Source: Halolamina sp. CBA1230 (lineage in GTDB: Archaea; Halobacteriota; Halobacteria; Halobacteriales; Haloferacaceae). Taken from it: DNA of 64,000 nucleotides. Below, piece by piece: positions 1-64,000 of this stretch. How positions within the stretch are numbered: position 1 is the first letter of the stretch; every line of letters starts with the position of its first letter. Both the position numbers and the translations under genes were made by a program. The notes below the pieces were generated by a model. The model was not told where the DNA came from. It made no database searches and worked only from the letters and a program-made list of their open reading frames with translations. Location of the stretch: NCBI RefSeq assembly GCF_002025255.2, contig NZ_CP054588.1, positions 62,001 to 126,000 on the forward strand, in the 5' to 3' direction.

Positions 1-24
1 TCCTCCCATGGATAAAGCCATGGG
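1..24 (+). mobile_element. Terminal hairpin of an IS1341-type (tnpB) element, element body outside the window
   Basis: A 7-bp perfect stem (CCCATGG / CCATGGG around ATAAAG) is followed by GTTTCCGC. The same layout, a CCC stem with an AA-rich loop, a GGG arm and then TTTCCGC, closes the tnpB element at 57550-57569 on its tnpB-5' side. By that comparison this is the outer end of a related IS200/IS605-family element lying to the left of the window. It could also be a solo end or MITE. Confidence 0.5.
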
Positions 25-192
25 TTTCCGCCTCGAAATTCGTATGAACCCCCCGATTTGAGCGGTCAGCTAAAGAGTCGAGTTGTGGGTTTTCACGACT
101 CCAGCCGTTTTATTGGTGAATTTCGAGGGAGGGGCACACGTATTCTTCATCCGTGGAATGCATTTATTCGAGTCAAGCTACTGTACTGTCTC

Positions 193-831
193 ATGGATGA
201 ATTGACGGCAACCATCTCGTTCGACGAATTCGTCGACATGCCGGAGTTCTATGGATCCGGTGCAGCGGGATATCGCCTCGCGATGGTGAAAGACCGGGCG
301 GACTTTCTCGACTTGTTCGAGGGCGCTCGGCATGTGGATGCAGTGACGTACGCTGAGACCCCGGAGCTGATGGTGCAGATGCTGACAGAGTACGATATCG
401 GCTCGTTGGACGTGCTCATCGGGAATGCCGAGGATTATGCCGACCAGGTCAACGAGGTTTCGACGGCGAAGTCACTCGTCCAGCTGCGTGAAGCCGACCG
501 GCTCACGATCCGGTTGAAAAATCAGAAAACGGTCCACTCGAAGATCTATCGGATCGTTATGCCGGACGATACGGTCAAACTCGTCCATGGCTCGGCAAAC
601 CTTTCGCGGAACTCCTGGGAGTACCATACGAACCAGATCTCGGTCTTGACGACTGATGTCGGGACGGAATTGGATACGGAGTTCGAACGGTTCATCGACC
701 AGTACCGCGATGGCTACAGCGACCAAACGCTTCTTGAGGGGCTAGTCGAAGCCCTGGAAGAAGCCGACTCCGCAGGAACGAGAAAATCGAATCGAATACT
801 GGGTCGGCGCTGGCGATCTGGATGTGAGTGA
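193..831 (+). pseudogene. Phospholipase D-like protein, N-terminal part, frameshifted
   Basis: The product carries a PLD-superfamily signature near residues 115-140: VHSKIY, then a gap, then GSANLSRNSW, the HxK...GSxN arrangement of PLD nucleases and phospholipases. I chose ATG 193 because the extension back to TTG 58 looks non-coding. The frame closes with TGA at 829-831. Between about 781 and 838 the natural protein runs in the +1 frame (ENRIEYWVGAGDLDVSD), after which the original frame resumes (ALNQDAVEDLKDVADEV). That implies an extra base near 781 and a missing base near 837. The downstream frame leads to an Argonaute PIWI domain. Catalysis is unknown, and a second HKD motif was not found in this part. 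The result is either a decaying gene or sequence errors. Confidence 0.7.
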
Positions 832-885
832 TCGGCCGCACTCAATCAGGACGCCGTCGAGGATCTGAAAGACGTCGCTGATGAA

Positions 886-2553
886 GTGCGGGCCGTCGTC
901 GAAGACCCGGAAGAGGCCGACGGGACAGTGGCGTTCGTCGAGGAGCCAGAAAACGCTGATCGAGCAGTCATCGAATCGACCGACGACATGATCGACGACG
1001 ATGATGCACCGGCCGCCGAGGAGTCGGGCGAAAATGAGGAGTCACCGGACGTGGGCCTTGTCGAATCTGACCACGAGACTGAACTCACAGACACGTTGGA
1101 CCGCCCCCGTGTGCGGGCGCCCGACGAAAAGATCCGGATGGGTACGAGCAAAGTAGACAAGGATACAGCCGACGAGTTCGGTACAACCCTTCGCGATCGC
1201 GGTGCGACTGTCGAGGACCACAGCATCACGGCGCCACTCGATGCGTACACAAAGCAGGTCAAGGAATCCACGTCGATTCCGACGATGTCGGTCCTGCCGG
1301 AGGCTGAACAGGTGGTGATCGGCGAGGACGACGAGATGATTCTCGTTGCCACCGACGAACCGACGCCCGACGTCCTCGATCACTGTCTCGGAACGATTGA
1401 AGACTACATTGAGACCGTCGAGAATCACGGGCATACACAGTCCGAGACGGCCGTGATGGCGCAGATGTATGAGGCGTTCCTGTACGGCTTCTGGGCGCCG
1501 TTTGCCGACCAGTACGCCGAAGCTCTCTCGTCGCCATCACGGACGCTTGACAACGTCCTGCAGCACCTCTATATCGAGGATCTTGTTTTTGTCGTTATCC
1601 CAGAGCGTATTGTGGAGTATTGTTCTGACCCAGATACGGATACGAACGAAATCAGGACTGAAGACGGGAATTTCCGAAGCCGAATCAAGATCGTTGGGAT
1701 GCAGGAGAAACCCACGCAACTGATGACACCGAGGGCACTTCGGGGTGGAAACGACGTTCAGGAGCGCTCAGAAATGGCGTGGAATATCGCTGTCGGAATG
1801 CTGTACAAGGCGCGTGAAGGCAGACCTTGGAAATTAGCGGATCTCCGGAGTAGAACGTGCTATGCGGGCATCTCGTTTTATCAAGAACGCTCTGATGACC
1901 CGGACACTCGGGCTGCAATTGCCCAAGTCTTCATTGACGACGGAAGGAACTTCGTGATCGAAGGAGGTGCTGTGGAAGATGTCGCTACTGAAGAGCGCCA
2001 AACCCATATTTCCTACTCCGATGCGAAGCGGCTCGTTGAGAACATCCTTGAGGAATATGGGAACCAGCGTGATGAAATGCCGAGGCGGTTAGTCCTCCAC
2101 AAGTCTTCGAACTTCTTAGATGACGAAACGAGAGGGTTCGCAGATGGGGCAAAAGACGTGAAGACAAAGGAATTTATCACCGTCCGCAAGCGGCATCCAC
2201 TCCGTCTGTTCGGTCAAGGTGACAATCCACCCCTACGTGGGACACTTGCTATTCCGCCAGGAGAACGAGAGTATTACCTGTACACCACGGGATTTGTCCC
2301 CGAACAGTCAGTGTACAATAACCCAGGAACGCCGAAGCCGCTAGTTCTTCGACCGCATCCAGAGTATTTCACAGGAGATTACCACCGTATCTGTGAGGAA
2401 GTTCTCAAATTCACGAAGTTAGATTGGAACAGCTCCGATTTCTGTAAGCGTCTCCCAGTTACGATTGGGATTGCTGACGCTGTAAGCGAAATTTTAGCCG
2501 AGCCTGCTGCTTCAGACATCAATCTCCAGACACACTATTACTACTACATGTGA
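886..2553 (+). CDS. PIWI-domain (long-B Argonaute-like, catalytically inactive) protein fused to the PLD-gene middle section
   Basis: Two parts of different character share one frame. Bases 886-~1575 encode an acidic linker and helical region that continues the PLD gene upstream. From ~1576 the product matches the PIWI domain of prokaryotic Argonautes in order: FVVIPE, MLYKAREGRPWKLA, CYAGISFYQ (1858-1884), an AQVF strand, RLVLHKSSNF (2086-2115), PPLRGT, YLYTTGFVP, TKLDWNSSDF, and the aromatic C-terminal end YYYYM. In active Argonautes the GISFY serine (codon 1873) and the SS after HK are aspartates, so the DEDX tetrad is lost, as in long-B pAgos. MID and PAZ domains are missing. Codon use becomes AT-richer after the junction. 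I infer that recombination replaced the Argonaute N-terminus with PLD-gene sequence. A genuine PLD-PIWI effector is the alternative. Confidence 0.8.
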   Translation: MRAVVEDPEEADGTVAFVEEPENADRAVIESTDDMIDDDDAPAAEESGENEESPDVGLVESDHETELTDTLDRPRVRAPDEKIRMGTSKVDKDTADEFGTTLRDRGATVEDHSITAPLDAYTKQVKESTSIPTMSVLPEAEQVVIGEDDEMILVATDEPTPDVLDHCLGTIEDYIETVENHGHTQSETAVMAQMYEAFLYGFWAPFADQYAEALSSPSRTLDNVLQHLYIEDLVFVVIPERIVEYCSDPDTDTNEIRTEDGNFRSRIKIVGMQEKPTQLMTPRALRGGNDVQERSEMAWNIAVGMLYKAREGRPWKLADLRSRTCYAGISFYQERSDDPDTRAAIAQVFIDDGRNFVIEGGAVEDVATEERQTHISYSDAKRLVENILEEYGNQRDEMPRRLVLHKSSNFLDDETRGFADGAKDVKTKEFITVRKRHPLRLFGQGDNPPLRGTLAIPPGEREYYLYTTGFVPEQSVYNNPGTPKPLVLRPHPEYFTGDYHRICEEVLKFTKLDWNSSDFCKRLPVTIGIADAVSEILAEPAASDINLQTHYYYYM

Positions 2554-2627
2554 CTTCGGATAGTATGCAGTTGAGAACAGAAGTGCCCCTGGTTGACTGG
2601 TTGAACAGACCTCCAAAACACTTTAGA

Positions 2628-2647
2628 CCATAGTTCGCGTACTATGG
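2628..2647. promoter_or_regulatory. Palindromic operator in front of the toxin-antitoxin pair
   Basis: CCATAGT and ACTATGG form a perfect 7-bp inverted repeat around TCGCGT, ending 3 nt before the ATG at 2651. An A/T-rich CTTTAGA box lies just upstream. The position would cover the start of a leaderless transcript, as expected for autorepression by the winged-helix protein it precedes. Confidence 0.6.
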
Positions 2648-2650
2648 ACT

Positions 2651-3280
2651 ATGTCCAACGCTCCAACTCCCATCCAACCACCGGATGCGGGACACACCGC
2701 ACACCGGTTTTTCGTCATCCAAGAGCTGCTGGGGACTCCTGATCTCGCGCGGTTCTACACAGATCTCTTGATCAACTCCCCTACAACGGTCACGGCAGCC
2801 CGTGAGCGCCAGGGTTTCTCTAAGAGTACTGCCTACAAGTACGCAAATACACTGGCCGAGTTGGGTGTCGCAGAGGAGTTGGAGGAGTACGAAGATGGCT
2901 CTTCACTCTGGCGTGCCGACCCCGTGAGTGGAGACTGGACAGACGAAATAACCCTCGAACTCGGTCCCGCCATTATCGCTGTCTATGGCGCAACCAGTGT
3001 GGACGACGATCTCGAATTGTTCGTTGACCGCCACGGGAAGGCTGCACTCGCACCGGCGGTCATGGCCACGCTCACTTACCTGCAAGGCGAGACAACGCGT
3101 CGTGGTGTCGCGGATGAACTCGGTATCCCTGCTGTGGAGGCCATCGCGGTCACTCAAGCAATTGAGCGGATCATCGCCGTGGTGAAAGGCCACGACCCAA
3201 CCCTCAGCGATATCACGTTCGAGGTGGACGTTCACGAACGCGCAATCGAGCAGGGACCGTACCAGCGAGCCGATGAGTGA
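2651..3280 (+). CDS. Winged-helix DNA-binding protein, likely antitoxin
   Basis: A 209-residue acidic protein. Residues ~15-90 form a winged-helix unit whose recognition region is SKSTAYKYANTLAELGVAEE, a layout common to haloarchaeal transcription regulators. A second helical repeat (~140-180: TYLQGETTRRGVADELGIPAV) looks like another HTH. The last 8 bases overlap the PIN-domain gene that follows, a coupling typical of type II toxin-antitoxin pairs, and a palindrome sits immediately before the start. I infer an antitoxin/repressor. The fold is clear, but the partner relationship rests on gene order only. Confidence 0.75.
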   Translation: MSNAPTPIQPPDAGHTAHRFFVIQELLGTPDLARFYTDLLINSPTTVTAARERQGFSKSTAYKYANTLAELGVAEELEEYEDGSSLWRADPVSGDWTDEITLELGPAIIAVYGATSVDDDLELFVDRHGKAALAPAVMATLTYLQGETTRRGVADELGIPAVEAIAVTQAIERIIAVVKGHDPTLSDITFEVDVHERAIEQGPYQRADE

Positions 3281-3812
3281 GGAGCATCCGTCTCCGTTCC
3301 CGACAGCCCTAATTCTCGATACAAGCTTTCTTCGAACCATCGGGGGAACGGAATCCACCTCGTATCAAACATTCATACAGTACATCAGAGAGGAGGGAAT
3401 CGACCTGTATCTGACACCGGGTGTCGTGGAGGAACTCACGGAGCAACGCGGATACATTAGTATCGACTGGGTTGACCGAGCGGACACAGCAGCGTGGATC
3501 AATCGCATCGATACCGTGCAGCCAGGGGTTCGGGTCCACGACGGGCCGCGTGCTGGGGAGATCATGGATCGGGTTCATGAGCGTCTGGCGAAGTTTGAGC
3601 AGACAGATCCAGACGAGCTGAGGAAGACTGATTCAGAACTTCCAGCGGCTGCCGTGATGCTTCTTGGTTCAACAGTGCATGACTCCGTCGGGATTTTGAT
3701 TGACGACCGGAACGCTGAGCGGGCGATTTCTGGTGTGATCGACAATACGTACTATGAGGGGCGAATTCGAGTACTCAGCATCTGGGATGCAATAGAGTAT
3801 ATCGAGTCCTGA
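3273..3812 (+). CDS. PIN-domain ribonuclease, likely VapC-like toxin
   Basis: A 179-residue protein with PIN-fold landmarks: the first acidic strand LILDTSFLR (residues ~12-20), the acidic helix VVEELTEQ (~52), the central DSELPAAAVMLL (~120) and the late strand VGILIDDRNAERA (~138-150). These supply the four acidic residues that bind Mg/Mn in PIN nucleases. The start ATG lies inside the end of the upstream winged-helix gene (8-nt overlap), so the two are translationally coupled. A VapC-like endoribonuclease acting on tRNA or mRNA is the family norm. The target here is unknown. Confidence 0.75.
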   Translation: MSEEHPSPFPTALILDTSFLRTIGGTESTSYQTFIQYIREEGIDLYLTPGVVEELTEQRGYISIDWVDRADTAAWINRIDTVQPGVRVHDGPRAGEIMDRVHERLAKFEQTDPDELRKTDSELPAAAVMLLGSTVHDSVGILIDDRNAERAISGVIDNTYYEGRIRVLSIWDAIEYIES

Positions 3813-3817
3813 CTGCG

Positions 3818-4822
3818 TCAGAGATCGTCTAAGTAATCCCTCCGCTGTTCCATTTTCTCTTCCTCTGAGCGCGAATCATAGTGCATCGAGAGTACTGTTT
3901 CTGTCGCGCGATCTCTGACCGCCTTCATCGGCCATCCTTCCTGAAGCGCGTGAGTGATACCTCCCCTGCGAAGTGCGTGGGGGCTCTCCACAGACGGGCA
4001 TCCAGAAGCTCCATCGTACGCTGTTGCTTCACACTGTTCGATCTCACGACCATGCGGACACTCCCCAGTTACGACGCAAGGCCTCGTGAACCGATAGCAG
4101 TCACCGCGCAGCGTTGTCGTATGAGCACGCCCATGGGATGTCGCAATTAACGGTTCCCGGCCGTGCTCGTCAGTCACCGACGGTCGAGTATGCTCCAACC
4201 AATCATCCAGCAACTTACAGACGTGGTCTGAAAGGGCAACAAAGCGTTCCCCTTTACCTTGATTCTTCAGCGTCGTCCCCGTGTCGGGACGGTGGGCCAC
4301 CTCCAACGACTGCTTGGCAGGATCGTAATCAGCGCAGTCCAGTGCGTGAATTTCACCCACTCGCATCATCGTATGCCACATCAGCGTGAGAACGACGTGT
4401 GGCCGCGACGCGTATTTGTACTTCTCCAAGTAGTTCAGTATCCGATCTGCCCGTTCGGAACCCAGCATCTCATCGCGGATGTTGTCTTCGCCGGTCAAGT
4501 TCGGTGACAGAACCTTCGTGTGTAGATCCTGTTCCACACCATCAATCGACTCCAGCCACTTGATGAACACCCGCAGTGTATCCATCTGGGTCTTCTCAGT
4601 TGCCGGCGAGAGGTCACCCTCCATTCGCCGCCAAATTCTGAACTCGTGAAGCTGGCGTCCAGACAGCTCGTTCAGATTCGTGATACCTTCGTTGTCGCAC
4701 CACCGGATGAAGTGACCCAGTCGTGAACGATGAGAGTAGATGGTTGCTTGGGTGACGCTGTTTTCGCGGTCAGCGATGTATAATTCGAGTGCGCGTTCGG
4801 GTTCGATGGGTTCGAGACTCAT
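3818..4822 (-). CDS. Tyrosine recombinase/integrase
   Basis: A 334-residue phage-integrase-family protein. The N-terminal core-binding domain (residues ~10-95; SPATEKTQMDTLRVFIKWLE) is complete. The catalytic domain shows the Arg I motif MMRVGEIHALD (~160), HALRRGGITHALQ (~280) with the His-x-x-Arg pair, and the nucleophile in LSMHYD (~313). A Cys/His-rich insert (CVVTGECPHGREIEQCEA, ~235-255) precedes HALRR, as in several haloarchaeal integrases. It converges on the toxin gene, with 5 nt between them. It probably integrated or excised part of this island. No att site was identified. Confidence 0.88.
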   Translation of the reverse strand: MSLEPIEPERALELYIADRENSVTQATIYSHRSRLGHFIRWCDNEGITNLNELSGRQLHEFRIWRRMEGDLSPATEKTQMDTLRVFIKWLESIDGVEQDLHTKVLSPNLTGEDNIRDEMLGSERADRILNYLEKYKYASRPHVVLTLMWHTMMRVGEIHALDCADYDPAKQSLEVAHRPDTGTTLKNQGKGERFVALSDHVCKLLDDWLEHTRPSVTDEHGREPLIATSHGRAHTTTLRGDCYRFTRPCVVTGECPHGREIEQCEATAYDGASGCPSVESPHALRRGGITHALQEGWPMKAVRDRATETVLSMHYDSRSEEEKMEQRRDYLDDL

Positions 4823-5010
4823 TGGTCGTTTCCACGCGAACCCCGGTTTGAACCACTGTTTTCAGCCCCTCGAATTCCGACGCCTCACGCCTCAAAGGAC
4901 GATTCGTTCGACAGTCGAACCGGAGCCTGCAGGAGCAGAGGATTTCAACAGAGCTGCGAGTTTACATATTCAGCGCTGGGTTATTTACGGACCAACAAGA
5001 AAAGGCGGCT

Positions 5011-5973
5011 ATGGATCGGAATATCGCGCAGATACAAGAACACGAGCTCCGTTCAATCTGGGAGCATGAGGAACGGGATTTCACCCGATGGTTAACTGAG
5101 AACATTCAGACATTGGGCTCGACGTTGGGAATTGAACTGGAAGATGCAAGGGCCGAAGAGTCGATCGGCGACTTTTCCTCTGATATCGTTGCTCGGGAGA
5201 TGAACACTGGTGATACAGTCGTTATCGAAAACCAGTATGGAAAAACGGACCACGACCACCTTGGGAAGTTGCTCACGTACTCATCTGGGAAGGATGCCGG
5301 GTTCTCCATTTGGCTATCTGAGGAATTCCGGCCTGAGCATCGGAGTGTTCTCGAGTGGCTTAATGAGAGCGGCCCACGAGATGCGAAATTCTTCGCGATC
5401 AAACCGAGAGTCGTGAGTATAGCTGGGTCAGAACAGCGTGGGTTTGAGTTTGACGTCGTGGTTGAACCCAATGAATGGGAACGTGAACTCGGCGGGAGTG
5501 AGTCACTGACAGAATCAGAACAGGCCTATAAGAGCTTCTTCACTGATCTCGTTGAAGCATACTCCGAGCATCGCCCGGGCTGGAGTAAGCTAAAACCTGG
5601 GACTCGCAGTTATTTGACGTTCGGAGCTGGGAAAGGCGGCGTCAGTTTCGGCTGGGTCTTCCATCAAGGCCCCGAGTTTTGCGTCGAACTCTATATGTCG
5701 AGGTCAACGAAAGAAGAGAACGAAGCGATATTTGAGTCGCTCAGAGGCTCGAAAGATGAGATCGAGTCGAATCTGAGAACCGAGTTAGTCTGGGAGCAGT
5801 TACCCGACAAACAGGCTTGTCGGATCAAATGGCCACAGGAGATTGATGCTCGAATTACTGAATTGACGAGTGGTCAGCGCGCTGATTTGATAGAATGGGG
5901 CGTCGAAACGATGGGCAACTTCCAGGATGAGTTTGAACCCCGCGTTTCCGCCATCGAGCTCAGTCACCCCTGA
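5011..5973 (+). CDS. DUF4268-type protein with PD-(D/E)XK nuclease-like N-terminus
   Basis: A 320-residue protein. Residues ~45-90 read IGDFSSDIVAREMNTGDTVVIENQYGKTDHDHLGKLLTY. The D...x(n)...ENQ pattern with a following His-rich helix is the restriction-endonuclease-like core of the DUF4268 family, with Gln in place of the usual Lys. The C-terminal ~150 residues (KSFFTDLVEAYSEHRPGWSKLKPGTRSYLTFGAG onward) are the DUF4268 domain proper, followed by a CRIKWPQEID strand. It lies between a recombinase and unknown genes in an AT-richer stretch. A role in DNA restriction or phage defence is inference from family and context. Confidence 0.75.
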   Translation: MDRNIAQIQEHELRSIWEHEERDFTRWLTENIQTLGSTLGIELEDARAEESIGDFSSDIVAREMNTGDTVVIENQYGKTDHDHLGKLLTYSSGKDAGFSIWLSEEFRPEHRSVLEWLNESGPRDAKFFAIKPRVVSIAGSEQRGFEFDVVVEPNEWERELGGSESLTESEQAYKSFFTDLVEAYSEHRPGWSKLKPGTRSYLTFGAGKGGVSFGWVFHQGPEFCVELYMSRSTKEENEAIFESLRGSKDEIESNLRTELVWEQLPDKQACRIKWPQEIDARITELTSGQRADLIEWGVETMGNFQDEFEPRVSAIELSHP

Positions 5974-5989
5974 ACCGCCGTCTTTCAGG

Positions 5990-6118
5990 ACCGCTATCGA
6001 ACTGGCATTCACGACCGCTGGCTACCAGCCCACCCACAAGCACGGCGTCGCAATCAACATCACCCCGCTTGCCGAGCACAACATCGTGCCGGCCGTCGTC
6101 GACGAGCAGGTGCTGTAG
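5990..6118 (+). pseudogene. C-terminal scrap of a large protein, possibly a PglX/Eco57I-type DNA methylase
   Basis: Right after the DUF4268 stop, frame 2 encodes TAIELAFTTAGYQPTHKHGV followed by AINITPLAEHNIVPAVVDEQVL and a stop. It has no start codon. The pattern of an aromatic residue, then HGVAINITPLAE, resembles the extreme C-termini of BREX-type PglX methylases (DGVxxNIxPL). This is a resemblance from memory. What the sequence shows is a protein-like tail with no gene in front of it. Confidence 0.35.
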
Positions 6119-6154
6119 AGGCCGAACCGACGCATAACGTGCTCTCGTGGCGGT

Positions 6155-6475
6155 TCACAGGTTGAACTCTTCTCGCAGTTCGGGCGGCTTCAGATGGTCG
6201 AACTTGTCCGAAATAATAGAAAGATCCATCGCGGTCTCATCACGTATATACACGAGGACTTCGCGTTCCTGGACGTACCAGATTTCCCCGTTCAGCATAT
6301 GGACGAACTCCAAGTCTTGGCTCGCGTGTTCCATAACCGCCGCTGCCTCATCAAAATCTAACCCATTTGTCAATGCTTTTTGCACCGTAAACTTCGGCTT
6401 GGGAGCATCCGAATGTCCGTGCCTGTAGACGAGCATCTTCACGAGATCCGGATAGTGAGCTGAGAGCGATTTCAA
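6155..6475 (-). CDS. Unknown 106-residue protein
   Basis: I do not recognise this family. The product is mixed alpha/beta and mildly basic at the N-terminus (MKSLSAHYPDLVKMLVYRHG), with an acidic helix around FDEAAAVMEHASQDLEFV and a strand pair LNGEIWYVQEREVLVYIRDE. It is transcribed divergently from the winged-helix gene at 6572, leaving a 96-base shared promoter region. Base composition is AT-richer than the metabolic part of the window, as for its neighbours, which suggests a common transferred block. Confidence 0.5.
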   Translation of the reverse strand: MKSLSAHYPDLVKMLVYRHGHSDAPKPKFTVQKALTNGLDFDEAAAVMEHASQDLEFVHMLNGEIWYVQEREVLVYIRDETAMDLSIISDKFDHLKPPELREEFNL

Positions 6476-6571
6476 TAGTCCATAGTTACCCTCGCTGGTA
6501 ATAAATCCGTCCCAGAATCTGGTTTCTGGTATTCAGAAAGTGTTTTCCCTCCATAGTTAGTACGTCCCGCC

Positions 6572-7078
6572 ATGCCTAGTGACAGCCAGCTCTCGGAAGA
6601 AGAAGTCCGTGAGATGGGAAAGAAGGAATTCAGGAAGGAATTCCCATCAGGATGGATGGAGATCACCCGATATGAGACCCTGGTGTTAGTCCTTGATGCG
6701 TTCCTCGAATCCCCAGCGGGGCGTGAATACAACACTGAAGAGTTAGCGAGCAAAGCTGGGTGTTCGGAAAAGAGCATAGAAAAGCGGATCTCGATTCTCG
6801 TGGATCTCGGAATCATCGAGGAGCTGCAAAAGGATCGATCCGAAACGCGGTACACACTCGATACGAACAATCCGATCACGGAGAAGCTCTACGAGCTGAA
6901 CGATACGGTCTATCAAGTGAAACAAGGTGACCCCCCGGAATCTACGGATGGAACGCCGGACGACGAAAACATGAATGTAACAATCAGCCGGCGGGGAAGT
7001 CGTTTCCGAGAAAGCATTCAGCAAATCCAAGGGTCGAAAGATCATGCAGGGAGCGGGGTTCATCCGGTGGCCAACTAA
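6572..7078 (+). CDS. Winged-helix transcription regulator
   Basis: A 168-residue protein with a clear winged helix at residues ~30-95: YNTEELASKAGCSEKSIEKR, then ISILVDLGIIEEL, then the wing SETRYTL. A low-complexity acidic linker (GDPPESTDGTPDDEN) leads to a basic tail. The stop is separated by 1 nt from the start of the next gene, so the two are an operon. The regulator is probably autoregulatory or controls its partner. The ligand and target are unknown. Confidence 0.7.
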   Translation: MPSDSQLSEEEVREMGKKEFRKEFPSGWMEITRYETLVLVLDAFLESPAGREYNTEELASKAGCSEKSIEKRISILVDLGIIEELQKDRSETRYTLDTNNPITEKLYELNDTVYQVKQGDPPESTDGTPDDENMNVTISRRGSRFRESIQQIQGSKDHAGSGVHPVAN

Positions 7079-7079
7079 T

Positions 7080-7727
7080 ATGCCGAGCGAAATCGAGCTC
7101 CAGGCTGCGCTTGATGAAGTCGCTGGGTATGTCGATCTCTTGGATCATGAGCTTGTGGCACAGGATGTCGACAATATTGCCGTGTATGAAAATGAGGATG
7201 GAGATGAATATTCTCTTACTGGACATCGGTGTTCGTTCGAGGACGCAACCTATCTTATTGCCGGCCACCCTGAGTTGGAGTTCATGGCTGCGGTGTACCT
7301 TGACTCAATTAATGGATACATCCGGACAGGCCTGACCGAGGACAGTGTCTCAACCATCCTCGATGGGACAGAACGGGAAGAGTACAATAAGGCGACTGCG
7401 GCAGATGAACTCTTGAATCGGATTGACGACGAAACGATGGAGGCCTTGGATTTTTACCTCCACTCACTCATTAGCGGTGACTCCTATCGGACATCTATTG
7501 AATATAATGTGAATGGGAACATTGATCATATCGTTCTTGAACGGAAATTGTTCCCGTACCATTCGGATTTCACTGTTCGACGCTATAACGATGCAGTTAC
7601 TTCGGTCATTTCACCAGGGAAGAAGGCAACCAAAGCCGTGCCGCGGACGATCGGGCTTGTCCACCCTGCAGACGACACTGGGGCTTCATCTACAGATTAC
7701 GAACTGTCGCTGAACTTTGGTTGGTAA
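7080..7727 (+). CDS. Unknown protein, operon partner of the winged-helix regulator
   Basis: A 215-residue, strongly acidic soluble protein. ATG 7080 is chosen because it follows the upstream TAA (7076-7078) by one base. An in-frame ATG at 7044 would lie inside the upstream gene. No signal peptide or membrane segment is visible. A central stretch (SGDSYRTSIEYNVNGNIDHI) and the tail TDYELSLNFGW look like beta strands. I do not recognise the family. Tight coupling to a small HTH protein is compatible with a toxin-antitoxin-like or defence pair, but nothing in the sequence identifies an activity. Confidence 0.55.
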   Translation: MPSEIELQAALDEVAGYVDLLDHELVAQDVDNIAVYENEDGDEYSLTGHRCSFEDATYLIAGHPELEFMAAVYLDSINGYIRTGLTEDSVSTILDGTEREEYNKATAADELLNRIDDETMEALDFYLHSLISGDSYRTSIEYNVNGNIDHIVLERKLFPYHSDFTVRRYNDAVTSVISPGKKATKAVPRTIGLVHPADDTGASSTDYELSLNFGW

Positions 7728-7908
7728 CCGTTTCAGCCGAGCCTTTTCTGAAGTATTTCAAAGCGGATACTGACCGGCCCCTACTGAAGGGGTAGTTTCG
7801 GGTGGTACCCTTTGATCGAGCGTCAGTTGAGAGAAGGATCTCCATGTGTAGCCGATACGTGGAATAGAAAGGATTCCAGCGGAGTTGACCCTTCGGAAGT
7901 TCCGAACC

Positions 7909-7941
7909 TTAACCAACTAGCTGGTTGATCGAGTTGGTTAA
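7909..7941. repeat. Inverted repeat TTAACCAAC / GTTGGTTAA, copy 1
   Basis: Perfect 9-bp arms, 15 nt apart, in gene debris. The same arms recur at 31694-31735 and 34485-34525 in front of accessory genes. This copy no longer precedes an intact gene and is probably an orphaned operator. Confidence 0.55.
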
Positions 7942-8001
7942 TAGGCGAGCCGCTGTGTGGCCGATTCGTCCGTTCGAATTCGCTACGGTCCAGCTCGTTT
8001 T

Positions 8002-8085
8002 GGATGAGCACACGTCGGCAGAACACCGTTTCCCAGTACCCCGATGCAGGTCCTCGGTGTTCTGCAAGGCTGCTACAGCTCATCC
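8002..8085. other. Long two-stem inverted repeat, possible structured RNA or recombination site
   Basis: Outer arms GGATGAGC (8002-8009) and GCTCATCC (8078-8085) pair over 8 bp. Inner arms GCAGAACACCG (8018-8028) and CGGTGTTCTGC (8055-8065) pair perfectly over 11 bp, with a 26-nt apical loop. The asymmetric internal loop is 8 and 12 nt. Overlapping reading frames here are not convincing as genes. It could be a structured non-coding RNA, the folded end of a single-strand transposing element, or an ancient site-specific recombination site. Confidence 0.4.
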
Positions 8086-8124
8086 GGAAACCGGAGGGAG
8101 TTCACGGACTCTGATTGACCTCCT

Positions 8125-8144
8125 CCACGGCGTGAACGCCGTGG
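8125..8144 (-). mobile_element. Right-end hairpin of the tnpB element remnant
   Basis: CCACGGCG and CGCCGTGG pair over 8 bp around TGAA, 47 nt beyond the stop of the tnpB tail at 8191. This is the position of the right-end subterminal hairpin in IS200/IS605-type elements, which also forms the guide-proximal stem of omega RNA. Confidence 0.55.
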
Positions 8145-8190
8145 AATCCCGCCATAGGATTTCGGACGGGGTTACCGGCCCTTCGAGGTT

Positions 8191-8400
8191 TCAAGACGCA
8201 TACGGTCCACTCGTCGCCGGGCGGGTTTCGCCCTCGGAGTGGCTGTCTTGTGGCCCGGTCAATGAGGCCCCATCCGTGGCCGAGTCATCGCCAGCCGCCT
8301 TCTGCCCGGACTCCCGGTCGGTTCGGGGCTGGCTCTCCCCGCCACGGTAGCGATCTGCGATATTGAGCGCGGCATTCACGTCCGCCTGATACTCGCACCC
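8191..8400 (-). pseudogene. tnpB C-terminal remnant (IS1341-type)
   Basis: Read on the minus strand from about 8400 the product is CEYQADVNAALNIADRYRGG followed by an acidic Ser/Thr/Gln-rich tail and TAG/TGA-type termination at 8191. The DVNAALNIA segment contains the last RuvC aspartate and the zinc-ribbon-proximal end of TnpB. The full-length homologue at 56215-57444 has [11 protein letters not shown] there. Everything upstream (RuvC I-II, zinc finger) is gone, replaced by hairpin-rich sequence. It cannot make a nuclease. Confidence 0.75.
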
Positions 8401-8411
8401 TCAACGAAGCG

Positions 8412-8490
8412 AACGGCGAAGTCGTTCGAGAGGCGCTTCGCGCCTCTCGTGATGACGAGACGCCGTAGGCGTCTCGAACCACCGTGAGCG
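8412..8490. repeat. Hairpin-rich segment next to the tnpB remnant
   Basis: Two short perfect inverted repeats follow each other: GAGGCGC TTC GCGCCTC and GAGACGCC GTA GGCGTCTC. They abut the truncated tnpB tail and precede the promoter of the dehydrogenase. They may be insertion-site debris or transcription terminators. Confidence 0.4.
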
Positions 8491-8543
8491 AGTAGGGTGG
8501 GGTAGTTTACTCGGCGAGTTTCTGCGACATTCATGCTTTCGTG

Positions 8544-8550
8544 ATATTTA
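8544..8550 (+). promoter_or_regulatory. TATA box of the alcohol dehydrogenase gene
   Basis: ATATTTA lies 28-34 nt upstream of ATG 8578, the spacing of an archaeal TATA box to a leaderless start. No Shine-Dalgarno is visible. Confidence 0.5.
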
Positions 8551-8577
8551 ACCCCTTCCGATAACTATTTTAGTGTG

Positions 8578-9654
8578 ATGAAAGCGGCTGTGTACCACGG
8601 ACAGGAAGACGTTCGTGTCGAATCGATAGACGAACCGAATGCACCGGCCGCCGACGAAGTCCGAGTCGACGTGGAAGCCTGTGGCATCTGCGGGTCGGAC
8701 CTCCACGAGTACACGGCCGGCCCCATTTTCGTTCCCGACGAGGACAACCCGCACCCCGTGACCGGCGAGACACTCCCGATTCCGATGGGTCACGAGTTCG
8801 CTGGGAACGTGACGGCCGTCGGCGATGACGTCGATAGCGTCTCCGTCGGCGACCGCGTCGCCGTCAACCCGATCATCTACTGTGGAGAGTGCCAGTACTG
8901 CACCGCTGGCCAGTACCACCTTTGTGAATCTGGCGGGTTCGTCGGACTCTCCGGCGACGGCGGCGGCCTCTCCGAAACCGTCGTCGCCCCCGAGGAGAAA
9001 GCCATTCCGCTGCCTGACGGCGTATCCACCGAACACGGCGCGCTCGTCGAACCGTACAGCGTCGGATTTCACGCCGTCAAGACGAGCGCGTTCACGGCCG
9101 GCGACACCGTCGCCGTCTACGGTACCGGCCCGATCGGCCTGACTATCATTCAAGTGTTGCAGGCCGTCGGTGCGGGCACGATCTACGCCGTCGAACCACA
9201 GGACTCGCGCCGCGAGCTCGCCGCTGAGGTCGGTGCGGACGAGACGCTCGATCCGACCGGAACGGACGCGGTCGCACACATCACCGAGGAGACGGACGGC
9301 GGTGTCGACGTGGCGTTCGAGGCCGCCGGAATCGAGCAAACAGTCCAGGACGCGATCACGTCGACCGCGCCAGCCGGTAACATCACGGTCGTCAGCATCT
9401 TCGAGGACAGCGTCGAACTCCACCCGAACGAGTTCGTCATGGGCGAGCGCACGCTCACCGGGACGCTCGCGTACAAGGGCGGCCCCCAGTCCGCCGAAGA
9501 TTTCGGCGCAATCATCGACATGTTCGAATCGGGAGCGCTCGACCCCGAAGCCCTGATCAGTAGTCGTATCAACCTCGAGAACGTCGTCGAGGACGGGTTC
9601 GAGGCGCTGCTCGACCCAGAGCGCGATGAAGTAAAGGTTCTCGTCGACATCTAG
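8578..9654 (+). CDS. Zinc-dependent alcohol dehydrogenase, (R,R)-butanediol dehydrogenase type
   Basis: A 358-residue MDR-family NAD(P)-dependent dehydrogenase. Catalytic zinc ligands are seen in CGICGSDLHEY (~residue 36), GHEFAG (~66) and the E of ALVEPYSVGFHA. The structural zinc loop is CGECQYCTAGQYHLC (~102-116). The Rossmann motif is VYGTGPIGL (~180), followed by an acidic EPQDSRRE, which suggests NAD preference. The sequence after HEF and the length match 2,3-butanediol/sorbitol-type dehydrogenases. ATG 8578 is preferred over the adjacent GTG 8575. The gene looks intact and has normal haloarchaeal codon use, although it stands between a tnpB remnant and a TFB remnant. The substrate is not certain. 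Confidence 0.87.
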   Translation: MKAAVYHGQEDVRVESIDEPNAPAADEVRVDVEACGICGSDLHEYTAGPIFVPDEDNPHPVTGETLPIPMGHEFAGNVTAVGDDVDSVSVGDRVAVNPIIYCGECQYCTAGQYHLCESGGFVGLSGDGGGLSETVVAPEEKAIPLPDGVSTEHGALVEPYSVGFHAVKTSAFTAGDTVAVYGTGPIGLTIIQVLQAVGAGTIYAVEPQDSRRELAAEVGADETLDPTGTDAVAHITEETDGGVDVAFEAAGIEQTVQDAITSTAPAGNITVVSIFEDSVELHPNEFVMGERTLTGTLAYKGGPQSAEDFGAIIDMFESGALDPEALISSRINLENVVEDGFEALLDPERDEVKVLVDI

Positions 9655-9816
9655 TTGGACATCGGGCGCCTTGCGCCCGAGATACCTCTGAAGCTCCCGT
9701 ATAGGCGTCGACGTTGCGACAAAGCCGTCGATGGTGGTGTACTTGTCGAGCGCGTGTGCGGGTACCCGCTCGCGGCTTGAACGACAGCACATTCACTATC
9801 GGCGCATGAGCGACCG
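9655..9816. other. Intergenic debris downstream of the dehydrogenase
   Basis: A GGGCGCC TTGC GGCGCCC-like stem (around 9664-9680) just after the dehydrogenase stop could terminate transcription. The minus strand reads a protein-like stretch (ALDKYTTIDGFVATSTPIRE) around 9690-9760 without a start or stop of its own. I could not assign it. Confidence 0.3.
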
Positions 9817-9906
9817 TTAGCCACTGACGCCCATGGCCTTGATCTGCTCCTGGTAGCGATTCCGGATGCTGACCTCGGTGACGTTCGCGACGTCAGATGA
9901 CACTCG
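9817..9906 (-). pseudogene. C-terminal fragment of transcription initiation factor TFB
   Basis: The minus strand encodes 29 residues, RVSSDVANVTEVSIRNRY then QEQIKAMGVSG and a stop. This is the invariant last helix of the second cyclin fold of archaeal TFB (usual form: VTEVTIRNRYQEQ(I)). Nothing upstream belongs to a TFB gene, so only the tail survives. It is the residue of a plasmid- or island-borne tfb copy. Confidence 0.75.
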
Positions 9907-10000
9907 TGTTGGTAGCGCGGATAGTCTCTACTTGAGGGATATGCTCAAGAAGTATTGGATGGATTCGTCTCTCACATCGTTTGTAGCGTCACGTGATTAG

Positions 10001-10231
10001 CTACTCCTCAATCGGTGGTCGCAGGTCACGGCCTCGGAAATCGGCAGTTTCGCCCGTTTCTAGCGTAACGCGGTAGAGGTGAGAGTCAGACTCGTTGCCG
10101 GTGGTCAGGCCGGCATCATCAGATAGTGTAGTGCTGATTTCCCCGTGGACACCATGGTATGGCTCATGATCCGGGTCGCTTTGATCCGGGATGTCAATCC
10201 GGACTCGGTCCCCCACCGAAAATTGAGGCAT
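10001..10231 (-). CDS. Small SH3-like haloarchaeal protein (DUF8139-like)
   Basis: A 76-residue acidic protein beginning MPQFSVGDRVRIDIPD. An in-frame ATG ten codons earlier gives an unconvincing extension. It has two halves: a hydrophobic N-terminal beta segment with a PDHEPYHGVHGEI turn, and the C-terminal YRVTLETGETADFRGRDLRP. This is the SH3/KOW-like layout of a small haloarchaeal family I recall as DUF8139. No function is established. It is transcribed alone, downstream of the large restriction-methylase gene on the same strand (81 nt away). Confidence 0.7.
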   Translation of the reverse strand: MPQFSVGDRVRIDIPDQSDPDHEPYHGVHGEISTTLSDDAGLTTGNESDSHLYRVTLETGETADFRGRDLRPPIEE

Positions 10232-10312
10232 TAATCGCTTATTGGCAGCGAGGGAAATCAACGCTCCGGCATACAGACAGTGTCCGGGTCGTCGGTCACC
10301 GGTGGTCTACCT

Positions 10313-13300
10313 CTATTGGACGCTTTGTTCGACGATGTCGATCTCCTCCTCCGTCAACCCGTACAACTCGTAGACGATCTCGTCGATCAGGTCGTCGGTG
10401 CGCTGGATCTTCTCATCGAGTTCGTCAGCGCGGGCTTTCGTCTCGCGGTACTGTTTCAGCCCATCGGCGACGTCGTCGACGCGCGGGAGCGTCAGCGCGC
10501 GCAGGCGGTCCACCAGCGAGTTGGTCTTGGTCGCCGTCTCGCGGAACCCCGCGAACCCGTCGGCCTCATCGACGGCGACGGGGACGAACGCCGCGATCAG
10601 GTCTGCCTCGGTTTCGGTGAGGTCGGTGATCCGCAGCGCCGGCAGGAGGTCGGTCTCGGTGTACCCCCACTGGTCGGTCTCGTGGGCGTCCTCGTCTTCG
10701 GGTTTGTAGCGCGCCGTCAGGCGGATCTCCACCGTCGACGACGACTCGCGGACGACCTCGGCGTCGCCGACCCAGAGATTCGGTTTCTGTTCGGCGGTCT
10801 GCTGGAGGATGGAGTCGGCGGCGTTCTCCGGGGGTTGGGTGAGGCCGATATCGGCGAGGGTCTGGCCGTCCTCGTAGGTGCCGAGGTGGTCGAGGAGAGA
10901 GAGGTTGAGCGAGCCACGCCCCTGATGTAGCTCTTCGTTCTCCGCAGCGAGGTACGAGAGGTACCCATGGGAGTCATCCGGGATCGTGATTCCCGATTCT
11001 TCCATACTCGATCGATATGCAGACTCAAATTCAGCCTCGTCCTGATCGGGTGCCGAGAACTGAGGAACGGGAACCTTCGACAGGTACGAGGTCATGAACC
11101 GACGGAAGTCTCCCCGTAGAACCGGACTGGTGTGATAAATAAAGAACCACGTCGGAGAGCTATTCAGGACAGCAAGGAGGTAGTAGCGGTGACGTTCGTC
11201 ATTCTCCTTCGGTTGAACCCCATAGGCACTATTCGGAATGTATGTTCCCCCATCCGCATCAGAAGCAAATTCCGACCGCTGACAGATGTCCGGAACAACC
11301 AATTTGGGAGATTCGAATAACTCCTTGGTTCGTGGACACCACAGAGAATACCACGTCGGATAATTCATCGATGCAGTACCTCGGTCGGAAAGGCGCTGCT
11401 TGAACTCTGAAAGATATTCGTACGTTTTCGGATAGTCTTCTTCTAGCCGCGCTTCCGGAATTTCACTAGTTCCCTCCTGTCCCAGTTCGTACGGGTAGAC
11501 CACTGCGAGGTCCGTATCCATGCTACCGTACCTTTCAACCTCATCACCGTCAATCAGCGGTCGTACTGTATCTGATTCAAGTTGATACGTTTCCCCGTTC
11601 GCTTGACTACGAACCGTGTATTGCTCGTCGCTTTGACCTTCAATTTCGAGGAAGAAAACTTCGTTATCCCCAGAGACGATCCCTTCCGAGATGTGCTCCG
11701 TTACCTCGCCCAGCGCTTCAGCGGACGACCGCATTTTCGAAAGGGCCTGCCTCTCCATCGGACCAGTAAGCACCCAACCGTCATCGTCCAATTCATTACG
11801 AGGGATTTCGGCGAACTCGAGGTGGTCCAACGACTGAGTCTGGAAGTCAGAGTCTCGAACCTCTGAGTACAGAAGATCCTCATGTTTTCCCAAGAAGAGC
11901 AAGCACGTGTAGGTCGTAGCGGTAGAGAAGACCTGTTGTTGTCCGAAATCGATGATGCGCCGCACCATCTGCCCCTCACCGAGATAGGATCTGAGACCCT
12001 GCCCGGCCTGTGATTCGAAGAATTTGTTCGGTAGGATGTATCCTAGATTGTGATCTTTTGCGATTCCTGCGCCCGCCTCAACGAACAGAGAGTAAAGGTC
12101 GAATCGCCCTGTTGAAGTTTCGTAGTTTTCGACCGCATATTCTGCCAGTTTGGGGTTCGTCTGTCGAATATTCTGTATCTTCACGTACGGCGGATTCCCA
12201 ACCACCGCATCGAACCCAGCCCCGTCCTTTCGCTCCCCGTCCTCGCCGAAGAACACCTCGGGGTATTCCAGTTCCCAATGGAAGAACTGTTCCTCCTCAG
12301 CCATCACCTGCGCCGTCGTGTACCAGTCCTCAGCCTCGATCTCGGCCCAGTCATCCTCGTCGTCGATGGCGTTAGCCATCTGCTTGTACGCGCCGTCGGG
12401 CACGCCGAGGTCGAATCGCTCGGCTGTGTGGACATTCGCCATCCCGAAGAGGCGCTCGTAAAGGTCGTCCTTCCGGATCTCCTCGTAGAGATCCTCCATC
12501 CGCTTGGCGTCGGCAACAGTCTCGTTGTCGACCGCTAAAAGATCCTCAACGAGGTCCATCACGTGTTCGAGCGCCTGCCGGCGCGTACGGCTGAAGTCGT
12601 CGAACAGAGTGGCCTGCTCCGTGCCGCTGGGCTCGTCCGTACCCAGGATCTCCGAGATGTCGCTGCCGACGAGCGAATTCCCGGCCTTCAAGTGGTGATC
12701 AAGGAAGGCCAGTGGCTGGTCGGTAGCGAGCGTCTCCAGCCACATGGAGAGCTTCGCCAACTCGACCGCCATCCCGTTCAGATCGACACCGTAGATACAC
12801 TCCCGAGAAATCTCGCGTCGAATGGTTTGCTCGTTGAACAGCGTCGACGTCTCCAGTTCGCGGACGCGCTCCATCACCGCGCTGGCAAGGTACTCCGTCG
12901 CGCTGGTCAGAAAGTGGCCCGAACCCATCGCCGGGTCAAGCACCCGGAGGTCCGTGACGCCCTTCCAGAACGCCACAACATACTCCTGCGTGCCGCGTTC
13001 AAGTCCCTGCTCGTCAAGGTCCGCTTCGAGTTCGTCGAGGAGTGGATCGACCGTCTCCTCAACGATGTAGCTGACCACATAATCCGGCGTGTAGTACGCT
13101 CCCGTCGCCTTCCGCTCGCCCTCGTCGTTGACGACGTACAGTTCACCTTCCCCAACAGTCTCGACGCGCTCGTCGTCGTCGATCGCCGTCGCCGGCTTCC
13201 AAACCTGCCCCCCGTCTTCGGCGACAGCCGCGTAATCTTCTGGCGCGATGCGGAACTCGTGTTCCAGCAGCCCCTCGTAGATCGTCCCGAGGTGGCGAGT

Positions 13301-14554
13301 GTCCAGGTCGGCGTAATCGGCCAGCGCGAACGATCCGTCCGCCGTCTCGGTCGTCCCGAGACGGTAGATCACCTCCGCGATGTAGCGATCCGCAACCTCG
13401 TTCTCCGCAAGGAACTCGTGCTGCTCGCGGTCGAACAGCCCGCCGTTGTACGCTGAGACGCCAAGCGACTCCTCCCCGGAGTCAACGAGCCGGAACAGGT
13501 CCTGTAGCTGGCTCCAGATAGAGTGGGAGTACTCGCTGTAGGCGTCATCGAACGTCTCCCCGCTCTCGATGCGGTCGTGGATGTCCAGCCGGATCTCATC
13601 GAGACTGAAGTTCTCGCGGTACTCCGTCCGCGCTTGCGGGTCCTCCGGGTCAATCAGATGCCGTGACTCCGCGTAGAGCACGAACATCAACCGATACAGC
13701 AACACGAGCGACTGCTCTTTCAGCTCCGCCAGCGCCTCCTCGTCGCCGGGGTCGATATCCAGATCATTCGTCTCGACGAACCCCTCGCCGAGCACCCGCA
13801 GCGCGGTGAAGACGTTGTCCTGCAGGTCCTCACCGAGCTCCTGCGCGGCCGTCTCGCTCTCGGACCAGACCGTCTCGAGGAACGTACTCCCGCCGGCCTC
13901 CCGGAACGCCTCGGGTCGGAAGAAGAGGTAGAAGTACTTGAACTCCTCTAGATTGCCGGACGCGAGGATCTCCGGCAGATCCACCTCGTAGTACGTCTCG
14001 GTCGCGTAGTCTTTCGTGCCGTAGAGCCGCCACTTCTTCCCGTCGGTGAGGATCCCCCACTGGAGCGACTCCGGCGTGTGTTCGAGGTAGTACTTCACCT
14101 GATGGGACGCGTCGCGGTACGACCGCTGCTCGCTGAATCGCTGCGTGAAGTCCGTGTCCCACTGCTTGGCTTCGAGTAGCGCGGCCGAGCGACCGAACGC
14201 CCCGGCAAGTTGTCCGTCCTGCTTCATCGCCATCGCGTCCCGGCGGTCCGCGGCGTCGCCGTACAGCACGCGGTCGATGTACCCGCCCGTGTCAGGCAGC
14301 GACGTTTCTTGAATCGTGTCGTACCCCAACGTGTCGAGAACCGGGTCGATCCACGACCCGAGCAGTGTATCCTCGTTGTACCCCGCGACGAGACCACCCT
14401 CGTCCTCCCAGAGTGCCTGTAGTTTCTCGAAGACCGCCTCAGCCTCGGCGTCGCAGTCCCACGCGTCCAAATCGTCGATGCGCTCCTCTAAGTAATAGCC
14501 TGAGAAGAGATCCGAATTACGGTACGGCCCTGCAGTAATCGTTGTTTGGCTCAT
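10313..14554 (-). CDS. Type IIG restriction-modification enzyme (Eco57I-type methylase with fused nuclease)
   Basis: About 1413 residues. The N-terminal PD-(D/E)XK-like part has GYIDRVLYGD (~92-100) and AALLEAKQWD (~124-133), a D...ExK pair. The N6-adenine methylase core has motif I DPAMGSGHFL (~541) and the catalytic motif IV NPPYVKI (~815). The C-terminal ~450 residues are the target-recognition region (TaqI-like specificity, LSKVPVPQF) and end in a coiled stretch (RETKARADELDEKIQRTDDLIDEIVYELYGL). One chain therefore cleaves and methylates DNA. Start MSQTTIT (14554) is preferred over 14575. There is no separate S, R or M gene beside it. A BREX or DISARM context was looked for and not found. 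Confidence 0.88.
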   Translation of the reverse strand: MSQTTITAGPYRNSDLFSGYYLEERIDDLDAWDCDAEAEAVFEKLQALWEDEGGLVAGYNEDTLLGSWIDPVLDTLGYDTIQETSLPDTGGYIDRVLYGDAADRRDAMAMKQDGQLAGAFGRSAALLEAKQWDTDFTQRFSEQRSYRDASHQVKYYLEHTPESLQWGILTDGKKWRLYGTKDYATETYYEVDLPEILASGNLEEFKYFYLFFRPEAFREAGGSTFLETVWSESETAAQELGEDLQDNVFTALRVLGEGFVETNDLDIDPGDEEALAELKEQSLVLLYRLMFVLYAESRHLIDPEDPQARTEYRENFSLDEIRLDIHDRIESGETFDDAYSEYSHSIWSQLQDLFRLVDSGEESLGVSAYNGGLFDREQHEFLAENEVADRYIAEVIYRLGTTETADGSFALADYADLDTRHLGTIYEGLLEHEFRIAPEDYAAVAEDGGQVWKPATAIDDDERVETVGEGELYVVNDEGERKATGAYYTPDYVVSYIVEETVDPLLDELEADLDEQGLERGTQEYVVAFWKGVTDLRVLDPAMGSGHFLTSATEYLASAVMERVRELETSTLFNEQTIRREISRECIYGVDLNGMAVELAKLSMWLETLATDQPLAFLDHHLKAGNSLVGSDISEILGTDEPSGTEQATLFDDFSRTRRQALEHVMDLVEDLLAVDNETVADAKRMEDLYEEIRKDDLYERLFGMANVHTAERFDLGVPDGAYKQMANAIDDEDDWAEIEAEDWYTTAQVMAEEEQFFHWELEYPEVFFGEDGERKDGAGFDAVVGNPPYVKIQNIRQTNPKLAEYAVENYETSTGRFDLYSLFVEAGAGIAKDHNLGYILPNKFFESQAGQGLRSYLGEGQMVRRIIDFGQQQVFSTATTYTCLLFLGKHEDLLYSEVRDSDFQTQSLDHLEFAEIPRNELDDDGWVLTGPMERQALSKMRSSAEALGEVTEHISEGIVSGDNEVFFLEIEGQSDEQYTVRSQANGETYQLESDTVRPLIDGDEVERYGSMDTDLAVVYPYELGQEGTSEIPEARLEEDYPKTYEYLSEFKQRLSDRGTASMNYPTWYSLWCPRTKELFESPKLVVPDICQRSEFASDADGGTYIPNSAYGVQPKENDERHRYYLLAVLNSSPTWFFIYHTSPVLRGDFRRFMTSYLSKVPVPQFSAPDQDEAEFESAYRSSMEESGITIPDDSHGYLSYLAAENEELHQGRGSLNLSLLDHLGTYEDGQTLADIGLTQPPENAADSILQQTAEQKPNLWVGDAEVVRESSSTVEIRLTARYKPEDEDAHETDQWGYTETDLLPALRITDLTETEADLIAAFVPVAVDEADGFAGFRETATKTNSLVDRLRALTLPRVDDVADGLKQYRETKARADELDEKIQRTDDLIDEIVYELYGLTEEEIDIVEQSVQ

Positions 14555-14775
14555 TGGTTGCGCGAGGAACGGCACCGGTTGAACGGAGATTCTCTGAGAA
14601 ACTGCTAGCAGACAGTAATGTGACTGAATTCAGAAAGATACAGTAAGACCAAAGTACTGCTAGCTTGAGAATACGCCAACTCGATGGTGGACGCTTCACC
14701 GATTAATCACATGCCTTCTACCGGTTCTTTCTCGGAGAATCGGAATGGCGGCTCGACGACCAATCAGTGCCGTGA

Positions 14776-15441
14776 CTAGTGCGTGCTACTGAGCGCCCGT
14801 CGAGTCATCGCGCCATCAACGTTGAGGTACTGTTCAGCTGTTTCGAGATCTTCCCAGCCGAACATCGCCCGAAGCGCCGCCATATCCAAGCCTCGACCAG
14901 CATGATACGACGCTGCTGTCGCTCGAAGCCCATGCGGAGATGTGGCCTCGACACTGAGGTCAGGAGCTACCTCTAAGGCCGCCAGGAGCCGTCGTTGCAA
15001 CGTCGAAAACGAGTACGGCCAACCACCGTGCTCCTCATCAAGGAACTCTAACGCCGCCCCGAGACGCGCCGAGAAATGGAACGGCACGTCACGAGACCCG
15101 GCCTCCGTTTTCGGCCGCCAGTACTGTGCCTCCAGTTCGTCCACGTTCGCCGTTGAATCCGCTAGCTGCTGTTGCACGACCTGCCGACAGTACCCGCACA
15201 ATTCCCCGTCACGGCCTTTCGCACACGGATCGTGAGCCGGGATCCGAATCATCTCTCGCTGCCAGTCAATCCACTCCGACGAAAGGTGCGTCAACTCACC
15301 AGGACGGAGTCCAAGCCGACCACCAATGAGAATTACCGCACGCGCCTCCAACGATTCACGCCACCCATCCAGTCGATACGTCGCCTCAACTAATCGTTCG
15401 AAATCGCGCTCCGTCAGTGCTCGATCACGAGTCGCAGGCAT
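14776..15441 (-). CDS. Short tyrosine recombinase (XerC/D-like) without an N-terminal core-binding domain
   Basis: 221 residues. The catalytic domain is complete: GRLGLRPGELTHL (Arg I, ~42), TSPHGLRATAASYHAG (His-Leu-Arg, ~168), FGWEDLETAEQYL (nucleophile Tyr, ~207). A CAKGRDGELCGYCRQ zinc-like loop sits at ~75-90. The ~100-residue SAM-like domain of classical integrases is absent. This is common in a haloarchaeal subgroup, so it is not evidence of truncation. Part of this gene plus ~100 nt upstream is duplicated in decayed form at 18949-19182. Confidence 0.85.
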   Translation of the reverse strand: MPATRDRALTERDFERLVEATYRLDGWRESLEARAVILIGGRLGLRPGELTHLSSEWIDWQREMIRIPAHDPCAKGRDGELCGYCRQVVQQQLADSTANVDELEAQYWRPKTEAGSRDVPFHFSARLGAALEFLDEEHGGWPYSFSTLQRRLLAALEVAPDLSVEATSPHGLRATAASYHAGRGLDMAALRAMFGWEDLETAEQYLNVDGAMTRRALSSTH

Positions 15442-15673
15442 CACCAGAACACGGTAGGGCGATGGTTACAAGGGAAATCATTTGGTCACACCCACGCGAG
15501 ATCTGCGTTGTGCTTTTCGAGGTACGCCGACTCCAGATGCTGCTCAAGAGACGGGACTCGTTCACCCGCTTGGTCAAGAACGTCCGCTGCAGTAACTCAT
15601 TTTCCGACTCGAAAGCGGGGTTCACGGACACAAGTGATAGAGGTAGAACCGTTTAGCACAGACGAGGATTGCC
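15442..15673. other. Intergenic region upstream of the short recombinase, duplicated elsewhere
   Basis: The first ~100 nt (15442-15545, containing GGTTACAAGGGAAATCATTTGG) recur with substitutions at 19095-19182. The conserved block probably holds the recombinase promoter or the recombination site. No gene was recognised in the rest. Confidence 0.5.
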
Positions 15674-16735
15674 TCACCAATTGACGAATTCACATTCCAA
15701 GCCGACCTTCTCAGGAAGTTCCAGGGCATATCGCTTCTTATCTTTAGCGCTGAGCGAGGTGAAGAGGTAGTACTCTTGAGAGAGCCGTTGATACTGCCGC
15801 ATTTCATCGCCATCGATGTGAACCGGCTTCTCGTTCACCAACGCACGACTTCCTCTGCCTGTTCCGGGAACATATGGAATTTCGATCACCTCCAAGAGGC
15901 CCTCGTTCTCGATCAGGTAATCTACGAGTTCCGCCATTGCCTCGGCTTGAGTCTCCCCAACCACCCGCTCTATTTCAGAGCCACCCTTGGTTATCCGAAT
16001 CTCGTACCCAGACTCTGTTTCTGAAGGCGATGGGGTGGCTTTCCGCTCAACCGCGGTCTCGTGGGCCTGCTCCTCTAATGAGGAAATCAGATTATCAACG
16101 AAATTCTTTGCCTCATCTTCGACTTTCTGCAAGACGGCCTCGCCGATTTCATCGGTAACGACTCTAGTAACATCCTCAGAGAGACCCTCTTTCTCCTCTC
16201 GTAGCGTTCGGACTGCTCGCTGGACGGACTCGATTTTCTCCGCGATCTGTCTCGATTCCCCCGATTCGAGAGAGTTTCGAGAGAGAGCAGTCAACGGTTG
16301 CTGCTTCCCCGCAATCTCATCAAGAGAAAACTCTGCGAGTGAAATCTCATTGGGGCGATTGCTGTCGTAGTCCCGTCTGAAGATCTTGAATTCCCGCCCA
16401 TTCGAAAGGAGCCCCCAATCGACACCTACTTGCCGCATATAACTCCGTAGCTGGTCTTCGTGACCGCTGGTAAGTTCAGTATCCGCGCCTTTCGCCTCAA
16501 TGAAGACAACAGGCGTATCCTCTATCTTGAGCGCGTAATCAACCTTCTTCGTTCCTGACCCCATCTGGACAGAGTACTCCAGCTCAACGTCCATTGAGAG
16601 AATGTCCCAGCCGAGAAGGTCAATGAGGGGTTCGATGATCTTGCGCTTTGTATTCTCCTCGTCCATCTGTGGAGAGTCAGCTATCAACCTCGCAGAACGC
16701 TCCGAATACTCTGTCAGCTCTTCACGAAGGACCAT
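15674..16735 (-). CDS. HsdR N-terminal-type (PD-(D/E)XK) restriction protein
   Basis: 353 residues. The N-terminal domain reads KIIEPLIDLLGWD (~32), YSVQMGSGTKKVDYALKIE (~55-72), VVFIEAKGAD (~76-85). The D...ExK arrangement is the nuclease centre of type I restriction HsdR_N domains, followed by LSNGREFKIFR. A coiled coil (~155-225, EKIESVQRAVRTLREEK) and a C-terminal winged or beta domain follow. There is no helicase domain, so this is a stand-alone member. It lies between the recombinase and its broken copy, suggesting it is cargo. The AT-rich codon use fits transfer. Confidence 0.78.
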   Translation of the reverse strand: MVLREELTEYSERSARLIADSPQMDEENTKRKIIEPLIDLLGWDILSMDVELEYSVQMGSGTKKVDYALKIEDTPVVFIEAKGADTELTSGHEDQLRSYMRQVGVDWGLLSNGREFKIFRRDYDSNRPNEISLAEFSLDEIAGKQQPLTALSRNSLESGESRQIAEKIESVQRAVRTLREEKEGLSEDVTRVVTDEIGEAVLQKVEDEAKNFVDNLISSLEEQAHETAVERKATPSPSETESGYEIRITKGGSEIERVVGETQAEAMAELVDYLIENEGLLEVIEIPYVPGTGRGSRALVNEKPVHIDGDEMRQYQRLSQEYYLFTSLSAKDKKRYALELPEKVGLECEFVNW

Positions 16736-16864
16736 CTTATCCCGTGATTCTGCAGGGCGTCAGATAAAGATACGTAAGGTTCAGTCAGGAATTGGCTATA
16801 TCTGTCGGCATGAAGCAAGGGGGCAGGTTCGGTCGAAACATGGTTAATCTCCTCGGCGCGACGT

Positions 16865-16992
16865 GGCGCCGACGCTGAAGAGGAGGTTCGGCAGCAGGCC
16901 ATCTCCAAGCTGAACGATCATCAGCGCGTGCTCTACGAGTACATCAAGAAGTACGGCCCGCTGAGAAGGATATCTACACTCGCTACGAGGCA
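16865..16992 (+). pseudogene. orc1/cdc6 replication-initiator fragment, frameshifted
   Basis: The plus strand encodes GADAEEEVRQQAISKLNDHQ then RVLYEYIKKYGPL. After a one-base shift at ~16962 it continues EKDIYTRYEAG. This is the start of the winged-helix (C-terminal) domain of Orc1/Cdc6 (ELNDHQRxLYExI...). No AAA+ domain is left. The fragment lies inside the recombinase-flanked cassette, antisense to its genes. Confidence 0.7.
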
Positions 16993-17139
16993 GGTCTGTT
17001 GCGACTGTGGGAGGTCATAGATAATCGAAGCGTGATTGAGGGGCGAGAAGACAGCTATCACCGCCCTATGGGGGCACCTGAAGTGTCCCCATCCACAGGA
17101 AAATCCAGAAACATACTGCTCCCCACATCCAGAGATGTA

Positions 17140-18906
17140 CTACTCAGAGGCAGTTTCTCGTTCCTCTTCAGGCTGAACAGCCTCACGCAACGCCATAATT
17201 GCCTCTGGGTAGTTCTCCCTCGTGTTGAGATGGCTATACCCATCAATGTTTAAGTCAAATCGATAAGCGTCCTCATACGCTGGGTCGTCACTATTGGAGA
17301 GAATGAATAGTCCCGGATTGTCCTCTATCTGCTCGTGGGATAGAATATTCGAAAACGCCTGCGCTACTACCGCTTCATCAGTCTCAGCCGCGATCTCACT
17401 GAGTTCTCGGGCCCACTGTGTCACCTCATTCGGATTCGTCGGTGTGACCCCTTGCGGACTAAATCGATCTGCCACGGGTATCTCTGCATCGTTCTCGATG
17501 TAAGCCATCTGAATAAGCACTTCACAGAGATCAATCGCCATCTCTGTGGCTCCTGATTCTGCAGTGGTGATGATGAGCTTCTTCCACTCTCGTTTGTAAT
17601 TCCCTGCTGCAGGAAGCCATCGTCCCCGATCTATCCGATCCTCTAGAAATACACTTGTTACCTCAAATAGTGCTTGGCGACAGTATCTCAGCTGTTCAAT
17701 AGGGGCTATAGGGGTGTCTCGCCCGTCCTTGTGGAGATCCGTAGGCCCAAAATCTGCTAAGCGGTGTTCTTCCCCGACTTCCGACAGAATGGTTTCATGT
17801 GCCTCACAGAGAGACTCAAACAGCTTCCGGCTTGACCCTGACAACCAGCCTGGTCCTTCGACGTTTCGGATCGTCTCACCAAGCCAGCTGTCGATTGTGG
17901 TCCGGATGGTGAGCATGAAGGTACTGTGTTCACTATCAGCAGCTAATATCGTAAGGTCCCCAATCGCGTTCCAGCAGTTGTTCAACGCCGGGTGTCCCCG
18001 TCTTGAGTTGGGGGATTCTCTGATTGTATTTTCAATCCCGCTTACTGCCTGCCTTGGGATGCGTGAATAGGAATCCATCCCGACAGCTTGCTCTGCGAGA
18101 GCAACTTGTCCGGCTATTGCCTTGGTTCTGATCTGGGATTCGTCTTTTTCGGCGGCATGTAGCGTAATCTTGTGGAGGTGGTCTTTCAGAACGGGCCCAA
18201 AGAGCTCCTCCTTTGCCCCGAAGCTCTCCTGCTCAAGCAGACCCCGGTCACCTACTTCCCCCAATATTTTCTCACAATACGTGACGTAGTGGTCCCCCCC
18301 CGACATCGCAACAGAGTATTCGTTCTGAGATAAGGCTGTCATCGTGAACCGAAACAGCGGCTGAAGCGTGTGGGAGTTAGATTCGGGCTTGGCTGCGAGC
18401 GATTCGGCATCTCGGATGTACTCATCAGCCGACACCATCTCCGTGAATCGGCCAACTAATTCCTCAGGTGTCGCCTGTGTCACCATCTCTTTCGCAAACC
18501 AGTAGACCGAGCCGAGAGTCAGCATGAAGAGGAGAAGGCTCGCATAGAGGAACCCGGAGACTGCCGGATGTTGTAGCTGTCCAAGACTGAGGTAGATGCC
18601 GATATCGAGGAAGATCGACCCGATAAACAGAGCAAAGAGGTACCGAAATTCCCTCGTTCGGAGAAGGAGCGTCGACATTCGGGACTCATAATTCGTCGCC
18701 GCTAGCTGTGTCGCGATCAATGTAACCGATACAACAATCGCGAGGACACTCCCTTGTACGGTGATCAATGTCGTCAGGAGACTCTGTAGCGGTTGTACAC
18801 TCGCTGGCAAGGGAGCGTACAACCCACCGACGAACGCAGGGATTAGACTCAGAAACGCAAGTTTGTACAAGGTACCTGTGTTCGGCCGGTACGAAGGCCA
18901 ACCCAT
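17140..18906 (-). CDS. Membrane protein with four N-terminal helices and a large cytoplasmic domain
   Basis: 588 residues from ATG 18906. The longer frame upstream is part of the decayed recombinase copy and is excluded. Four hydrophobic segments occupy residues ~10-145 (AFLSLIPAFVGGLY; VLAIVVSVTLIATQL; YLFALFIGSIFLDIGIYL; FLYASLLLFMLTLGSVYW), reminiscent of DUF2254-type membrane proteins. The remaining ~440 residues are soluble, helical and repeat-like, with no recognisable enzyme motif. The gene is AT-rich, monocistronic and flanked by recombinase sequence. A membrane effector in phage defence is a speculation from architecture and location. Confidence 0.65.
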   Translation of the reverse strand: MGWPSYRPNTGTLYKLAFLSLIPAFVGGLYAPLPASVQPLQSLLTTLITVQGSVLAIVVSVTLIATQLAATNYESRMSTLLLRTREFRYLFALFIGSIFLDIGIYLSLGQLQHPAVSGFLYASLLLFMLTLGSVYWFAKEMVTQATPEELVGRFTEMVSADEYIRDAESLAAKPESNSHTLQPLFRFTMTALSQNEYSVAMSGGDHYVTYCEKILGEVGDRGLLEQESFGAKEELFGPVLKDHLHKITLHAAEKDESQIRTKAIAGQVALAEQAVGMDSYSRIPRQAVSGIENTIRESPNSRRGHPALNNCWNAIGDLTILAADSEHSTFMLTIRTTIDSWLGETIRNVEGPGWLSGSSRKLFESLCEAHETILSEVGEEHRLADFGPTDLHKDGRDTPIAPIEQLRYCRQALFEVTSVFLEDRIDRGRWLPAAGNYKREWKKLIITTAESGATEMAIDLCEVLIQMAYIENDAEIPVADRFSPQGVTPTNPNEVTQWARELSEIAAETDEAVVAQAFSNILSHEQIEDNPGLFILSNSDDPAYEDAYRFDLNIDGYSHLNTRENYPEAIMALREAVQPEEERETASE

Positions 18907-18948
18907 ATGTTTGCGTATGTGGCATGAACTGTGAAAATACCTCCTACT

Positions 18949-19182
18949 GTGCTCCTCATCAAGGAACTCTAACACAAGATCACCGCACGTGTCTCCAGTG
19001 GTTCACGCCACCCGTCTAGTCGATACGTCGCCTCAACCACCGTTTGAAATCGCGGCTCAGTAAGTGCTTAATCACGAGTCGCAGGCATCACTAGGGCTCA
19101 GCGCGGGGCGGTTACAAGGGAGATCATTTGGTTATATCCACGCGGCATCTGTGTTATGCTTCTCTGGCCAGTATGCTCTTCA
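18949..19182 (-). pseudogene. Decayed, internally deleted copy of the short recombinase gene and its upstream region
   Basis: GTGCTCCTCATCAAGG... at 18949 matches 15030 in the recombinase gene for ~26 nt. The match then jumps ~290 nt and resumes (TTCACGCCACCC..., GTCGATACGTCGCCTCAAC, ATCACGAGTCGCAGGCATCA, GGTTACAAGGGAGATCATTTGG), following 15340-15545 in order with scattered substitutions. Both copies are in the same orientation, so they form a ~230-nt imperfect direct repeat enclosing 15.5-18.95 kb. Confidence 0.8.
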
Positions 19183-19421
19183 TCGCGATATCCTACAGCC
19201 GTGAGACCTCAATCATCGAGAACGAAGATACCGGCTGACTAATGATCAGGCGTGTGTACCGACAGGTTACCAGTTAGTCCGAGATCTATGCTCATCGACT
19301 ACACGAGTAGAATCGACTGTGCCGAGATCACAAAGATATCGAACCAACCATCATTTACCGATGCACTTTGAGGTTCGTAACGAAAGATGGATAGATCCGA
19401 TGTCAGACGGAGGTATGCTGA
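19183..19421. other. Intergenic region before the helicase-like gene
   Basis: AT-richer, with no gene recognised. It presumably holds the promoter of the gene at 19422 and the outer boundary of the recombinase-flanked cassette. Confidence 0.4.
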
Positions 19422-21323
19422 GTGAGCGCACCGGATTCCTGCTGTTTCACCACGCGTGAGGCCGAACGCCCACAGGAAGCCGTCTGGCGCCGATGCGCCG
19501 AAGAGATTCAGACGGCGGTCGAGGATCAACTCACCGGCGAATCCGGCCCTGTGCTTGTCGACGCGATCCCAACAACGGGAAAGACTCACGCGACAGCCCG
19601 TGTCGCCAATGCGATTGATGATCCAATTCTCCTCGTTTCTCACCTCCACGAGACGCGGGATACACTCGTTCGAGAGATCGACTCGGATACATTGGTCCGC
19701 TTACCAGCACTCGAAAGAGACTGCCCGACAGTCACGGACGAACACCCGCTCGGCGAAGAACTCACTAACCAGAATGCCCGTGGGGCGTCGCCGTACTTCC
19801 TACATCAGCGTCGACGAGACGAGCTGCCGTGTATGGACGACGGTGACTGTTCATACGTTAAGCGACGCGATGCCGCCGTCGACGCCGATGTGCTCGTCGG
19901 CCATCCCACTCACGCACTCTCCGAAGAACTAGTCGAGGGGCGCGTCGTTATCTTCGACGAGGACCCCGGGGACGCCTACCGTACTCAGTTCAACACGGCG
20001 CAACGAACGCAAGCAGCCAATCAGTTTCTCCAAGGCTACGATCAACTGGACGTCTCCCGGGTGGATCAGGTCAAAGCACTCGCATCGCTTGACGAGATTG
20101 ACGGCGTCGGTGCAAGCGATGTACTCGAAACACTCGGTTCAATCGGGGAGTCAGCACGACAGACGGAAGCTCTGGAAGAGGGCGGGCATGCAGAAGCCCC
20201 GTCGATAACGCTCGCCGCGCTCGAACTGCAGCGGCAGGCTCTACAGGAGATGGCCGGTGACTTCGACGACCCGTATGCAGAGGACTTACGCCAGAATCTC
20301 GGTCTCGGCTACGTTGAACTGCCGGATGGGACTACCGTCGTCGAAGATCTAGAGAGCGAGGCACTCTACATCCGACGGCCGCCGGACCTCTCGGGTGCCG
20401 CCGCCATCGTCGGCCTCGACGGCACGCCGCGACCCGCCGTCTGGAAGGGCCGGATCGGCGTCGACGACCTTGTTCACAGGCAGCTACTTTGCGATGAGTG
20501 TCGGGGCACATACCTGACCGAGCACGTTGGCTATGAATTCATCCAAACAACAGAGGGAGCGAACCCATACAGTAGTGGCCAGCACGTCAACGACGCGCAG
20601 TGCTACGCGCTCCTCGAAGCCGCCTCAAAGAACCATGACCAGCAGGTGCCAGTCATCACCACAAAGAAAGCGCAGACGCGTCTGTTCGAAAGCTCCCTGG
20701 ATGGCCCACACCTCAGTGACCCGTCGATATCTTCGTTCGTCACCAACGTTCGGCATTACGGCGATCTCCGAAGCAGCAACGAATTCGAAGGTGAGTCGGT
20801 CGGCATCGTCCTCGGCTCCCCACATCCCGGAGATGCGCCGATCAAGGTCGCCGCCGCCTTCGAGGGGTATCTTGCACAGCGCGGCGACGGGCGGGGAATG
20901 GACCTGGACTATGGAATCGCCGACCACCCATTTCTCCAGCACTTTCGGGAGGACAAAGTCGCGCAGGCAGTCTTCCGGTTCGGCCGTTCCTCGCCTGCGA
21001 CGGTGTACATCCATACTGCCGCCCTGCCAGACTGGCTTGCTGCAGTCACACGCCGGCCAAAGGATGGAACGATAGTACGGACACGGAACGATGGTGAACG
21101 CTCCATCATCCGAACCCTTCGAGAAGAAGGGGGAGGGGAAGAGAAAGATATCCACGCACGAGAGGCAGTTGAAATCGGCGAGCGTCAAGTCAGGAAACTC
21201 CTCAAACGACTCGACAAGGAAGGGCTTGTTGACCGTAGTGACGCCCAGCCCTACCAGTGGACACCAGAGGATATCGGTTCGGCTTCTCTTGTTGCCGAAG
21301 TTTGCTTCCCGCCCAAAGGTTAA
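19422..21323 (+). CDS. Plasmid/virus-type P-loop helicase-like replication protein
   Basis: 633 residues from GTG 19422. Walker A is VDAIPTTGKTHAT (~residues 47-59), Walker B VVIFDEDPGDAY (~175). A Cys-rich loop (CMDDGDCSYVKRRD) and a CDECRGTYLTE zinc-ribbon-like pair lie between. Later segments VGLDGTPRP and QAVFRFGRSS fit helicase motifs of SF2-like proteins found on haloarchaeal plasmids and viruses. The C-terminal ~90 residues form a winged helix (AVEIGERQVRKLLKRLDKEG). The next gene is a primase-like fragment, with strong inverted repeats between, so I read this as part of a replication module. Confidence 0.65.
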   Translation: MSAPDSCCFTTREAERPQEAVWRRCAEEIQTAVEDQLTGESGPVLVDAIPTTGKTHATARVANAIDDPILLVSHLHETRDTLVREIDSDTLVRLPALERDCPTVTDEHPLGEELTNQNARGASPYFLHQRRRDELPCMDDGDCSYVKRRDAAVDADVLVGHPTHALSEELVEGRVVIFDEDPGDAYRTQFNTAQRTQAANQFLQGYDQLDVSRVDQVKALASLDEIDGVGASDVLETLGSIGESARQTEALEEGGHAEAPSITLAALELQRQALQEMAGDFDDPYAEDLRQNLGLGYVELPDGTTVVEDLESEALYIRRPPDLSGAAAIVGLDGTPRPAVWKGRIGVDDLVHRQLLCDECRGTYLTEHVGYEFIQTTEGANPYSSGQHVNDAQCYALLEAASKNHDQQVPVITTKKAQTRLFESSLDGPHLSDPSISSFVTNVRHYGDLRSSNEFEGESVGIVLGSPHPGDAPIKVAAAFEGYLAQRGDGRGMDLDYGIADHPFLQHFREDKVAQAVFRFGRSSPATVYIHTAALPDWLAAVTRRPKDGTIVRTRNDGERSIIRTLREEGGGEEKDIHAREAVEIGERQVRKLLKRLDKEGLVDRSDAQPYQWTPEDIGSASLVAEVCFPPKG

Positions 21324-21379
21324 AGTGCCTCATCTCTTCGGATTCCTTGGTTTCCGGTCGCTAGCTATCGCAAGAGCGG

Positions 21380-21475
21380 CGGCCGGCGGCACAGGGTACC
21401 CAGCTACCGTTGAATCGAACAGCTACATATAGGGACTTATACGTCGGAGTTCGGATTAACTTGTGCCGCCGGCCG
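21380..21475. repeat. Perfect 14-bp inverted repeat, candidate replication-origin or control element
   Basis: CGGCCGGCGGCACA (21380-21393) and TGTGCCGCCGGCCG (21462-21475) are exact reverse complements 68 nt apart. The space between is AT-richer and contains ACATATAGGGACTTATA. It lies between the helicase-like and primase-like genes. Confidence 0.65.
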
Positions 21476-21508
21476 TCGCGTGCGTGCGCCTTAAACGCTA
21501 GAAGCGCA

Positions 21509-21529
21509 CGCGTCGCGTAGTGCGACGCG
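21509..21529. repeat. 8-bp stem-loop before the primase-like gene
   Basis: CGCGTCGC - GTAGT - GCGACGCG, a perfect hairpin ending 15 nt before ATG 21545. It may regulate translation or transcription of the primase-like gene, or belong to the adjacent origin-like repeats. Confidence 0.55.
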
Positions 21530-21544
21530 AGCGTCCAACGCACA

Positions 21545-21907
21545 ATGTCAACTCGACATACCACTTCGGCCGCCGCCGCACAGCTCCAGACTACGCCCGA
21601 TCGTGATCCGCTCTACGATCCCGCGGACGTCGAAGCAGCGATTCGTCGTGCTTCCAACAGCGACCGTGTCGTGCCGCTGCTCGAAGGCAACTGGCAAGAA
21701 TCCTCTCGGGACTACGACAGCGCTGAACAGGCGGGCCGCGCGCTCATCTTTGACCTCGCGTGGTGGTGTGACTACCGCTACAGTCAGGTCCGACGAATGG
21801 CACGGGAGGCCGGGCTCGGCCAGCTCTTCTCCGGGGAGGAAATCGACGATATTATCGACGACGCTTGGGAAGAACAGGACGACAGTTACGCGTACCCGGT
21901 CTGGTAG
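21545..21907 (+). pseudogene. Primase/polymerase-type protein fragment truncated by an IS
   Basis: 120 residues. VEAAIRRASNSDRVVPLLEG followed by NWQESSRDYDSAEQAGRALIFDLAWWCDYRYSQVRRMAREAGL matches the small helical domain seen in plasmid/phage primase-polymerases (typically 'LW.GD...YPS.SEADLAL...LAFWTGGD...I.RLFR.SGL'). The stop TAG (21905-21907) uses the first base of the IS6-type terminal repeat, so the original C-terminal part is lost. A short stand-alone protein that merely ends here is the less likely alternative. Confidence 0.6.
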
Positions 21908-22596
21908 TGTTCAGATAAGCTGGTTCCATGCGAAGGCGAACGCTTGAAGCCAATTTTCGACGGTATCTGCTTCGGCATGGCTGAAACAGTTTGAGAACTG
22001 GTTGGTTCGGCGTTTTAGTTCTCGAAAGACACGTTCGACGCTGTTCCGATTACCGTGTTTCTCGTATCTGTAATCGAGGCCGTGTCGATGGAGTGCTGCT
22101 TGCAGCCACGGTGCAGAATGGACGAGAAAGACTGCGTCATCGACGAGATGTTTCTCGCGGAGTTCGGAGAGGAACATCTCAGTAATCGCTTGGTTTCTCG
22201 TCGGAGAGAGCTTGACATGCAGCAAGCGGTTCGTATCGGAATCGACAGCGGCGTACAGCCAGAATCGTTCGTCATTGAGCTGGATCACGGTTTCGTCAAC
22301 GGCGACGTGACCCGGATTCGCACCGTCGAGAGGCTGTAGATCTGCCTTCTGCACCCAGTTGTGAACGGTCGTTCGACAGCGTCTGACACCCAAACTATCG
22401 AGAATCGAGGTGGTATCCGAAAGTGATAGTCCAGCCAGATGGAGTCGGATACCGAGCTTCATCGCAGGCTCGGGTGTCGCCTCTCGCTCCACAAAATCTA
22501 ACTCGAATGAATCGCTACCTCCGTTGAGGCGGGCGATTTCGAGCATGAACCACTTAAAGGTCGTTCCGCCTCACTCTTCATCCTTATCTGAACACC
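21907..22596 (-). mobile_element. IS6-family insertion sequence
   Basis: 13-bp perfect terminal inverted repeats, GTGTTCAGATAAG (21907-21919) and CTTATCTGAACAC (22584-22596), bound a ~690-bp element with one transposase gene. I see no 8-bp target duplication in the flanks, which suggests rearrangement after insertion (for example deletion between two IS copies). Confidence 0.85.
21911..22546 (-). CDS. IS6-family DDE transposase
   Basis: 211 residues, normal for haloarchaeal IS6 transposases. HTH region LAGLSLSDTTSILDSLGV (~38-55). DDE triad: D in HVAVDETVIQLND (~82), D in DAVFLVHSAPW (partly degenerate, the usual 'FLVDxA' shows His at the Asp position), E in NSVERVFRELKRRT (~175). The reading frame is intact and terminal repeats are present. 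The VHSAPW deviation at the second Asp may mean reduced activity, so this copy could be dead. Confidence 0.85.
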   Translation of the reverse strand: MLEIARLNGGSDSFELDFVEREATPEPAMKLGIRLHLAGLSLSDTTSILDSLGVRRCRTTVHNWVQKADLQPLDGANPGHVAVDETVIQLNDERFWLYAAVDSDTNRLLHVKLSPTRNQAITEMFLSELREKHLVDDAVFLVHSAPWLQAALHRHGLDYRYEKHGNRNSVERVFRELKRRTNQFSNCFSHAEADTVENWLQAFAFAWNQLI

Positions 22597-22657
22597 GCCA
22601 CGCACTATCCCTGAATATAAGGAAACCTCAAGAGGGTGACGAACACCAGAAGGAACA

Positions 22658-25600
22658 ATGACTAACCGGACGGTCCTCGTCGGTCCCAATCACCACGCGC
22701 TTGAGGCGGCTGCATTTGATCGCGGGCGGTCGCTCGCTAACGAGGGGATCAATCGTGTGCTCTACGTGTCGGAAGAATCCACCCGGCACGACCGGGTCGA
22801 AACCCATTGGCGTGAGGCTGGCGACTCACTCAGACTCCGGACTGCAACCCTAATGGGGCTCGTATTCGACTGTTATGAACAGTTGGAGGGGCCAACGACG
22901 CGCCTTCCTGAAGAGACTGATCGCCGAGCGCTGGAATTCAGTCTTGACGACATCCTCTCAGACCACTCTTGGTTATCCACCCAACCACATGTCTCGGCGT
23001 CATTGGTCGATGCGTTTAATCGCCGATTCGCACGGTTTCAGAACGTCGGCCTAACGACCCCTGAGCGTCTTGCTGCGGAGTTCTCCGACTCCTCCCTCTC
23101 AGATCGGATCCGTGAAACAACCCTTGCTGCCTATAGAGCGTACGACCGATACCGTGACCGGTTCTCTGACGCATGGCACGTTACCGACGAGGAAGTGTTT
23201 GGAACGGTCACTGACCAGGATCTCACCGAGCTGCTCCCACATGTCGACGTCGTCATCGTCGATGGATTCATCGATCCAACCGAGCTCGAACGGCAAATGC
23301 TCGAAGCGCTGGCAACATCGTTCTCGACGATCGCAATCCTGCCAACCTTTTCGCAGTCAGGCACTGCCGGAGTCGACGCGGCGACCACGGCGGTTCGAGA
23401 GTTGTATACCGAGCTGGGGTTCGAAGAAGAACGAATCCACGAGCCTGAAGATCGCTCGCCGCTCCAGCAGGTTGCCACGACACTCTATCGGGCAGAACCG
23501 CCCGAGACTCAGACAGTTCCGGAGGCACTCGAGTGGCGTGAACTCCCGACACCAGAACGTGAAATCCGATATGTCGCTCGGGACATCCGGACTATCCTCG
23601 CATCGGGGATCGATCCCTCACAGATCGGTGTCGTCATCCCGGGGCTCCAAGCCTACGACGAATATGTCGAAGACACCTTCCACACCTATGACCTGGCCTA
23701 CTCGGTTGATTCGGACGCGGCACTGATGGACACCCACGTTGGAAGCGCAGTCGAGAACCTCCTCACACTCGCCGAGGCAGCGCCACGGGCTGATGCAGTG
23801 ACTGAACTCGTGACGAACCCTGTTGTGGATCTCCTTGATGATGGGGGCGAAGATGCTGTCCTCACGGCTCATCGGCGGAGTGATGCGATCCGGGTTGAGT
23901 CGATGCTGCAATATCTCCCCAGTGCAGTCACCTCGACGCTTCAGTCGCTACTCGAGACACTCACACCGCTTCGTGAGGCAGATACCCGGGTGGCAGACGG
24001 CTGTGAGATACTCCAAACGGCCGTTGCCGATCTTCATATCTCGGCGGCACTGGACGCCGATGAATCACGAGTCAATACTGCTCGCGAACAGGCAGCATTT
24101 GACCAGGTCGACGAGCTCCTCTCCTCGTTTGATGCCGCTGATCCGGAGCATCCGGATCTCGCACCATCCGCCGCACTCAACCGTGCCCTCCGGGGGGCAA
24201 CACTCCAGGGCTACTCAAGCAGTTCGAACGATATTGCCGTCCTTGACCATATCGATGCAGCGAATCATGCGTTCGATCATCTCTACATCGTTGGACTCAC
24301 AGGGGAACACTTCCCGAAGATCACCCGGCATCCAGCGTTTTTCGAACGCATGGTTGAGGCGCACCCGATCCTCGACGTGCTCGACACTCGGATCCGCGAC
24401 CGATATCTCTTCGCGACGGTGCTCGCGAACGCCGAGGCAGTAACCCTCACCACGCCATCAACGGACCCCGAATCGACGGCTGTGGTCCGCTCGCCGATCC
24501 TTGATGAACTCAATCGGACGACGGGTATTGAGCCAACAATTGGGACCGACAGCCGAATCGGCTCACGTGAGGATCTCCAACGGGCGATCGCCCCTCTCGA
24601 CAACCGACAGGAAGCCGTCAATGCCGCCGGTGAGCGGGGAGATTTCACGGCGAGTCAAACGATCCGGGCCGATCGGGGCATCGCATGTGCAACCGAACGT
24701 GCAAGTCCCGATCTCTCCCCCAGGGATGGACTTCTCGACCCCGAGACGGTCGCCGATCTGTACCCACGGGAAACTCGGGAACCGTATAGCGCGAGCCGCG
24801 TCGAACGCTACGTCAACTGTGGGTTCCAGTTCTATATGGAGAACATTCTGGAGCTCGAGGATCCGGCGGATATCGATCGAACGCCGGATCCGCTTGAGGC
24901 AGGGACCTTGATCCACGACACCCTCGAACGGTTCTTTGCCGAGCTTCAATCGGAACCGGGTGAGCCTGTCGACATCAGTGAGATCGACCAGTCGGAGCTG
25001 GAAGCCCACATGCTTTCAGTCGCCCGTTCGGAGCTGGCGGCGGCATCATTTGAGTACGACGGGCTGTTCTATCGTCGGTGGCTGGAACAGCTCTTCGCTG
25101 GTCTCGGGGATCCTGCGGAGAATCCCTACGACAGTGATCCACGCCCACACGAGGGAACAGACAAGGGACTGTTCGTCCGGTTTATCGAACACGAACGACA
25201 GCGGGATGGTGGGACATACCCGGCCTGGTTCGAGGTCCCATTCGGGGACGAGCTGCATGACGGTGCTGCCGACCCGTTCGCGATTGACCTACCGAACGGG
25301 GACAGTGTCGAGTTCCATGGCTACATCGATCGGATCGACGTTGGCGTCGATGACGATGCACCAACGGTCCAACTGTTCGACTACAAAACAGGCAGCACCC
25401 CATCGATGACAACAACGACCGGTGGCACGACCTTCCAACTCCCACTGTATCTGCTTGCCGCAGAGCAGGTGGTAGACAGCGAGCTGACGGACATGACGGA
25501 TCTTGCTGCGACCTACTACAAGACGAAGCCTCCCAACGACATCTACCAACCGAGGGGTATCGAGTCGAAGTTTGACTCCTCCGCCGAGCTCCACCGATTC

Positions 25601-25852
25601 CTCACAGATGTGATCCCCCAGCGCCTCCAAACACTCACGACATCTATCGAGCAAGGACGCTTCCAAACGACATTACTCACGGCAAACGAAGCCAATTGTG
25701 AGTATTGTGATTACCGACGATCGTGTGACGTCAGACATCACCAGCGCCGGGAACGGGTAGCCCAACTCGAGGATGATTCGGAGACGTACGTCCCGATCCG
25801 GGCGACATCGACCGACTTTGCGTCGGTATTCTCGGGTGAGACCGATGACTGA
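22658..25852 (+). CDS. AddB-like nuclease/helicase subunit
   Basis: 1064 residues. The N-terminal part is helicase-like with a degenerate P-loop (LVGPNHHALEAAA). The C-terminal part is a RecB-family PD-(D/E)XK nuclease with an Fe-S cluster: YSASRVERYVNCGFQFYM (~710-727, first Cys), LEAGTLIHDTLERFF (~745), VQLFDYKTGS (~903-912, D and K of the active site), QLPLYLLAAEQ, and CEYCDYRRSC (~1013-1022, three more Cys). This is the AddB arrangement. It overlaps the AddA-like helicase gene by 8 nt. Together they would resect DNA ends for recombination or degrade foreign DNA, but the partner is truncated, so function is doubtful. Confidence 0.85.
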   Translation: MTNRTVLVGPNHHALEAAAFDRGRSLANEGINRVLYVSEESTRHDRVETHWREAGDSLRLRTATLMGLVFDCYEQLEGPTTRLPEETDRRALEFSLDDILSDHSWLSTQPHVSASLVDAFNRRFARFQNVGLTTPERLAAEFSDSSLSDRIRETTLAAYRAYDRYRDRFSDAWHVTDEEVFGTVTDQDLTELLPHVDVVIVDGFIDPTELERQMLEALATSFSTIAILPTFSQSGTAGVDAATTAVRELYTELGFEEERIHEPEDRSPLQQVATTLYRAEPPETQTVPEALEWRELPTPEREIRYVARDIRTILASGIDPSQIGVVIPGLQAYDEYVEDTFHTYDLAYSVDSDAALMDTHVGSAVENLLTLAEAAPRADAVTELVTNPVVDLLDDGGEDAVLTAHRRSDAIRVESMLQYLPSAVTSTLQSLLETLTPLREADTRVADGCEILQTAVADLHISAALDADESRVNTAREQAAFDQVDELLSSFDAADPEHPDLAPSAALNRALRGATLQGYSSSSNDIAVLDHIDAANHAFDHLYIVGLTGEHFPKITRHPAFFERMVEAHPILDVLDTRIRDRYLFATVLANAEAVTLTTPSTDPESTAVVRSPILDELNRTTGIEPTIGTDSRIGSREDLQRAIAPLDNRQEAVNAAGERGDFTASQTIRADRGIACATERASPDLSPRDGLLDPETVADLYPRETREPYSASRVERYVNCGFQFYMENILELEDPADIDRTPDPLEAGTLIHDTLERFFAELQSEPGEPVDISEIDQSELEAHMLSVARSELAAASFEYDGLFYRRWLEQLFAGLGDPAENPYDSDPRPHEGTDKGLFVRFIEHERQRDGGTYPAWFEVPFGDELHDGAADPFAIDLPNGDSVEFHGYIDRIDVGVDDDAPTVQLFDYKTGSTPSMTTTTGGTTFQLPLYLLAAEQVVDSELTDMTDLAATYYKTKPPNDIYQPRGIESKFDSSAELHRFLTDVIPQRLQTLTTSIEQGRFQTTLLTANEANCEYCDYRRSCDVRHHQRRERVAQLEDDSETYVPIRATSTDFASVFSGETDD

Positions 25853-27932
25853 GGATCGAGCAGGCACGCCAGGCGATGCGCCTGACGACGATGCCACGCC
25901 AGAAGCTATCCAACTCACTGACGAGCAGAAGGATGCACTCGTTCTCGATCGGAACGTGACGATCACTGCGGGGGCTGGCACGGGCAAGACGACGACACTG
26001 ACACAGCGATACCTCGAGTTCCTCCGTTCGAACCCGGAGGCGACGCCCGAGAACGTTATCACGATCACGTTCACGCGGAAGGCGGCAGCCGAACTCCAAC
26101 AACGGGTCCGCGAAGAGGTGTACGCTGAACTTGACGCAGCTGACTCGCCTGCAGAATATACGCGCTGGCGCGATGTTCTCGACGAAATTGACGATAGCTA
26201 CACGCACACGATCCATGCCTTCTGTGCGCGACTCCTCCGTGAGAATGCCGTCCAAGCGCCGATCCCCGTCGAGTTCGACGTATTAGATGAGAACGACGCT
26301 GCTGACCTTCAACGAGAGGTCGTTACCGACTATCTCGACACACACGAGACCGATCAAGCAGTCGATCTCTTGTCACGGCTCTTCGGGTCCCGCGGCAGAT
26401 TGACCGATATTCTCACAGAACTGTTGGCGGCCCGTCCAGAGAGTGAGGCGTGGCTTTCGGCCTGGGGCGATCGCGATGTCGACGACTATCTCGATTTCCT
26501 CTGGGAGAATGTGTGTACGCTCGATCCCGACCGAGCAGCAGAGTGCCTCCATTCAGCCCCAGTGCAAGACGCCTTCGAGACCGCCCAGCGATTTGCGGAA
26601 ACCGAGTTCGACGTCGATGACGGTGCCGATGGTGTGGTTGTCCTTCGTGAGATCGCGGCTGTCGCAGACCGAGTTCAGACGGCAGATGACGACCGGACCA
26701 TCCTTCGGCAATGTCGAGCAGTATACGATATTCTGGAGAAAAGCTCCGGGGGACTCTACGCCAGTGCCAGTCACCACCTCGTGGGCACAAAGGCGAGCTG
26801 GAACTCCGAGACTGAGGCGTACGACGATTGCAAAGCGGCGCTGGGATCGCTCATCGAGGAACTCCAGGCGATCGAAGAGCAACTACAGAGTGTCCCCGGC
26901 GATCTGGATCGGAACAGCGCACACTACGTGACTGCCTTCGCAACGGTCTTTGAGGATGTTCTTGCGGCGTATGAGGCTGAGAAAACCCACCGTGATGCAC
27001 TCGATTTCCCGGACTTGATCGAGACATCGATTACGTTCCTCGAGTCGACCCCGGAGGTTCGGGCGTCACTTCGGGAGCAGTTTGCTGCAGTAATGGTTGA
27101 TGAGTTCCAAGACACGGACGAACGCCAGTGGGAGCTTATCTCCCTGCTGACGGGGCTGGTTGATGACGACGATGCGACGGACTCCGTATTCCTCGTTGGG
27201 GACAAGAAACAGAGTATCTATGGCTTTCGTGGCGCTGAAGTAACGACGTTCGATACTGCTGCAGCCGAACTTGCTGCAGAGAACCAACGGCTCGGACGGG
27301 ACGCCATCCCAGACGGGACCCAGGCAACCCCGACAGGGATGGAACTGTCAGGGAATTTCCGGACTCTCGAGGGGCCCCTGACGTTCCTCAACGAACTGTT
27401 CGATCAGGTGTTCGAGCCGCTCGGCGATGAGTATGCCCCGTACGAAGCAACGCCCCAGCCGCTCTCGTTTGAGCGGGATCGAATCGAGGATGTGGGTGAG
27501 CTCTCCGGGTCCGTCGAGTATCTTCTCGTTCCGGAGGGGGAAGACGACGCGGCTGCGCTATTGGATCCTGCACACCCAGTCGTCGATGCAGCGGCCGAAC
27601 ATTCGATCGCTGGCGAGGCGCAGGCACTCGCTGATCGACTGTCGACCCTTCTGTTGGACCCACCGACAATCATTGATGAAGACACGGGCGAGCAGCGGCC
27701 CGCCGAGCCTGCAGACGTTGCGATCCTGCTTCGCCGTCGAACGCATCTGGATCGGTATCAAACGAATTTGGCAATACCGACCTCATCCACGACCTGGTCG
27801 AGAAGATCGCCTACCGAGATGGTGACGGCGATCTATTGGCGGAAGGTATCGACCGAATTCACGATGAGTTGGGAGTCGAGAACTGGTCCGTCAAAGGGAT
27901 GGACTTCGCGGCCCATGAGGGGAGGGTGCTAA
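25845..27932 (+). pseudogene. AddA/UvrD-family helicase, truncated at the C-terminus
   Basis: The start ATG 25845 overlaps the AddB end (ATGACTGA). Motif Ia/Walker A TAGAGTGKTTT (~41-51), ITFTRKAAAELQQRV (~70-84), motif II DEFQDTDERQWELI (~418), motif III VGDKKQSIYGFRGAE (~447) and AILLRRRTHLDRYQ (~627) are intact. Immediately after, at ~27764, the sequence switches to another gene: the remaining ~55 codons to the stop at 27932 are out-of-frame AOR sequence. About half of a normal AddA (helicase motifs IV-VI and the nuclease) is missing. Confidence 0.85.
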
Positions 27933-28390
27933 ATGGACAGGGGCTATCCTATGCCGTTGCAAACCGTGGTGCTGATCACATGTACGCGACCTTCTACTCT
28001 GTCGAGTACCCGCTCGTGCCCGATGAAGATGCACTAGACCCGAAGGGCACCCTTGGCAAGGCAGACGAACTTATCCACCGAGAGAACTTGATGGCTCTCA
28101 ACGACGCAGGAGTCGTCTGCAAATTCTCGCGAGACTACATGAGTCCCGAACGGTACGAAACGTTGTTCGACGCTGATTTCGAAGAGCTGCTTGCTGTTGG
28201 TGACCGCATTGTAACACTCGAGCGGCACTTCAATAACCAGCGTGGATTCGGTCGCGAAGAGGATACGCTCCCATACGAACTACCAAACTTCCAGCAGGCG
28301 CTGGATGAGTACTACGATGAACGTGGCTGGGAGGATGGCGTCGTATCCGACGCTGCTTTGCCCGAGGATTACGAACAAATCGAGGCTTGA
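27764..28390 (+). pseudogene. Aldehyde ferredoxin oxidoreductase, C-terminal fragment
   Basis: In the frame that begins inside the truncated AddA, the product reads EFGNTDLIHDLVEKIAYRDG, GIDRIHDELGVENWSVKGMDFAAHEGR, YAVANRGADHM, FYSVEYPLVP, LMALNDAGVVCKFSR, LERHFNNQRGFGREEDTLP and LDEYYDERGW. These are the C-terminal domains of tungsten/molybdopterin aldehyde ferredoxin oxidoreductases, including the GVVC cysteine region. The N-terminal cofactor and Fe-S domains are absent and there is no proper start (the nearest is TTG 27836). It is inactive. Confidence 0.85.
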
Positions 28391-28473
28391 GTCGCTTGTT
28401 CCGGGCGTCCGTAGGCTGAGTTTTTCAAGGGCGTCGATGGGTGACCCGGCTCGAAAAACGGGTCGATTCACCG

Positions 28474-28869
28474 ATGAGCTTGGAAGTCATCAACCGTCAT
28501 AGCGAGGCCGTGTTCGAGTTCCTCTGGTGTCCAGTCTGCGGACACGAGGTGTTCAGCCACATCCCTTTCGAGGGGGTGTTCTGTGAGAACTGTAACACGC
28601 AGGTCGAACTCCAAGAGGCGCGCGAGGATCGCGGCTACGAGGACGCCGTCCTCGCCTGCTTCGATACGCACACGACCTGGAACCTCCACGTCGACGAGAA
28701 ACTGCGCCGCGACCTGCCTGATGGGTCGGCGCGCGTGAAAATCTTCGGCGCACCGGGCGCCTACGAGGTCGACTGGTGGAGTCCGGAGCCAGGTGAGGAT
28801 TGGGAGCCTGTCGAGCGCGGCGAGTTCGACGACGTCGAGGAACCATCAGCGGTGTCGCACCTAGCGTAG
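28474..28869 (+). CDS. Zinc-ribbon haloarchaeal protein (DUF7567-like)
   Basis: 131 residues from ATG 28474 (an earlier start at 28441 adds eleven unconvincing codons). A zinc ribbon CPVCG...CENCNT occupies residues ~19-42, followed by an acidic beta-rich domain (TWNLHVDEKLRRDLPDGSAR; GAYEVDWWSPEPGEDWEPVERG). I recall this as a conserved haloarchaeal accessory family (DUF7567). Its role is unknown. It is typically found near ArdC-like genes, as here. Confidence 0.72.
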   Translation: MSLEVINRHSEAVFEFLWCPVCGHEVFSHIPFEGVFCENCNTQVELQEAREDRGYEDAVLACFDTHTTWNLHVDEKLRRDLPDGSARVKIFGAPGAYEVDWWSPEPGEDWEPVERGEFDDVEEPSAVSHLA

Positions 28870-28964
28870 TCGCCTGTTGAAGCATTCAGAACACCACTGA
28901 TAATCGAGTATCGATCTGAATCATCACAATCAACTTTATCATCGTATGTAGTCTCCTCCCAGCA

Positions 28965-30359
28965 ATGTCGGACCGACAATCGAAAGAGGAGGTCTGGGGT
29001 GAGTGGGTTCGGCGGACAATTCTCTCAGACATCCAGTCGGCTGCAACCCCGGATCCGGTGCCAATGGTCGACCACAGCGGCTCGGAATTATCGATGACCG
29101 ACGAGTACGATACGTATCGCCTGGGTCGGGGGAGTGGAGACTATCTGTATATGTTGTACCTCCTTGACGAACCCACAGACGGATCCTTCGATGTGATCCC
29201 GGTGTACATCGGCGAAACGAGCAATGTCGCGAGTCGACTGATGAACCACTTCAGAAAGCTCCGGGACGCCCTCCCCATTTCGGAGTGGGAAGATGATGGA
29301 TCATGGGGCAGTTACGGGAAGTACGACCACATCGCGACCGTCTACGAAAAATCGGCTTCAAAGCTGTACGCGTGGGTGGTCAACGTCGACGATCTGGAGG
29401 CGGGTCCGTACGGGTACCCGACGTACCGACACGAACTCGAGGGGAAGATGGTCGGTCTGGTTCACTCGCTTCCGCGGTTTGATCGCGTGTTCGCCAATCG
29501 CGACTTCGTCCCCAACCGTGTCCCCCACAAGATGGGGCAAGTGGGCCCCGAATGGGTTAACGACAAAAACAGATCATTCAATGAAGAATCAGCACATCTC
29601 GCTGAACTCCCCGTTGAGAAGGTGACTGCGGAGAATAAGCCCGAGCTGTGGTACGAGTGGGTTGAGAAAACCATCTGCCGAGACATCAACGACTCCGAGA
29701 AGACAGATCCGATACCGCTCTTCGAGACGGACGAAGACCTCGTTGTCGAGACAAAGTCGCTTGGCTCCTCGACGGTGCTCAAGCGAAGCGATGCCATTGA
29801 CGAACGGATTCGTCGAGAGGGAAAACGATGTGTTCACAGTAACGGCGTGAGAGAAGGAGAGAGCGGAGTACTCTACGTCCTGTTTCAACTCAACTCTGAG
29901 GACCCCTCCCCTACGGATGTTGTCCCACGGTACATCGGAAAAGGTGAGGCGTACGGGAAAAAGAACGAACTGAGTGCTAACTTCGAGGAGATAGCGAAAG
30001 GCCGGAGCGGGACACGGAGTTTCGCTCGTTGGGGCGACGGGAGTTATTGGCACATAGGTGAACTCTCGGAGACAGTATTCGGCGAGGAGTCGAAGAAACT
30101 CAGTTGGGCGAGCGAACTCTTCGAGCAGGGAACGCGCCAGCTCAAACAACAAACGTATCTGTGGATCCGCGCGTGGGACCCGGAAACGTATCCAGGGCCG
30201 TACGGCTATCCTGCGTACCTCGCAGAAGTTGAGCCGCTACTGGTCGGACTCGCATACGAGGCGTGGCCCGATTACCTACTCAATCACAACGAAGTCCCGG
30301 GTAACGCGCCGGCAAACAGCCGCGAGTTCGAATTTCGACCTGTCGAGGACGGTCACTGA
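28965..30359 (+). CDS. Protein of two tandem GIY-YIG-like nuclease domains
   Basis: 464 residues made of two similar halves. Half 1: WGEWVRRTILSDIQSA (~11), YLYMLYLLDEP then VYIGETSNVASRL (~60-90), YAWVVNVDDLEAGPYGYPTY. Half 2: WYEWVEKTICRDINDS (~229), VLYVLFQLNSE then RYIGKGEAYGKK (~302-326), YLWIRAWDPETYPGPYGYPAY. Each YMLYLL/VLYVLF ... YIG pair is the GIY-YIG core. The catalytic Arg appears in half 1 (SRLMNHFRKL) but is less clear in half 2. A promoter-like AT stretch precedes it. A nuclease for invading DNA or homing is inferred. The duplicated architecture is unfamiliar to me. Confidence 0.7.
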   Translation: MSDRQSKEEVWGEWVRRTILSDIQSAATPDPVPMVDHSGSELSMTDEYDTYRLGRGSGDYLYMLYLLDEPTDGSFDVIPVYIGETSNVASRLMNHFRKLRDALPISEWEDDGSWGSYGKYDHIATVYEKSASKLYAWVVNVDDLEAGPYGYPTYRHELEGKMVGLVHSLPRFDRVFANRDFVPNRVPHKMGQVGPEWVNDKNRSFNEESAHLAELPVEKVTAENKPELWYEWVEKTICRDINDSEKTDPIPLFETDEDLVVETKSLGSSTVLKRSDAIDERIRREGKRCVHSNGVREGESGVLYVLFQLNSEDPSPTDVVPRYIGKGEAYGKKNELSANFEEIAKGRSGTRSFARWGDGSYWHIGELSETVFGEESKKLSWASELFEQGTRQLKQQTYLWIRAWDPETYPGPYGYPAYLAEVEPLLVGLAYEAWPDYLLNHNEVPGNAPANSREFEFRPVEDGH

Positions 30360-30373
30360 AGGGCTTCCCCGGA

Positions 30374-30664
30374 TCTTACAGCACATCAGAGCAGATCGAT
30401 TCCGCCGACGTCCCCGACGAAATCGAATCCATCACCCGTGGGATCGCCGGTGAGCAGCCGCCGACGAATCCGCTGGTCGTGCTGAAAACGGCCCGGTGGT
30501 GGTACATTCACGGCAAGGGCGGCATGGATCCCGCCTTCCAATGGGCCATCGAGTGGGCGCGTCACCTTGCGACCGATACGCCAAGCGACGTCGAGGAAAT
30601 CGACGAGTTCCTCGAGTACCTCGTTTCGGTTGGCTTTGCGGACGAACGCCACGAGCTCCGCTGA
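30374..30664 (+). pseudogene. 5'-truncated conserved haloarchaeal gene
   Basis: Frame 2 encodes SYSTSEQIDSADVPDEIESI, TRGIAGEQPPTNPLVVLKTA, RWWYIHGKGGMDPAFQWAIE and on to DERHELR, stop at 30664. This matches a small conserved haloarchaeal family that normally has ~30-60 more N-terminal residues. Here no start codon exists, since the preceding bases belong to the GIY-YIG gene. An internal ATG at 30479 or 30524 could still make a shorter protein. Confidence 0.55.
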
Positions 30665-30675
30665 CCGCCAGCTCG

Positions 30676-30700
30676 GTTTTTAACGCCCCTGAGGGGTGCG
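30676..30700 (+). promoter_or_regulatory. Leader element: T-tract plus GCCCCTGAGGGGTGC hairpin
   Basis: TTTTTAACGCCCCTGAGGGGTGCG, 50 nt before the ArdC-like start. A near-identical layout (T-tract, CGCCC, GGGGCG) precedes the gene at 31785. It may be a terminator for the upstream fragment or a shared 5' control element. Confidence 0.4.
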
Positions 30701-30749
30701 GCGCGGTCTGAGCAGACGCAGTCGCCGTGACCTCGATTCGGTGACCACA

Positions 30750-31697
30750 ATGACTACGACCAGTGACGCGTCGGTCTCCTTCGACCAGACCGACACGCGA
30801 TCCGACGAGATGAACAGCACGATCGAACAGTGGATCGACGACCTCGTCGCTGGCGTCGACGACGCGCAGGCCAGCGCGGAGTTCCAAGAATGGCTCGATG
30901 TCCAGAGTCGGTTCCACGACTACTCCTATCGGAACACCCTCCTGATCAAGCAGCAGTGCCCCGAGGCGACCCGCGTGGCGGGCTACCGGACGTGGCAGGA
31001 GGAGTTCGACCGCCACGTTCAGGAGAGCGAGTCGGCCATCTGGATCTGGGCGCCGATCATCACCAAGCAGTGCCCGGAATGCGAGAACTCGCCGAGCTAC
31101 CACAAGGACAGTGACTGTGAGTACGACGAGACGCCACCCGAGGAGTGGTCCGAGGGCCTGGTCGGGTTCAAGCCCGCGCCGGTGTTCGATGTCTCCCAGA
31201 CCGAGGGCGAGCCGCTTCCCGACCTGGACACGGAAGCGACCGGCGACGCTGGCGATCTGGTTTCCCAACTGACTGCTGCCGCTGATGAGCTCGGCGTGAC
31301 GGTGCGAATCGTTTCAGAAGCGGAGTGGACCCACGGCGAGGCGAAGGGCATCTGCGAGCAGTTGAGCCTCATCGACATGCAACCGCTCGTCGAGGTGCGT
31401 GATCGGGAGAACGAGGCTGACCTTGCGCGGACGCTGATTCACGAGTACGCGCACGCCCTGCTCCACTTCGACGTCGACGACGACACCGAACGGTCGAAAC
31501 GCGAAGTGGAGGCCGAGGCGGTCGCGTACGTCGTCGGGCGGTACTGTGGGTTGGACACCAGCGGGTCGGCGTTCTACCTCGCTGCGTGGGAGTCGGACGA
31601 TCCCGAGATCGTTCGCGAGCGCCTCGGACGGATCAGTCGGACAGCAGAGGAACTCATCGACGTTCTCGAGAGCGAATCCTCGTCCCAACCCAGTTAA
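30750..31697 (+). CDS. ArdC-like ssDNA-binding protein with zinc-metallopeptidase domain
   Basis: 315 residues from ATG 30750. The N-terminal ~100 residues (WIDDLVAGVDDAQASAEFQE, YSYRNTLLIKQQCPEATRVAGYRTW) are the ArdC single-strand-DNA-binding domain. An inserted zinc-like CPECEN...DCEYD loop is at ~110-125. The C-terminal domain has HEYAHALLHF (~231), the HExxH zinc-peptidase motif, with REVEAEAVAYVVGRYCG supplying the third ligand Glu. ArdC-type proteins protect incoming plasmid DNA from restriction. The location beside type IIG and HsdR-like genes fits. A 66-nt fragment of a homologue survives at 45508. Confidence 0.85.
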   Translation: MTTTSDASVSFDQTDTRSDEMNSTIEQWIDDLVAGVDDAQASAEFQEWLDVQSRFHDYSYRNTLLIKQQCPEATRVAGYRTWQEEFDRHVQESESAIWIWAPIITKQCPECENSPSYHKDSDCEYDETPPEEWSEGLVGFKPAPVFDVSQTEGEPLPDLDTEATGDAGDLVSQLTAAADELGVTVRIVSEAEWTHGEAKGICEQLSLIDMQPLVEVRDRENEADLARTLIHEYAHALLHFDVDDDTERSKREVEAEAVAYVVGRYCGLDTSGSAFYLAAWESDDPEIVRERLGRISRTAEELIDVLESESSSQPS

Positions 31698-31735
31698 CCA
31701 ACAGAGTGATGGGTTCCTTCCGCTCTGTTGGTTAA
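31694..31735. repeat. Inverted repeat TTAACCAACAGAG / CTCTGTTGGTTAA, copy 2
   Basis: Perfect 13-bp arms (31694-31706, 31723-31735). The left arm contains the stop codon of the ArdC-like gene and the right arm is followed by GTTTTTC. This could be a terminator hairpin, but identical core arms with similar spacing before other genes (34485-34525) suggest an operator. Confidence 0.6.
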
Positions 31736-31736
31736 G

Positions 31737-31760
31737 TTTTTCAGCGCCCGCGGAGGGGCG
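31737..31760 (+). promoter_or_regulatory. Leader element like that at 30676
   Basis: TTTTTCAGCGCCCGCGGAGGGGCG, 25 nt before ATG 31785. It shares the T-tract plus CGCC/GGGGYG stem with 30676-30700. Confidence 0.4.
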
Positions 31761-31784
31761 GAGGCGCGTTCTAACCTCCGTCGA

Positions 31785-32387
31785 ATGATGACTGAACCCT
31801 ATCTCACGACAGTCCTCGAGGAAGCCGGGCACGTTGCCGAGCAGCACGACCAAGTCGCCAAAACGACAGACAACCAAGTCCACGAGTACCTCCGATACGT
31901 CGTTCTTCGGGTGCTCGAAGGTAAGGCGGAACACCTCCCGGCGGACTGGACACCGATCGACGGCGTGACCGTCGGCTACGGGAACGACGAGGCGATGTTC
32001 GATAGCTGGGGCTCCAGCGAAGACTGGTGGGAGACCGTCCCGCCGCAAGAAGCGTGTACACGCTTCCGGGTGTTCTTCCCGGACGACCACCAGACGGTTC
32101 CCCGCGACATCGTCGATGTGATGGCCGCGCTCGGGGCCTGGCGGGTCTGGACCGGGAGCGCAGCCGCGTGCGGCTCCTACGACCATCGCGAGCGCCGTGA
32201 GGTCCACTACCTCTTGTCGGAAGGCCATCCGGTGGCGGAAGTGCTCCACGAGCGGCTCCGTGACCCTGCGGAAGCCGTCGCTCCCGACGGTGGCCGAACG
32301 GGCGACGTTCGCGACCGGCTGGTCGTCGACGAGAACGCATACTTGCAGGACAATCATCGGATGATTACGCCCCTACTTTTTAGCTGA
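31785..32387 (+). CDS. Unknown haloarchaeal accessory protein
   Basis: 200 residues from the first of two adjacent ATGs (31785, 31788). Soluble, acidic, alpha/beta, with LEKAG-type helical start (VLEEAGHVAEQHDQVAKTT), a Trp-rich region (WGSSEDWWETVP) and RVFFPDDHQTVPRDIVDVMAALGAW. I do not know a function. It follows the ArdC-like gene by 87 nt in the same orientation, with a repeat element and a leader between, and shares its GC-rich codon use. A plasmid-maintenance or anti-restriction accessory role is only contextual. Confidence 0.6.
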   Translation: MMTEPYLTTVLEEAGHVAEQHDQVAKTTDNQVHEYLRYVVLRVLEGKAEHLPADWTPIDGVTVGYGNDEAMFDSWGSSEDWWETVPPQEACTRFRVFFPDDHQTVPRDIVDVMAALGAWRVWTGSAAACGSYDHRERREVHYLLSEGHPVAEVLHERLRDPAEAVAPDGGRTGDVRDRLVVDENAYLQDNHRMITPLLFS

Positions 32388-32616
32388 GAGACGAGTTGTG
32401 ACCGACTAAAGCGTTTGAAGGTGATCTTGGCCGGACTGATAGAGCTCCCACCATCAGTTTCAGCGTCTCTATTCCGTGTTCGGCTTTACTACGTTTCACG
32501 CCGTATCCTTCAGTTTCATCGAACATCGCCTCAACCAGTACACCCTCATCGTACTCATTCAGAAGTTGAACGACAATCTCTTTCAAAAACTCACCTCGAT
32601 TCTGAACATTCACCAA
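32380..32616 (-). CDS. Possible small unknown protein
   Basis: 78 residues: MVNVQNRGEFLKEIVVQLLN, EYDEGVLVEAMFDETEGYG, VKRSKAEHGIETLKLMVGAL. It reads like a folded helical protein rather than a shadow. It overlaps the convergent gene's end by 8 nt and is divergent from the gene at 32649, sharing a 32-nt AT-rich promoter region (AATATTTAATT). The divergent pair may be one unit. Confidence 0.45.
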   Translation of the reverse strand: MVNVQNRGEFLKEIVVQLLNEYDEGVLVEAMFDETEGYGVKRSKAEHGIETLKLMVGALSVRPRSPSNALVGHNSSLS

Positions 32617-32648
32617 TATTTAATTCGGTGGGGAATATCTTCTAGAGA

Positions 32649-33428
32649 ATGGACCCAGAGATAAGCGAGACACAGTTCAGCTACTACGTGACGAAGGAAC
32701 TTGAGACTGATCGATTTCCGTTCTGGTTATCTGGACCCGTGGATTTCCCGACCCGGTACGATGAAGGAGACCTCGGATACGACGTTGAAATTCCTGCTGA
32801 GAAACCGTTGCGGTCATTTTTCATCCAGTATAAGTTGTCCGAGGAGCTCACCACGGCGAATACGACCGATGAGCAGTGGGAATACTTCGGTGAGGAGTCG
32901 TTCTACAGGTTCGATATCAAAACTTCATCAGACAGGACCGAGCGTAAGCAGCATGGTATCTTAGTAGACCTCGCTAATCGGAGACCATACACATTCTACG
33001 TCGCTCCGGAATTCCGGAAGTCGGAGGTTTTTAACAGCCATGTTAACGCAGAACAGGTAACGGCGAACTCAGCATTTATTCGGTGTCAGGATGCACCGGT
33101 TCCCTCCGATGACGAAGACCATCAAATCGGGTTCCAAACTGGGGACAATACCGCAACGCTGTTCTCCTCAGAACCGTATGAGAACCGATTGAGGGTTTTA
33201 CGTAATGCGGAGACTGTCCTCAGTGAAATTACTGAAGAGACTGAGGGTTTTACAGAAATGTCAGAGCTTCGCTCCCTATACAGGGACCTCCGCGGAATCG
33301 TACTCGATGATGTTAATATTGAAATAAATGCAAATCGTTTTGAACCAGAGGATGATCTTCTTTGGTTTTCTCGACAACAAGAGTTCTTCATCAGAACGAT
33401 AAACTCCCGGCCAGTCTTCTTCTTCTAG
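32649..33428 (+). CDS. Unknown protein, possibly PD-(D/E)XK nuclease-like
   Basis: 259 residues, notably AT-richer than surrounding genes. The N-terminal half contains GDLGYDVEIP followed by FFIQYKLSE (~40-68), a D...(Q)xK arrangement reminiscent of PD-(D/E)XK or Cap4-like DNA nucleases. The rest (FRKSEVFNSHVN, IGFQTGDNTATLFSSEPYE, LLWFSRQQEFFIRTI) is unfamiliar. No membrane segment. It is a lone gene with a divergent small partner between typical plasmid accessory genes. I regard a defence function as plausible but unproven. Confidence 0.5.
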   Translation: MDPEISETQFSYYVTKELETDRFPFWLSGPVDFPTRYDEGDLGYDVEIPAEKPLRSFFIQYKLSEELTTANTTDEQWEYFGEESFYRFDIKTSSDRTERKQHGILVDLANRRPYTFYVAPEFRKSEVFNSHVNAEQVTANSAFIRCQDAPVPSDDEDHQIGFQTGDNTATLFSSEPYENRLRVLRNAETVLSEITEETEGFTEMSELRSLYRDLRGIVLDDVNIEINANRFEPEDDLLWFSRQQEFFIRTINSRPVFFF

Positions 33429-33474
33429 AGATGGCTATCCTTGGTTGCTCCAATAACACCACCGAATGTTGGTC

Positions 33475-34401
33475 TCATTGTGGTAGTGGCACCTCGTAGT
33501 CAGCCGCCAGCTCCTGGAACTCGTCCCACTCCGGGAGCCGGCCGTCGTCGACCTCGCCGTGTGTCTCGAGGTAGCAGAGCAAGGCGTCGATTTCGTCTTC
33601 AAGGTCATACTTCACCGCCTGCTCTCGAAGGTCCTCCTCGTCGACATCGACGTGGCTGAGCAGGAGGAGACAGTACGAGCGGTGGCGGCTGCCGTCGTCG
33701 ATCAAGAGGGTGTGACAGCAGAGCTCCGCCGGCGAGACTACGTCGAGCTCCCTGGAGTAAAAGTAGTAGCGGTGGCCGGTAAGCAGGAACTGGATGTCGA
33801 AGGCTGCGAATCGAGCGAGGCCGGTTTCGTGGAACGCCTCCGCGTCGATCTCCGTCTCGGCCTGGGCGAGGAATTCATCGTAGTCCTCCCAGAGAATCGT
33901 CCCCTTCGGGGCGACGGCTTCGAGGTGCTGGCGATGCAGATGGTGGGCGAGTTCACGTGCGAACTCGTGGAGGCGGTCGAAGTCGGCGTTGAACTCGTAG
34001 TGGCCGTTGGCCGTCCCGACGAGACCACGGTCGCGAAACCGCTTGAGCACGCGGTTGACTGTGTTGCGGTAGTTGTCGCTCCGGTCGGCGATCTCGGAGA
34101 CGGTTCGCGGCTGGTCGAGGTAGTACAGCACCTCGAGTGTCTTCCCGGTCAGCAGTTCGGGGAAGTCGATATGGGAGTGCTGGCGGACGAGGTCCTGGTA
34201 GCGTTCGACGGCGCGAGCATCCGAAGGGATGACTCGTTTTCGGCGGCCGTCGCGTTCCGTGTAGACGAGCCCCTTCTCGACGAGGTCGCCGACGGCACGA
34301 GAGAGGTAGCTCTCGCTGTGGTCGAGCTTCGTCGCGAGGTCAGAGATCGTGTCGCCGCGGTCGACCGTGGCGAGGACCTCGAGTTCGATGCGCCGGAGCA
34401 C
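33475..34401 (-). CDS. MarR-like winged-helix regulator with two HTH units
   Basis: 308 residues from GTG 34401. The upstream in-frame extension is hydrophobic and lies in the promoter. HTH 1 (~8-60): VDRGDTISDLATKLDHSESY, LSRAVGDLVEKGLVYTE. HTH 2 (~95-150): LDQPRTVSEIADRSDNYRNT, VNRVLKRFRDRGLVG. The C-terminal ~160 residues form a sensor-like alpha/beta domain (GTILWEDYDEFLAQAETEID; FLLTGHRYYFYSRELDVVSP). It is divergent from the gene at 34540 with a 138-nt region holding a TTAACCAAC repeat. It is the best local candidate to bind that repeat. Confidence 0.75.
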   Translation of the reverse strand: MLRRIELEVLATVDRGDTISDLATKLDHSESYLSRAVGDLVEKGLVYTERDGRRKRVIPSDARAVERYQDLVRQHSHIDFPELLTGKTLEVLYYLDQPRTVSEIADRSDNYRNTVNRVLKRFRDRGLVGTANGHYEFNADFDRLHEFARELAHHLHRQHLEAVAPKGTILWEDYDEFLAQAETEIDAEAFHETGLARFAAFDIQFLLTGHRYYFYSRELDVVSPAELCCHTLLIDDGSRHRSYCLLLLSHVDVDEEDLREQAVKYDLEDEIDALLCYLETHGEVDDGRLPEWDEFQELAADYEVPLPQ

Positions 34402-34484
34402 AGTGTAACATAGTACGAAACTTGTATATAAAGAAGTTACAAGTAGTGTTACAGCCAGCAAGCACGGGAGCCGTCTTCATCGTC

Positions 34485-34525
34485 TTAACCAACAAAACTA
34501 TGAATTCGTGGGCCGTGTTGGTTAA
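34485..34525. promoter_or_regulatory. Inverted repeat TTAACCAACA / TGTTGGTTAA, copy 3, operator-like
   Basis: Perfect 10-bp arms, 21 nt apart, ending 14 nt before ATG 34540 and lying ~85 nt upstream of the divergent winged-helix start. Placement suggests repression of the gene at 34540. Confidence 0.55.
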
Positions 34526-34539
34526 CACGAGAGTAGCCG

Positions 34540-34860
34540 ATGTCCGACGAACCCCCGACCCCACCGGCGGACCTCCCAACGGAGATCGTCAACACGCTCA
34601 ACGAGTCGGACCCGGAGCAGCTCCGAGACGTTGCGACGTATGCTGAAGCGCTCGCCGAGCACAAGGAACGAGAGGCCCGTCTCGAGGAATCGGCAGATCA
34701 AGAAGAGGTCGAAGAGCGACCAGACGATCTCCCGGATGACGTCCCTGCCAAGGCGACGATCACGATCAAGGAAATCAACGACAATCGCTACTACTACTGG
34801 CAGTGGAGAGATGGTGAAAATATCCGTTCTCATTATAAAGGGCCGGTCACGGACGAATAG
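34540..34860 (+). CDS. Small haloarchaeal protein (DUF6788-like)
   Basis: 106 residues. The acidic N-terminal half is a predicted coiled helix (EIVNTLNESDPEQLRDVATY, AEALAEHKEREARLEES). The C-terminal part is a short basic/aromatic beta unit (ITIKEINDNRYYYWQWRDGE, HYKGP) as in DUF6788 proteins common on haloarchaeal plasmids. I recall no biochemical function. The YYYWQWRDG motif could bind nucleic acid. It is controlled by the preceding palindrome. Confidence 0.7.
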   Translation: MSDEPPTPPADLPTEIVNTLNESDPEQLRDVATYAEALAEHKEREARLEESADQEEVEERPDDLPDDVPAKATITIKEINDNRYYYWQWRDGENIRSHYKGPVTDE

Positions 34861-34913
34861 CCCTGACATTCCTCAGTGATCACGGTTGCTAGTGGTCGGC
34901 GAAAGGCCGAACC

Positions 34914-35015
34914 ATGCCCGTCAAGCTCGAATGCGACTTCTGTGGGGATGCGATGTTGATCGATCCACGTGCGGATGCTGAACATACTGCCGATTGTGAC
35001 ACCGATCGTAATTAC
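34914..35015 (+). pseudogene. Possible small zinc-finger protein fragment
   Basis: Reads MPVKLECDFCGDAMLIDPRA then DAEHTADCDTDRNY. The CDFCG and HTADCD pairs could bind zinc, as in small haloarchaeal C2HC proteins. After ~34 codons the frame runs into the USP gene's region with no plausible protein, so it is truncated or spurious. Confidence 0.3.
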
Positions 35016-35079
35016 AGGTACTCTCAGGTGCCGAGTTTTCGGCACTACACCCTTCTCAGCCCCTCCCGAACTCGAACGT

Positions 35080-35508
35080 ATGCCCGACAACGTCCTCGTC
35101 GCTTTGGACGGCTCCCTGCTCGTCGAGCGTGCGCTTACGTACGCACTCGAGACTCTCCCGGACGCCGCTCTCACCACGATTTTCGTCATCAACCCGATTG
35201 ACTCGGTGATCGATGTAGAGGCCGCTGGCTTGCCAGTCGCAGAGGACTGGTACGATACCGCCCAGGAGCGGGTGACCGAGATTCACACGACTGCGATGGA
35301 TCTCGCGGCGGAACACGAAATTGTGCTCGATACTGTCACTGAAGTTGGGAAACCAGCGCGAGGGATTCTCGACTACGCTGCCGACAACGGCATCGACCAG
35401 ATCGTTATGGGTAGCCACGGTCGATCAGGCCTAGACCGGACGTTCCTCGGAAGTGTCGCCGAGACAGTCACTCGCCGAGCACAGATCCCGGTAACCATCC
35501 TTAGATGA
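35080..35508 (+). CDS. Universal stress protein (UspA family)
   Basis: 142 residues from ATG 35080. It starts MPDNVLVALDGS (strand 1 and the ATP-binding Asp) and ends with GSHGRSGLDRTFLGSVAETV plus a TVTRRAQIPVTIL strand, the G-2x-G-9x-G-S nucleotide-binding motif of ATP-binding USPs. Intact. Located at the boundary between the accessory region and the metal-resistance block, and probably stress-responsive. No partner is obvious. Confidence 0.88.
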   Translation: MPDNVLVALDGSLLVERALTYALETLPDAALTTIFVINPIDSVIDVEAAGLPVAEDWYDTAQERVTEIHTTAMDLAAEHEIVLDTVTEVGKPARGILDYAADNGIDQIVMGSHGRSGLDRTFLGSVAETVTRRAQIPVTILR

Positions 35509-35601
35509 AATCCTTGACTCGTGTGCCGAGATTAGGATCGGATAAATGCTCTTGGGCCCACCTCAAACGTGAAATCAAACCAAATCATAGGTACCGAGAA
35601 C

Positions 35602-37782
35602 ATGGCTGTTACTGAATCACCATCTCTCTCGACGTGTACTATCCAGATTGAACGACGAGGTGGTCGTGGCGACGCGGGAGCACGGGCACTTGAACGACAT
35701 CTCCGGCGTCTCTCCGGCGTCCACGATGTCGACGTCTCGTTTCGAACAGGGGACGCCCGGATCACCTACGACGGGAGCGTCATCTCAGAAGAAACGATTC
35801 GAGACGCTGTCCGCGACCGCCACGTGTCGATTCAGGACGAATCTGAGACAGCAACGGATGACGTGAGTACCCGCTCGAAACTCAGGCAGGAGGTCGTGTT
35901 CGTCGGCTTGACCCTCCTCGGGATGGCGGTCGGCCTGGTGACGGGGTGGCTCGAAGGACCACAACTTCTCATGTGGGCCGGGTACGGCTTCGCATACGTC
36001 TTCGGCGGGTGGTATGGGCTCAAAGGCGCGGTCGAGACGCTCCGTCACCGTGCGGTCGATATTGACCTCCTGATGATCGTCGCTGCCCTCGGTGCCCTCT
36101 CGATTGGCGCCCCGTTCGAGGGCGCGATGCTGCTGTTCCTGTTTTCGCTATCGAATACGCTCCAGCACTACGCCATCGGCCGCTCACGCCGAGCGATCAA
36201 GTCACTTGTCGAAATGCGACCGGACGAGGCACAGGTCCTCCGCGACGGTGAGGAGGTCACTGTGGCCATCGACGAGGTGGCCGTGGGCGACGTATTCGTC
36301 GTGCGGCCCGGCGACAGGATTCCGCTCGACGGCGTCGTCGCGTCTGGCGAGGGGACGGTCGATCAGGCGTCGCTCACCGGCGAATCAGTGCCCGTGCCGA
36401 AAGAGCCCGGGGACGAGGTGTTCGGCGGGACGATCAACGAGAGCGGCAGCCTGGAGATCGAGGTCACACGGCAGGCTCACGAGTCGGCGATCAGCCGCCT
36501 CATCACCATGGTCGAAGAGGCCCAGAGCGAGAAGGCGCCAACACAGCGGCTCATCGACCGCCTCGAGCAGCCGTACGTCCTCGGTGTGTTTGGGCTCACA
36601 ATCGCGGCGATCGCCATCCCGCTCGCGCTCGGAAGCGAGTTCACGAGTACGTTCTACCGCGCGATGACGCTTATGGTCGCCGCGTCGCCGTGTGCGGTCA
36701 TCATTTCCACGCCGGCGGCGGTGCTATCGGCCATCGCCTCCGGTGGCCGGCAGGGCGTCCTGTTCAAGGGCGGTGAGCACGTCGAGACCGCCGCGAACAT
36801 CGACGCGGTCGCGTTTGACAAGACGGGCACACTCACGCGAGGTGAGACGCAGCTGACGGACGTCTTCGTCCGGGACGGCCTCGCGGACGAGTCGCTGACT
36901 GCCGACGAGCTGCTCTCGCTCGCCGCCGCCGTGCAGGCCCGCTCGGAGCACCACCTCGCTCGTGCGACCGTCTCGGAAGCCGAAGACCGTGCCCTCGACG
37001 TCCCCGACGCACGTCGATTTCAGTCGGAGGCCGGGAAAGGAGTGCGCGCCGACGTCGACGACGGAACCATCCACATCGGGAATCGGAGTTATGTCAAGAC
37101 GGTTCTCGAAGACGCTGCGATCGAGGGGCTCGAACCTGGTCTCGATCGGCTCCAGTCCCTGGAGGCGGAGGGGAAGACCAGCGTCCTCGTCGCCCGCGAG
37201 CACGGCGACGATGTCACGGTACTGGGATGGCTTGCGTTCACCGACACGGTCCGGCCGGGGGCTGCAGAGATGATCGAGAACCTCCGGTCGCTCGGCGTGG
37301 AGCACATCGTTATGCTGACCGGCGACAACGAACGCGTCGCCCAGCAGATCGCCGACGAAGTCGGTATCGACGAGGTGCAGGCGGAACTACTGCCGGAAGA
37401 GAAAGTGGCAACTATCGAGGATCTGGTTGAGCGATACGAGAACGTGGCGATGGTGGGTGACGGCGTGAACGACGCACCGGCACTGGCGACGGCGACGCTC
37501 GGGATCGCCATGGGTGGCGCCGGGACTGACGTTGCTCTCGAAACGGCTGACGTCGTCCTGATGGGCGACGACATCGGGAAGATTCCCTACGTGCTCGGAC
37601 TCGGTCGCCGGACGCGCCGGACGCTGACAGTCAACCTCGCAATCGCCTTCGGTGCAATCGCGTTGATGGTCGGCACGATTCTGTTACGCGGTATCCCCTT
37701 ACCGCTGGCGGTGGTCGGCCACGAGGGTTCGACGGTCCTCGTGTCCCTGAACGGGCTTCGATTACTCGGATTCCGCGAATAA
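35602..37782 (+). CDS. Heavy-metal P-type ATPase, P1B-4 subtype
   Basis: 726 residues from ATG 35602. An HMA-like N-terminal domain is present but its CxxC is replaced by a glycine-rich loop (IERRGGRGDAG). Actuator motif SLTGESVPV, phosphorylation motif AFDKTGTLTRGE, and hinge GDGVNDAPALA are intact. The transmembrane metal motif is SPC (AASPCAVIIST) and the late helix has GHEGSTVLVSLNGLRLL, together the P1B-4 signature (Co/Zn/Fe/Cd exporters such as CoaT, CzcP, CtpD). It pumps divalent metal out of the cell. A DUF7576 zinc protein and membrane genes follow on the other strand. Confidence 0.9.
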   Translation: MAVTESPSLSTCTIQIERRGGRGDAGARALERHLRRLSGVHDVDVSFRTGDARITYDGSVISEETIRDAVRDRHVSIQDESETATDDVSTRSKLRQEVVFVGLTLLGMAVGLVTGWLEGPQLLMWAGYGFAYVFGGWYGLKGAVETLRHRAVDIDLLMIVAALGALSIGAPFEGAMLLFLFSLSNTLQHYAIGRSRRAIKSLVEMRPDEAQVLRDGEEVTVAIDEVAVGDVFVVRPGDRIPLDGVVASGEGTVDQASLTGESVPVPKEPGDEVFGGTINESGSLEIEVTRQAHESAISRLITMVEEAQSEKAPTQRLIDRLEQPYVLGVFGLTIAAIAIPLALGSEFTSTFYRAMTLMVAASPCAVIISTPAAVLSAIASGGRQGVLFKGGEHVETAANIDAVAFDKTGTLTRGETQLTDVFVRDGLADESLTADELLSLAAAVQARSEHHLARATVSEAEDRALDVPDARRFQSEAGKGVRADVDDGTIHIGNRSYVKTVLEDAAIEGLEPGLDRLQSLEAEGKTSVLVAREHGDDVTVLGWLAFTDTVRPGAAEMIENLRSLGVEHIVMLTGDNERVAQQIADEVGIDEVQAELLPEEKVATIEDLVERYENVAMVGDGVNDAPALATATLGIAMGGAGTDVALETADVVLMGDDIGKIPYVLGLGRRTRRTLTVNLAIAFGAIALMVGTILLRGIPLPLAVVGHEGSTVLVSLNGLRLLGFRE

Positions 37783-37819
37783 CGGTCGCTGAAGGCGACG
37801 AATGGACCGATGGCGCCGA

Positions 37820-38041
37820 TCAGCAACAACTAGTGTCGGCGGGAGTCCACTCGCACGCATTCCCGGTAGTGAGGTCGTTCTCGTCGATATATGCGGACAG
37901 ACAGGCGTAGTTACAGAAATACGTGGGTGAGCTACACTCGTCATCGCAATCGCGGACGCAGATTGGATCGTGGTCGAAAATCCGGGATTCGCAGTACGCA
38001 CACGTCTCGTCTGTTTCGGGTGTTGAGACAGTCGTCGACAT
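37820..38041 (-). CDS. Small zinc-binding protein (DUF7576-like)
   Basis: 73 residues from ATG 38041: CAYCESRIFDHDPICVRDCDD, CSSPTYFCNYACLSAYIDEND, ending SCC. The CxxC...C...C, FCNxxCLxxYI pattern resembles TRASH/MYM-type metal-binding modules. It is convergent with the P1B-4 ATPase, 37 nt apart. A metal chaperone or sensor role is inferred from motif and neighbours. Confidence 0.72.
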   Translation of the reverse strand: MSTTVSTPETDETCAYCESRIFDHDPICVRDCDDECSSPTYFCNYACLSAYIDENDLTTGNACEWTPADTSCC

Positions 38042-38185
38042 ACTCGTGTTGAGGAGCTGCCCACAGAAAACGTTTCTTCGGGCTGTGATCAGTGAAGGAG
38101 TCTCGATCACCCTCTCCTCCTCGAATTAGCAGTCTTCCCACCACTTTTTCGAACAGCATTGAAAACAGTCGCCTGTTACAAATCC

Positions 38186-38827
38186 TCAGGTTCCGGTTCG
38201 CGTCGTCCGTCGATATCCTTCGTACAGGGCTGGTAACCCAAGAGGAAGTGCGAGGAATCCAAACCCGAGAAGGGCATATCGGTCTCTATCCTGGTGTCGC
38301 ACGACGAGGATTGTCGCGACGATGCCGAATAGCGCAATGACGTATGCGGTGTTGCTCCAGAGCACGTCGTAGGTCGAACAGTACAGCCAGCAAACGAACG
38401 TGTAGGCCGGGGCGTTCCAAGTCGGTGGATGAAGTTTCGGCCAGAAGAACCGGCAGTACGTTGTCCAGCCCAGCATCGCCACGGTCGGCAACCCGACGAG
38501 CCACACCGCTGCCCCACGATTCCCGTCGCCGTATCGCCGGTATCCAGCGAGGAAGAGTGCGGGAAAGCAGAAGACCCACAGCCAGATGCCGATAGTGTAG
38601 GTCACCGGCCAGTGTTCGATCCGGGGCTGTACAACGGGAAGGCGTACTAATTCGGGCAGCGTCGCCCACGGGAACGAGGGGTCGGGAACGGGATTCGTGA
38701 GGAACGCGACCAGACAGAGTCCCGTCCCGACGAGGAGTCCGTATACTCCCAGCGTCGTGTATCGGTCGAGCCACGCTGGAAGTTGCGGACGGGTCGACTG
38801 TTGACGGTGGTCGGGGAAGCCGGTCAT
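38186..38827 (-). CDS. Integral membrane protein, unknown
   Basis: 213 residues with five to six hydrophobic segments (TTLGVYGLLVGTGLCLVAFL; YTIGIWLWVFCFPALFLAGY; AAVWLVGLPTVAMLGWTTY; YTFVCWLYCSTYDVLW; NTAYVIALFGIVATILVV; LLGFGFLALPLGLPALY). No family motif was recognised. It lies 23 nt downstream of the SHOCT-domain gene on the same strand, so probably one operon. Confidence 0.6.
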   Translation of the reverse strand: MTGFPDHRQQSTRPQLPAWLDRYTTLGVYGLLVGTGLCLVAFLTNPVPDPSFPWATLPELVRLPVVQPRIEHWPVTYTIGIWLWVFCFPALFLAGYRRYGDGNRGAAVWLVGLPTVAMLGWTTYCRFFWPKLHPPTWNAPAYTFVCWLYCSTYDVLWSNTAYVIALFGIVATILVVRHQDRDRYALLGFGFLALPLGLPALYEGYRRTTRTGT

Positions 38828-38850
38828 TCTTCAGCTTTGACGGCTCCTGA

Positions 38851-39222
38851 TCAGGTATCTCGTTCGAGTGCGTCGCGTCGCTGTTCGTATTCCTCGTCGG
38901 TCAGCTCTCCGCGAGCGTAGGCGAGACGGAGCTCCTCGAGGGCTTGGTCTGAGCCACTCTCACTACCCGCAATCGCGCGGTAGATGAGGTACCCACCACC
39001 GACGAGGGCGGCGAGGAACAGCAGCTGCATCACGATGCCGACGATGTACATCCAGCCAGGCATCGTCCCATCGCCCCACATGTGACCGCCCCACATCCCG
39101 CCCATCATCGGACCGAATCCCATCATTCCGAAGCCCATGAAGAACAACGGGAAGATGAATACGGCGCCGATGATGACCAGGAGGAGCGTAACAAGTCGCG
39201 TGTCGTCTGTATTTGTCGGCAT
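38851..39222 (-). CDS. SHOCT-domain membrane protein
   Basis: 123 residues: two TM helices (~10-32 and ~58-85) separated by a Met/Gly/Trp-rich loop (GFGMMGFGPMMGGMWGGHMW) that could bind copper or silver, then a C-terminal SHOCT domain (ALEELRLAYARGELTDEEYEQRRDALE). A second such protein lies at 41330. SHOCT modules are thought to mediate oligomerisation. The Met/His loop and neighbours suggest metal handling. Confidence 0.8.
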   Translation of the reverse strand: MPTNTDDTRLVTLLLVIIGAVFIFPLFFMGFGMMGFGPMMGGMWGGHMWGDGTMPGWMYIVGIVMQLLFLAALVGGGYLIYRAIAGSESGSDQALEELRLAYARGELTDEEYEQRRDALERDT

Positions 39223-39253
39223 GTTGTGATTCCTCCGTGAGTTTGGGTCTCAA

Positions 39254-39263
39254 GTAGTACTAC
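39254..39263. promoter_or_regulatory. Palindrome GTAGTACTAC in the divergent promoter region
   Basis: A perfect 10-bp palindrome, followed by GTACTAAC, 32-41 nt upstream of the SHOCT gene start at 39222 and ~140 nt before the permease at 39404. It could be a regulator binding site. The rest of 39223-39403 shows nothing else definite. Confidence 0.4.
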
Positions 39264-39403
39264 GTACTAACTATTCAATGCGGTTGTGGCTTAGACCTGC
39301 GTGTTCCTCCCACCACTATTCTTTTGAATTCCTACTTACCACGGCTCTGACCCGAACTATCTGAAGGAAAACTGCAATAGATGATCCCTTCGAACAGATA
39401 GCT

Positions 39404-40789
39404 ATGGTGGCGACGATGATTGATGGCATCTTCGAAGCTCTACGTATCGGTGTGGGCTTCCTCTGGACGGCGGCGTGGGCGATCATTATGGGCCTCACGA
39501 TCACGAGTCTCGTCCAGGTCTACGTCTCCAAGGAGCGGATGGCCCAGGTCCTCGGCGACGGCGATCTGAGCGGACTCACCAAGGCGACTGCGTTCGGCGC
39601 GGCCAGTAGTGGCTGTAGTTTCGGCGCAGTCGCTATCGGGAAGGGCTTGTTCAAGAAGGGAGCGCACGCGGTGAACTTCCTCGCGTTCATGTTCGCGTCG
39701 ACGAACCTCATCGTCGAACTCGGGTTGATGATCCTGATTCTGCTCGGCTGGGAGTTCCTGGTCGCAGAGTTACTCGGCGGACTCATCCTCATCGCCGTGA
39801 TGGCCGTCATCGTCCATCTCACCCTCCCCGAGAACCTCTTCGACGAGGTGCGAGAGACGCTCAACGAGCGCGACCGTGAGGCGGGCGTCACCGAGGATCC
39901 AACCTGCGGGATGGAAGGCAAAGACGAGTACACGCTTACGACTGACGGCGGTGAGACGCTCAAGTTCTGCTCGGAGGGCTGTATGGAGACGTACCTACAG
40001 GAGACATCGAGTCGCGGAGGGTGGCGTGACGAGTTGCTGTCGTGGGGTGGCTGGTACAAAGTCGGGAACCAGTACCGCAAGGAGTGGTCGATGATCTGGA
40101 AGGACGTCGTCGCGGGCTTCCTCATCTCGGGGTTCGTCATCGTCTTCGTCCCCCAGTCGGTGTGGAACACCCTGTTCATCCAGGGCGACGGCCTGCTCGT
40201 GACCGCCGAGAACGCACTTATGGGCGTCACCATTGCCGTCCTCAGTTTCGTCGGCAGCATGGGCAACGTCCCGTTCGCCGTCGCGCTCTGGGGCGGCGGC
40301 ATCAGCTTCGCCGGCGTCATCGCGTTCGTCTACGCCGACCTCATCACGATCCCCGTGTTGAACGTCTACCGGAAGTACTACGGCTGGAAGGTGATGCTGT
40401 ACATCCTCGGCGTCTTCTTCGTCACGATGGCGTTCACCGGCTTCCTCATGGAACTGCTGTTCGACGCGCTGGGAATAGTCCCAGATCTGGCGGGCGGCGA
40501 GACGGCGACCGAGCAGACGTACTTCGAGCTCAACTACACGTTCTACCTCAACGTCGTCGCGTTCGCGCTCTCCGGGTTCCTCCTGTACGTGTATCGTCGC
40601 GGGCTCGGTGCGCCCGGCCAGTACCGCGATCCGGTGTGTGGCATGCGGACTGACGACAGCGAGCCATCGGCGACCCACGACGGTGAGACGTACTACTTCT
40701 GCTCGCAGACCTGCAAGGAGACGTTCGAGGAGGACCCCGACGAATTCGCCACCGGCCATCCGATGGTGATGGAGGGCCACGACCACTAA
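39404..40789 (+). CDS. Permease (DUF318-type) with two YHS metal-binding domains
   Basis: 461 residues. TM region 1 (~10-145) includes AFGAASSGCSFGAVAIGKGLF, typical of the ArsP/SO_0444 permease family. A YHS-like domain (DPTCGMEGKDEYTLTTDGGE, LKFCSEGCMETYL) is inserted at ~165-200. TM region 2 follows (~220-400, SFVGSMGNVPFAVALWGGGIS). A second YHS domain closes the protein (DPVCGMRTDD...YYFCSQTCKETF). YHS domains bind metals, so this is probably a metal or metalloid exporter. GC-rich and intact. No regulator is adjacent except the HTH at 42430. Confidence 0.85.
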   Translation: MVATMIDGIFEALRIGVGFLWTAAWAIIMGLTITSLVQVYVSKERMAQVLGDGDLSGLTKATAFGAASSGCSFGAVAIGKGLFKKGAHAVNFLAFMFASTNLIVELGLMILILLGWEFLVAELLGGLILIAVMAVIVHLTLPENLFDEVRETLNERDREAGVTEDPTCGMEGKDEYTLTTDGGETLKFCSEGCMETYLQETSSRGGWRDELLSWGGWYKVGNQYRKEWSMIWKDVVAGFLISGFVIVFVPQSVWNTLFIQGDGLLVTAENALMGVTIAVLSFVGSMGNVPFAVALWGGGISFAGVIAFVYADLITIPVLNVYRKYYGWKVMLYILGVFFVTMAFTGFLMELLFDALGIVPDLAGGETATEQTYFELNYTFYLNVVAFALSGFLLYVYRRGLGAPGQYRDPVCGMRTDDSEPSATHDGETYYFCSQTCKETFEEDPDEFATGHPMVMEGHDH

Positions 40790-40833
40790 CGACCGTTTCG
40801 GACCCCTCCCGGGTGCCGAGAACTGGAACCCGA

Positions 40834-40840
40834 TTTTATT
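40834..40840 (+). promoter_or_regulatory. TATA box of the second USP gene
   Basis: TTTTATT 26-32 nt before ATG 40866, fitting a leaderless transcript. Confidence 0.45.
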
Positions 40841-40865
40841 GTACTGCCCGCTGAACTCCGGGTGA

Positions 40866-41315
40866 ATGTACGATCGAACTCTGCTGTCGACGGACGGTAC
40901 AGTCGCGTCCGAACAAGCTGAGGAACATGCTCTCGACCTTGCAGCCGCCCACGACGCCGTCCTCCACGTGCTCTACGTCGTCGACGAGGACGTCGTGACT
41001 GCGTACAGCGGCGACGAGTACGTCGACGAAGCCGAAGGTCCCGAACACGGCCTCGAGGAACACGGCGAGGAGACGCTTTCGGAACTCCGACGGCGAGCCT
41101 CAGAGACCGACGTCGAAATCGAGACGGCGATGCAACACGGCCGCCCTGCTGAAACCATCGTGGAGTACGCCGACGACCAGGACGCGGATCTACTCATGCT
41201 CGGCACCAAGCGCCGACCCGAAGAATACCGCGCACTGCTCGGGAGTGTCACCGACCGCGTCCTCCGATTGACGACCCGCGCAGCGACCGTCGTGAAAACT
41301 GAAGTCAGCGAGTAG
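40866..41315 (+). CDS. Universal stress protein (UspA family)
   Basis: 149 residues: MYDRTLLSTDGTVASEQAEE at the N-terminus, HVLYVVDED strand 2, an acidic insert, and LMLGTKRRPEEYRALLGSVT followed by ATVVKTEV. The nucleotide loop is GTKRRPEEYRALLGS, a variant of the G-2x-G-9x-G(S/T) motif with the second Gly replaced, so ATP binding may be weaker than in the family norm. It stands between the permease and the SHOCT/DoxX genes. Confidence 0.85.
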   Translation: MYDRTLLSTDGTVASEQAEEHALDLAAAHDAVLHVLYVVDEDVVTAYSGDEYVDEAEGPEHGLEEHGEETLSELRRRASETDVEIETAMQHGRPAETIVEYADDQDADLLMLGTKRRPEEYRALLGSVTDRVLRLTTRAATVVKTEVSE

Positions 41316-41329
41316 GGGACGATCGTTCG

Positions 41330-41725
41330 CTACCGGTCATCGTCGGGCGTGAGACGGGCGCGGCGGCGTTCGAACTCGTCGTCGTCGATCTCGCCGCGAG
41401 CGTACCGCTCCTCGAGGACCGCGAGTGCGCTGTCCTCGGTGGAGCCGTCCGATTGCGACCGCGTTGCCAGCCAGTAGACGAGATAGACCGGGAGGGCGAC
41501 GAGGAGTGCCATCCAGAGGAGACCGAACAGCATCATCCCCCAGCTCCGTACGCCCCAGCCGGCCATGTGGCCGTCGTTCCACATTCCCTCGTGCCACCCC
41601 CACATCATTGCATCTGGGACGGCCGCGTGCGTCAGCGCCATTCCGGCGACGACGGCCAGAGCCAGCGCTCCGACGACGATGAGTCCCAGAGAACGGAAAC
41701 CGCGTGCTTGAATTGGATTTTGCAT
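41330..41725 (-). CDS. SHOCT-domain membrane protein, second copy
   Basis: 131 residues: two TM segments (LGLIVVGALALAVVAGMALT; MMLFGLLWMALLVALPVYLVYWL), a Met/Trp/His-rich loop between (MMWGWHEGMWNDGHMAGW), and a C-terminal SHOCT domain (ALAVLEERYARGEIDDDEFERRRARL). Same plan as the protein at 38851. It lies 28 nt downstream of DoxX, so likely co-transcribed. Confidence 0.8.
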   Translation of the reverse strand: MQNPIQARGFRSLGLIVVGALALAVVAGMALTHAAVPDAMMWGWHEGMWNDGHMAGWGVRSWGMMLFGLLWMALLVALPVYLVYWLATRSQSDGSTEDSALAVLEERYARGEIDDDEFERRRARLTPDDDR

Positions 41726-41753
41726 TGTTGTACTCCCAAAGGTCTCGGCGTGG

Positions 41754-42314
41754 TTAGCCGAGGACGTACTCGAGGACGGGGTAGCGCTCGACGAGCGCCT
41801 CGCCGCCGACGTCGTAGTTCTCGATATACTGGTCGAGGCCCAGGATGCGGCCCGCGGCGAACGCGCCGACCGCGAGGAACACGAGCATGTACGCGAAGTC
41901 GCCGTTGATGAACCCGTGACTCATGTCCCAGTTGCCGAAGTAGAACATGAGCATCATGAGCGCGCCGAAGAACGCCGCGAGGCGGACGAACGCGCCGACG
42001 AGCAGCCCAAGACCGATGAACAGCTCGCCCCACGGGACGGCGACGTTCGCGAACTCGACGAACCAGGGCGTGCTCCCCATCCACGCGAACAGGCCCGCGA
42101 GCGGGTTGCCGTTCGTCGCGGCGACGTTCGACAGGTAGCCGCCGGCAGCGAACTCGCCGGTGATCTTCGTGAACCCGGAGTACGCGAACGCGTACCCCAT
42201 CATGAGCCGGAGCGCGAGCACGAACCACGCGCTGAGACTGTGGACCTTTCCGCCGACGGTTCGTCCGCCGATCTTGCTCTCCAGTTGGTTGACGCCAGAT
42301 TTGATAGTTGACAT
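41754..42314 (-). CDS. DoxX-family membrane protein
   Basis: 186 residues with four TM helices. It starts ALRLMMGYAFAYSGFTKI (DoxX signature LRxxxGxxFxxxGxxKI), has VPWGELFIGLGLLVGAFVRL in helix 2/3 and the C-terminal tail DQYIENY. DoxX-type proteins are quinone-associated subunits or redox partners. Here it is in one operon with a SHOCT protein and divergent from an HTH regulator, a combination consistent with metal or oxidative stress. Confidence 0.85.
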   Translation of the reverse strand: MSTIKSGVNQLESKIGGRTVGGKVHSLSAWFVLALRLMMGYAFAYSGFTKITGEFAAGGYLSNVAATNGNPLAGLFAWMGSTPWFVEFANVAVPWGELFIGLGLLVGAFVRLAAFFGALMMLMFYFGNWDMSHGFINGDFAYMLVFLAVGAFAAGRILGLDQYIENYDVGGEALVERYPVLEYVLG

Positions 42315-42397
42315 GCTTAGGTCACCTTACAACTACACCTTGGAGAGGAGAGACCATATAGTAGCGAGCCGGCGTTCCGAGTCAGAAAATCGGCGGG

Positions 42398-42405
42398 CTA
42401 TATTA
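42398..42405 (+). promoter_or_regulatory. TATA box of the regulator at 42430
   Basis: CTATATTA, 25-32 nt before GTG 42430. The divergent doxX promoter lies ~50 nt to the left (ACCATATAG on the opposite strand). Confidence 0.5.
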
Positions 42406-42429
42406 CCCTCCTGTAGCGAGTATGATCGT

Positions 42430-42780
42430 GTGACCGAGGAGCCCGACCCGCCGGAGGTCTTCGCCACACTCGACGACGAGTACGCTCGCGACATCCTCGT
42501 GGCGACGAAGACCGACCGACTGTCCGCGAAGGAACTCAGCGAGGAGTGTGACATGTCGCGACCGACCGTCTCGCGCCGTGTCAGCCGCCTCGTCGAACAG
42601 GGCCTCCTCGAGGAGTACACGCACGTCGACCCAGGGGGACGCCACTACAGCGAGTACGAGGCGCGTCTCGAACGCATCGAAGTCCTCCTTCAAGCAGAGG
42701 CCTTCGACGTCACCATCGACGTCCGGCCGGACCCCGCCGACCGGATCACGTCCATCTTCGAGGAGATGCGGGGGGACTGA
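42430..42780 (+). CDS. ArsR/winged-helix transcription regulator
   Basis: 116 residues from GTG 42430, placed by the TATA box; the longer frame upstream is non-coding. HTH: LSAKELSEECDMSRPTVSRR, then VSRLVEQGLLEEYTHVDPGG as wing. The C-terminal domain (EVLLQAEAFDVTIDVRPDP) is a small alpha/beta dimerisation unit. It is followed 3 nt later by a DUF7521 membrane protein. The same two-gene module occurs at 58048-58697. It probably senses a membrane or redox signal through its partner. Confidence 0.82.
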   Translation: MTEEPDPPEVFATLDDEYARDILVATKTDRLSAKELSEECDMSRPTVSRRVSRLVEQGLLEEYTHVDPGGRHYSEYEARLERIEVLLQAEAFDVTIDVRPDPADRITSIFEEMRGD

Positions 42781-42783
42781 CTC

Positions 42784-43059
42784 ATGGAACACACGTTATT
42801 CGTCATCGGCAAACTGTTCACGACCGCGCTGGCACTGGTCATCGCGTACCAGGCCTATCGCGGGTACCAACGACATCGCACGCAGTTACTCCTGTACGTC
42901 GCAGCCGGCTTCGCGCTGGTCGGGCTCGGCGGACTTCTCGAGGGCGTACTCTTCGAACTGTTTCGAATGTCGATTTTCGAGGCGGGGTTCGTCGCAGCCC
43001 TCGTTACCGCCGCGGGGATGGTGTCCATCCTGTACGCTCTCTACGCACCGAACCCCTGA
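42784..43059 (+). CDS. DUF7521-type small membrane protein
   Basis: 91 residues with three TM helices (LFVIGKLFTTALALVIAYQAY; LLLYVAAGFALVGLGGLLEG; AGFVAALVTAAGMVSILYALY). Paired with an upstream HTH gene, as in the homologous module at 58048-58697. Function unknown. The small size and obligate pairing suggest a sensor or anti-regulator. Confidence 0.75.
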   Translation: MEHTLFVIGKLFTTALALVIAYQAYRGYQRHRTQLLLYVAAGFALVGLGGLLEGVLFELFRMSIFEAGFVAALVTAAGMVSILYALYAPNP

Positions 43060-43551
43060 GTCCCAGTATCGAGATCACTGCTCTCTTCGGACGATGCGGC
43101 CGGGACCGTATCAACGAAAGTCAGCGCATCGAGCGACAACCACGCCCACCGGTAAGGTTCCGTGATGGATCGCGGGGAGCGATGCCGAACCGAACGCGAT
43201 CGTCCATCGGCCCCGCACTCGGCAGATGCGTTCGCTGAAGCGCATGCACGAGACCACCGTCCCACGATGACCGGATCGAGACGACCGTACACCCACTTAC
43301 GCAGTCGGTGGTGGTTCCATTACAGTACCTGGTTTGGTGCTACTCCAAACCGTATCATGGATGATAGGTACGCGATCACTGACGGCGACCCAACCATCCG
43401 GAGTTGATACGAAAGTCGAGCGATTGCTCCCGGCTATCCGGTACGCGAGTGCGGCGGTCCAAGCGGCAAGGGCAAAGCAGGATGCTCGACGACTGCGACC
43501 GCTCGACGGGCGAGGCGGGGGCCCGGATATCTGATCTCCGGCCGAGCAGGC
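43060..43551. other. Intergenic region, no gene recognised
   Basis: 492 nt between the DUF7521 gene and the transporter at 43552. Short frames exist on both strands, but none reads like a protein or has a homologue I know. No repeat or RNA structure was noticed. Confidence 0.5.
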
Positions 43552-44385
43552 CTATCGCCACGCGCTCGCGAGTGCGCCGGCGCCGATGACGCTGACGAAC
43601 GAGAATCCGAGTACGACGGTGAGGACGGTCGGGTCCGAGAAGCCGGCCGTCGCGATGAACAGCGCGACCGCTGCGTTGCGCGCGGTCGTCGTCGTCGCCA
43701 ACACCTCCCGCCGTTCCCGGACTGGGCCCCCGAACCCGTACCCGAGGAGTAACGAGATGGCGACGACGACCGCCGAAAGACCGAGCGTTCCCGTTCCGAC
43801 GAGTGACTGTAGCTCGCCGCTGTACACCGCGAGCAAGACGGCGATCAGCCCGACGAACGAGACGTCGGACAACCGCTGTATCGGCGCGTACATCCGTTCA
43901 CCGAGTTCGGGATACAGGTACGACAGACCGAGTCCCGCGATCAGCGGAACGATCTGGATTTCCAGCACCATCCGTCCGATCGCGATGGGGTCGACGACGA
44001 CGTCGCCGGGGGCGAGCACCACCAACGAGATCGGGATCGTCACAACCGACAGGAGACAGAGGATCGCCATCAGCCCGCTGGCGAACGCGATGTCGCTGTC
44101 CGAGATCTCGGCGAACTTCGGCCCGAACGGGGCGCCGGGTGAGACGGCAAGCAACAGGAAGCCGGTCGCGTACGCCGGGCCGACCGAAACCGTTCGGACC
44201 AGAAGGTATGCGGCGATCGGGACGGCAACGAGGTTCACCGCGAGGGATTTAGTCAAAAGCTGCCGGTCGCGGAGCGCACCGAACAGTTGTGTGACGGAGA
44301 GTTTCACCCCCATCGAGAACATCGTCGAAAGGACGAAGATCGTCGTCACGATCTCGACGGCCGTATCTCCAGATATCGCCTCCAT
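43552..44385 (-). CDS. Bile acid:sodium symporter-like (BASS) transporter
   Basis: 277 residues with eight to nine TM helices. Features: MGVKLSVTQLFGALRDRQLL (helix 2-3 loop), LAVSPGAPFGPKFAEISDSD (the conserved SPG..P region), LPxxGLGLSYLYPE-like LIAGLGLSYLYPELG, and ARNAAVALFIATAGFSDP near the C-terminus (the 'RN..La..la' motif). This is the BASS/ACR3-type fold. The substrate is unknown and arsenite specificity cannot be claimed. Confidence 0.82.
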   Translation of the reverse strand: MEAISGDTAVEIVTTIFVLSTMFSMGVKLSVTQLFGALRDRQLLTKSLAVNLVAVPIAAYLLVRTVSVGPAYATGFLLLAVSPGAPFGPKFAEISDSDIAFASGLMAILCLLSVVTIPISLVVLAPGDVVVDPIAIGRMVLEIQIVPLIAGLGLSYLYPELGERMYAPIQRLSDVSFVGLIAVLLAVYSGELQSLVGTGTLGLSAVVVAISLLLGYGFGGPVRERREVLATTTTARNAAVALFIATAGFSDPTVLTVVLGFSFVSVIGAGALASAWR

Positions 44386-44624
44386 CGTATGGTCGTGTAG
44401 TCACTAGTTCGGAGTGGTGCCATTTGTCGGTGGCGTATCGGGGGCTCGAAAGCGGCCCCCATTGAGACACTCTCGTCCCACGTCCCGACGCCATCGGCGG
44501 TTGACTCGATCGAAAGTCGGACCGTACGACCGACAGAGACAGCGATCGCATGAAACAGATCCCGAGTACCGATCGAGTGGCGGAGCGTGGTACTAAAGAT
44601 GACTCGCTCGCATAGCCTCTCACA

Positions 44625-45269
44625 GTGAGTCAGGACGTCCTTACGGTCCTCTTCGGCGATCCATTCGCGGTGATGAATACGATCGGATTGGTGGCGTTCG
44701 CTCTCGTGGGATCATCGAAGGCGATCCGCGAGGGGTTCGACGTGTTCGGAGTCATCATCGTCGGGTTGGCGATGGCATTTGCTGGAGGGGCAACCCGTGA
44801 TCTCCTGGTAATGCGTGTCCCCTTGGTGCTCCAGTCGCCGATCGAAATCAGCCTCGGACTACTCGGTGTCGGGTTGGCCATCGCGCTGAGCCTTGTCCTG
44901 CCGTCCCCGGATACACACCCAGTAACGGTTGTTGCGGACGCTATCGGGCTCGCCGCTTTCGCGACGACAGGGTCGATCGTCGCCACCGGGGCGGGCGTGT
45001 CGGCAGTTGGTGTTGTCGCGATCGCGACGATCAATGCCGTCGGCGGAGGTGCGTTTGCAGATATCCTTCTCGACCGCTCGCCGTTCATCCTTTTCGAGGA
45101 TTTCTACGCAAGTTGTGCCGTTTTCGGTGGGTTCGCGTACTGGTTGGTGCAGACGATCGGAGCCGAGGGGAGTACTGCTGCGGCGATATGTGCGATAGTG
45201 ACCGTCGTGACTCGGTTGGCCGCAGTTAAGTACAGCTGGAACCTCCCAACGGTACAGAAGACGGGATGA
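44625..45269 (+). CDS. TRIC-type cation channel / UPF0126 membrane protein
   Basis: 214 residues from GTG 44625. Seven TM helices in two repeats: MNTIGLVAFALVGSSKAIRE, FGVIIVGLAMAFAGGATRDL, then DAIGLAAFATTGSIVATGAG, VAIATINAVGGGAFADIL. The paired GLxAFAxxGS and GGxxRD motifs are those of prokaryotic TRIC proteins (trimeric K+-permeable channels). The second repeat lacks the Arg of GGGxxRD (GGGAFAD). Confidence 0.82.
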   Translation: MSQDVLTVLFGDPFAVMNTIGLVAFALVGSSKAIREGFDVFGVIIVGLAMAFAGGATRDLLVMRVPLVLQSPIEISLGLLGVGLAIALSLVLPSPDTHPVTVVADAIGLAAFATTGSIVATGAGVSAVGVVAIATINAVGGGAFADILLDRSPFILFEDFYASCAVFGGFAYWLVQTIGAEGSTAAAICAIVTVVTRLAAVKYSWNLPTVQKTG

Positions 45270-45376
45270 CCCATTCCGGCTTCCGTGGCGTCAATCCTCA
45301 CCGACGAACGGAGCGAAACCCCGGGAAGGCGATGATGTCCCAACAGAGTAGGTTAGAATTCCAGTGAATTGGGAAA

Positions 45377-45496
45377 TTAATCGTCGTTGAGGTCGAGATC
45401 CGCGTCGTCTTCGGCGAAGATACGCCGAGAGATGATCGTTCCTTCGGAGACTGTCTCGGGTTCCTCGCGCCGGACAAAGCGCTTCTTCAGGAGCTG
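45377..45496 (-). pseudogene. Unassigned C-terminal protein fragment
   Basis: The minus strand reads QLLKKRFVRREEPETVSEGT then IISRRIFAEDDADLDLNDD and a stop, without a start or upstream frame. It abuts an ArdC fragment of opposite polarity at ~45500, so this is a recombination scar. I do not recognise the parent gene. Confidence 0.45.
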
Positions 45497-45507
45497 TCGC
45501 GTGCGTC

Positions 45508-45573
45508 GTCAGGCGTTACTGCGGGCTGGACACCTGTGGGTCAGCGTTCTCCCTAGTCGCCTGGGAGTCGGAC
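45508..45573 (+). pseudogene. Fragment of an ArdC-like metallopeptidase gene
   Basis: 22 codons read VRRYCGLDTCGSAFSLVAWE followed by SD, matching GRYCGLDTSGSAFYLAAWES of the intact gene at 30750-31697. It is a shard of a second ardC-like gene, far from the first and outside the main island. Confidence 0.75.
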
Positions 45574-45798
45574 GGTTTCGGGCTCGGACTGCCCGTCGAA
45601 GTAGTTCGTTCGTCGTCGCGGTACCAGCGTCGGATACAGTATCGGTTGCCATCACCAGCGCTAATTGATTGTTTTGGGTAATATACACAATACTGACTGA
45701 ACTAGTGTCCGCAGGAAAACGGAGGTCAGAACTCGACAGCACGCGAAGTTTCGCTCCCTGGGGAGTATCAGAAGCCGAGATAGAGAGAACTGGGGGCG
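45574..45798. other. Debris with one sulfur-regulon-like motif
   Basis: No gene. ACACAATACT at 45685-45694 resembles the motif found in the promoters at 47520, 47595, 52621 and 52767. It may be an orphan regulatory site. Confidence 0.35.
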
Positions 45799-46203
45799 TT
45801 AGCTTTCGGCGGCCGGGGCTGCTGTCTCCGTCTGTTCGTACTTCGTCTCGAACTCCTGGATGAGCTGTCCCATCTTCGCGTACCAGTCGTTGAGCAGGCG
45901 CTGCATGTCGTCGGCGATCTTGGAGGGGTCCGTCGGCGAGTAGACGTGGTAGTAGCCACCCTGATCGTAGTTGATCTGGTCTTTCTCGATGAAGCCGGTC
46001 TGTAGCAGCCGTTGTACGGCACGGTAGGCGGTCGAGCGTTCGCGGTCAACTGCCTCGGCAATCTCGTCGACGGTCAGCGGTTCTTCGGCCTCGACGAGCG
46101 CCCGGAAACACTCCTTGTCGAGCTCCTTGAGACCATGGAAGCACTCCAGCAGCCCCTCGCATTCCATGTCCCGCCGGAGCTGTTCAGACATCGAATCTGG
46201 CAT
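45799..46203 (-). CDS. Winged-helix (TrmB/ArsR-like) regulator with clustered cysteines
   Basis: 134 residues from ATG 46203. The N-terminal helix contains three cysteines (MECEGLLECFHGLKELDKEC, ~14-32). HTH: LTVDEIAEAVDRERSTAYRA, VQRLLQTGFIEKDQ. A C-terminal coiled region (DDMQRLLNDWYAKMGQLIQE) probably dimerises. It is the last gene on the minus strand of the sulfur cluster and has its own palindrome at 46212. Thiol/persulfide sensing by the cysteines is inference. Confidence 0.8.
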   Translation of the reverse strand: MPDSMSEQLRRDMECEGLLECFHGLKELDKECFRALVEAEEPLTVDEIAEAVDRERSTAYRAVQRLLQTGFIEKDQINYDQGGYYHVYSPTDPSKIADDMQRLLNDWYAKMGQLIQEFETKYEQTETAAPAAES

Positions 46204-46211
46204 TGTTATCA

Positions 46212-46225
46212 CTACTAGATAGTAG
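46212..46225. promoter_or_regulatory. Operator-like palindrome CTACTA-GA-TAGTAG
   Basis: 6-bp perfect arms 9-22 nt upstream of the regulator's ATG (46203). Probably autoregulatory. Confidence 0.45.
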
Positions 46226-46346
46226 ATATTCCGATAAAAGGCTTGTGTATAGACACCACAATCACGCGCTACACAGACTCTACTCGGCCGAAATAAGGGT
46301 CGAACGCCCAGCGGAGTGTCCAACCGGTGTCGTAATCGAAAGCGGG

Positions 46347-47357
46347 CTATCCTGATTGCGATGTAGTCAGACGACACCAGCGCCCACTCTGATCGGAGCG
46401 CAACCGACAGACGGCGGCAACCACGACAGCGCCACTAACGAGGAATGCGGCCCCGAAGATCAGCGCGGTGCTCAACACGTTGAGCATCTCGATATCGTAG
46501 ACGGTGCCGAGTTTGTTCGACGCGACAGCGAGACTCCCGGCGAGTAGCATCGCGGCAAAGTATCCCTTGATCTCGTCTTCGTCGACGAGGTTTGTCACGC
46601 CCGCCCCGATGCGCGCACCGAGAGCGCTTCCGAGGAGGAGGAACGCGACAACTGGGAGCGCGACGGCCCCGGATTGCGCGTAGGTGAACGCCCCGAACGC
46701 ACCCGAGATCGTGATCTGCAGGATGTCCGTTCCGACGGCGATCGCCGCGGGGATGCCGAGCCCGTACATCATCGCGGGCATTAGCAGGAACCCGCCGCCG
46801 ACGCCGAGGAACCCGGATAGAACCCCGATGACGAGACCGACAGCGAAGACGATCGTCCCCGAAACGCGGACGCCGCCGCGCAACGTCACCATCGGTGGGA
46901 TGTGAATCGACTGAACACGATCGGCGAGATCGGCATCGGCAGCGTCACTGTCGTCGATCCAGGAGTCACGGAGCGTGAACAACCCGACGGTAGCGAGCAG
47001 GCCGACGTACGCGACGTTGATGACGAGATCGGCCATCCCGGTCGCCTCGAGGAAGAACACGACGCTCTTCCCGGCCTCGATACCGACAGTCATCGCGACG
47101 GTCACGATAACTGCGAGCTTGTAGTCGACTTGCCCGTGGTCACGGTGGCGGAGCGCGCCGATTACGCTCGTCCCGAAGACGAACGCCAACCCGCTGCCGA
47201 CGGCGACCGTCGACGGATATCCCAGCACGAGCAGCGCGGGCGTCACGAGAAACGATCCGCCCATGCCGAAGAACCCGAAGAGGGTCCCGATAAGCAGCCC
47301 GAACCCAACGAACACGCCGACCATCAGAAGGCTCAATCCGAGTATCTCCATCGTCAC
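46347..47357 (-). CDS. TauE/SafE-family sulfite/sulfonate exporter-like permease
   Basis: 336 residues from GTG 47357, overlapping the previous gene's stop; ATG 47351 is an alternative start. Eight TM helices in two repeats, each with the family glycine motif: GTLFGFFGMGGSFLVTPALL (repeat 1) and GVLSGFLGVGGGFLLMPAMM (repeat 2). The intervening cytoplasmic loop (SDAADADLADRVQSIHIPPM) is acidic. It likely moves sulfite, thiosulfate or organosulfonates. In haloarchaea it is normally preceded by a DUF7512 peptide, as here. Confidence 0.85.
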   Translation of the reverse strand: MTMEILGLSLLMVGVFVGFGLLIGTLFGFFGMGGSFLVTPALLVLGYPSTVAVGSGLAFVFGTSVIGALRHRDHGQVDYKLAVIVTVAMTVGIEAGKSVVFFLEATGMADLVINVAYVGLLATVGLFTLRDSWIDDSDAADADLADRVQSIHIPPMVTLRGGVRVSGTIVFAVGLVIGVLSGFLGVGGGFLLMPAMMYGLGIPAAIAVGTDILQITISGAFGAFTYAQSGAVALPVVAFLLLGSALGARIGAGVTNLVDEDEIKGYFAAMLLAGSLAVASNKLGTVYDIEMLNVLSTALIFGAAFLVSGAVVVAAVCRLRSDQSGRWCRLTTSQSG

Positions 47358-47503
47358 TCACCACCCAGCGCGCCGAGGATCGTCGGCTGGGCGAGCCTCG
47401 TAAGTGCTCCGTACCCCACGTACAGCACGATAGCTTGCAGAAAGACGATGCCAACAGTGACTGCGCCCTGTGCTGATCCACTCATCGTTTCGAAACCGAA
47501 CAT
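47354..47503 (-). CDS. 49-residue membrane peptide (DUF7512-like)
   Basis: MFGFETMSGSAQGAVTVGIV then FLQAIVLYVGYGALTRLAQP and TILGALGGE. One TM helix (~residues 13-33) and an amphipathic tail. Its TGA overlaps the GTG start of the TauE gene. Too short for most gene callers. Haloarchaeal TauE genes commonly carry such a leader gene, likely a small subunit. An internal ATG (MSGSA) is an alternative start. Confidence 0.7.
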   Translation of the reverse strand: MFGFETMSGSAQGAVTVGIVFLQAIVLYVGYGALTRLAQPTILGALGGE

Positions 47504-47519
47504 CTCACGACACCACCGA

Positions 47520-47605
47520 TAGTATTGTGCATTTCATGGGATTCTGGTCAGTCATGCATAGCCGGCTGTGGGACTTAACAGTTATGGATGTTCTGCACAA
47601 TACTA
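47520..47605. promoter_or_regulatory. 11-bp inverted repeat TAGTATTGTGC / GCACAATACTA upstream of the DUF7512-TauE operon
   Basis: Arms at 47520-47530 and 47595-47605, perfect complements. The near arm lies 17-27 nt upstream of ATG 47503 (minus strand). The motif recurs in other promoters of the sulfur cluster. Confidence 0.6.
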
Positions 47606-47803
47606 CCGGGGAAGAACGCTATGCGTTATAGAACGCAGCTCTTGGGAGACACCTGTAGTCCTCAGTCAGCGACGAATAGAGAGTGAACTCCGGGACCTCC
47701 CCATGTGTTGTGACGTCTCGTCAGCCAGGGGCAGAAAACCTCGTCACGGTCCTCGATCGGCACTACGTCGGAGTACCACGACTGCTACTACCGCGAGAAA
47801 GAG
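47606..47803. other. Intergenic, no gene recognised
   Basis: About 200 nt between the MFS stop and the DUF7512 promoter. No convincing gene. It probably contains the terminator of the long sulfur operon. Confidence 0.4.
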
Positions 47804-49093
47804 TCAGTCCCGAGCAGCCATCCCGGAGGACTCGGGTCTCGCCGGCGCAGGTGGCTCGTGAGTGCCGAACTCGGGATGGGTTTCCTCCATCCAGAGGTAC
47901 ACCACAAAGCCGGAGACGAACATCAAGCCAGCGGTCAGGTAGAACGCGGCCGCCGCGTTCACGAACTCCATCGAGAGGCCGATCAGGATCGCGCCGACGG
48001 CGTAGCCGGAGTCCCGCCACATCCGGTAGACGCCCATCCCCGCCGAACGCCACGTCGGGTGGGCTGCGTCGCTCGGGACGGTCATCAGGTTCGGGTACAG
48101 CAGCGCCATACCGAGGCCAGAAACGCCGGCCAAGACGGCCCACGGGAGGTACCCCTCGACGAGCACCATCCCGAGGACGCCCCCGCCGGCGAGGAACATC
48201 CCGGCGATCACGGGCGGACGACGGCCGATCCGGTCGGCGAGCCCGCCGGTCGCGATCTGGAGGAAGTACATTGCACTGTGGACGCCGACGACGACGCCGA
48301 CCGCCGCGATGCCGAGCCCCTGGCTCGTGAGGTACAGCGGGACGGCGATCCAGAACAGCGTGTCGACGAAGTTCTCGACGTGGCCGGCCTGCGCGGCAGC
48401 GAACAGCGTCCGATCGCCGTACGTCGCGCGCTTCAGCACTTCCTCGAACGGCAGGTTCGCGTCGTGGTGGTCGTCGTCACCCTCGGCTTGGGCGTACTGG
48501 ACGGTCTCCCTGATCAGGAAGATCGAGACGAGCAGCGCCAACACGACGACGGCGCCGAGGAAGTAGAACGACTCGGGCCGCAGTCCCCACTGGCCGGCGA
48601 TGACGCCGGTGATCCAGGCGCCGACGGCGAGACCGGTGTAGCCGAACGCCTCGTCGATCCCGACCGCGAGCCCGCGCTGGTCGGGCCCCGCGAGGTCGAT
48701 TTTCGCGTTGATCGCCATGCTCCAGGTCAATGCTTGGTTGATTCCCAGCAGGACGTTTCCGACGGTAATCCAGCCCCAGCTCGGAGCGAAGATCAGGATG
48801 ACCGGCAGCGGGAGCGCGGTCGCCCACCCGGCGACGAGGACGGGCTTGCGGCCGTACGCTTCGCCCCATTTGCCGGCGTAGAGGTTGAGGATCGACTTCA
48901 CGACGCCGAAGGAGACGACGAACGAGCCGATCACGAGGAACGACTCGACGCCGAGGACATCCTCCCCGAGCACGGGGACGACGGTCCGTTCGGCGCCGAT
49001 GGTCAGTCCGGTTGCGAAGACGAGCAGGACGTGTAACGAGAACTGTCCGAGGTGTTCGCGGATGCCTTGTTCGAGTTCAGTTGTCGTACTCAT
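47804..49093 (-). CDS. MFS transporter
   Basis: 429 residues, 12 TM helices. The MFS loop-2 signature is seen as YAGKWGEAYGRKPVLVAGW (~70-88) and, in the second half, GGLADRIGRRPPVIAGM (~280). A His-rich loop (AEGDDDHHDANLP) links the two halves. The Met start (MSTTTELEQ) lies 26 nt after the upstream permease gene. The longer in-frame extension overlaps that gene and is rejected. Co-transcription with sulfur genes suggests transport of a sulfur compound. Specificity is not visible. Confidence 0.83.
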   Translation of the reverse strand: MSTTTELEQGIREHLGQFSLHVLLVFATGLTIGAERTVVPVLGEDVLGVESFLVIGSFVVSFGVVKSILNLYAGKWGEAYGRKPVLVAGWATALPLPVILIFAPSWGWITVGNVLLGINQALTWSMAINAKIDLAGPDQRGLAVGIDEAFGYTGLAVGAWITGVIAGQWGLRPESFYFLGAVVVLALLVSIFLIRETVQYAQAEGDDDHHDANLPFEEVLKRATYGDRTLFAAAQAGHVENFVDTLFWIAVPLYLTSQGLGIAAVGVVVGVHSAMYFLQIATGGLADRIGRRPPVIAGMFLAGGGVLGMVLVEGYLPWAVLAGVSGLGMALLYPNLMTVPSDAAHPTWRSAGMGVYRMWRDSGYAVGAILIGLSMEFVNAAAAFYLTAGLMFVSGFVVYLWMEETHPEFGTHEPPAPARPESSGMAARD

Positions 49094-49119
49094 TGTGTTG
49101 AATTCAGCGAGGTCGTTGG

Positions 49120-50295
49120 TTACAGGACGAGGAACGCGGTTGCGTACGCGAGGGCGAACGAGAGGCCGAACGACCCGGCCCACGCCCCCACAGTCATGAG
49201 GATTTTTCGTGCATCCACCGCTTCCCGACCGCCGACAGCGGCGCCGCTCCCGATGATCGCGGACACGACGATCTCGTTGAACGAGACGGGGACGCCCAGC
49301 AGCACTGCCAGCTGTGCGATCAGGAACGACGGCACAAGCGCCGAGATCGACCGTCGCGGCCCGAGCGACGAGTAGTCCTGCGCCAGCGACTTGATCATCC
49401 GCGGCGCGCCCGTCCACGAGCCGACGAGCATCCCCAGGCCGCCGCCGACGAGCACGGCGAACGTCGAGACCATCCCGACCTCGTCGAGCAGCGGGAGTAG
49501 CGGTCCGACGGCGAGACCGACCTGACTCCCGCCCGCGGAGAACGCCACGAGCGATCCGAGCGCGAGCAACACGCGCCGCAGCCCGCCGGACTGGTCCCGG
49601 CTGATATCCCACCAGACGACGACCGCGACGACCAGCGCCGCGAGGCCGGTAATCCCGACCGCCGACGCGAGCCCGCTGACTGCCAGCGTCTGCTGCCCGA
49701 GCTCGCGGACAGTCCCCGACGTGCCTCCCTCCCCGAGGAAGCTGAACCGGACGTTCACGAGAACGGCCCCGACGAGCCCGGCGAGGACGGGGATACTGTA
49801 CCGTTCGGGTACGTCCGCCCGGGGGAGCAGGCTGGCGATCGTGAACGCGATGCCGCCGCCGACGAACGGCGTCAGTACCCAGACGGCGGCGATCTGGCGG
49901 TATTTCGGCCAGACCGGTGAGCCGCCGAGTGCGAGCCCGACGCCGATGACGGCGCCGGTCACGGTGAACGCGGTCGCGATCGGGTAGCCGGTCGTGATGC
50001 CGATCGCCATCAGCCCCGCGCCCAACACGAGCACGAGGATGACGCCGGCGACGGGTAGGCTGATGCCGCCGACGAGACCGCTGCCGACGGCTTCCGAGAC
50101 GTTCCCGCCCTGCGTGACGGCACCGGCGAAGCCGAAAATGCCGACGAGGAACGCGGCCCGCATCGTCCCGATGGCGTTCGCGCCGACGGCGGGGGCGTAC
50201 GGGGTCGCGCCGCTCGAGCCGGCGCCGATGACCCACGCCATGAACAGGCTGGCAAGCGCTGCACCGGCGAAGAGGGCGATAAGAGCGGGGTCCAT
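49120..50295 (-). CDS. PiT/CysP-type anion permease
   Basis: 391 residues, ~10-11 TM helices. Inverted-repeat PiT signatures are GSSGATPYAPAVGANAIGTM with GFAGAVTQGGNVSEAVGSGL in the first half and SAGGSQVGLAVGPLLPLLDE with GSWTGAPRMIK in the second. PiT proteins move phosphate, and the CysP branch moves sulfate/thiosulfate. Position directly behind two YeeE/YedE halves and a persulfide dioxygenase argues for the CysP role. Confidence 0.83.
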   Translation of the reverse strand: MDPALIALFAGAALASLFMAWVIGAGSSGATPYAPAVGANAIGTMRAAFLVGIFGFAGAVTQGGNVSEAVGSGLVGGISLPVAGVILVLVLGAGLMAIGITTGYPIATAFTVTGAVIGVGLALGGSPVWPKYRQIAAVWVLTPFVGGGIAFTIASLLPRADVPERYSIPVLAGLVGAVLVNVRFSFLGEGGTSGTVRELGQQTLAVSGLASAVGITGLAALVVAVVVWWDISRDQSGGLRRVLLALGSLVAFSAGGSQVGLAVGPLLPLLDEVGMVSTFAVLVGGGLGMLVGSWTGAPRMIKSLAQDYSSLGPRRSISALVPSFLIAQLAVLLGVPVSFNEIVVSAIIGSGAAVGGREAVDARKILMTVGAWAGSFGLSFALAYATAFLVL

Positions 50296-50303
50296 CTTGT
50301 GTG

Positions 50304-50753
50304 TTAGTCTGCGTTCGCCCCGGTAGTCTGGTTCCGGCTCCGCCAGTACCCCTGGACGTAGGCGCCGAGGAACATCCCGGCGAGCGCCCAGAGAATCGTC
50401 ACGTTCCCGGTGCCGAGGCTGGCGTACGCCGCACCCGGGCAGATGCCCGAGAGCCCCCAGCCGACGCCGAAGATCGCGCCGCCGATCAGGACGTTCCGAT
50501 CGAACGGCTTCAGGCGCCGCTCGTAGGGGTCGCCCGTGAGCGGCGCGGCGTCCCGGATCCGGGGCAGCAGGGCGAACGCGATCCCGGAGACGATCGCGGC
50601 GCCGAACATCACGAACGGGAGGCCGAGGTCCTCGAACTGGAGGAAGTTCAGCACGACCTCCGGCCGCGCCATGTGGCTGAACCCGAGCCCGAACCCGAAG
50701 ATCAGGCCGCCGACGAAGATCAGCGGCTTGAACAGCGGGTGCCGGTCGCTCAT
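50304..50753 (-). CDS. YeeE/YedE (TsuA-like) sulfur transporter, half 2
   Basis: 149 residues. Motifs GFGLGFSHMARPEVVLNFLQ and GWGLSGICPGAAYASLG, where the SGICPG cysteine is the conserved sulfur-relay residue of YedE/TsuA. About half the length of bacterial TsuA, with the other half encoded by the overlapping upstream gene (ends 50750, 4-nt overlap). The two are translationally coupled and probably assemble one thiosulfate/sulfur channel. Confidence 0.85.
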   Translation of the reverse strand: MSDRHPLFKPLIFVGGLIFGFGLGFSHMARPEVVLNFLQFEDLGLPFVMFGAAIVSGIAFALLPRIRDAAPLTGDPYERRLKPFDRNVLIGGAIFGVGWGLSGICPGAAYASLGTGNVTILWALAGMFLGAYVQGYWRSRNQTTGANAD

Positions 50754-51307
50754 GGGCTCACCCCCATCGCGGCGACGACCTGTGCCGTCCCGATCGCCAC
50801 GGTCAGGAACGTCAGGACGCCGATCAGCGACGTCTTCGACGCCGACCCGACGCCGCAGACGCCGTGGCCGGACGTGCAGCCTTTCCCGATGCGGGTGCCG
50901 ATGCCGACTAGGATACCGCCGACGAACAGCCGCCACGGCTGGACGTCGGTCGTCCAGAGCGTCACGCCGGCGACCTCGTACAGCTGGCCGGTCGATCCGG
51001 GTTCGTACAGCGGGCTGGTGACCAGCCCGGACTGGAACGTCGCGGCGAACGCCAGCCCGCCCAGGATGATGCCGGCCGTGAACACGAGCCGCCAGTCCCG
51101 GGAGGCGACGTATCGCTGGAACCGCGACTGGTCGGAGACGTACGACAGCGTCGACTCCAGGAACGTGCTCGCGCCGGCGGGGATCCCCGTCCCGACGTAG
51201 ATCAGAACGGTCCCGAGACCGACGAGCAGTCCGCCGACGGCGTACCGACTGATCCCGTTGGGGAACAGGTCGGCGGCCGCCTGGAGCAGTACTGGATCAG
51301 TGACCAT
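50750..51307 (-). CDS. YeeE/YedE (TsuA-like) sulfur transporter, half 1
   Basis: 185 residues, about five TM helices. The signature is GIGTRIGKGCTSGHGVCGVG (~145-164), including the GCTSGHG cysteine typical of YeeE/TsuA. ATG at 51307, 8 nt after the persulfide dioxygenase gene, and a 4-nt overlap with half 2. TsuA is known to take up thiosulfate with a TusA-like partner. A TusA gene is encoded divergently at 52812. Confidence 0.85.
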   Translation of the reverse strand: MVTDPVLLQAAADLFPNGISRYAVGGLLVGLGTVLIYVGTGIPAGASTFLESTLSYVSDQSRFQRYVASRDWRLVFTAGIILGGLAFAATFQSGLVTSPLYEPGSTGQLYEVAGVTLWTTDVQPWRLFVGGILVGIGTRIGKGCTSGHGVCGVGSASKTSLIGVLTFLTVAIGTAQVVAAMGVSP

Positions 51308-51315
51308 CGGCGTCG

Positions 51316-52557
51316 TTAGTCACCCGCGAGGGAGTCCTGGCTGGCGGCGCAGTTGTTCGGCCCGAGCTCCAGCGTGAACGCTTCCTCGTCGTCGACGGCG
51401 TTCTGCCCGAGGTTCGTCGCGATGATCTCCTCGTAGTTGGCCGGGCGGGGCGGCATGTCCGAGAGGATCAGGTCGACGAACTCGTCCTCGTCCATCGTGA
51501 GCGCGTCCATCTCCTCGACGAGCTCACCGATGGGCGCTGTGTAGGTGCCGTCCTCGGCGGGCTCAGCCGCGTCGCTGAAGTGCGCGCCACCGATCAGCGT
51601 GTCGTCGGGCAGCGTCAGGATGCGCTCCTGCAGGGACTCGTACAGCATGCGCGCCGCGTCGGGCGCGCCGTCGTCGCCCTCCTCGAGGTCGGGGCGGGCG
51701 ACGCTCTCGACGAACAGCCCGTCGCCGGTCGCGAGCAGGCTGTCGCCGACGAGGTAGGAGGTCATCCCGGTCGTGTGCCCGGGCGTGTAGACGGCCTCGA
51801 TCGTCGCGTCGCCGACCTCGAAGGTGTCGCCGTCCGCGGCTGTGGTCAGTTCGTCCGCGTCCTGCCGAGCTTGCGAGGCAGGGCTCGCGGAGCTTTGCTC
51901 CGCGGCGTAGGTGACGCCGCGGTCTACGGCGGCCTCGGGGATGACGCCCTCGACGCCCTCCGCGTCGAGGTCGCGAACCCCCGAGATGTGGTCGGCGTGG
52001 ATGTGGGTGTCCAGCGCGTACTGCAGGTCGACGCCGAGCTCGTCCGCATCCCCGAGGTAGCGGTCGGTGAACGCCCGCAGCGGGTCGATGATCGCGGCCT
52101 CCCCGTCGTCGTAGAGGAGGTAACCGAGACAGCCCGAGGAGGGACGCTGATACTGCAGCAGCGTCCCGGCGCCGTCGTAGCGCTCGACCTCGACGGCCTC
52201 GTAGATGCTCGCCCAGCCGTTCATCCCGTCCTCGAGGTGGTTCACGTCGTAGCCACGGTCGGCGAGCGTGCCCGCGACGAACTCGCTGGCGCCGCCTTTC
52301 GCACACAGGACGGTCACCTCGCGATCGTCGGGGATCTGCTCGAGGACATCGTCGTCGATCTCGTCCTCGAGGAATTCGAAGTACGGGACGTTGATCGACG
52401 TGACGTTCTCGCCGTCGATGCGCCACTCCTCGTAGTCCGATTGCATACGCGCGTCGAGGAGCGTGACGTCCTCGCCGGCGTCGATGTGATCCTTCAGCGT
52501 TTCCGGGTCGACGGATTCCACGTCAGCGTCCGGAGTCGGGAAGTCGTCGGCGTTCAT
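51316..52557 (-). CDS. Rhodanese - metallo-beta-lactamase fusion (persulfide dioxygenase type)
   Basis: 413 residues. N-terminal rhodanese (~15-115): VTLLDARMQSDYEEWRIDGE, the active-site loop TVLCAKGGASEF with Cys ~87. C-terminal MBL domain: THIHADHISG (~190), TPGHTTGMTSYLVG (~258), TGDGLFVES, GGAHFS (~322). The HxHxDH, H, D, H set binds one Fe(II) in ETHE1-like persulfide dioxygenases, which oxidise glutathione or protein persulfide to sulfite. Fusion to rhodanese supplies persulfide transfer. First gene of the minus-strand sulfur operon. Confidence 0.87.
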   Translation of the reverse strand: MNADDFPTPDADVESVDPETLKDHIDAGEDVTLLDARMQSDYEEWRIDGENVTSINVPYFEFLEDEIDDDVLEQIPDDREVTVLCAKGGASEFVAGTLADRGYDVNHLEDGMNGWASIYEAVEVERYDGAGTLLQYQRPSSGCLGYLLYDDGEAAIIDPLRAFTDRYLGDADELGVDLQYALDTHIHADHISGVRDLDAEGVEGVIPEAAVDRGVTYAAEQSSASPASQARQDADELTTAADGDTFEVGDATIEAVYTPGHTTGMTSYLVGDSLLATGDGLFVESVARPDLEEGDDGAPDAARMLYESLQERILTLPDDTLIGGAHFSDAAEPAEDGTYTAPIGELVEEMDALTMDEDEFVDLILSDMPPRPANYEEIIATNLGQNAVDDEEAFTLELGPNNCAASQDSLAGD

Positions 52558-52811
52558 GTTGTGCAGTCGCTTCTACCGGATGGATGTACAAAAGGATTTG
52601 CATAGTAATTCCCTTTCTGGACAATACTAATCCGGACTTGTTCGCTCCCGCTCGTGACAGTTTATGCGACCACGTGCGTCAAAGCTCCTATACTCCGGGT
52701 AGAGACTACATCAAGCAGTTGTTTGTAGTTTCCACAAGGATCGACAATCTTTTACTTGGGGAGGAGGTATTGTGCGATAGCTCCAATACAGACCCACGGA
52801 GCAGATAACCA
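52558..52811. promoter_or_regulatory. Divergent promoter region with repeated GTATTGTGC-type motifs
   Basis: 254 nt between the persulfide dioxygenase (minus) and TusA (plus). GGACAATACTAA at 52619-52630 and GGTATTGTGC at 52766-52775 are opposite orientations of the motif that brackets the DUF7512-TauE promoter. The latter lies 37-46 nt before TusA's ATG. They could be operators for a common regulator, with the HTH at 45799 the nearest candidate. Confidence 0.55.
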
Positions 52812-53057
52812 ATGAGTGCTGAATTCGACATCGCGGAGACGCTCGACGTCAAAGGTGCATCGTGTCCCATGCCAGTGGTGAAGACGAAGTCCGCTATCGA
52901 CGACCTCGCTGAAGGTGAGGTCCTCGAAGTGCTGGCGACCGATCCCGGGAGCATGAGCGACATCGACGGCTGGGCGTCCGGCACCGAGGGCGTCGAGCTC
53001 GTCGACCAGGAGGAAGGCGACGACGTGTACAAACACTACGTCCGCAAGACGGAGTAA
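52812..53057 (+). CDS. TusA-family sulfurtransferase
   Basis: 81 residues. LDVKGASCPMPVVKTKSAID (~10-29) holds the CPxP motif whose cysteine carries persulfide sulfur. It keeps the two-layer alpha/beta plan (GEVLEVLATDPGSMSDIDGW). It ends 2 nt before the DsrE-like gene, so they form an operon. It hands sulfur between the TsuA-like importer, the rhodanese domain and DsrE. Confidence 0.9.
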   Translation: MSAEFDIAETLDVKGASCPMPVVKTKSAIDDLAEGEVLEVLATDPGSMSDIDGWASGTEGVELVDQEEGDDVYKHYVRKTE

Positions 53058-53059
53058 CG

Positions 53060-53632
53060 ATGAGTACGGACACACCCGACGCGCCGGCCGACGACGCGCC
53101 TTCGCGTGCGGAACTGGCCGCGCGCGTCGACGAACTGGAGGACGCGCTCGCCGAGGCCACCAGCGAGGACGCCGGCAAGAAGATGAGCATCATCGCCACG
53201 AAGGGCACCCTCGACATGGCGTATCCGCCGCTCATCCTCGCGAGCACCGCCGCCGCCTTCGACTACGACGTGACCGTCTTTCACACGTTCTGGGGACTGG
53301 ACATCCTCCACGAGGAGCGCTCCAAGAACCTGAAGCTCAGCTCCGTCGGCAACCCCAACATGCCGGTGCCGAACGCCGTCGCCGCGCTCCCCGGGATGGA
53401 CCGCGTCACGACGAAGATGATGGAGAAGAAGATCTCCGACAACGACACGGCCACCATCGAGGAACTCATCGAGACGAGCCTCGACATGGGCGTGGAGTTC
53501 CAGGCCTGCCAGATGACGATCGACCTGATGGACTACGACGAGGCCGACTTCTATGACGGCGTCACCACCGGCGTCGGCGCCGCCACCGCTCTCCAGGATA
53601 TGGCCGACGCCGACATCCAACTGCTCGTGTAA
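53060..53632 (+). CDS. DsrE/DrsH-like sulfur carrier protein
   Basis: 190 residues. After a ~40-residue coiled N-terminus (RAELAARVDELEDALAEATS) comes a DsrE/F-like fold: MSIIATKGTLDMAYPPLILA, VTVFHTFWGLDIL, and GVEFQACQMTIDLM, with the conserved Cys (~147) of the family. It transfers sulfur with TusA. Coupled to tusA (2 nt). Confidence 0.87.
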   Translation: MSTDTPDAPADDAPSRAELAARVDELEDALAEATSEDAGKKMSIIATKGTLDMAYPPLILASTAAAFDYDVTVFHTFWGLDILHEERSKNLKLSSVGNPNMPVPNAVAALPGMDRVTTKMMEKKISDNDTATIEELIETSLDMGVEFQACQMTIDLMDYDEADFYDGVTTGVGAATALQDMADADIQLLV

Positions 53633-53661
53633 CGAGGAAGTGCCGTGACGGCCGTTGCCGC

Positions 53662-55278
53662 CTACCCCTGCCCGACCATCGAGTCCTCGTCCGCCCACTC
53701 CTCCTCGCGGAGTTCGTACTTCTGTACCTTCCCGGTCGCAGTCGTCGGGAGATCCGTGACGAACTCGACACGCCGGATCGCTTTGTACGTCGCGAGGTTC
53801 TCGCGGGTGAACGCGACGAGATCGTCCGCAGTGACGCCCGGGTTGTCTGGGTCACCGGACTCGGGGACGACGAACGCCTTCGGCGTCTCGCCCCAGTCGT
53901 CGTGTGGCGACGGGATGACGGCGACGTCGCTCACCTCGGAGTGGTCGAACAGCGTGTCCTCGAGTTCGATGCTGGAGATGTTCTCGCCCCCGGAGATGAT
54001 GATGTCCTTCTTCCGGTCCTGGATGGAGAGGAACCCGTTCTCGTCGACGACCGCGAAGTCTCCCATGTGGTAGTAGCCTTCGAGCCGCTCGTTGAACGCT
54101 TCCTCCGTGGCGTCGGGCTTGTTCCAGTACCCTTCCATCACCTGGTTCCCGCTGACGACGATCTCGCCGATCGTCTCGTCGTCCCAGGGAACGTCCTCGC
54201 CGTTCTCGTCGACGACCCGGACTTCGGTGCCGAGGAACCCGATCCCCTGGCGTTTCTTCAGCGAGTAGCGGTTCTCGTCGTCGAGGAGTCGTCCGGCTTC
54301 CGACGTGGTGATCAGGGGGCCGGTTTCGGTGGCACCGTAGACGTGCACGAGGTCCCAGCCGAACTCGTCCTCGACAGTGCGGATGGTCGCCTCGGGTGGG
54401 GCACTGCCGGCGGTCGCGGCACGAACGGGCTCGTCCCCGGTGGTTTCGACGTCGTTGTCCGCGTAGTAGTCCTGGAGCATGTTCAGGACCGTCGGCGCCG
54501 CACAGAGGTAGGAGACGTTCTCGGTCCGGATGGTCTCGAAGATGTCGGCGGCGTCGACGCCGCGCGTGCAGACGTGAACCGCGCCGGCGCCGGTGACGGA
54601 GAAGATGTGCCCCCAGCCGTTGACGTGGAACATCGGGAGCGTCCAGAGGTACGTGTCGGTGTCGCAGATGTTCTGGTGGTAGGCGACGAGATAGGAGTGC
54701 AGCGTCTCGTTGCGGTGCGTACGGCAGACGCCCTTTGGATCGCCCGTCGTCCCCGACGTGTAGTTGATGGTGATGACGTCGCTCTCGTCCATCTCCGGGC
54801 GGTCGTACGACGGCGACGTGTCCGCGAGGCGGTCGTCGACGTCCGCCCAGTCGCCCTCGACGGCGTCCGCGTCGTTCGTGAGGAACGTCTCCACGGGAAC
54901 GGCGTCCCGAACTGCTTCGATCTTCTCGGCGTACGCGTAGTCCGCGTAGATCGCGGTGACACCGGCGTCGTTCAGGATGTACTCGAAGTCCTCGGGCGTG
55001 AGGCGATAGTTGAGCGGCGTGTGGACGGCGCCGACCTGCATCGCGCCGTAGGCGGCTTCGAGGTGGTAGTGCGTGTTCGGATCGAGGACGGCGACGCGGT
55101 CGCCCTTCTCGACGCCGCGCTGCTGGAGGAGCGCGGAGAACCGGTCGACGCGGTCGCCGAGCTCGTCGTACGTGTAGCGCTCCCCCGTGGCTGTGACGAC
55201 CCCGGTCTCGTCGCCGTAGTAGTTGCGTGCGCGGTCGAGAAAGTTAGTGACGAGGAGTGGTCGCTCCATTTCTGGCAT
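53662..55278 (-). CDS. Acyl-CoA synthetase (AMP-binding enzyme)
   Basis: 538 residues of the ANL superfamily. A3 P-loop NYTSGTTGDPKGVCRTH (~172), A5 VYGATETGP (~315), A7 YYHMGDFAVVDENGFLSIQD with RKKDIIISGGENI (A8, ~430), and the C-terminal catalytic lysine in TGKVQKYELRE (~520). It activates a carboxylate as acyl-AMP and then acyl-CoA. Chain length cannot be judged. It is intact and convergent on the DsrE gene. Confidence 0.9.
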   Translation of the reverse strand: MPEMERPLLVTNFLDRARNYYGDETGVVTATGERYTYDELGDRVDRFSALLQQRGVEKGDRVAVLDPNTHYHLEAAYGAMQVGAVHTPLNYRLTPEDFEYILNDAGVTAIYADYAYAEKIEAVRDAVPVETFLTNDADAVEGDWADVDDRLADTSPSYDRPEMDESDVITINYTSGTTGDPKGVCRTHRNETLHSYLVAYHQNICDTDTYLWTLPMFHVNGWGHIFSVTGAGAVHVCTRGVDAADIFETIRTENVSYLCAAPTVLNMLQDYYADNDVETTGDEPVRAATAGSAPPEATIRTVEDEFGWDLVHVYGATETGPLITTSEAGRLLDDENRYSLKKRQGIGFLGTEVRVVDENGEDVPWDDETIGEIVVSGNQVMEGYWNKPDATEEAFNERLEGYYHMGDFAVVDENGFLSIQDRKKDIIISGGENISSIELEDTLFDHSEVSDVAVIPSPHDDWGETPKAFVVPESGDPDNPGVTADDLVAFTRENLATYKAIRRVEFVTDLPTTATGKVQKYELREEEWADEDSMVGQG

Positions 55279-55520
55279 ATCAAATCGACGTTCGTGGCAT
55301 AACCTTTGGGATCGGGGTGAGTTTCGGATAGGAACGTCGACGACTCACAGAAGTTGCGTTCAGCCCTCCCGAGACAGTGGTAACAGGTTTGTTTGAGCCT
55401 TTCTACCGGTCCCCCTTCCGTCCACATCTCCGCTCAAATCGTGCCTCTGAACGCAGATCTTCGGTCCGCTCCTCGGAAGGATCACGAATCTTTTTGTCGT
55501 TAGTTGACGAATTGGCGTCC

Positions 55521-56201
55521 GTGAATCCACGGAAGGGGTTTCTTCTCACGCTCGTCGCCGTCCTTCTCACCCTGTCCGGTATGCTGATCCAGCCGTTTCT
55601 CCAGTACGTTCTCGGTGCCGTCCTTCTCGCCTATCTGCTCTATCCGCTCCAACTCCGTTTCGAAGAGCACGCGTCCTCGATGGTGACGGCGTTCTCGCTC
55701 GTCGTGCTGGCAGTCGTCGGATTCGTCGCACCGTTAGTCGTCGTCCTCGGAGCGGTCGCCGACAGCGCCGAACGGGTTCTCCAAGACGTCGAGACGAACG
55801 GGATACCGATCGAAGAGATCGAATCCCGGATCGAGGAACTCACTGGACAGCAGATCGATATCCTCGGGGAACTCGCCGGCTCCGGGCGGGAGGTCGGGGC
55901 GGTCGTGTTCGACATGTCGATCGACGCGTTCGGGACGGTCACGTTCCACCTCATCGGCGTCGCGCTGGCGTTGTTCCTCCTCTACTACCTTCTCAAAGAC
56001 GGTGACGAGCTGCTGGACTGGCTTACCCGAATGGTCCCGCTTCCGACGGACATTCAGCGTGAGCTGCACACCGAAATCAACGGCGTGATGTGGGGCGGTC
56101 TCTTCGGGCACGTTTTCGTCGCCCTCGTCCAAGGCGTCGTCGCCGGAATCGGGCTCGCAGTGGCCGGTGTTCCGAGTGCGGTGTTTTGGACGGCCGTCGT
56201 A
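55521..56201 (+). pseudogene. AI-2E family transporter, 5' portion, interrupted by a tnpB element
   Basis: 227 codons from GTG 55521: several TM helices (FLLTLVAVLLTLSGMLIQPF; LGAVLLAYLLYPLQLRF; TAFSLVVLAVVGFVAPLVVV) and a soluble region with an amphipathic coil (IEEIESRIEELTGQQIDILG), typical of the AI-2E/PerM exporter family. The frame breaks after FWTAVV at 56201, where the insertion begins. The continuation starts MIVLAMVP at 57589. Confidence 0.82.
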
Positions 56202-56207
56202 AGTTAA

Positions 56208-56227
56208 CCCACGGCTAAAGCCGTGGG
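56208..56227 (-). mobile_element. Right-end hairpin of the tnpB element overlapping the tnpB stop
   Basis: 9-bp perfect stem with AA loop. The TAG stop codon (56215-56217) is inside the stem. Likely part of the guide-proximal structure of the omega RNA. Confidence 0.7.
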
Positions 56228-57444
56228 CTTTCACCATGGACTCCCGCTCTAGCCGAATCCGGCAGGGGTTTGACCCCGTTCGCGTTCAGCATCCCGGTGT
56301 TCAAGCGCACACCTACGGGTGCGCCTCCCTCGCCCCCAGTTTGGTTGCGAAGGAGTCTGTAGCCGATGTTCTTGGCCGCGTTGTAGTCCGCGTGATTCTC
56401 ATACCCACAGGACTGACAGCAAAACGTGTCCTGCGACGGGCGGTTGTCCTCGTGGGTGATCCCACACGACGAACACCGCCGCGACGTGTTCTTCGGGTTC
56501 ACCTGCTCGACATGGATACCGCGTTCCTCGGCTTTGTACGAAACGTACTCGTACAGGCGGCGGAACGCCCACTCGTGGAACTGACGGGCGTTTGGCATCC
56601 GATCACGGATACCCGTCAGGTTCTCGAAGGCGATTACCGTACAGCCATTCCGAGCGGCCTCACCGACGAGTTCGTTTGCAACTCGGTGAAGGTACTGCTC
56701 GAAACGCCCCGTCTCCTTGTGCCCGACCGCTTGGACGTTCTCGTGGGCCCACCGTGTTCCACACTCTTGGAGAGATTTGCGGCGCTCGATGTACTCCTGT
56801 CGCCAGTGGGTGAGTTCGTCGGAAGACCAGAACACGCCGGTCGACGTGACAGCGATGTTCTCGACCCCGAGGTCCACGCCAAGAATCGTTCCGTTCTCGG
56901 CTGGTTCGGGGTCGTCCACGTCCGCCTTTGTTCGGACATGGAGGTAGAAGTCGCCACGACGGTAGTGGAGTGTCGCGCCAGTCATCTCCCACTCGGCAGA
57001 GCAGAGGTACTCCGAGTGGGGCGTGTCACGGTTCTTGTCGGGCAAGACGTACTCGACGGTGACGCGCCCATCAACGGTGGACAACGAAGCGTGGTCGTCG
57101 TAGAACGTGGCGTTGCGCTGGTTGTATTCGCAAAACGGCGTCGTGAACGTCGGCAACGAGGCGTACTCACCATTCGCCCACGTGGCGACCACGCTATCGA
57201 GCGCATCGACAGCACGGTCACGAGCCGATTGCACGTGGTTGCTGTGGAGTCGCGTCTGCTCGCGTACCTCGTCGTAGGTTATCTCGTGGAGGACGGACTT
57301 GCGGGTTTCAGCCCACTCGCCGTCCCACGCGGCGTCTACGACGTAGTTCGCGGCCCACAGAAACTCGTCAATCGTCTCCTGCAGCAGGTCCGCCTGTTCG
57401 TCGGTTACATCAAGTTTGACCGGGACGGTGCGGCGGACCTCCAT
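56215..57444 (-). CDS. tnpB: TnpB RNA-guided endonuclease of IS1341-type element
   Basis: 409 residues from ATG 57444 (the track start is 3 codons earlier). Ruv[17 protein letters not shown] (~residue 190, catalytic Asp). Ruv[17 protein letters not shown] (Glu, ~268). Zinc finger: [24 protein letters not shown] (four Cys, ~330-355). Ruv[16 protein letters not shown] (Asp, ~360). All catalytic residues are present. The stop codon lies inside the right-end hairpin. By analogy with studied TnpBs an omega RNA would be transcribed across the 3' end and use the adjacent AI-2E sequence as guide. Confidence 0.9.
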
Positions 57445-57549
57445 ATTCATCACAACAATATCTATGATTAAAAGTATTAATATAGTCCGGTGGGGGAGTC
57501 AGCCTGCCACCAGCAACGGTAGTAATGTAATCAAGCGAACGCGCTTCCT

Positions 57550-57569
57550 CCCACCCCTAAAGGGGTGGG
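57550..57569 (-). mobile_element. Left-end hairpin of the tnpB element
   Basis: CCCACCCCT AA AGGGGTGGG, 9-bp perfect stem followed by TTTCCGC. The hairpin at positions 1-24 has the same design. Confidence 0.7.
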
Positions 57570-57588
57570 TTTCCGCGCTGGTGCCGCT

Positions 57589-57927
57589 ATGATCGTCCTG
57601 GCTATGGTCCCCCTCGTCGGGACGATTCCGATCTGGGGTGGAGCGGTGGGCTATCTCTATCTTACGGGGGAACCGGCTGTTGCTGCGGGATTGTTCGTCT
57701 ACAGCGTGATTATCGTCGGGCTTACCGATGACTACCTCCGTCCGTTCGCCGTGAACAGGTACGCGAAACTCAACCCCGCCGTCATTCTTCTCGGTATCCT
57801 CGGCGGGGGGTACGCGTTCGGCGTCATGGGGCTGTTTTTCGGTCCAGTCGTTCTCGGCGCGCTCAAAGCTACTCTCCGTGTTAGCTCCGAGAACTGGTCT
57901 CGCCTCGACGGGGGAGAAACCGGCTGA
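57589..57927 (+). pseudogene. AI-2E family transporter, 3' portion
   Basis: Begins MIVLAMVPLVGTIPIWGGAV, the conserved TM block following the FWxxVM point of the family, then VGLTDDYLRPFAVNRYAKLN, GILGGGYAFGVMGLFFGPVV, stop at 57927. Joined to 55521-56201 it gives a ~339-residue protein, the normal family length. Confidence 0.8.
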
Positions 57928-58047
57928 TCGTCTTTCCCGTCCGTTTCGAGGACGACGCCGACGCGCTGCTGGACAAGCCGAAGCTCGGACAGTGCGACCT
58001 CGGCGGCTGTCGAGCCGATCCGTTTTCAGTTCGTTAGCGCGGAGGGG

Positions 58048-58329
58048 TCAGCCCCGTTCGAGATAGAGGGAGTACAGGACGATCGCCAGTCCGACCGCCA
58101 CGAGGGCGCTGTTGATCAGGATACCCATCTCCAGCGAAACCGCGAGGAGCTGGTGGGCGATCCCCCCCAACAGGGTGCCGAAGGTGACGATCCCGAACCC
58201 GACACCGAGCGCCTTGAGCGACGGCGCGCCCGTGTTCCGGTACGCTCTGAACGCGATGTACGTGATCCCGCTTCCGAGGAGGAGGATCAGCGTCTTGACG
58301 ACGACGATGGCGGGTTCGACCCAGATCAC
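58048..58329 (-). CDS. DUF7521-type small membrane protein, second copy
   Basis: 93 residues with three TM helices (AIVVVKTLILLLGSGITYIA; ALGVGFGIVTFGTLLGGIAH; ILINSALVAVGLAIVLYSLY). It overlaps the upstream HTH gene by 4 nt. The same partnership exists at 42430-43059, so the two-gene module is duplicated in this genome. Confidence 0.75.
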   Translation of the reverse strand: MIWVEPAIVVVKTLILLLGSGITYIAFRAYRNTGAPSLKALGVGFGIVTFGTLLGGIAHQLLAVSLEMGILINSALVAVGLAIVLYSLYLERG

Positions 58330-58697
58330 AGCTCCTCACCCATCTTCGACCAGATATCCGCCAGCCGTTCGTCGGCGCTCCGCGACGGCCGCTCGACCGA
58401 CACCGAGAAGCGGTCGGCCTCGTCGATAGAGATCGTCACGTCGTCGAAGTCGCGTTCGTACTTCGTGGTTCGCCCCCCGCCGGGGTTGATCGTCTCCCGT
58501 TCCCGGAGCAGCGAGGCGTCGGTGAGGAGTTCGAGCTTGCGGTACAGTGTCGATCTGGGGATATCGCACGCGTCCCTGAGTTCGATTGCGGTCATGGGTT
58601 CGGCAGTTCGCTTCAGGATCGCCCGGCAGTCGTCGTCGTCCAGCGCGTCGAGGACTGTCTGCAACGATGGAACGTCCTCGGAAGACACGCGTACCAT
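58326..58697 (-). CDS. Winged-helix regulator, partner of the DUF7521 protein
   Basis: 123 residues from ATG 58697 (the longer upstream frame is unconvincing). HTH: MTAIELRDACDIPRSTLYRK, LELLTDASLLRERETINPGG (wing), then ERDFDDVTISIDEADRF as the dimerisation strand. It aligns in plan with the regulator at 42430: same HTH spacing, PGG wing and I-D-x-A tail. The 4-nt overlap with the membrane gene suggests a coupled sensor/regulator pair. Confidence 0.78.
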   Translation of the reverse strand: MVRVSSEDVPSLQTVLDALDDDDCRAILKRTAEPMTAIELRDACDIPRSTLYRKLELLTDASLLRERETINPGGGRTTKYERDFDDVTISIDEADRFSVSVERPSRSADERLADIWSKMGEEL

Positions 58698-58827
58698 CGT
58701 TCGAAGTTGGCCACTCACCGGGAAAGGCTGCCCGGTATCGGCGCTGGTCGCGCCGGGGGGCAGTCGTCCGCCGGCAGAAACGGTGTGGTCGTGCACGGCG
58801 AGTCGGAGGCGACCCCGTCGCCGTGGA

Positions 58828-59436
58828 TTAGCCCGAGAACTCGCTGTAGGAGACCGACCCCTGGTCGACGATCGTCCCGCTTTCCGGCACGTCGCCGTCC
58901 GGCGGCATGCTCCCCTCGGCCGGACCGCCCGGCTCGCCGACGACGACCCGGCCGACCATGCCGAGGCTCTTGTGCGGGATACAGAAGTAGTCGTACGTGC
59001 CGCTCGTCTCGAAGGTGTGTTCGAACGTCGCCCCCTCCTCGGTCAGGGTGCCGCTGTTGAACGCCGACGCCCCTTCGGGGATGCGCGTCACCGAGGCGCT
59101 GTCGTTGGACTCGTCGTACGCCGTCGCGGAGTGATTCCCGCTGACGTTCTCGAACGTGACAGTCGTACCGGGCTCGACAGAGAGCCCGATCGGGTCGAAG
59201 TAGTACTCACCTCCCTCGGTCTGCATCTCCACCGTCGTCCCGCCGCCGGTCGAGGGTGCTTCCGTCCCGTCCGACGGCGTCTCCGTCCCCCCGTTCGACG
59301 GCGTCTCGGTTCCGCCGTTCGATGGTGCTTCCGTCTCGGTGTCCGTCTCCGTCGACGGACTGCTACAGCCCGCGAGCCCGGTCAGTCCGGCGGTCGCGGC
59401 GAACCCAGCAGCTTTCAGTACCTTTCGGCGTTCCAT
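58828..59436 (-). CDS. Halocyanin (blue copper lipoprotein)
   Basis: 202 residues. Twin-lysine/arginine N-terminus (MERRKVLKAAGF) and lipobox TGLAGC give a membrane-anchored lipoprotein. A Thr/Glu/Gly-rich linker with three ETPSNGG-like repeats (~30-65) follows. The cupredoxin domain has copper ligands His in NHSATA (~104), Cys and His in YFCIPHKS (~152, ~155) and Met in LGMVG (~159). It carries electrons outside the cytoplasmic membrane. It lies next to the mycofactocin locus, but no link is proven. Confidence 0.88.
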   Translation of the reverse strand: MERRKVLKAAGFAATAGLTGLAGCSSPSTETDTETEAPSNGGTETPSNGGTETPSDGTEAPSTGGGTTVEMQTEGGEYYFDPIGLSVEPGTTVTFENVSGNHSATAYDESNDSASVTRIPEGASAFNSGTLTEEGATFEHTFETSGTYDYFCIPHKSLGMVGRVVVGEPGGPAEGSMPPDGDVPESGTIVDQGSVSYSEFSG

Positions 59437-59772
59437 ACCCGCTTTTCGGCCCCCTGACTACAGGCCACTTCGGCGGAATCCTAGCCAATGGGAATCCGCG
59501 ATCAGTTGACCCCGTTCGCGACCGAAGACACTGCGGCAGTCGTTCGCCGCCGCCTCCCGATCCCGGCCGGCCCTCCGGAACCCCATCAGCGACCAGTTCG
59601 GGGCTCAACCATCGTCGCCGAGACTCGACGGAGCGTGTGCCGGACGTTGGTGGCAACAGAACACTTACCACTCGAGCGCGAGATAGCGCCAGGCAAGTAG
59701 ATGCGTCTATACGGAGTTTAATGGGGCCATCGTCACGGCGCCGTTCCACGCCGGCCTGTCGGAACCGACGAG
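59437..59772. other. Intergenic region, no gene recognised
   Basis: 336 nt between the halocyanin start and the mftE stop. Some frames are open, but none looks like a protein. It contains the halocyanin promoter region near 59450. Confidence 0.4.
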
Positions 59773-60552
59773 CTACGACTCCCCCGCCTGATCGCGGGCG
59801 TCGAGTTCCTCACGAACGTACTCGGCGTGGGCGGTTGCCACGTGTTCGAGCAGGACCTCCCCGGCGTCGGCAGTTGCCGGGCGCGCATCGCCGAGCACAC
59901 CGTCCTCGTCGTACGCTTCGATCCCCTCCGCGAACAGCGTCGTTTCGGACACCGGTCCGGTGTGGCCGTCCGGCAACGGGCCGCTCACGAGCGACGGCGC
60001 GAGCGCGAGGAGCATCGCGGTTTCGCTGGCACCCGCATGGACGACTGGCTCGTCGACGTCGATTCCGGCGGCCGTGAGCCCCTCCTGAAGCAGCTCCATG
60101 TACCGCTGGAGCCCGGTCACGGCGACGACGTCGGCCTCCACCGTCCGTGAGAGCTCCGGGGCGGCGGCGTCGACGACGGGGAACCACCCACCGTGGCCGG
60201 GGAGGATCACGACGCGCTCGAACCCCTGTGCGTCGAACGACGCCACGTACTCCCGAAGCAGGTCAGTGAGCGTGTCCCGGGGGATGGATACGGTCCCGGG
60301 GAACCCGGTGTGTTCCTCGGACGGGCCGACGGGGACGGGCGGTGCGACGAGCGCGTCCCCGAGCCGACGAGCGACGCGTTCCGCGAGCGCGGTTGCGAGG
60401 CGTGTGTCCGTCCCGAGCGGGAGATGTGGCCCGTGTTGCTCCGTCGCCCCGAGCGGCAGGATGATCGTCGCCTGCCCCGCTCGGAGCGCCGCTTCGACCT
60501 CCGGCCACGACATCTCGGCCACCGTCACTCGTTCCGGCTGCTTTTCTCCCAT
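59773..60552 (-). CDS. mftE: Creatininase-family peptidase MftE of mycofactocin maturation
   Basis: 259 residues from ATG 60552; a longer in-frame start exists but runs into the divergent promoter. Motifs ILPLGATEQHGPHLPLGTDT (~30-49: Glu/His metal ligands), ILPGHGGW (~115), HAGASETAM (~174: Glu). Creatininase-like fold. MftE cleaves the MftA peptide after MftC has modified its C-terminus, releasing AHDP. Divergent from mftABCF, 124 nt away. Confidence 0.85.
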   Translation of the reverse strand: MGEKQPERVTVAEMSWPEVEAALRAGQATIILPLGATEQHGPHLPLGTDTRLATALAERVARRLGDALVAPPVPVGPSEEHTGFPGTVSIPRDTLTDLLREYVASFDAQGFERVVILPGHGGWFPVVDAAAPELSRTVEADVVAVTGLQRYMELLQEGLTAAGIDVDEPVVHAGASETAMLLALAPSLVSGPLPDGHTGPVSETTLFAEGIEAYDEDGVLGDARPATADAGEVLLEHVATAHAEYVREELDARDQAGES

Positions 60553-60644
60553 ACGGGAGCCGGTGGCGGACGACACAAGAGCGTTCGCCTGCGCCGAGTG
60601 TGCTCCCCCGCCGGTTCCGATGTGAACAGTTCGAGCATCCAAAT

Positions 60645-60651
60645 CTATTTA
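60645..60651 (+). promoter_or_regulatory. TATA box of the mftA operon
   Basis: CTATTTA 26-32 nt before ATG 60677. Confidence 0.5.
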
Positions 60652-60676
60652 CCAGTTCATTGTGTATGCTTACCGT

Positions 60677-60796
60677 ATGTCACAATCGGCGGATACGAGC
60701 TCGGATACCGACCAGTCTGACCCCGACGAACCGGACATCGAGGAAGACCTCTTCGAGGAGGAGCTTCGGATCGACGGGATCTGCGGCGTCTACTGA
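60677..60796 (+). CDS. mftA: Mycofactocin precursor peptide MftA
   Basis: 39 residues: MSQSADTSSDTDQSDPDEPD, IEEDLFEEELRID, and the diagnostic C-terminal core GICGVY. MftC oxidatively decarboxylates the last Tyr and cross-links it to the penultimate Val, and MftE then liberates the Val-Tyr-derived group. It is more acidic at the N-terminus than bacterial MftA, in keeping with a halophile. The stop is 1 nt before mftB. Missed by length-limited gene callers. Confidence 0.88.
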   Translation: MSQSADTSSDTDQSDPDEPDIEEDLFEEELRIDGICGVY

Positions 60797-60797
60797 G

Positions 60798-61040
60798 ATG
60801 GCGCCCGTCGCCAGACCCGACCACGTCAAGTTCCGCCGCGAGGCCGAGGGAGGACTGGTGTACGACCACGAGAACTACGGGTACGAGGACGCGTCGATGT
60901 ACGAAGTGAGCGACACCGTCATCGACGTGCTCGAGTTCGTCGACGGCGAGCGGCGGCCGCGCGACGCCGTCGAGCGCGAGTTCTCGCCGGCTGTCGTCGC
61001 AACCCTCATCGACCGCGGGGTGCTCGCGGATGTCGAGTGA
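60798..61040 (+). CDS. mftB: Mycofactocin chaperone MftB (RRE/PqqD-like)
   Basis: 80 residues from ATG 60798: VKFRREAEGGLVYDHENYGY, VIDVLEFVDGERRPRDAVER, FSPAVVATLIDRGVL. The three-strand, three-helix RiPP-recognition-element plan. It delivers MftA to MftC. Its end overlaps mftC by 11 nt. Confidence 0.85.
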   Translation: MAPVARPDHVKFRREAEGGLVYDHENYGYEDASMYEVSDTVIDVLEFVDGERRPRDAVEREFSPAVVATLIDRGVLADVE

Positions 61041-61989
61041 GCCGCTCTCGGCGCCGGTCACCATCACCTGGGAGGTGACGCTGGGCTGTAACCTCCACTG
61101 CGATCACTGTCTCTCCGGGAGCGGCCCGGGCCACCAGCTCCCGAACGAGCTCACGACCGAACAGGCCCACGAGTTCATCGCCGAGCTCGACGAGATGGAC
61201 GTGTTCCAGGTCAACATCGGCGGCGGCGAGCCGTTCGTCCGCCCCGACATGCTGGAACTGCTCGAGGAGCTCACCGACCGGAACATCTCGACGTGTGTGA
61301 GCACGAACGGCACCCAGCTCGACGAGGCCACCCTCGACCGGATCGAGGCGATGGACCCCCTGTTCCTGCAGGTGAGCATGGACGGGCTGCAGGCCGAGAA
61401 CGACGCGATCCGCGGCGAGGGCGTGTACGAGCAGGTCGTCGACGCGCTCGAACGGCTGGAGGACCGCGACATCGGGACGACCGTCAACACCGTGGTCACC
61501 CGGCAGAACGTCGAAGACCTGCCCGAGATCTACGAGCTCGCCGAGGCCCACGGCGCCGGCCTGCGGCTGAACCGCTTCCGCCCCAGCGGCCGCGGCGAGG
61601 ACACGTGGGACGAGTTCCGCCTCACGGAGGAGGGGATCCGCTGGCTCCACGGCTGGATCGAGGACCACCCCGACGTGCGGACGGGTGACTCCTTCTTCTA
61701 CCTCAACGCGCTGGGCGAGGTGCGCAACAACACGCTCAAGCAGTGCGGTGCGGGCTCGATGACCTGCCTGGTCGACCCCGCGGGCGACGTGTTCCCGTGT
61801 GCGTTCACGCAGTGGGACCACCTCGCCTCGGGCAACGTCGTCGAGGACGGGTTCCAGACCGCCTGGGACGAGATCGCGAACCTCCGCAGCCAGATCGACG
61901 ACCACGAGGGCTGTCCCGCGGTCGCGATGGGGAGCGCCGACCCCGATGGCGAAGACCCCCAGCTGCGGGCGATCCTCTCGGGCGACTGA
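61030..61989 (+). CDS. mftC: Mycofactocin radical SAM maturase MftC
   Basis: 319 residues. The SAM cluster motif CNLHCDHCLS (CxxxCxxC, ~17-24) and the GGGEPF motif (~62) are present. The SPASM/twitch C-terminus holds auxiliary-cluster cysteines: CGAGSMTCLVDPAGDVFPCAF (~236-256) and EGCPAVAMG (~300). It performs the two-step decarboxylation and cross-link on MftA. Slightly shorter than bacterial MftC. Confidence 0.9.
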   Translation: MSSEPLSAPVTITWEVTLGCNLHCDHCLSGSGPGHQLPNELTTEQAHEFIAELDEMDVFQVNIGGGEPFVRPDMLELLEELTDRNISTCVSTNGTQLDEATLDRIEAMDPLFLQVSMDGLQAENDAIRGEGVYEQVVDALERLEDRDIGTTVNTVVTRQNVEDLPEIYELAEAHGAGLRLNRFRPSGRGEDTWDEFRLTEEGIRWLHGWIEDHPDVRTGDSFFYLNALGEVRNNTLKQCGAGSMTCLVDPAGDVFPCAFTQWDHLASGNVVEDGFQTAWDEIANLRSQIDDHEGCPAVAMGSADPDGEDPQLRAILSGD

Positions 61990-61993
61990 GCCC

Positions 61994-63538
61994 GTGTCGA
62001 CCCCCGCCGCCGCTTCTCCCGACCGAACCGGCGAGCGAGCCGGCAGCGCGGGCGAGTACCGCCGCCGCGACAGCGTCACGGTCGTTGACAACGTGGTGGT
62101 CTCACGACAGCCGCTGACTGCGACACGGCTCAACGACGCCGCCGTGGCGCTCGTCGAGGCGCTCCCGACGGGCCAGTTCCGCGCTCCCGAGCGCGTCGCC
62201 GCGGAGACGGGCCACGAGCTCGACACCGTCGAACGACTGTTCGAACGGCTCGCCACCCGTGACTTCCTCGAGTGGCGACCGTCGCGTGACCCCGAGCACC
62301 GGCCGCCGGTGTCGGTCGTCGTCACGGTCCGAAACGATCGCGAAAACCTCGCCCACTGTCTCGACGCGCTGGCCGAACTGGACTACCCCGACTCCGAGGT
62401 AGTCGTCGTCGACGACGGCTCGACCGACGGGACGCGGGAACTGGTCGAGAGCCGTGAGGGGGCCGGCGACGAGGTCCGACTCGTTCGCGTCGGTGCCCCG
62501 GACGACCCGATCGGTATCGGCGCCGCACGGAACCGCGGCGTCGACGCGGCGCGCCACGACGTGATCGCGTTCACCGACGCCGACTGCCGACCGCGGCCCC
62601 GGTGGCTCGCCGATCTCGTCCCGTGTCTCGCGGTCGCGGATCTCGTGGGGGGTCGCGTCCGGCCGGCCGGCGAGGGCGCGGCGAGCGCCTACGAGGGGGT
62701 GAACTCCTCGCTCGATATGGGGGCGTACGCCACCCGTGTCGACCCCACCGGACGGACGCCGTACCTCCCGACCGCGAACCTCGTCGGCCGTCGTGCCGTG
62801 TTCGAGACGGTACGGTTCCCCGAACGAAACGTCGCCGAGGACGTGGCCGTCTGCTGGGGTGCGCTCGACGCCGGGTACGCGGTGGTGTACACGCCGCGCG
62901 GCGTGGTGGAACACGCCTACCGTGACGCCCCCCGAGCGTTCGCCGCCCGACGGGGGGCCTACGGCGCGTCGGAGGCACTGCTGGCGAGCGAGCACGACCG
63001 CGAGGACGGCAGCGTCGGCGTCCCGGTCGTCGCGCTGTTGGTCGCCGTCCTCGCAGTGGTCGGCGTCGTCGGCACGGGTACAGTCGCGACTGGCGCGGTC
63101 GCGCTCGGCGTGGCCGTACTCGTGGGGACCGCCGGCCTTCGAGGCTGGCGCGGCTGGCGGCGTGCCCGGCGGCTCGCCCCTGCGGTCACGACGAGCGACC
63201 TCGCCGCGAGCTGGGCCCGCACTCGACTCTCGTCGGCGTACGCGCTCTCACGGGAGGTGACACGGTACTACTCGCTCCCCGGCGCGGGGCTCGCGGTGGG
63301 CTGCTGGCTGGTCGGCCCGGCGTGGGTCGGTTCGGCTGTCGCAGCCGCGCTCGTCGGCGCGGTCGGCCTCCCGGCGGTCGTCGAGTACCACGTCCACGCG
63401 CCGGCGACGTCCCGGTTCGCCTACGCGGGCTACTACCTCGCGGACCACCTCGGCTACCAGCTCGGCGTCTACCGGGGCGCACTCGCCCACGGGACGGTCG
63501 CCCACCTCCGGCCGAGCGCGCGGTTCCGGCTCACCTAG
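61994..63538 (+). CDS. mftF: Mycofactocin glycosyltransferase MftF
   Basis: 514 residues from GTG 61994 (4 nt after mftC's stop). An N-terminal PqqD-like ~80 residues, then a GT-A family 2 domain: VSVVVTVRNDRENLAHCLDA (~100), VVVVDDGSTDGTREL (~135), AFTDADCRPRP (DxD, ~193), ERNVAEDVAVCWG (~277). The C-terminal third has TM helices (VVALLVAVLAVVGVVGTGTV and neighbours). It adds glucose units to mycofactocin. It ends convergent with the gene at 63535 (4-nt overlap). Confidence 0.88.
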   Translation: MSTPAAASPDRTGERAGSAGEYRRRDSVTVVDNVVVSRQPLTATRLNDAAVALVEALPTGQFRAPERVAAETGHELDTVERLFERLATRDFLEWRPSRDPEHRPPVSVVVTVRNDRENLAHCLDALAELDYPDSEVVVVDDGSTDGTRELVESREGAGDEVRLVRVGAPDDPIGIGAARNRGVDAARHDVIAFTDADCRPRPRWLADLVPCLAVADLVGGRVRPAGEGAASAYEGVNSSLDMGAYATRVDPTGRTPYLPTANLVGRRAVFETVRFPERNVAEDVAVCWGALDAGYAVVYTPRGVVEHAYRDAPRAFAARRGAYGASEALLASEHDREDGSVGVPVVALLVAVLAVVGVVGTGTVATGAVALGVAVLVGTAGLRGWRGWRRARRLAPAVTTSDLAASWARTRLSSAYALSREVTRYYSLPGAGLAVGCWLVGPAWVGSAVAAALVGAVGLPAVVEYHVHAPATSRFAYAGYYLADHLGYQLGVYRGALAHGTVAHLRPSARFRLT

Positions 63539-64000
63539 AGCAGCCCGTTCCGCCGGAGGTAGTCGACGACCTGCTCGGCCGCCTCCTCGGGCGGGGCGTC
63601 GATGCGCTCGCCGGCGCTGGAGCCCTCGTCGGTGCCGCGGCCGAGCATCCGGTAGATTCGCTGTTCGACGGTGCCGGTTCTGGGCGGGCGGCCGCGCCCC
63701 CAGCGCTCGTTCGGGGTCACGTCCTCCACCGTTGCCGCGCCGACGCTCATCGAGAACCGGGACTCCCCGGGCGCGACGTCCTCGAGCGGTGCCGTCTCGA
63801 TCTCGGCCCGCTGGCCGGCGACGACCGTCGAGAGCGGCGCGCGGTCGGGGTCGGTGTAGCCGACGTCGATCCCCAGCACCGTCGGCGACTCGACGACGAC
63901 CGCCTCCTGCCGGCCGATCGCCAGCTTCCGCTGGACGGCGATCTCACCCTGATCGACCGAGAGTTCGGCGTCGATCTCCGGTGTGCCGAGCCCCGTCACC
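63535..64000 (-). CDS. Unknown protein, possibly partial at the window edge
   Basis: At least 154 residues; GTG 63999 is the first possible start and the frame runs to the edge. The N-terminal part is beta-rich and repetitive (VQRKLAIGRQEAVVVESPTV, GQRAEIETAPLEDVAPGESR), the C-terminal end is helical (PEEAAEQVVDYLRRNGLL). No family recognised. Confidence 0.55.
   Translation of the reverse strand, partial: VTGLGTPEIDAELSVDQGEIAVQRKLAIGRQEAVVVESPTVLGIDVGYTDPDRAPLSTVVAGQRAEIETAPLEDVAPGESRFSMSVGAATVEDVTPNERWGRGRPPRTGTVEQRIYRMLGRGTDEGSSAGERIDAPPEEAAEQVVDYLRRNGLL

Follow-up and report, generated by a model that had tools for sequence, protein, structure and literature searches.

The window analysed here is a stretch of 64,000 nucleotides from Halolamina sp. 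CBA1230 (bases 62001-126000 of contig C2, which is 254,488 bases long in a genome of 3.47 Mb and four contigs), and it holds pieces of a PLD-family gene and of an Argonaute (pAgo) gene that share one open reading frame (Table 1). This frame at 886-2553, first noticed in an earlier sequence-only reading and confirmed here, comprises 555 codons and stays open for 573 codons from stop to stop; we call its product the chimera. A PLD-like open reading frame precedes it in the same reading frame and terminates at the stop codon 829-831.

Table 1. Features at the locus of the chimera (positions are those of the window).
Feature	Position	Strand	Basis
Stretch beside TnpB-type gene, no PLD homology yet	1-150		Locus comparison
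N-terminal PLD domain remnant, 212 codons, HxK(x)15GSxN intact	193-831	+	ORF, Pfam, homologues
Frame-disrupted stretch including in-frame stop 829-831	766-836	+	Alignments to homologues
Middle part of PLD protein, open frame, ends before P-loop-like motif	840-1577	+	Homologue alignment
Joint of PLD and short pAgo genes	1577-1579	+	Alignments from both parents
Truncated short pAgo, residues 154-477 of a 477-residue relative	1579-2553	+	Profile, alignment, model
Native 3' flank of pAgo gene	2554-2582	+	Last base homologous to Halosimplex aquaticum (L057) is 2582
Segment adjoining pAgo piece: HTH, PIN-like and integrase	2592-4741		Family search, plasmid match
HTH protein (DUF7437)	2651-3280	+	Family search
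PIN-like protein, overlaps HTH protein gene	3273-3812	+	Family search
Integrase, convergent to HTH-PIN genes	3818-4822	-	Family search

The PLD-like nature of the upstream sequence is borne out by a match to the family RE_NgoFVII (E=1.9e-5; 24.5 bits, above the cut-off of 23.8) and by the 87-91% identity of residues 1-202 of the PLD-like frame to six haloarchaeal PLD proteins; PLDc_2 was matched at E=9e-6 and 26 bits, slightly below its 27-bit cut-off. The HxK...GSxN residues are invariant across seven homologues in an alignment of the homologues alone. Residues 1-230 of the chimera continue this similarity, at 83-87% identity to the following region in the same six proteins. Between the two lie frameshifts, which the sequence-only reading had suspected and which are present in the assembly: relative to the homologues (alignments with L045, L048, L049 and L050), about two nucleotides are absent near 770 and one near 832, and the out-of-frame stretch between these deletions supplies the stop. 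The stop cuts the catalytic PLD domain off from PIWI, so that they do not form one polypeptide, contrary to the earlier proposal that PLD sequence is joined in frame to PIWI; only the region between the PLD domain and a P-loop-like motif shares the open frame with PIWI. Taken as a whole, the PLD piece covers residues 2-471 of 766 with the stop inside, and is not a full-length PLD protein in one frame.

To judge from its sequence, the locus is a patchwork of pieces, because a TnpB-type gene stands immediately to the left of the window (L031:14691-15905; named by eye), the PLD and pAgo pieces follow, and an HTH-PIN-integrase segment begins at 2592. Homology to the PLD gene starts somewhere in 150-193, and the segment 2592-4741 is 95.9% identical to a plasmid of Natrinema sp. 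SYSU A 869. The HTH-PIN part of window 2592-4822 was found again in several haloarchaea, and in the searches of plasmids and of the genome_contigs collection the most similar relatives that carry a name are likewise haloarchaea. Elsewhere in the window, an open reading frame of 1420 amino acids on the minus strand (10313-14575) resembles, by eye, a single-chain restriction-modification methylase/nuclease.

The Argonaute piece and the operon of its intact relatives

Residues 230-555 of the chimera match the PADLOC family pAgo_I (E=2.8e-98), and the PIWI landmark motifs described in the sequence-only reading are present; its claim of Argonaute homology in the C-terminal part is real, except that the homology begins inside the MID domain and not at PIWI. 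The right-hand piece is made up of the final 324 of the roughly 475 codons of a short (MID-PIWI) Argonaute gene, with PIWI kept to its end and the first 153 pAgo residues, the first part of MID, gone. The closest intact copy lies on the Halosimplex aquaticum chromosome (94.0% identity in DNA over 1579-2582 and 99% in protein), and the next-closest among the matches listed on a Haloarcula sp. JP-L23 plasmid (84.4% in DNA over 1579-2556 without gaps, 95.4% in protein).

All 15 intact relatives that we aligned consist of MID and PIWI and measure 470-479 residues, one being read as 521 residues from an earlier start. Residues 11-476 of the Halosimplex pAgo align almost end to end with the solved short pAgo 9om4, a SPARHA pAgo whose sequence score (E=1.9e-51) is level with that of the SPARDA pAgo 9jsb (3.5e-51). 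A predicted model of the Halosimplex protein, of moderate quality (mean pLDDT 69, pTM 0.68), matched SPARDA pAgo chains best (9vx1, 9qbp), with SPARHA, SPARTA and SPARSA pAgos matched as well. The window piece starts at residue 154, in this model at a predicted strand (155-159) that eight predicted secondary-structure elements precede in the intact protein. The earlier label 'long-B' is accordingly wrong: since the piece begins at residue 154 of a MID-PIWI relative that aligns with short pAgos, the Argonaute half is a truncated short pAgo, REase/SPARDA-like in type. The long-B candidate showed no N-PAZ-MID-PIWI arrangement in the close relatives, and the best PDB long pAgo chains (750-790 residues) reached only E of about 5e-4.

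Serine occupies the GIS and HKSS positions in 16 of 16 aligned rows, the window included, which upholds the earlier observation of serine at catalytic positions for the two positions inspected; we take these to be two positions of the PIWI catalytic tetrad. Short C-terminal remnants of this pAgo with an internal TAG occur in two other genomes (G254:C1:1950109-1950375 and G290:C10:73843-74037), so that the window genome is not alone in showing decay of this Argonaute. Truncation of short pAgos also has a precedent in the literature, where six short pAgos without MID are reported (PMC6299218).

In 14 of 15 non-window loci the pAgo stands together with a partner gene and a divergent pair encoding about 289 and 254 residues (L032-L042, L044, L055 and L057, the last being the source of our queries; the exception is L043). 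All three partners scanned match PADLOC Aga_REase_Archaea (PDLC02417) with E values from 1.4e-98 to 2e-167. Our search of the window's own genome returned no match to the REase-type partner, and all eight chosen control genomes with this pAgo were positive; of the four operon genes, the locus record that covers the chimera (L031) has the pAgo piece only. NCBIfam named neither the short pAgo nor two partners, and the one divergent pair scanned had no convincing name in Pfam, PADLOC or NCBIfam. Its member of about 254 residues starts MARYFLDTG or similarly and is PIN-like by eye, and the pair may belong to the short pAgo system as a toxin-antitoxin-like component.

The PLD gene family and the joint

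The left parent is a haloarchaeal PLD protein of about 760 residues, for which six homologue frames measure 766-902 residues depending on the start. The window keeps its N-terminal 60% or so, and the C-terminal 300 residues or so are gone, the cut falling just before a P-loop-like motif (IEGKSDAGKDK in the homologues); the lost half carries in the homologues this EGKSDAGKDK motif and, later, IFTTND...RNR. These motifs fit the earlier guess of a 'PLD/ATPase gene', but its ATPase part found no family match and the fold model is poor (mean pLDDT 46.9): Pfam returned for the full-length protein only PLD-type families and one marginal DUF, all below cut-offs, so that ATPase is a label read from motifs. 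A PDB sequence search with the PLD protein returned nothing meaningful, and NCBIfam named neither it nor the two proteins right of the chimera.

The family is widespread in Halobacteria (31 of the 32 relatives of the chimera in genome_contigs are of PLD type), and at L045-L050 and L058-L088 the protein appears as a conserved orphan. At L047, L048 and L050 its gene has neighbours that look, from a reading of their sequence by eye, like Mre11/Rad50 genes. At L051 (4378-9240) a long pAgo of 895 residues is followed directly by a 706-residue PLD protein, a full-length relative of the left parent at 30% identity, in the layout of APAP.

The switch from one gene to the other is sharp to the base. 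PLD-side DNA homology stops at 1577 in five of six loci and at 1579 in the sixth, and 11 PLD homologues differ from the window past 1577, where the query ended; on the pAgo side, homology begins at 1579 in the two closest intact genes. The parents could thus share at most 1-3 bases at 1577-1579, which argues for illegitimate joining rather than homologous recombination. Their alignments contain no repeat or long common sequence there. GC3 drops from 0.74 and 0.73 left of the joint to 0.53 right of it, in agreement with the abrupt change of composition noted earlier; as the intact Halosimplex pAgo has 0.54, the lower value is native to the pAgo gene. Another haloarchaeon (G177) carries a PLD gene of the left-parent type and a short pAgo 78 kb apart on a single contig of 180.7 kb, so the two parents can share a replicon.

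Both halves occurred in one match only in the window's own genome, among the matches listed. A half was matched in 119 of 391 genomes of the class and in 60 of 170 of the family (own included in each), both halves in the family again only in the own genome among the matches listed, and all six genomes of the same genus matched neither half. The plasmid search returned 114 records, none covering 80% of the query and the best 40 of the 114 lacking both halves together; the 32 relatives in genome_contigs, none with both halves, are 31 PLD-type proteins whose matches end at residue 228 or 231 and one pAgo-type protein (232-555); the phage search gave no match, and the two stretches in IMG/VR that fit the peptide pattern encode no relative. 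With the junction DNA as query, 25 of 170 family genomes matched, none but the own crossing the joint; a 44-base junction pattern, required to match exactly, was absent from genome_contigs, a result of little weight because the own genome is possibly absent there. Some class rows extend past the joint, at most 41 residues beyond it (G148, 2-272; G177, 212-555; G358, 214-555; G305, 217-555), and the open frames in which they sit, 902 or 477-512 residues long, are of PLD or pAgo type; one plasmid row, H8, spans chimera residues 205-555. The idea of a single-chain PLD-PIWI effector in the sequence-only reading thus finds no second instance, the halves never standing together outside the own genome among the matches listed; this is the outcome that the sequence-only reading itself had named as refuting a true fused effector.

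Origin and age of the chimera

The reading we favour, at a probability of about 0.9, is a recent accidental chimera of two broken genes, the decaying scar of an illegitimate recombination; the accidental origin to which the sequence-only reading had also leaned is supported by the base-sharp switch of homology, the intact parents elsewhere, the missing partner and the broken PLD half. As both genes are intact and separate in other genomes, the locus looks like a gene wreck rather than a new kind of immune protein. We infer the mechanism of joining, its recency and the lack of function as follows. A deletion or end-joining event using at most 1-3 shared bases would have left the 5' 60% or so of a PLD-family gene fused, on the 254-kb haloarchaeal contig, to the last (3') two-thirds of a gene for a short Argonaute, which thereby lost its start. 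Joining two genes keeps the frame by chance in one case in three, and the frame across the joint would have been kept in this way. Nor did the genome yield a match to the REase-type partner, and the locus would be decaying, the PLD piece also being frame-disrupted and carrying a stop. Against this reading stand the fused frame, open for 573 codons, and the pAgo piece with almost no amino-acid decay, as function would also give.

That near absence of change bears on age. With substitutions polarised by the Haloarcula gene as outgroup and five ambiguous codons dropped, the pAgo piece shows 28 synonymous and 3 nonsynonymous changes on the window branch and 18 and 0 on the Halosimplex branch; all three nonsynonymous changes fall on the window branch, a difference that is not significant (Fisher p=0.29). 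Were the window branch fully neutral, about 95 nonsynonymous changes would be expected on it, and if the piece has been neutral since the break, at most about 9% of the branch (an upper bound) postdates it. In the PLD half, the frame-disrupted stretch left aside, dN to 37 relatives has a median of 0.081, within the relatives' own range of 0.059-0.189, with dS near saturation. With so few nonsynonymous changes, either the break is recent or, with lower probability, selection still acts on the piece; recency is favoured because the PLD frame is broken, the start of MID is lost and the partner was not found.

Among the other readings an assembly artefact, in which genes were misjoined or the frame breaks are base-calling errors, fares best and is still improbable. 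The joint occurs in no other record among the matches listed, as a misassembly would explain, but the parent alignments offer no repeat or long shared sequence at which a misjoin could have arisen, the 254-kb contig runs on beyond the chimera both ways, and a search of the own genome for the lost halves of the PLD and pAgo genes, expected elsewhere if fragments had been misjoined, matched only the chimera locus.

It is less probable again that the PLD gene already stood beside the short pAgo, or had newly become its partner, before the break, so that the scar would record a PLD and short-pAgo operon. The distant PLD relative directly beside the long pAgo at L051, the published haloarchaeal long-A pAgo-PLD (APAP) systems (PMC11442185) and the two genes 78 kb apart in G177 speak for such an association; against it, none of the 37 close PLD loci has the short pAgo or its operon genes in the flanking stretch covered (at least two genomes being represented twice among the 37), and an REase partner adjoins the pAgo in 14 of 15 intact short-pAgo loci.

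We regard a functional single-chain effector, with translation perhaps beginning at GTG 886 or further downstream and with a PIWI piece that still binds guides or targets, as very improbable. The open frame of 573 codons, the scarcity of nonsynonymous changes and the PIWI domain kept to its end are what it would need, but the stop splits off the PLD domain, the lost 153 pAgo residues comprise eight secondary-structure elements predicted in a model of moderate quality, the genome search gave no REase-type partner, and no second genome has both halves among the matches listed. Equally far-fetched is a 555-residue chimera made from an internal start and selected as a partner-free PIWI decoy or silencer, with the PLD-protein linker region replacing the lost start of MID, although the near absence of amino-acid change is compatible with it.

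Relation to known Argonaute systems

With 99% identity to the pAgo in the Halosimplex aquaticum partner-pAgo pair, the right half resembles SPARDA-like systems of a short pAgo and an REase-type partner (Aga_REase_Archaea), and it also fits their PIWI without a catalytic tetrad at the two inspected positions, which we take to be catalytic. It differs in that these systems consist of MID and PIWI without N or PAZ, as the intact relatives do, whereas the window piece starts inside MID. With the N-terminal third of the pAgo gone and no partner found in the genome, the system in its known form is not expected to assemble. The left half likewise retains 83-91% identity over about 430 residues to six PLD proteins of about 760 residues, with HxK...GSxN kept, but it has lost the C-terminal 300 residues or so and its frame is broken near residue 200.

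Long-B pAgos with effector nucleases share with the chimera a PIWI domain lacking catalytic residues at the positions inspected, whereas the chimera's close intact relatives are MID-PIWI only. To our knowledge, no fusion of a PLD protein to PIWI is known so far, and a functional chimera would therefore be the first. In the literature matches listed, as far as their titles and the starts of their abstracts go, no such fusion appears, and those on decayed pAgos are general pseudogene papers only.

APAP combines a haloarchaeal long-A pAgo with the PLD protein AgaP (PMC11442185). A distant relative of the PLD half adjoins a long pAgo at L051, as in APAP, whereas the chimera's pAgo half is short, has serine at two catalytic positions, stands in no operon and is not an active long pAgo. 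HxK and GSxN are 15 residues apart in both the PLD remnant at 193-831 and the L051 PLD protein, against about 49 reported for AgaP (PMC11442185), so we do not call the L051 protein AgaP. The PLD-family kinship with the L051 pair is suggestive and does not make the chimera a system.

An open frame that holds both PLD-protein and PIWI sequence could be misannotated as a new effector architecture, although it looks like two unrelated genes joined by chance, and our analysis removes this tempting false positive. On a small scale the locus also shows cleanly how an Argonaute defence operon is wrecked.

Follow-up and report, generated by a model that had tools for sequence, protein, structure and literature searches.

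A GIY-YIG-type protein of haloarchaeal plasmids built of two unequal domains, probably a fused two-subunit DNA-cutting enzyme

The window analysed here, a stretch of 64,000 nucleotides, lies on a 254-kb haloarchaeal extra contig of Halolamina sp. CBA1230, whose genome comprises 3.47 Mb in 4 contigs, and it encodes a 464-residue protein whose two halves resemble each other. The question raised by this locus is what kind of enzyme such a chain might form, and the protein itself, taken together with its relatives, points to a fused enzyme of two subunits that probably cuts DNA. The features on which the argument depends are the following.

28965..30359, + strand: two-domain GIY-YIG-type protein, 464 aa, with an ATG start and no interruption
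28983..29069, + strand: N-terminal extension of half 1 (W..WV..TI..DI .. TPDPVP), residues 7-35, recurring at the start of half 2
29136..29504, + strand: N-domain, canonical GIY-YIG core, residues 58-180, from AF2 secondary structure and a sub-threshold Pfam GIY-YIG match
29235..29249, + strand: R91-H95 codons, helix Arg (Y81 +10) and His (Y81 +14), invariant in 27/27 two-domain homologues, with counterparts in 3/3 Deinococcus N genes
29637..29729, + strand: N-terminal extension of half 2 (K..LW..WV..TI..DI .. DPIPLF), residues 225-255, from BLASTP and profile-profile comparison
29859..30299, + strand: C-domain, divergent GIY-YIG-like core, residues 299-445, from profile-profile comparison, the AF2 model and stand-alone homologues
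30021..30068, + strand: C-domain signature FARWGDGxYWHxGELS, residues 353-368, with R355 and H363, in 43/43 C-type domains
30231..30284, + strand: E423-N440 codons, equivalents of E159 and N178 according to the alignments

The two halves can be aligned over about the whole length of each by BLASTP (28% identity, E = 1e-15), their Smith-Waterman score is 171 against 34 +/- 5 for shuffled sequences (n = 500; Z = 25), and profile-profile comparison gives a probability of 99.4%, which bears out the sequence-only reading that the whole chain is an internal duplication. The recurring motifs that this reading had pointed out also lie at the places it claimed: VWGEWVRRTILSDI, at residues 10-23, is followed by LWYEWVEKTICRDI about 218 residues further on, LYMLY and VYIG of half 1 are paired with LYVLF and RYIG of half 2, and GPYGYPTY at 147-154 returns as GPYGYPAY about 264 residues further on, the offset growing from ~218 to ~264 because half 2 has extra residues.

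The N-domain is the more readily classified of the two. In the AF2 model it consists of strands 60-67 and 77-85, a first helix at 88-102 that carries R91 and H95, a helix at 118-129, a strand at 134-140 and a helix at 155-167 with E159, after which comes N178. Y65, Y81, R91, H95, E159 and N178 are invariant in 27 of the 27 two-domain homologues aligned to the query, at 48-91% identity, and the catalytic-type Arg already attributed to the first copy is R91 of this set. The corresponding residues of I-BmoI are Y6, Y17, R27, H31, E74 and N87 (PMC3161791), and the N-domain shows the Tyr-to-Arg and Arg-to-His spacing of I-TevI and I-BmoI (reference positions from PMC3161791), so that the complete GIY-YIG residue set, with two Tyr, Arg at +10, His at +14, Glu and Asn, is present. 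The Pfam PF01541 cut-off of 22.6 bits is missed by the full-length protein (14.2) and by half 1 (15.3); Pfam GIY-YIG matches at E up to 1 are found in 21 of the 27 homologues, all weak and the best at E = 0.0025, and the best sub-threshold NCBIfam match is the excinuclease Cho. The N-domain can be assigned to the GIY-YIG superfamily with good confidence.

The C-domain retains part of this residue set in a different arrangement. Its elements in the AF2 model are strands 301-309 and 319-328, a degraded helix 1 (341-344), an inserted helix at 363-371, a helix at 379-385, a strand at 398-403 and a helix at 419-433, followed by N440. The distribution of residues was followed in an alignment of 63 domains, 20 of them N-type (17 N-halves and 3 Deinococcus N genes) and 43 C-type (17 C-halves, 21 stand-alone proteins, 3 Deinococcus C genes and 2 longer proteins). 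Both types share a pair of Tyr, the YIG Gly, and the Glu and Asn, of which the last two are absent only in the frameshifted row of D. peraridilitoris. The helix-1 Arg and His occur in none of the 43 C-type domains, the C-halves having K333 and N339 there and nearly all C-type domains an Asn at the His position; R355, W356, G357 and H363 of the inserted ARWGxGxxxHxGxLS element occur in all 43, and the N-type domains lack R355 and H363 at the aligned positions. The Arg/His states of the two types (n = 20 and n = 43) are perfectly complementary in this alignment, in which a Y-A-R-W string of the Deinococcus N genes was placed with the following helix and might be placed otherwise, with no effect on the helix-1 Arg and His. 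The earlier view that the second copy is the more diverged needs refining, since half 2 has its own invariant residues and is under the stronger purifying selection (dN/dS 0.07-0.14 versus 0.14-0.24 for half 1, both purifying).

Besides the BLASTP similarity to half 1, homology of the C-domain to GIY-YIG proteins can be traced through the stand-alone C-type profile, which matches the N gene of a Deinococcus plasmid with E = 2e-8 at Z = 1000; as this gene also passes the Pfam GIY-YIG model, the C-type family is tied to GIY-YIG by transitivity. The C-half would be a diverged GIY-YIG homologue by virtue of its homology to half 1 and to the Deinococcus gene, and its fold is weakly supported. The full-length AF2 model (pLDDT 86.6, pTM 0.89) implies a defined packing of both halves, and in each of them strands and helices follow in the expected order, with helix 1 shortened in the C-half. 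The top PDB matches of the full AlphaFold model in Foldseek are the UvrC GIY-YIG structures 1yd5 and 1yd4, both weak (probability 0.57-0.75, E 0.17-0.24), and in BFVD a viral GIY-YIG_SF protein ranks second with probability 0.82. A model of a stand-alone C-type protein, built from haloarchaeal rows only (pLDDT 89), has no GIY-YIG structure among the 50 matches listed. The two-domain profile gave no sequence match to a solved structure, and those of the stand-alone profile and of the Deinococcus N protein were implausible only. The description of the chain as two full GIY-YIG-like repeats is not fully supported, since the UvrC matches of the full model are weak and the model of a stand-alone relative of half 2 retrieves no GIY-YIG structure among the matches listed.

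Two readings of the C-domain have to be weighed at this point. It may be a non-catalytic specificity or regulatory domain joined to an N-domain that alone is GIY-YIG-like, as the loss of the helix Arg and His and the result of the stand-alone fold search would suggest; nevertheless, E423, N440 and both Tyr are still conserved in C-type domains, and stand-alone C-type genes are widespread with no N-type partner adjoining, so that this reading is regarded as somewhat unlikely. Alternatively, both domains may be active, the phosphate-binding Arg and the His of the C-domain having moved from helix 1 to the inserted element (R355, H363), and the two non-equivalent sites would then make a double-strand break. 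The C-type domains do hold a full inventory of Tyr, Tyr, Arg, His, Glu and Asn, with Arg and His complementary to those of the N-type, the C-half is the more constrained half, and within the R.Hpy188I family one branch has been proposed to have a migrated Arg with a complementary distribution (PMC2630997); on the other hand, helix 1 is shortened in the predicted C-domain, the conserved R355 and H363 could equally bind DNA, and the Deinococcus N genes, having an ARW of their own, cannot be aligned with certainty around the inserted element. Two active sites seem, on these grounds, rather doubtful.

Bacteria, for which the search covered plasmid records, bear on the relationship between the halves. 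Three plasmids, from Deinococcus sp. QL22, Deinococcus sp. KNUC1210 and D. peraridilitoris, each carry an N-type gene of 163-165 codons that overlaps the adjacent C-type gene by 4 nt; the N-type gene of Deinococcus sp. QL22 lies above the Pfam GIY-YIG cut-off (25.2 versus 22.6 bits) and its two relatives below it. The haloarchaeal protein therefore resembles a heterodimer fused into one chain. In 2 of the 3 plasmids the annotation splits the C gene into two pieces, with breaks at different places (L086:7953-8581 and L088:6001-6622), for which decay, sequencing error or frameshifting are all possible. In the tree, the members of each half-group and of each Deinococcus group stay together, the stand-alone genes form two parts, and the branching order is weak; the AU test does not reject a grouping of the haloarchaeal N-halves with the Deinococcus N genes (p = 0.395). 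From the residue states we infer that the simplest account would be one change in an ancestor of the C-type domains and a later fusion in haloarchaea. A recent origin by internal duplication within haloarchaea, unrelated to the Deinococcus pair, would fit the best tree, where N-halves and C-halves are on the same side of a weak branch (support 30/93), but it would oblige the N-half to regain the canonical Arg and His and to lose R355 and H363, and both states exist as separate adjacent genes in Deinococcus; such an origin is considered improbable.

The fused form is not confined to the window. A match is found in 59 of the 391 genomes of the class, and a near-full-length two-domain protein in about 28 haloarchaeal genomes, in most of them plasmid-borne, while stand-alone proteins of ~215-270 aa that match the C-half alone occur in about as many genomes. 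Fourteen plasmid records contain a place that spans 80% or more of the query, and those with an annotation there mostly call it 'GIY-YIG nuclease family protein'. The architecture, of which the earlier reading knew no example, is not unique according to the taxonomic search; in the literature searched no description of such a chain was found, nor one of the tandem of canonical and rearranged GIY-YIG-type domains together with its unfused pair in another phylum and the recurrent DUF6884 neighbour discussed below. Two or three of the ~28 two-domain genes are disrupted by stops or an insertion (stops in L026 and L079; ~1.8 kb between the pieces in L012), which would fit an accessory gene prone to loss. 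A phage or viral origin was considered and set aside, with no match in phage records or in three viral-contig scans. Two longer proteins of 356 and 330 aa (L064:5521-6591 and L063:6106-7098) join an N-terminal extension to a C-type domain without the Lys after YIG, the former being encoded on a plasmid that also has a two-domain gene, ~3 kb away. Several stand-alone copies (L005, L045, L049, L052, L057) adjoin one same gene, whose product starts with a YDIERYLNIRSA-type sequence, and this shared neighbour suggests a stable position in some genera.

A recurrent neighbour of the family is a gene for a DUF6884 protein (PF21818), found within 1 kb of two-domain genes in 5 cases against 0.015 expected, and of stand-alone genes in 4 against 0.008 expected; these nine pairings are not nine independent events, because the genomes are related. 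In 7 of the 9 the DUF6884 gene is on the same strand and directly upstream, with gaps of -10 to 38 nt between matched stretches, and in D. peraridilitoris a DUF6884 gene is upstream of the N/C pair. The window copy has no such neighbour, the nearest DUF6884 gene of the Halolamina sp. CBA1230 genome being on another contig. Pfam's authors describe DUF6884, a DNA-binding family, as YaaA-like, and its member YfjM of B. subtilis is among the interactors of abasic and RNA-base lesions (PMC11701544). On plasmid NZ_CP127176.1 (L080:17645-18920) a different GIY-YIG protein, of 287 aa and scoring over the Pfam cut-off, is encoded by a gene that overlaps the DUF6884 gene immediately upstream of it, and this is a second pairing of the two families. 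In Salinigranum marinum (L089:3593-15377), a stand-alone C-type gene lies amid two TGT-like genes, QueC, QueE, FolE and a BREX-type ATPase, a neighbourhood reminiscent of 7-deazaguanine DNA modification clusters; a link to that modification, raised by the TGT, QueC and QueE genes, is not claimed from this single occurrence.

The surroundings of the window copy are of another kind, with the following genes identified, the first four upstream of the two-domain gene and the last downstream of it, together with unassigned ORFs.

22658-25852: PD-(D/E)XK protein (Pfam)
25773-27932: UvrD-type helicase ORF, 719 aa, which appears to stop early (Pfam)
27836-28390: aldehyde ferredoxin oxidoreductase fragment, a C-terminal remnant (Pfam AFOR_C)
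28441-28869: DUF7567 (Pfam)
30696-31697: ArdC-N/M78-like protein (weak Pfam matches)

The overlap of the shortened UvrD-type ORF with the AFOR_C remnant (25773-28390) looks like a recombination scar. Defence genes, for which the neighbourhood had seemed worth inspecting, were not apparent beside the window copy, where Pfam and PADLOC show no known one beyond generic UvrD-type helicase matches: the GajB and RTasHel models match this neighbour, as is expected for any UvrD helicase, and the two-domain protein itself has weak PDC-S14 matches only. According to Pfam, no methyltransferase is present among the ten neighbours (21.9-34.9 kb), and the cognate methyltransferase of a Type II restriction enzyme is accordingly missing from them. 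A comparison of this neighbourhood across homologues yielded no consistent gene set; the surroundings are an accessory-gene mosaic and do not fix the role of the protein.

Taken as a whole, the best explanation, held with moderate confidence, is that the two-domain protein is the single-chain form of a two-subunit GIY-YIG-type DNA nuclease with a specialised C-domain, and would probably incise DNA carrying damaged or modified bases. In the N-domain, which would be the canonical nuclease, the beta-hairpin would hold Tyr65 and Tyr81 and helix 1 Arg91 and His95, Glu159 would bind the metal, and Asn178 would complete the set. The C-domain, a specialised paralogue without the helix-1 Arg and His, would pack on the N-domain to give a DNA-binding pseudo-heterodimer, and may either position DNA for a nick by the N-domain or add a second, rearranged active site; the separate-subunit state would survive in the Deinococcus plasmids. 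Some members of the family would be cotranscribed with the gene of the DUF6884 protein, probably a sensor of abnormal bases, and it is on account of this cotranscription that incision of DNA with a damaged or modified base appears the likely job, in plasmid-borne repair or in modification-dependent restriction. Of all this, the duplication, the conserved residues with their complementary states, the separate adjacent genes and the DUF6884 linkage are observed, and catalysis, a physical heterodimer, the target and the role are inferred. The idea of a pseudo-dimeric nuclease, put forward in the sequence-only reading, is partly supported: it is strengthened by the Deinococcus plasmids that carry the halves as separate overlapping genes, while the fold matches of the full model to GIY-YIG are weak and a stand-alone C-type protein has none among the matches listed; the asymmetric target proposed along with it is a guess. 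The most specific version, a GIY-YIG endonuclease of two different subunits that are joined in one chain in haloarchaea and come from a pair of overlapping genes in Deinococcus, with one canonical site and another in which Arg and His have both moved to a different structural element, and forming with DUF6884 a lesion- or modification-directed incision system, is judged quite unlikely to hold in every part.

Among known enzymes, R.Eco29kI and R.Hpy188I share the residue set of the N-domain and act as homodimers whose monomers nick one strand each (PMC3161791), with one domain per chain, whereas the window protein has two non-identical domains and no adjoining methyltransferase. More generally, characterised GIY-YIG restriction enzymes are homodimers or tetramers, and the homing enzymes employ a single site in turn (PMC3161791, PMC4081073). 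The GIY-YIG domain of UvrC gives the top, weak fold matches and Cho the best sub-threshold NCBIfam match; they differ from this patchy accessory gene product in their UvrB-binding or C-terminal UvrC domains, which it lacks. The type IV enzyme CMoRE (PD-T4-3) likewise has an N-terminal GIY-YIG domain and then a second domain in one chain (PMC12923530), but that second domain is an unrelated modification sensor, while in the window protein the two domains are paralogous. Parallels in organisation only, from different families, are offered by BbvCI (Type IIT), with two subunits of one catalytic site each (PMC6326814), and by GmrSD, described as two proteins or one fused protein (PMC4619093). The two-domain protein is a variant of a known superfamily and not a one-off. 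A natural fusion of two unequal GIY-YIG domains, together with an unfused bacterial pair, would let the division of strands between domains be tested directly and would show whether a GIY-YIG site works with relocated Arg and His, and the recurrence of DUF6884 beside it suggests a role that can be tested for a family whose function is unknown.
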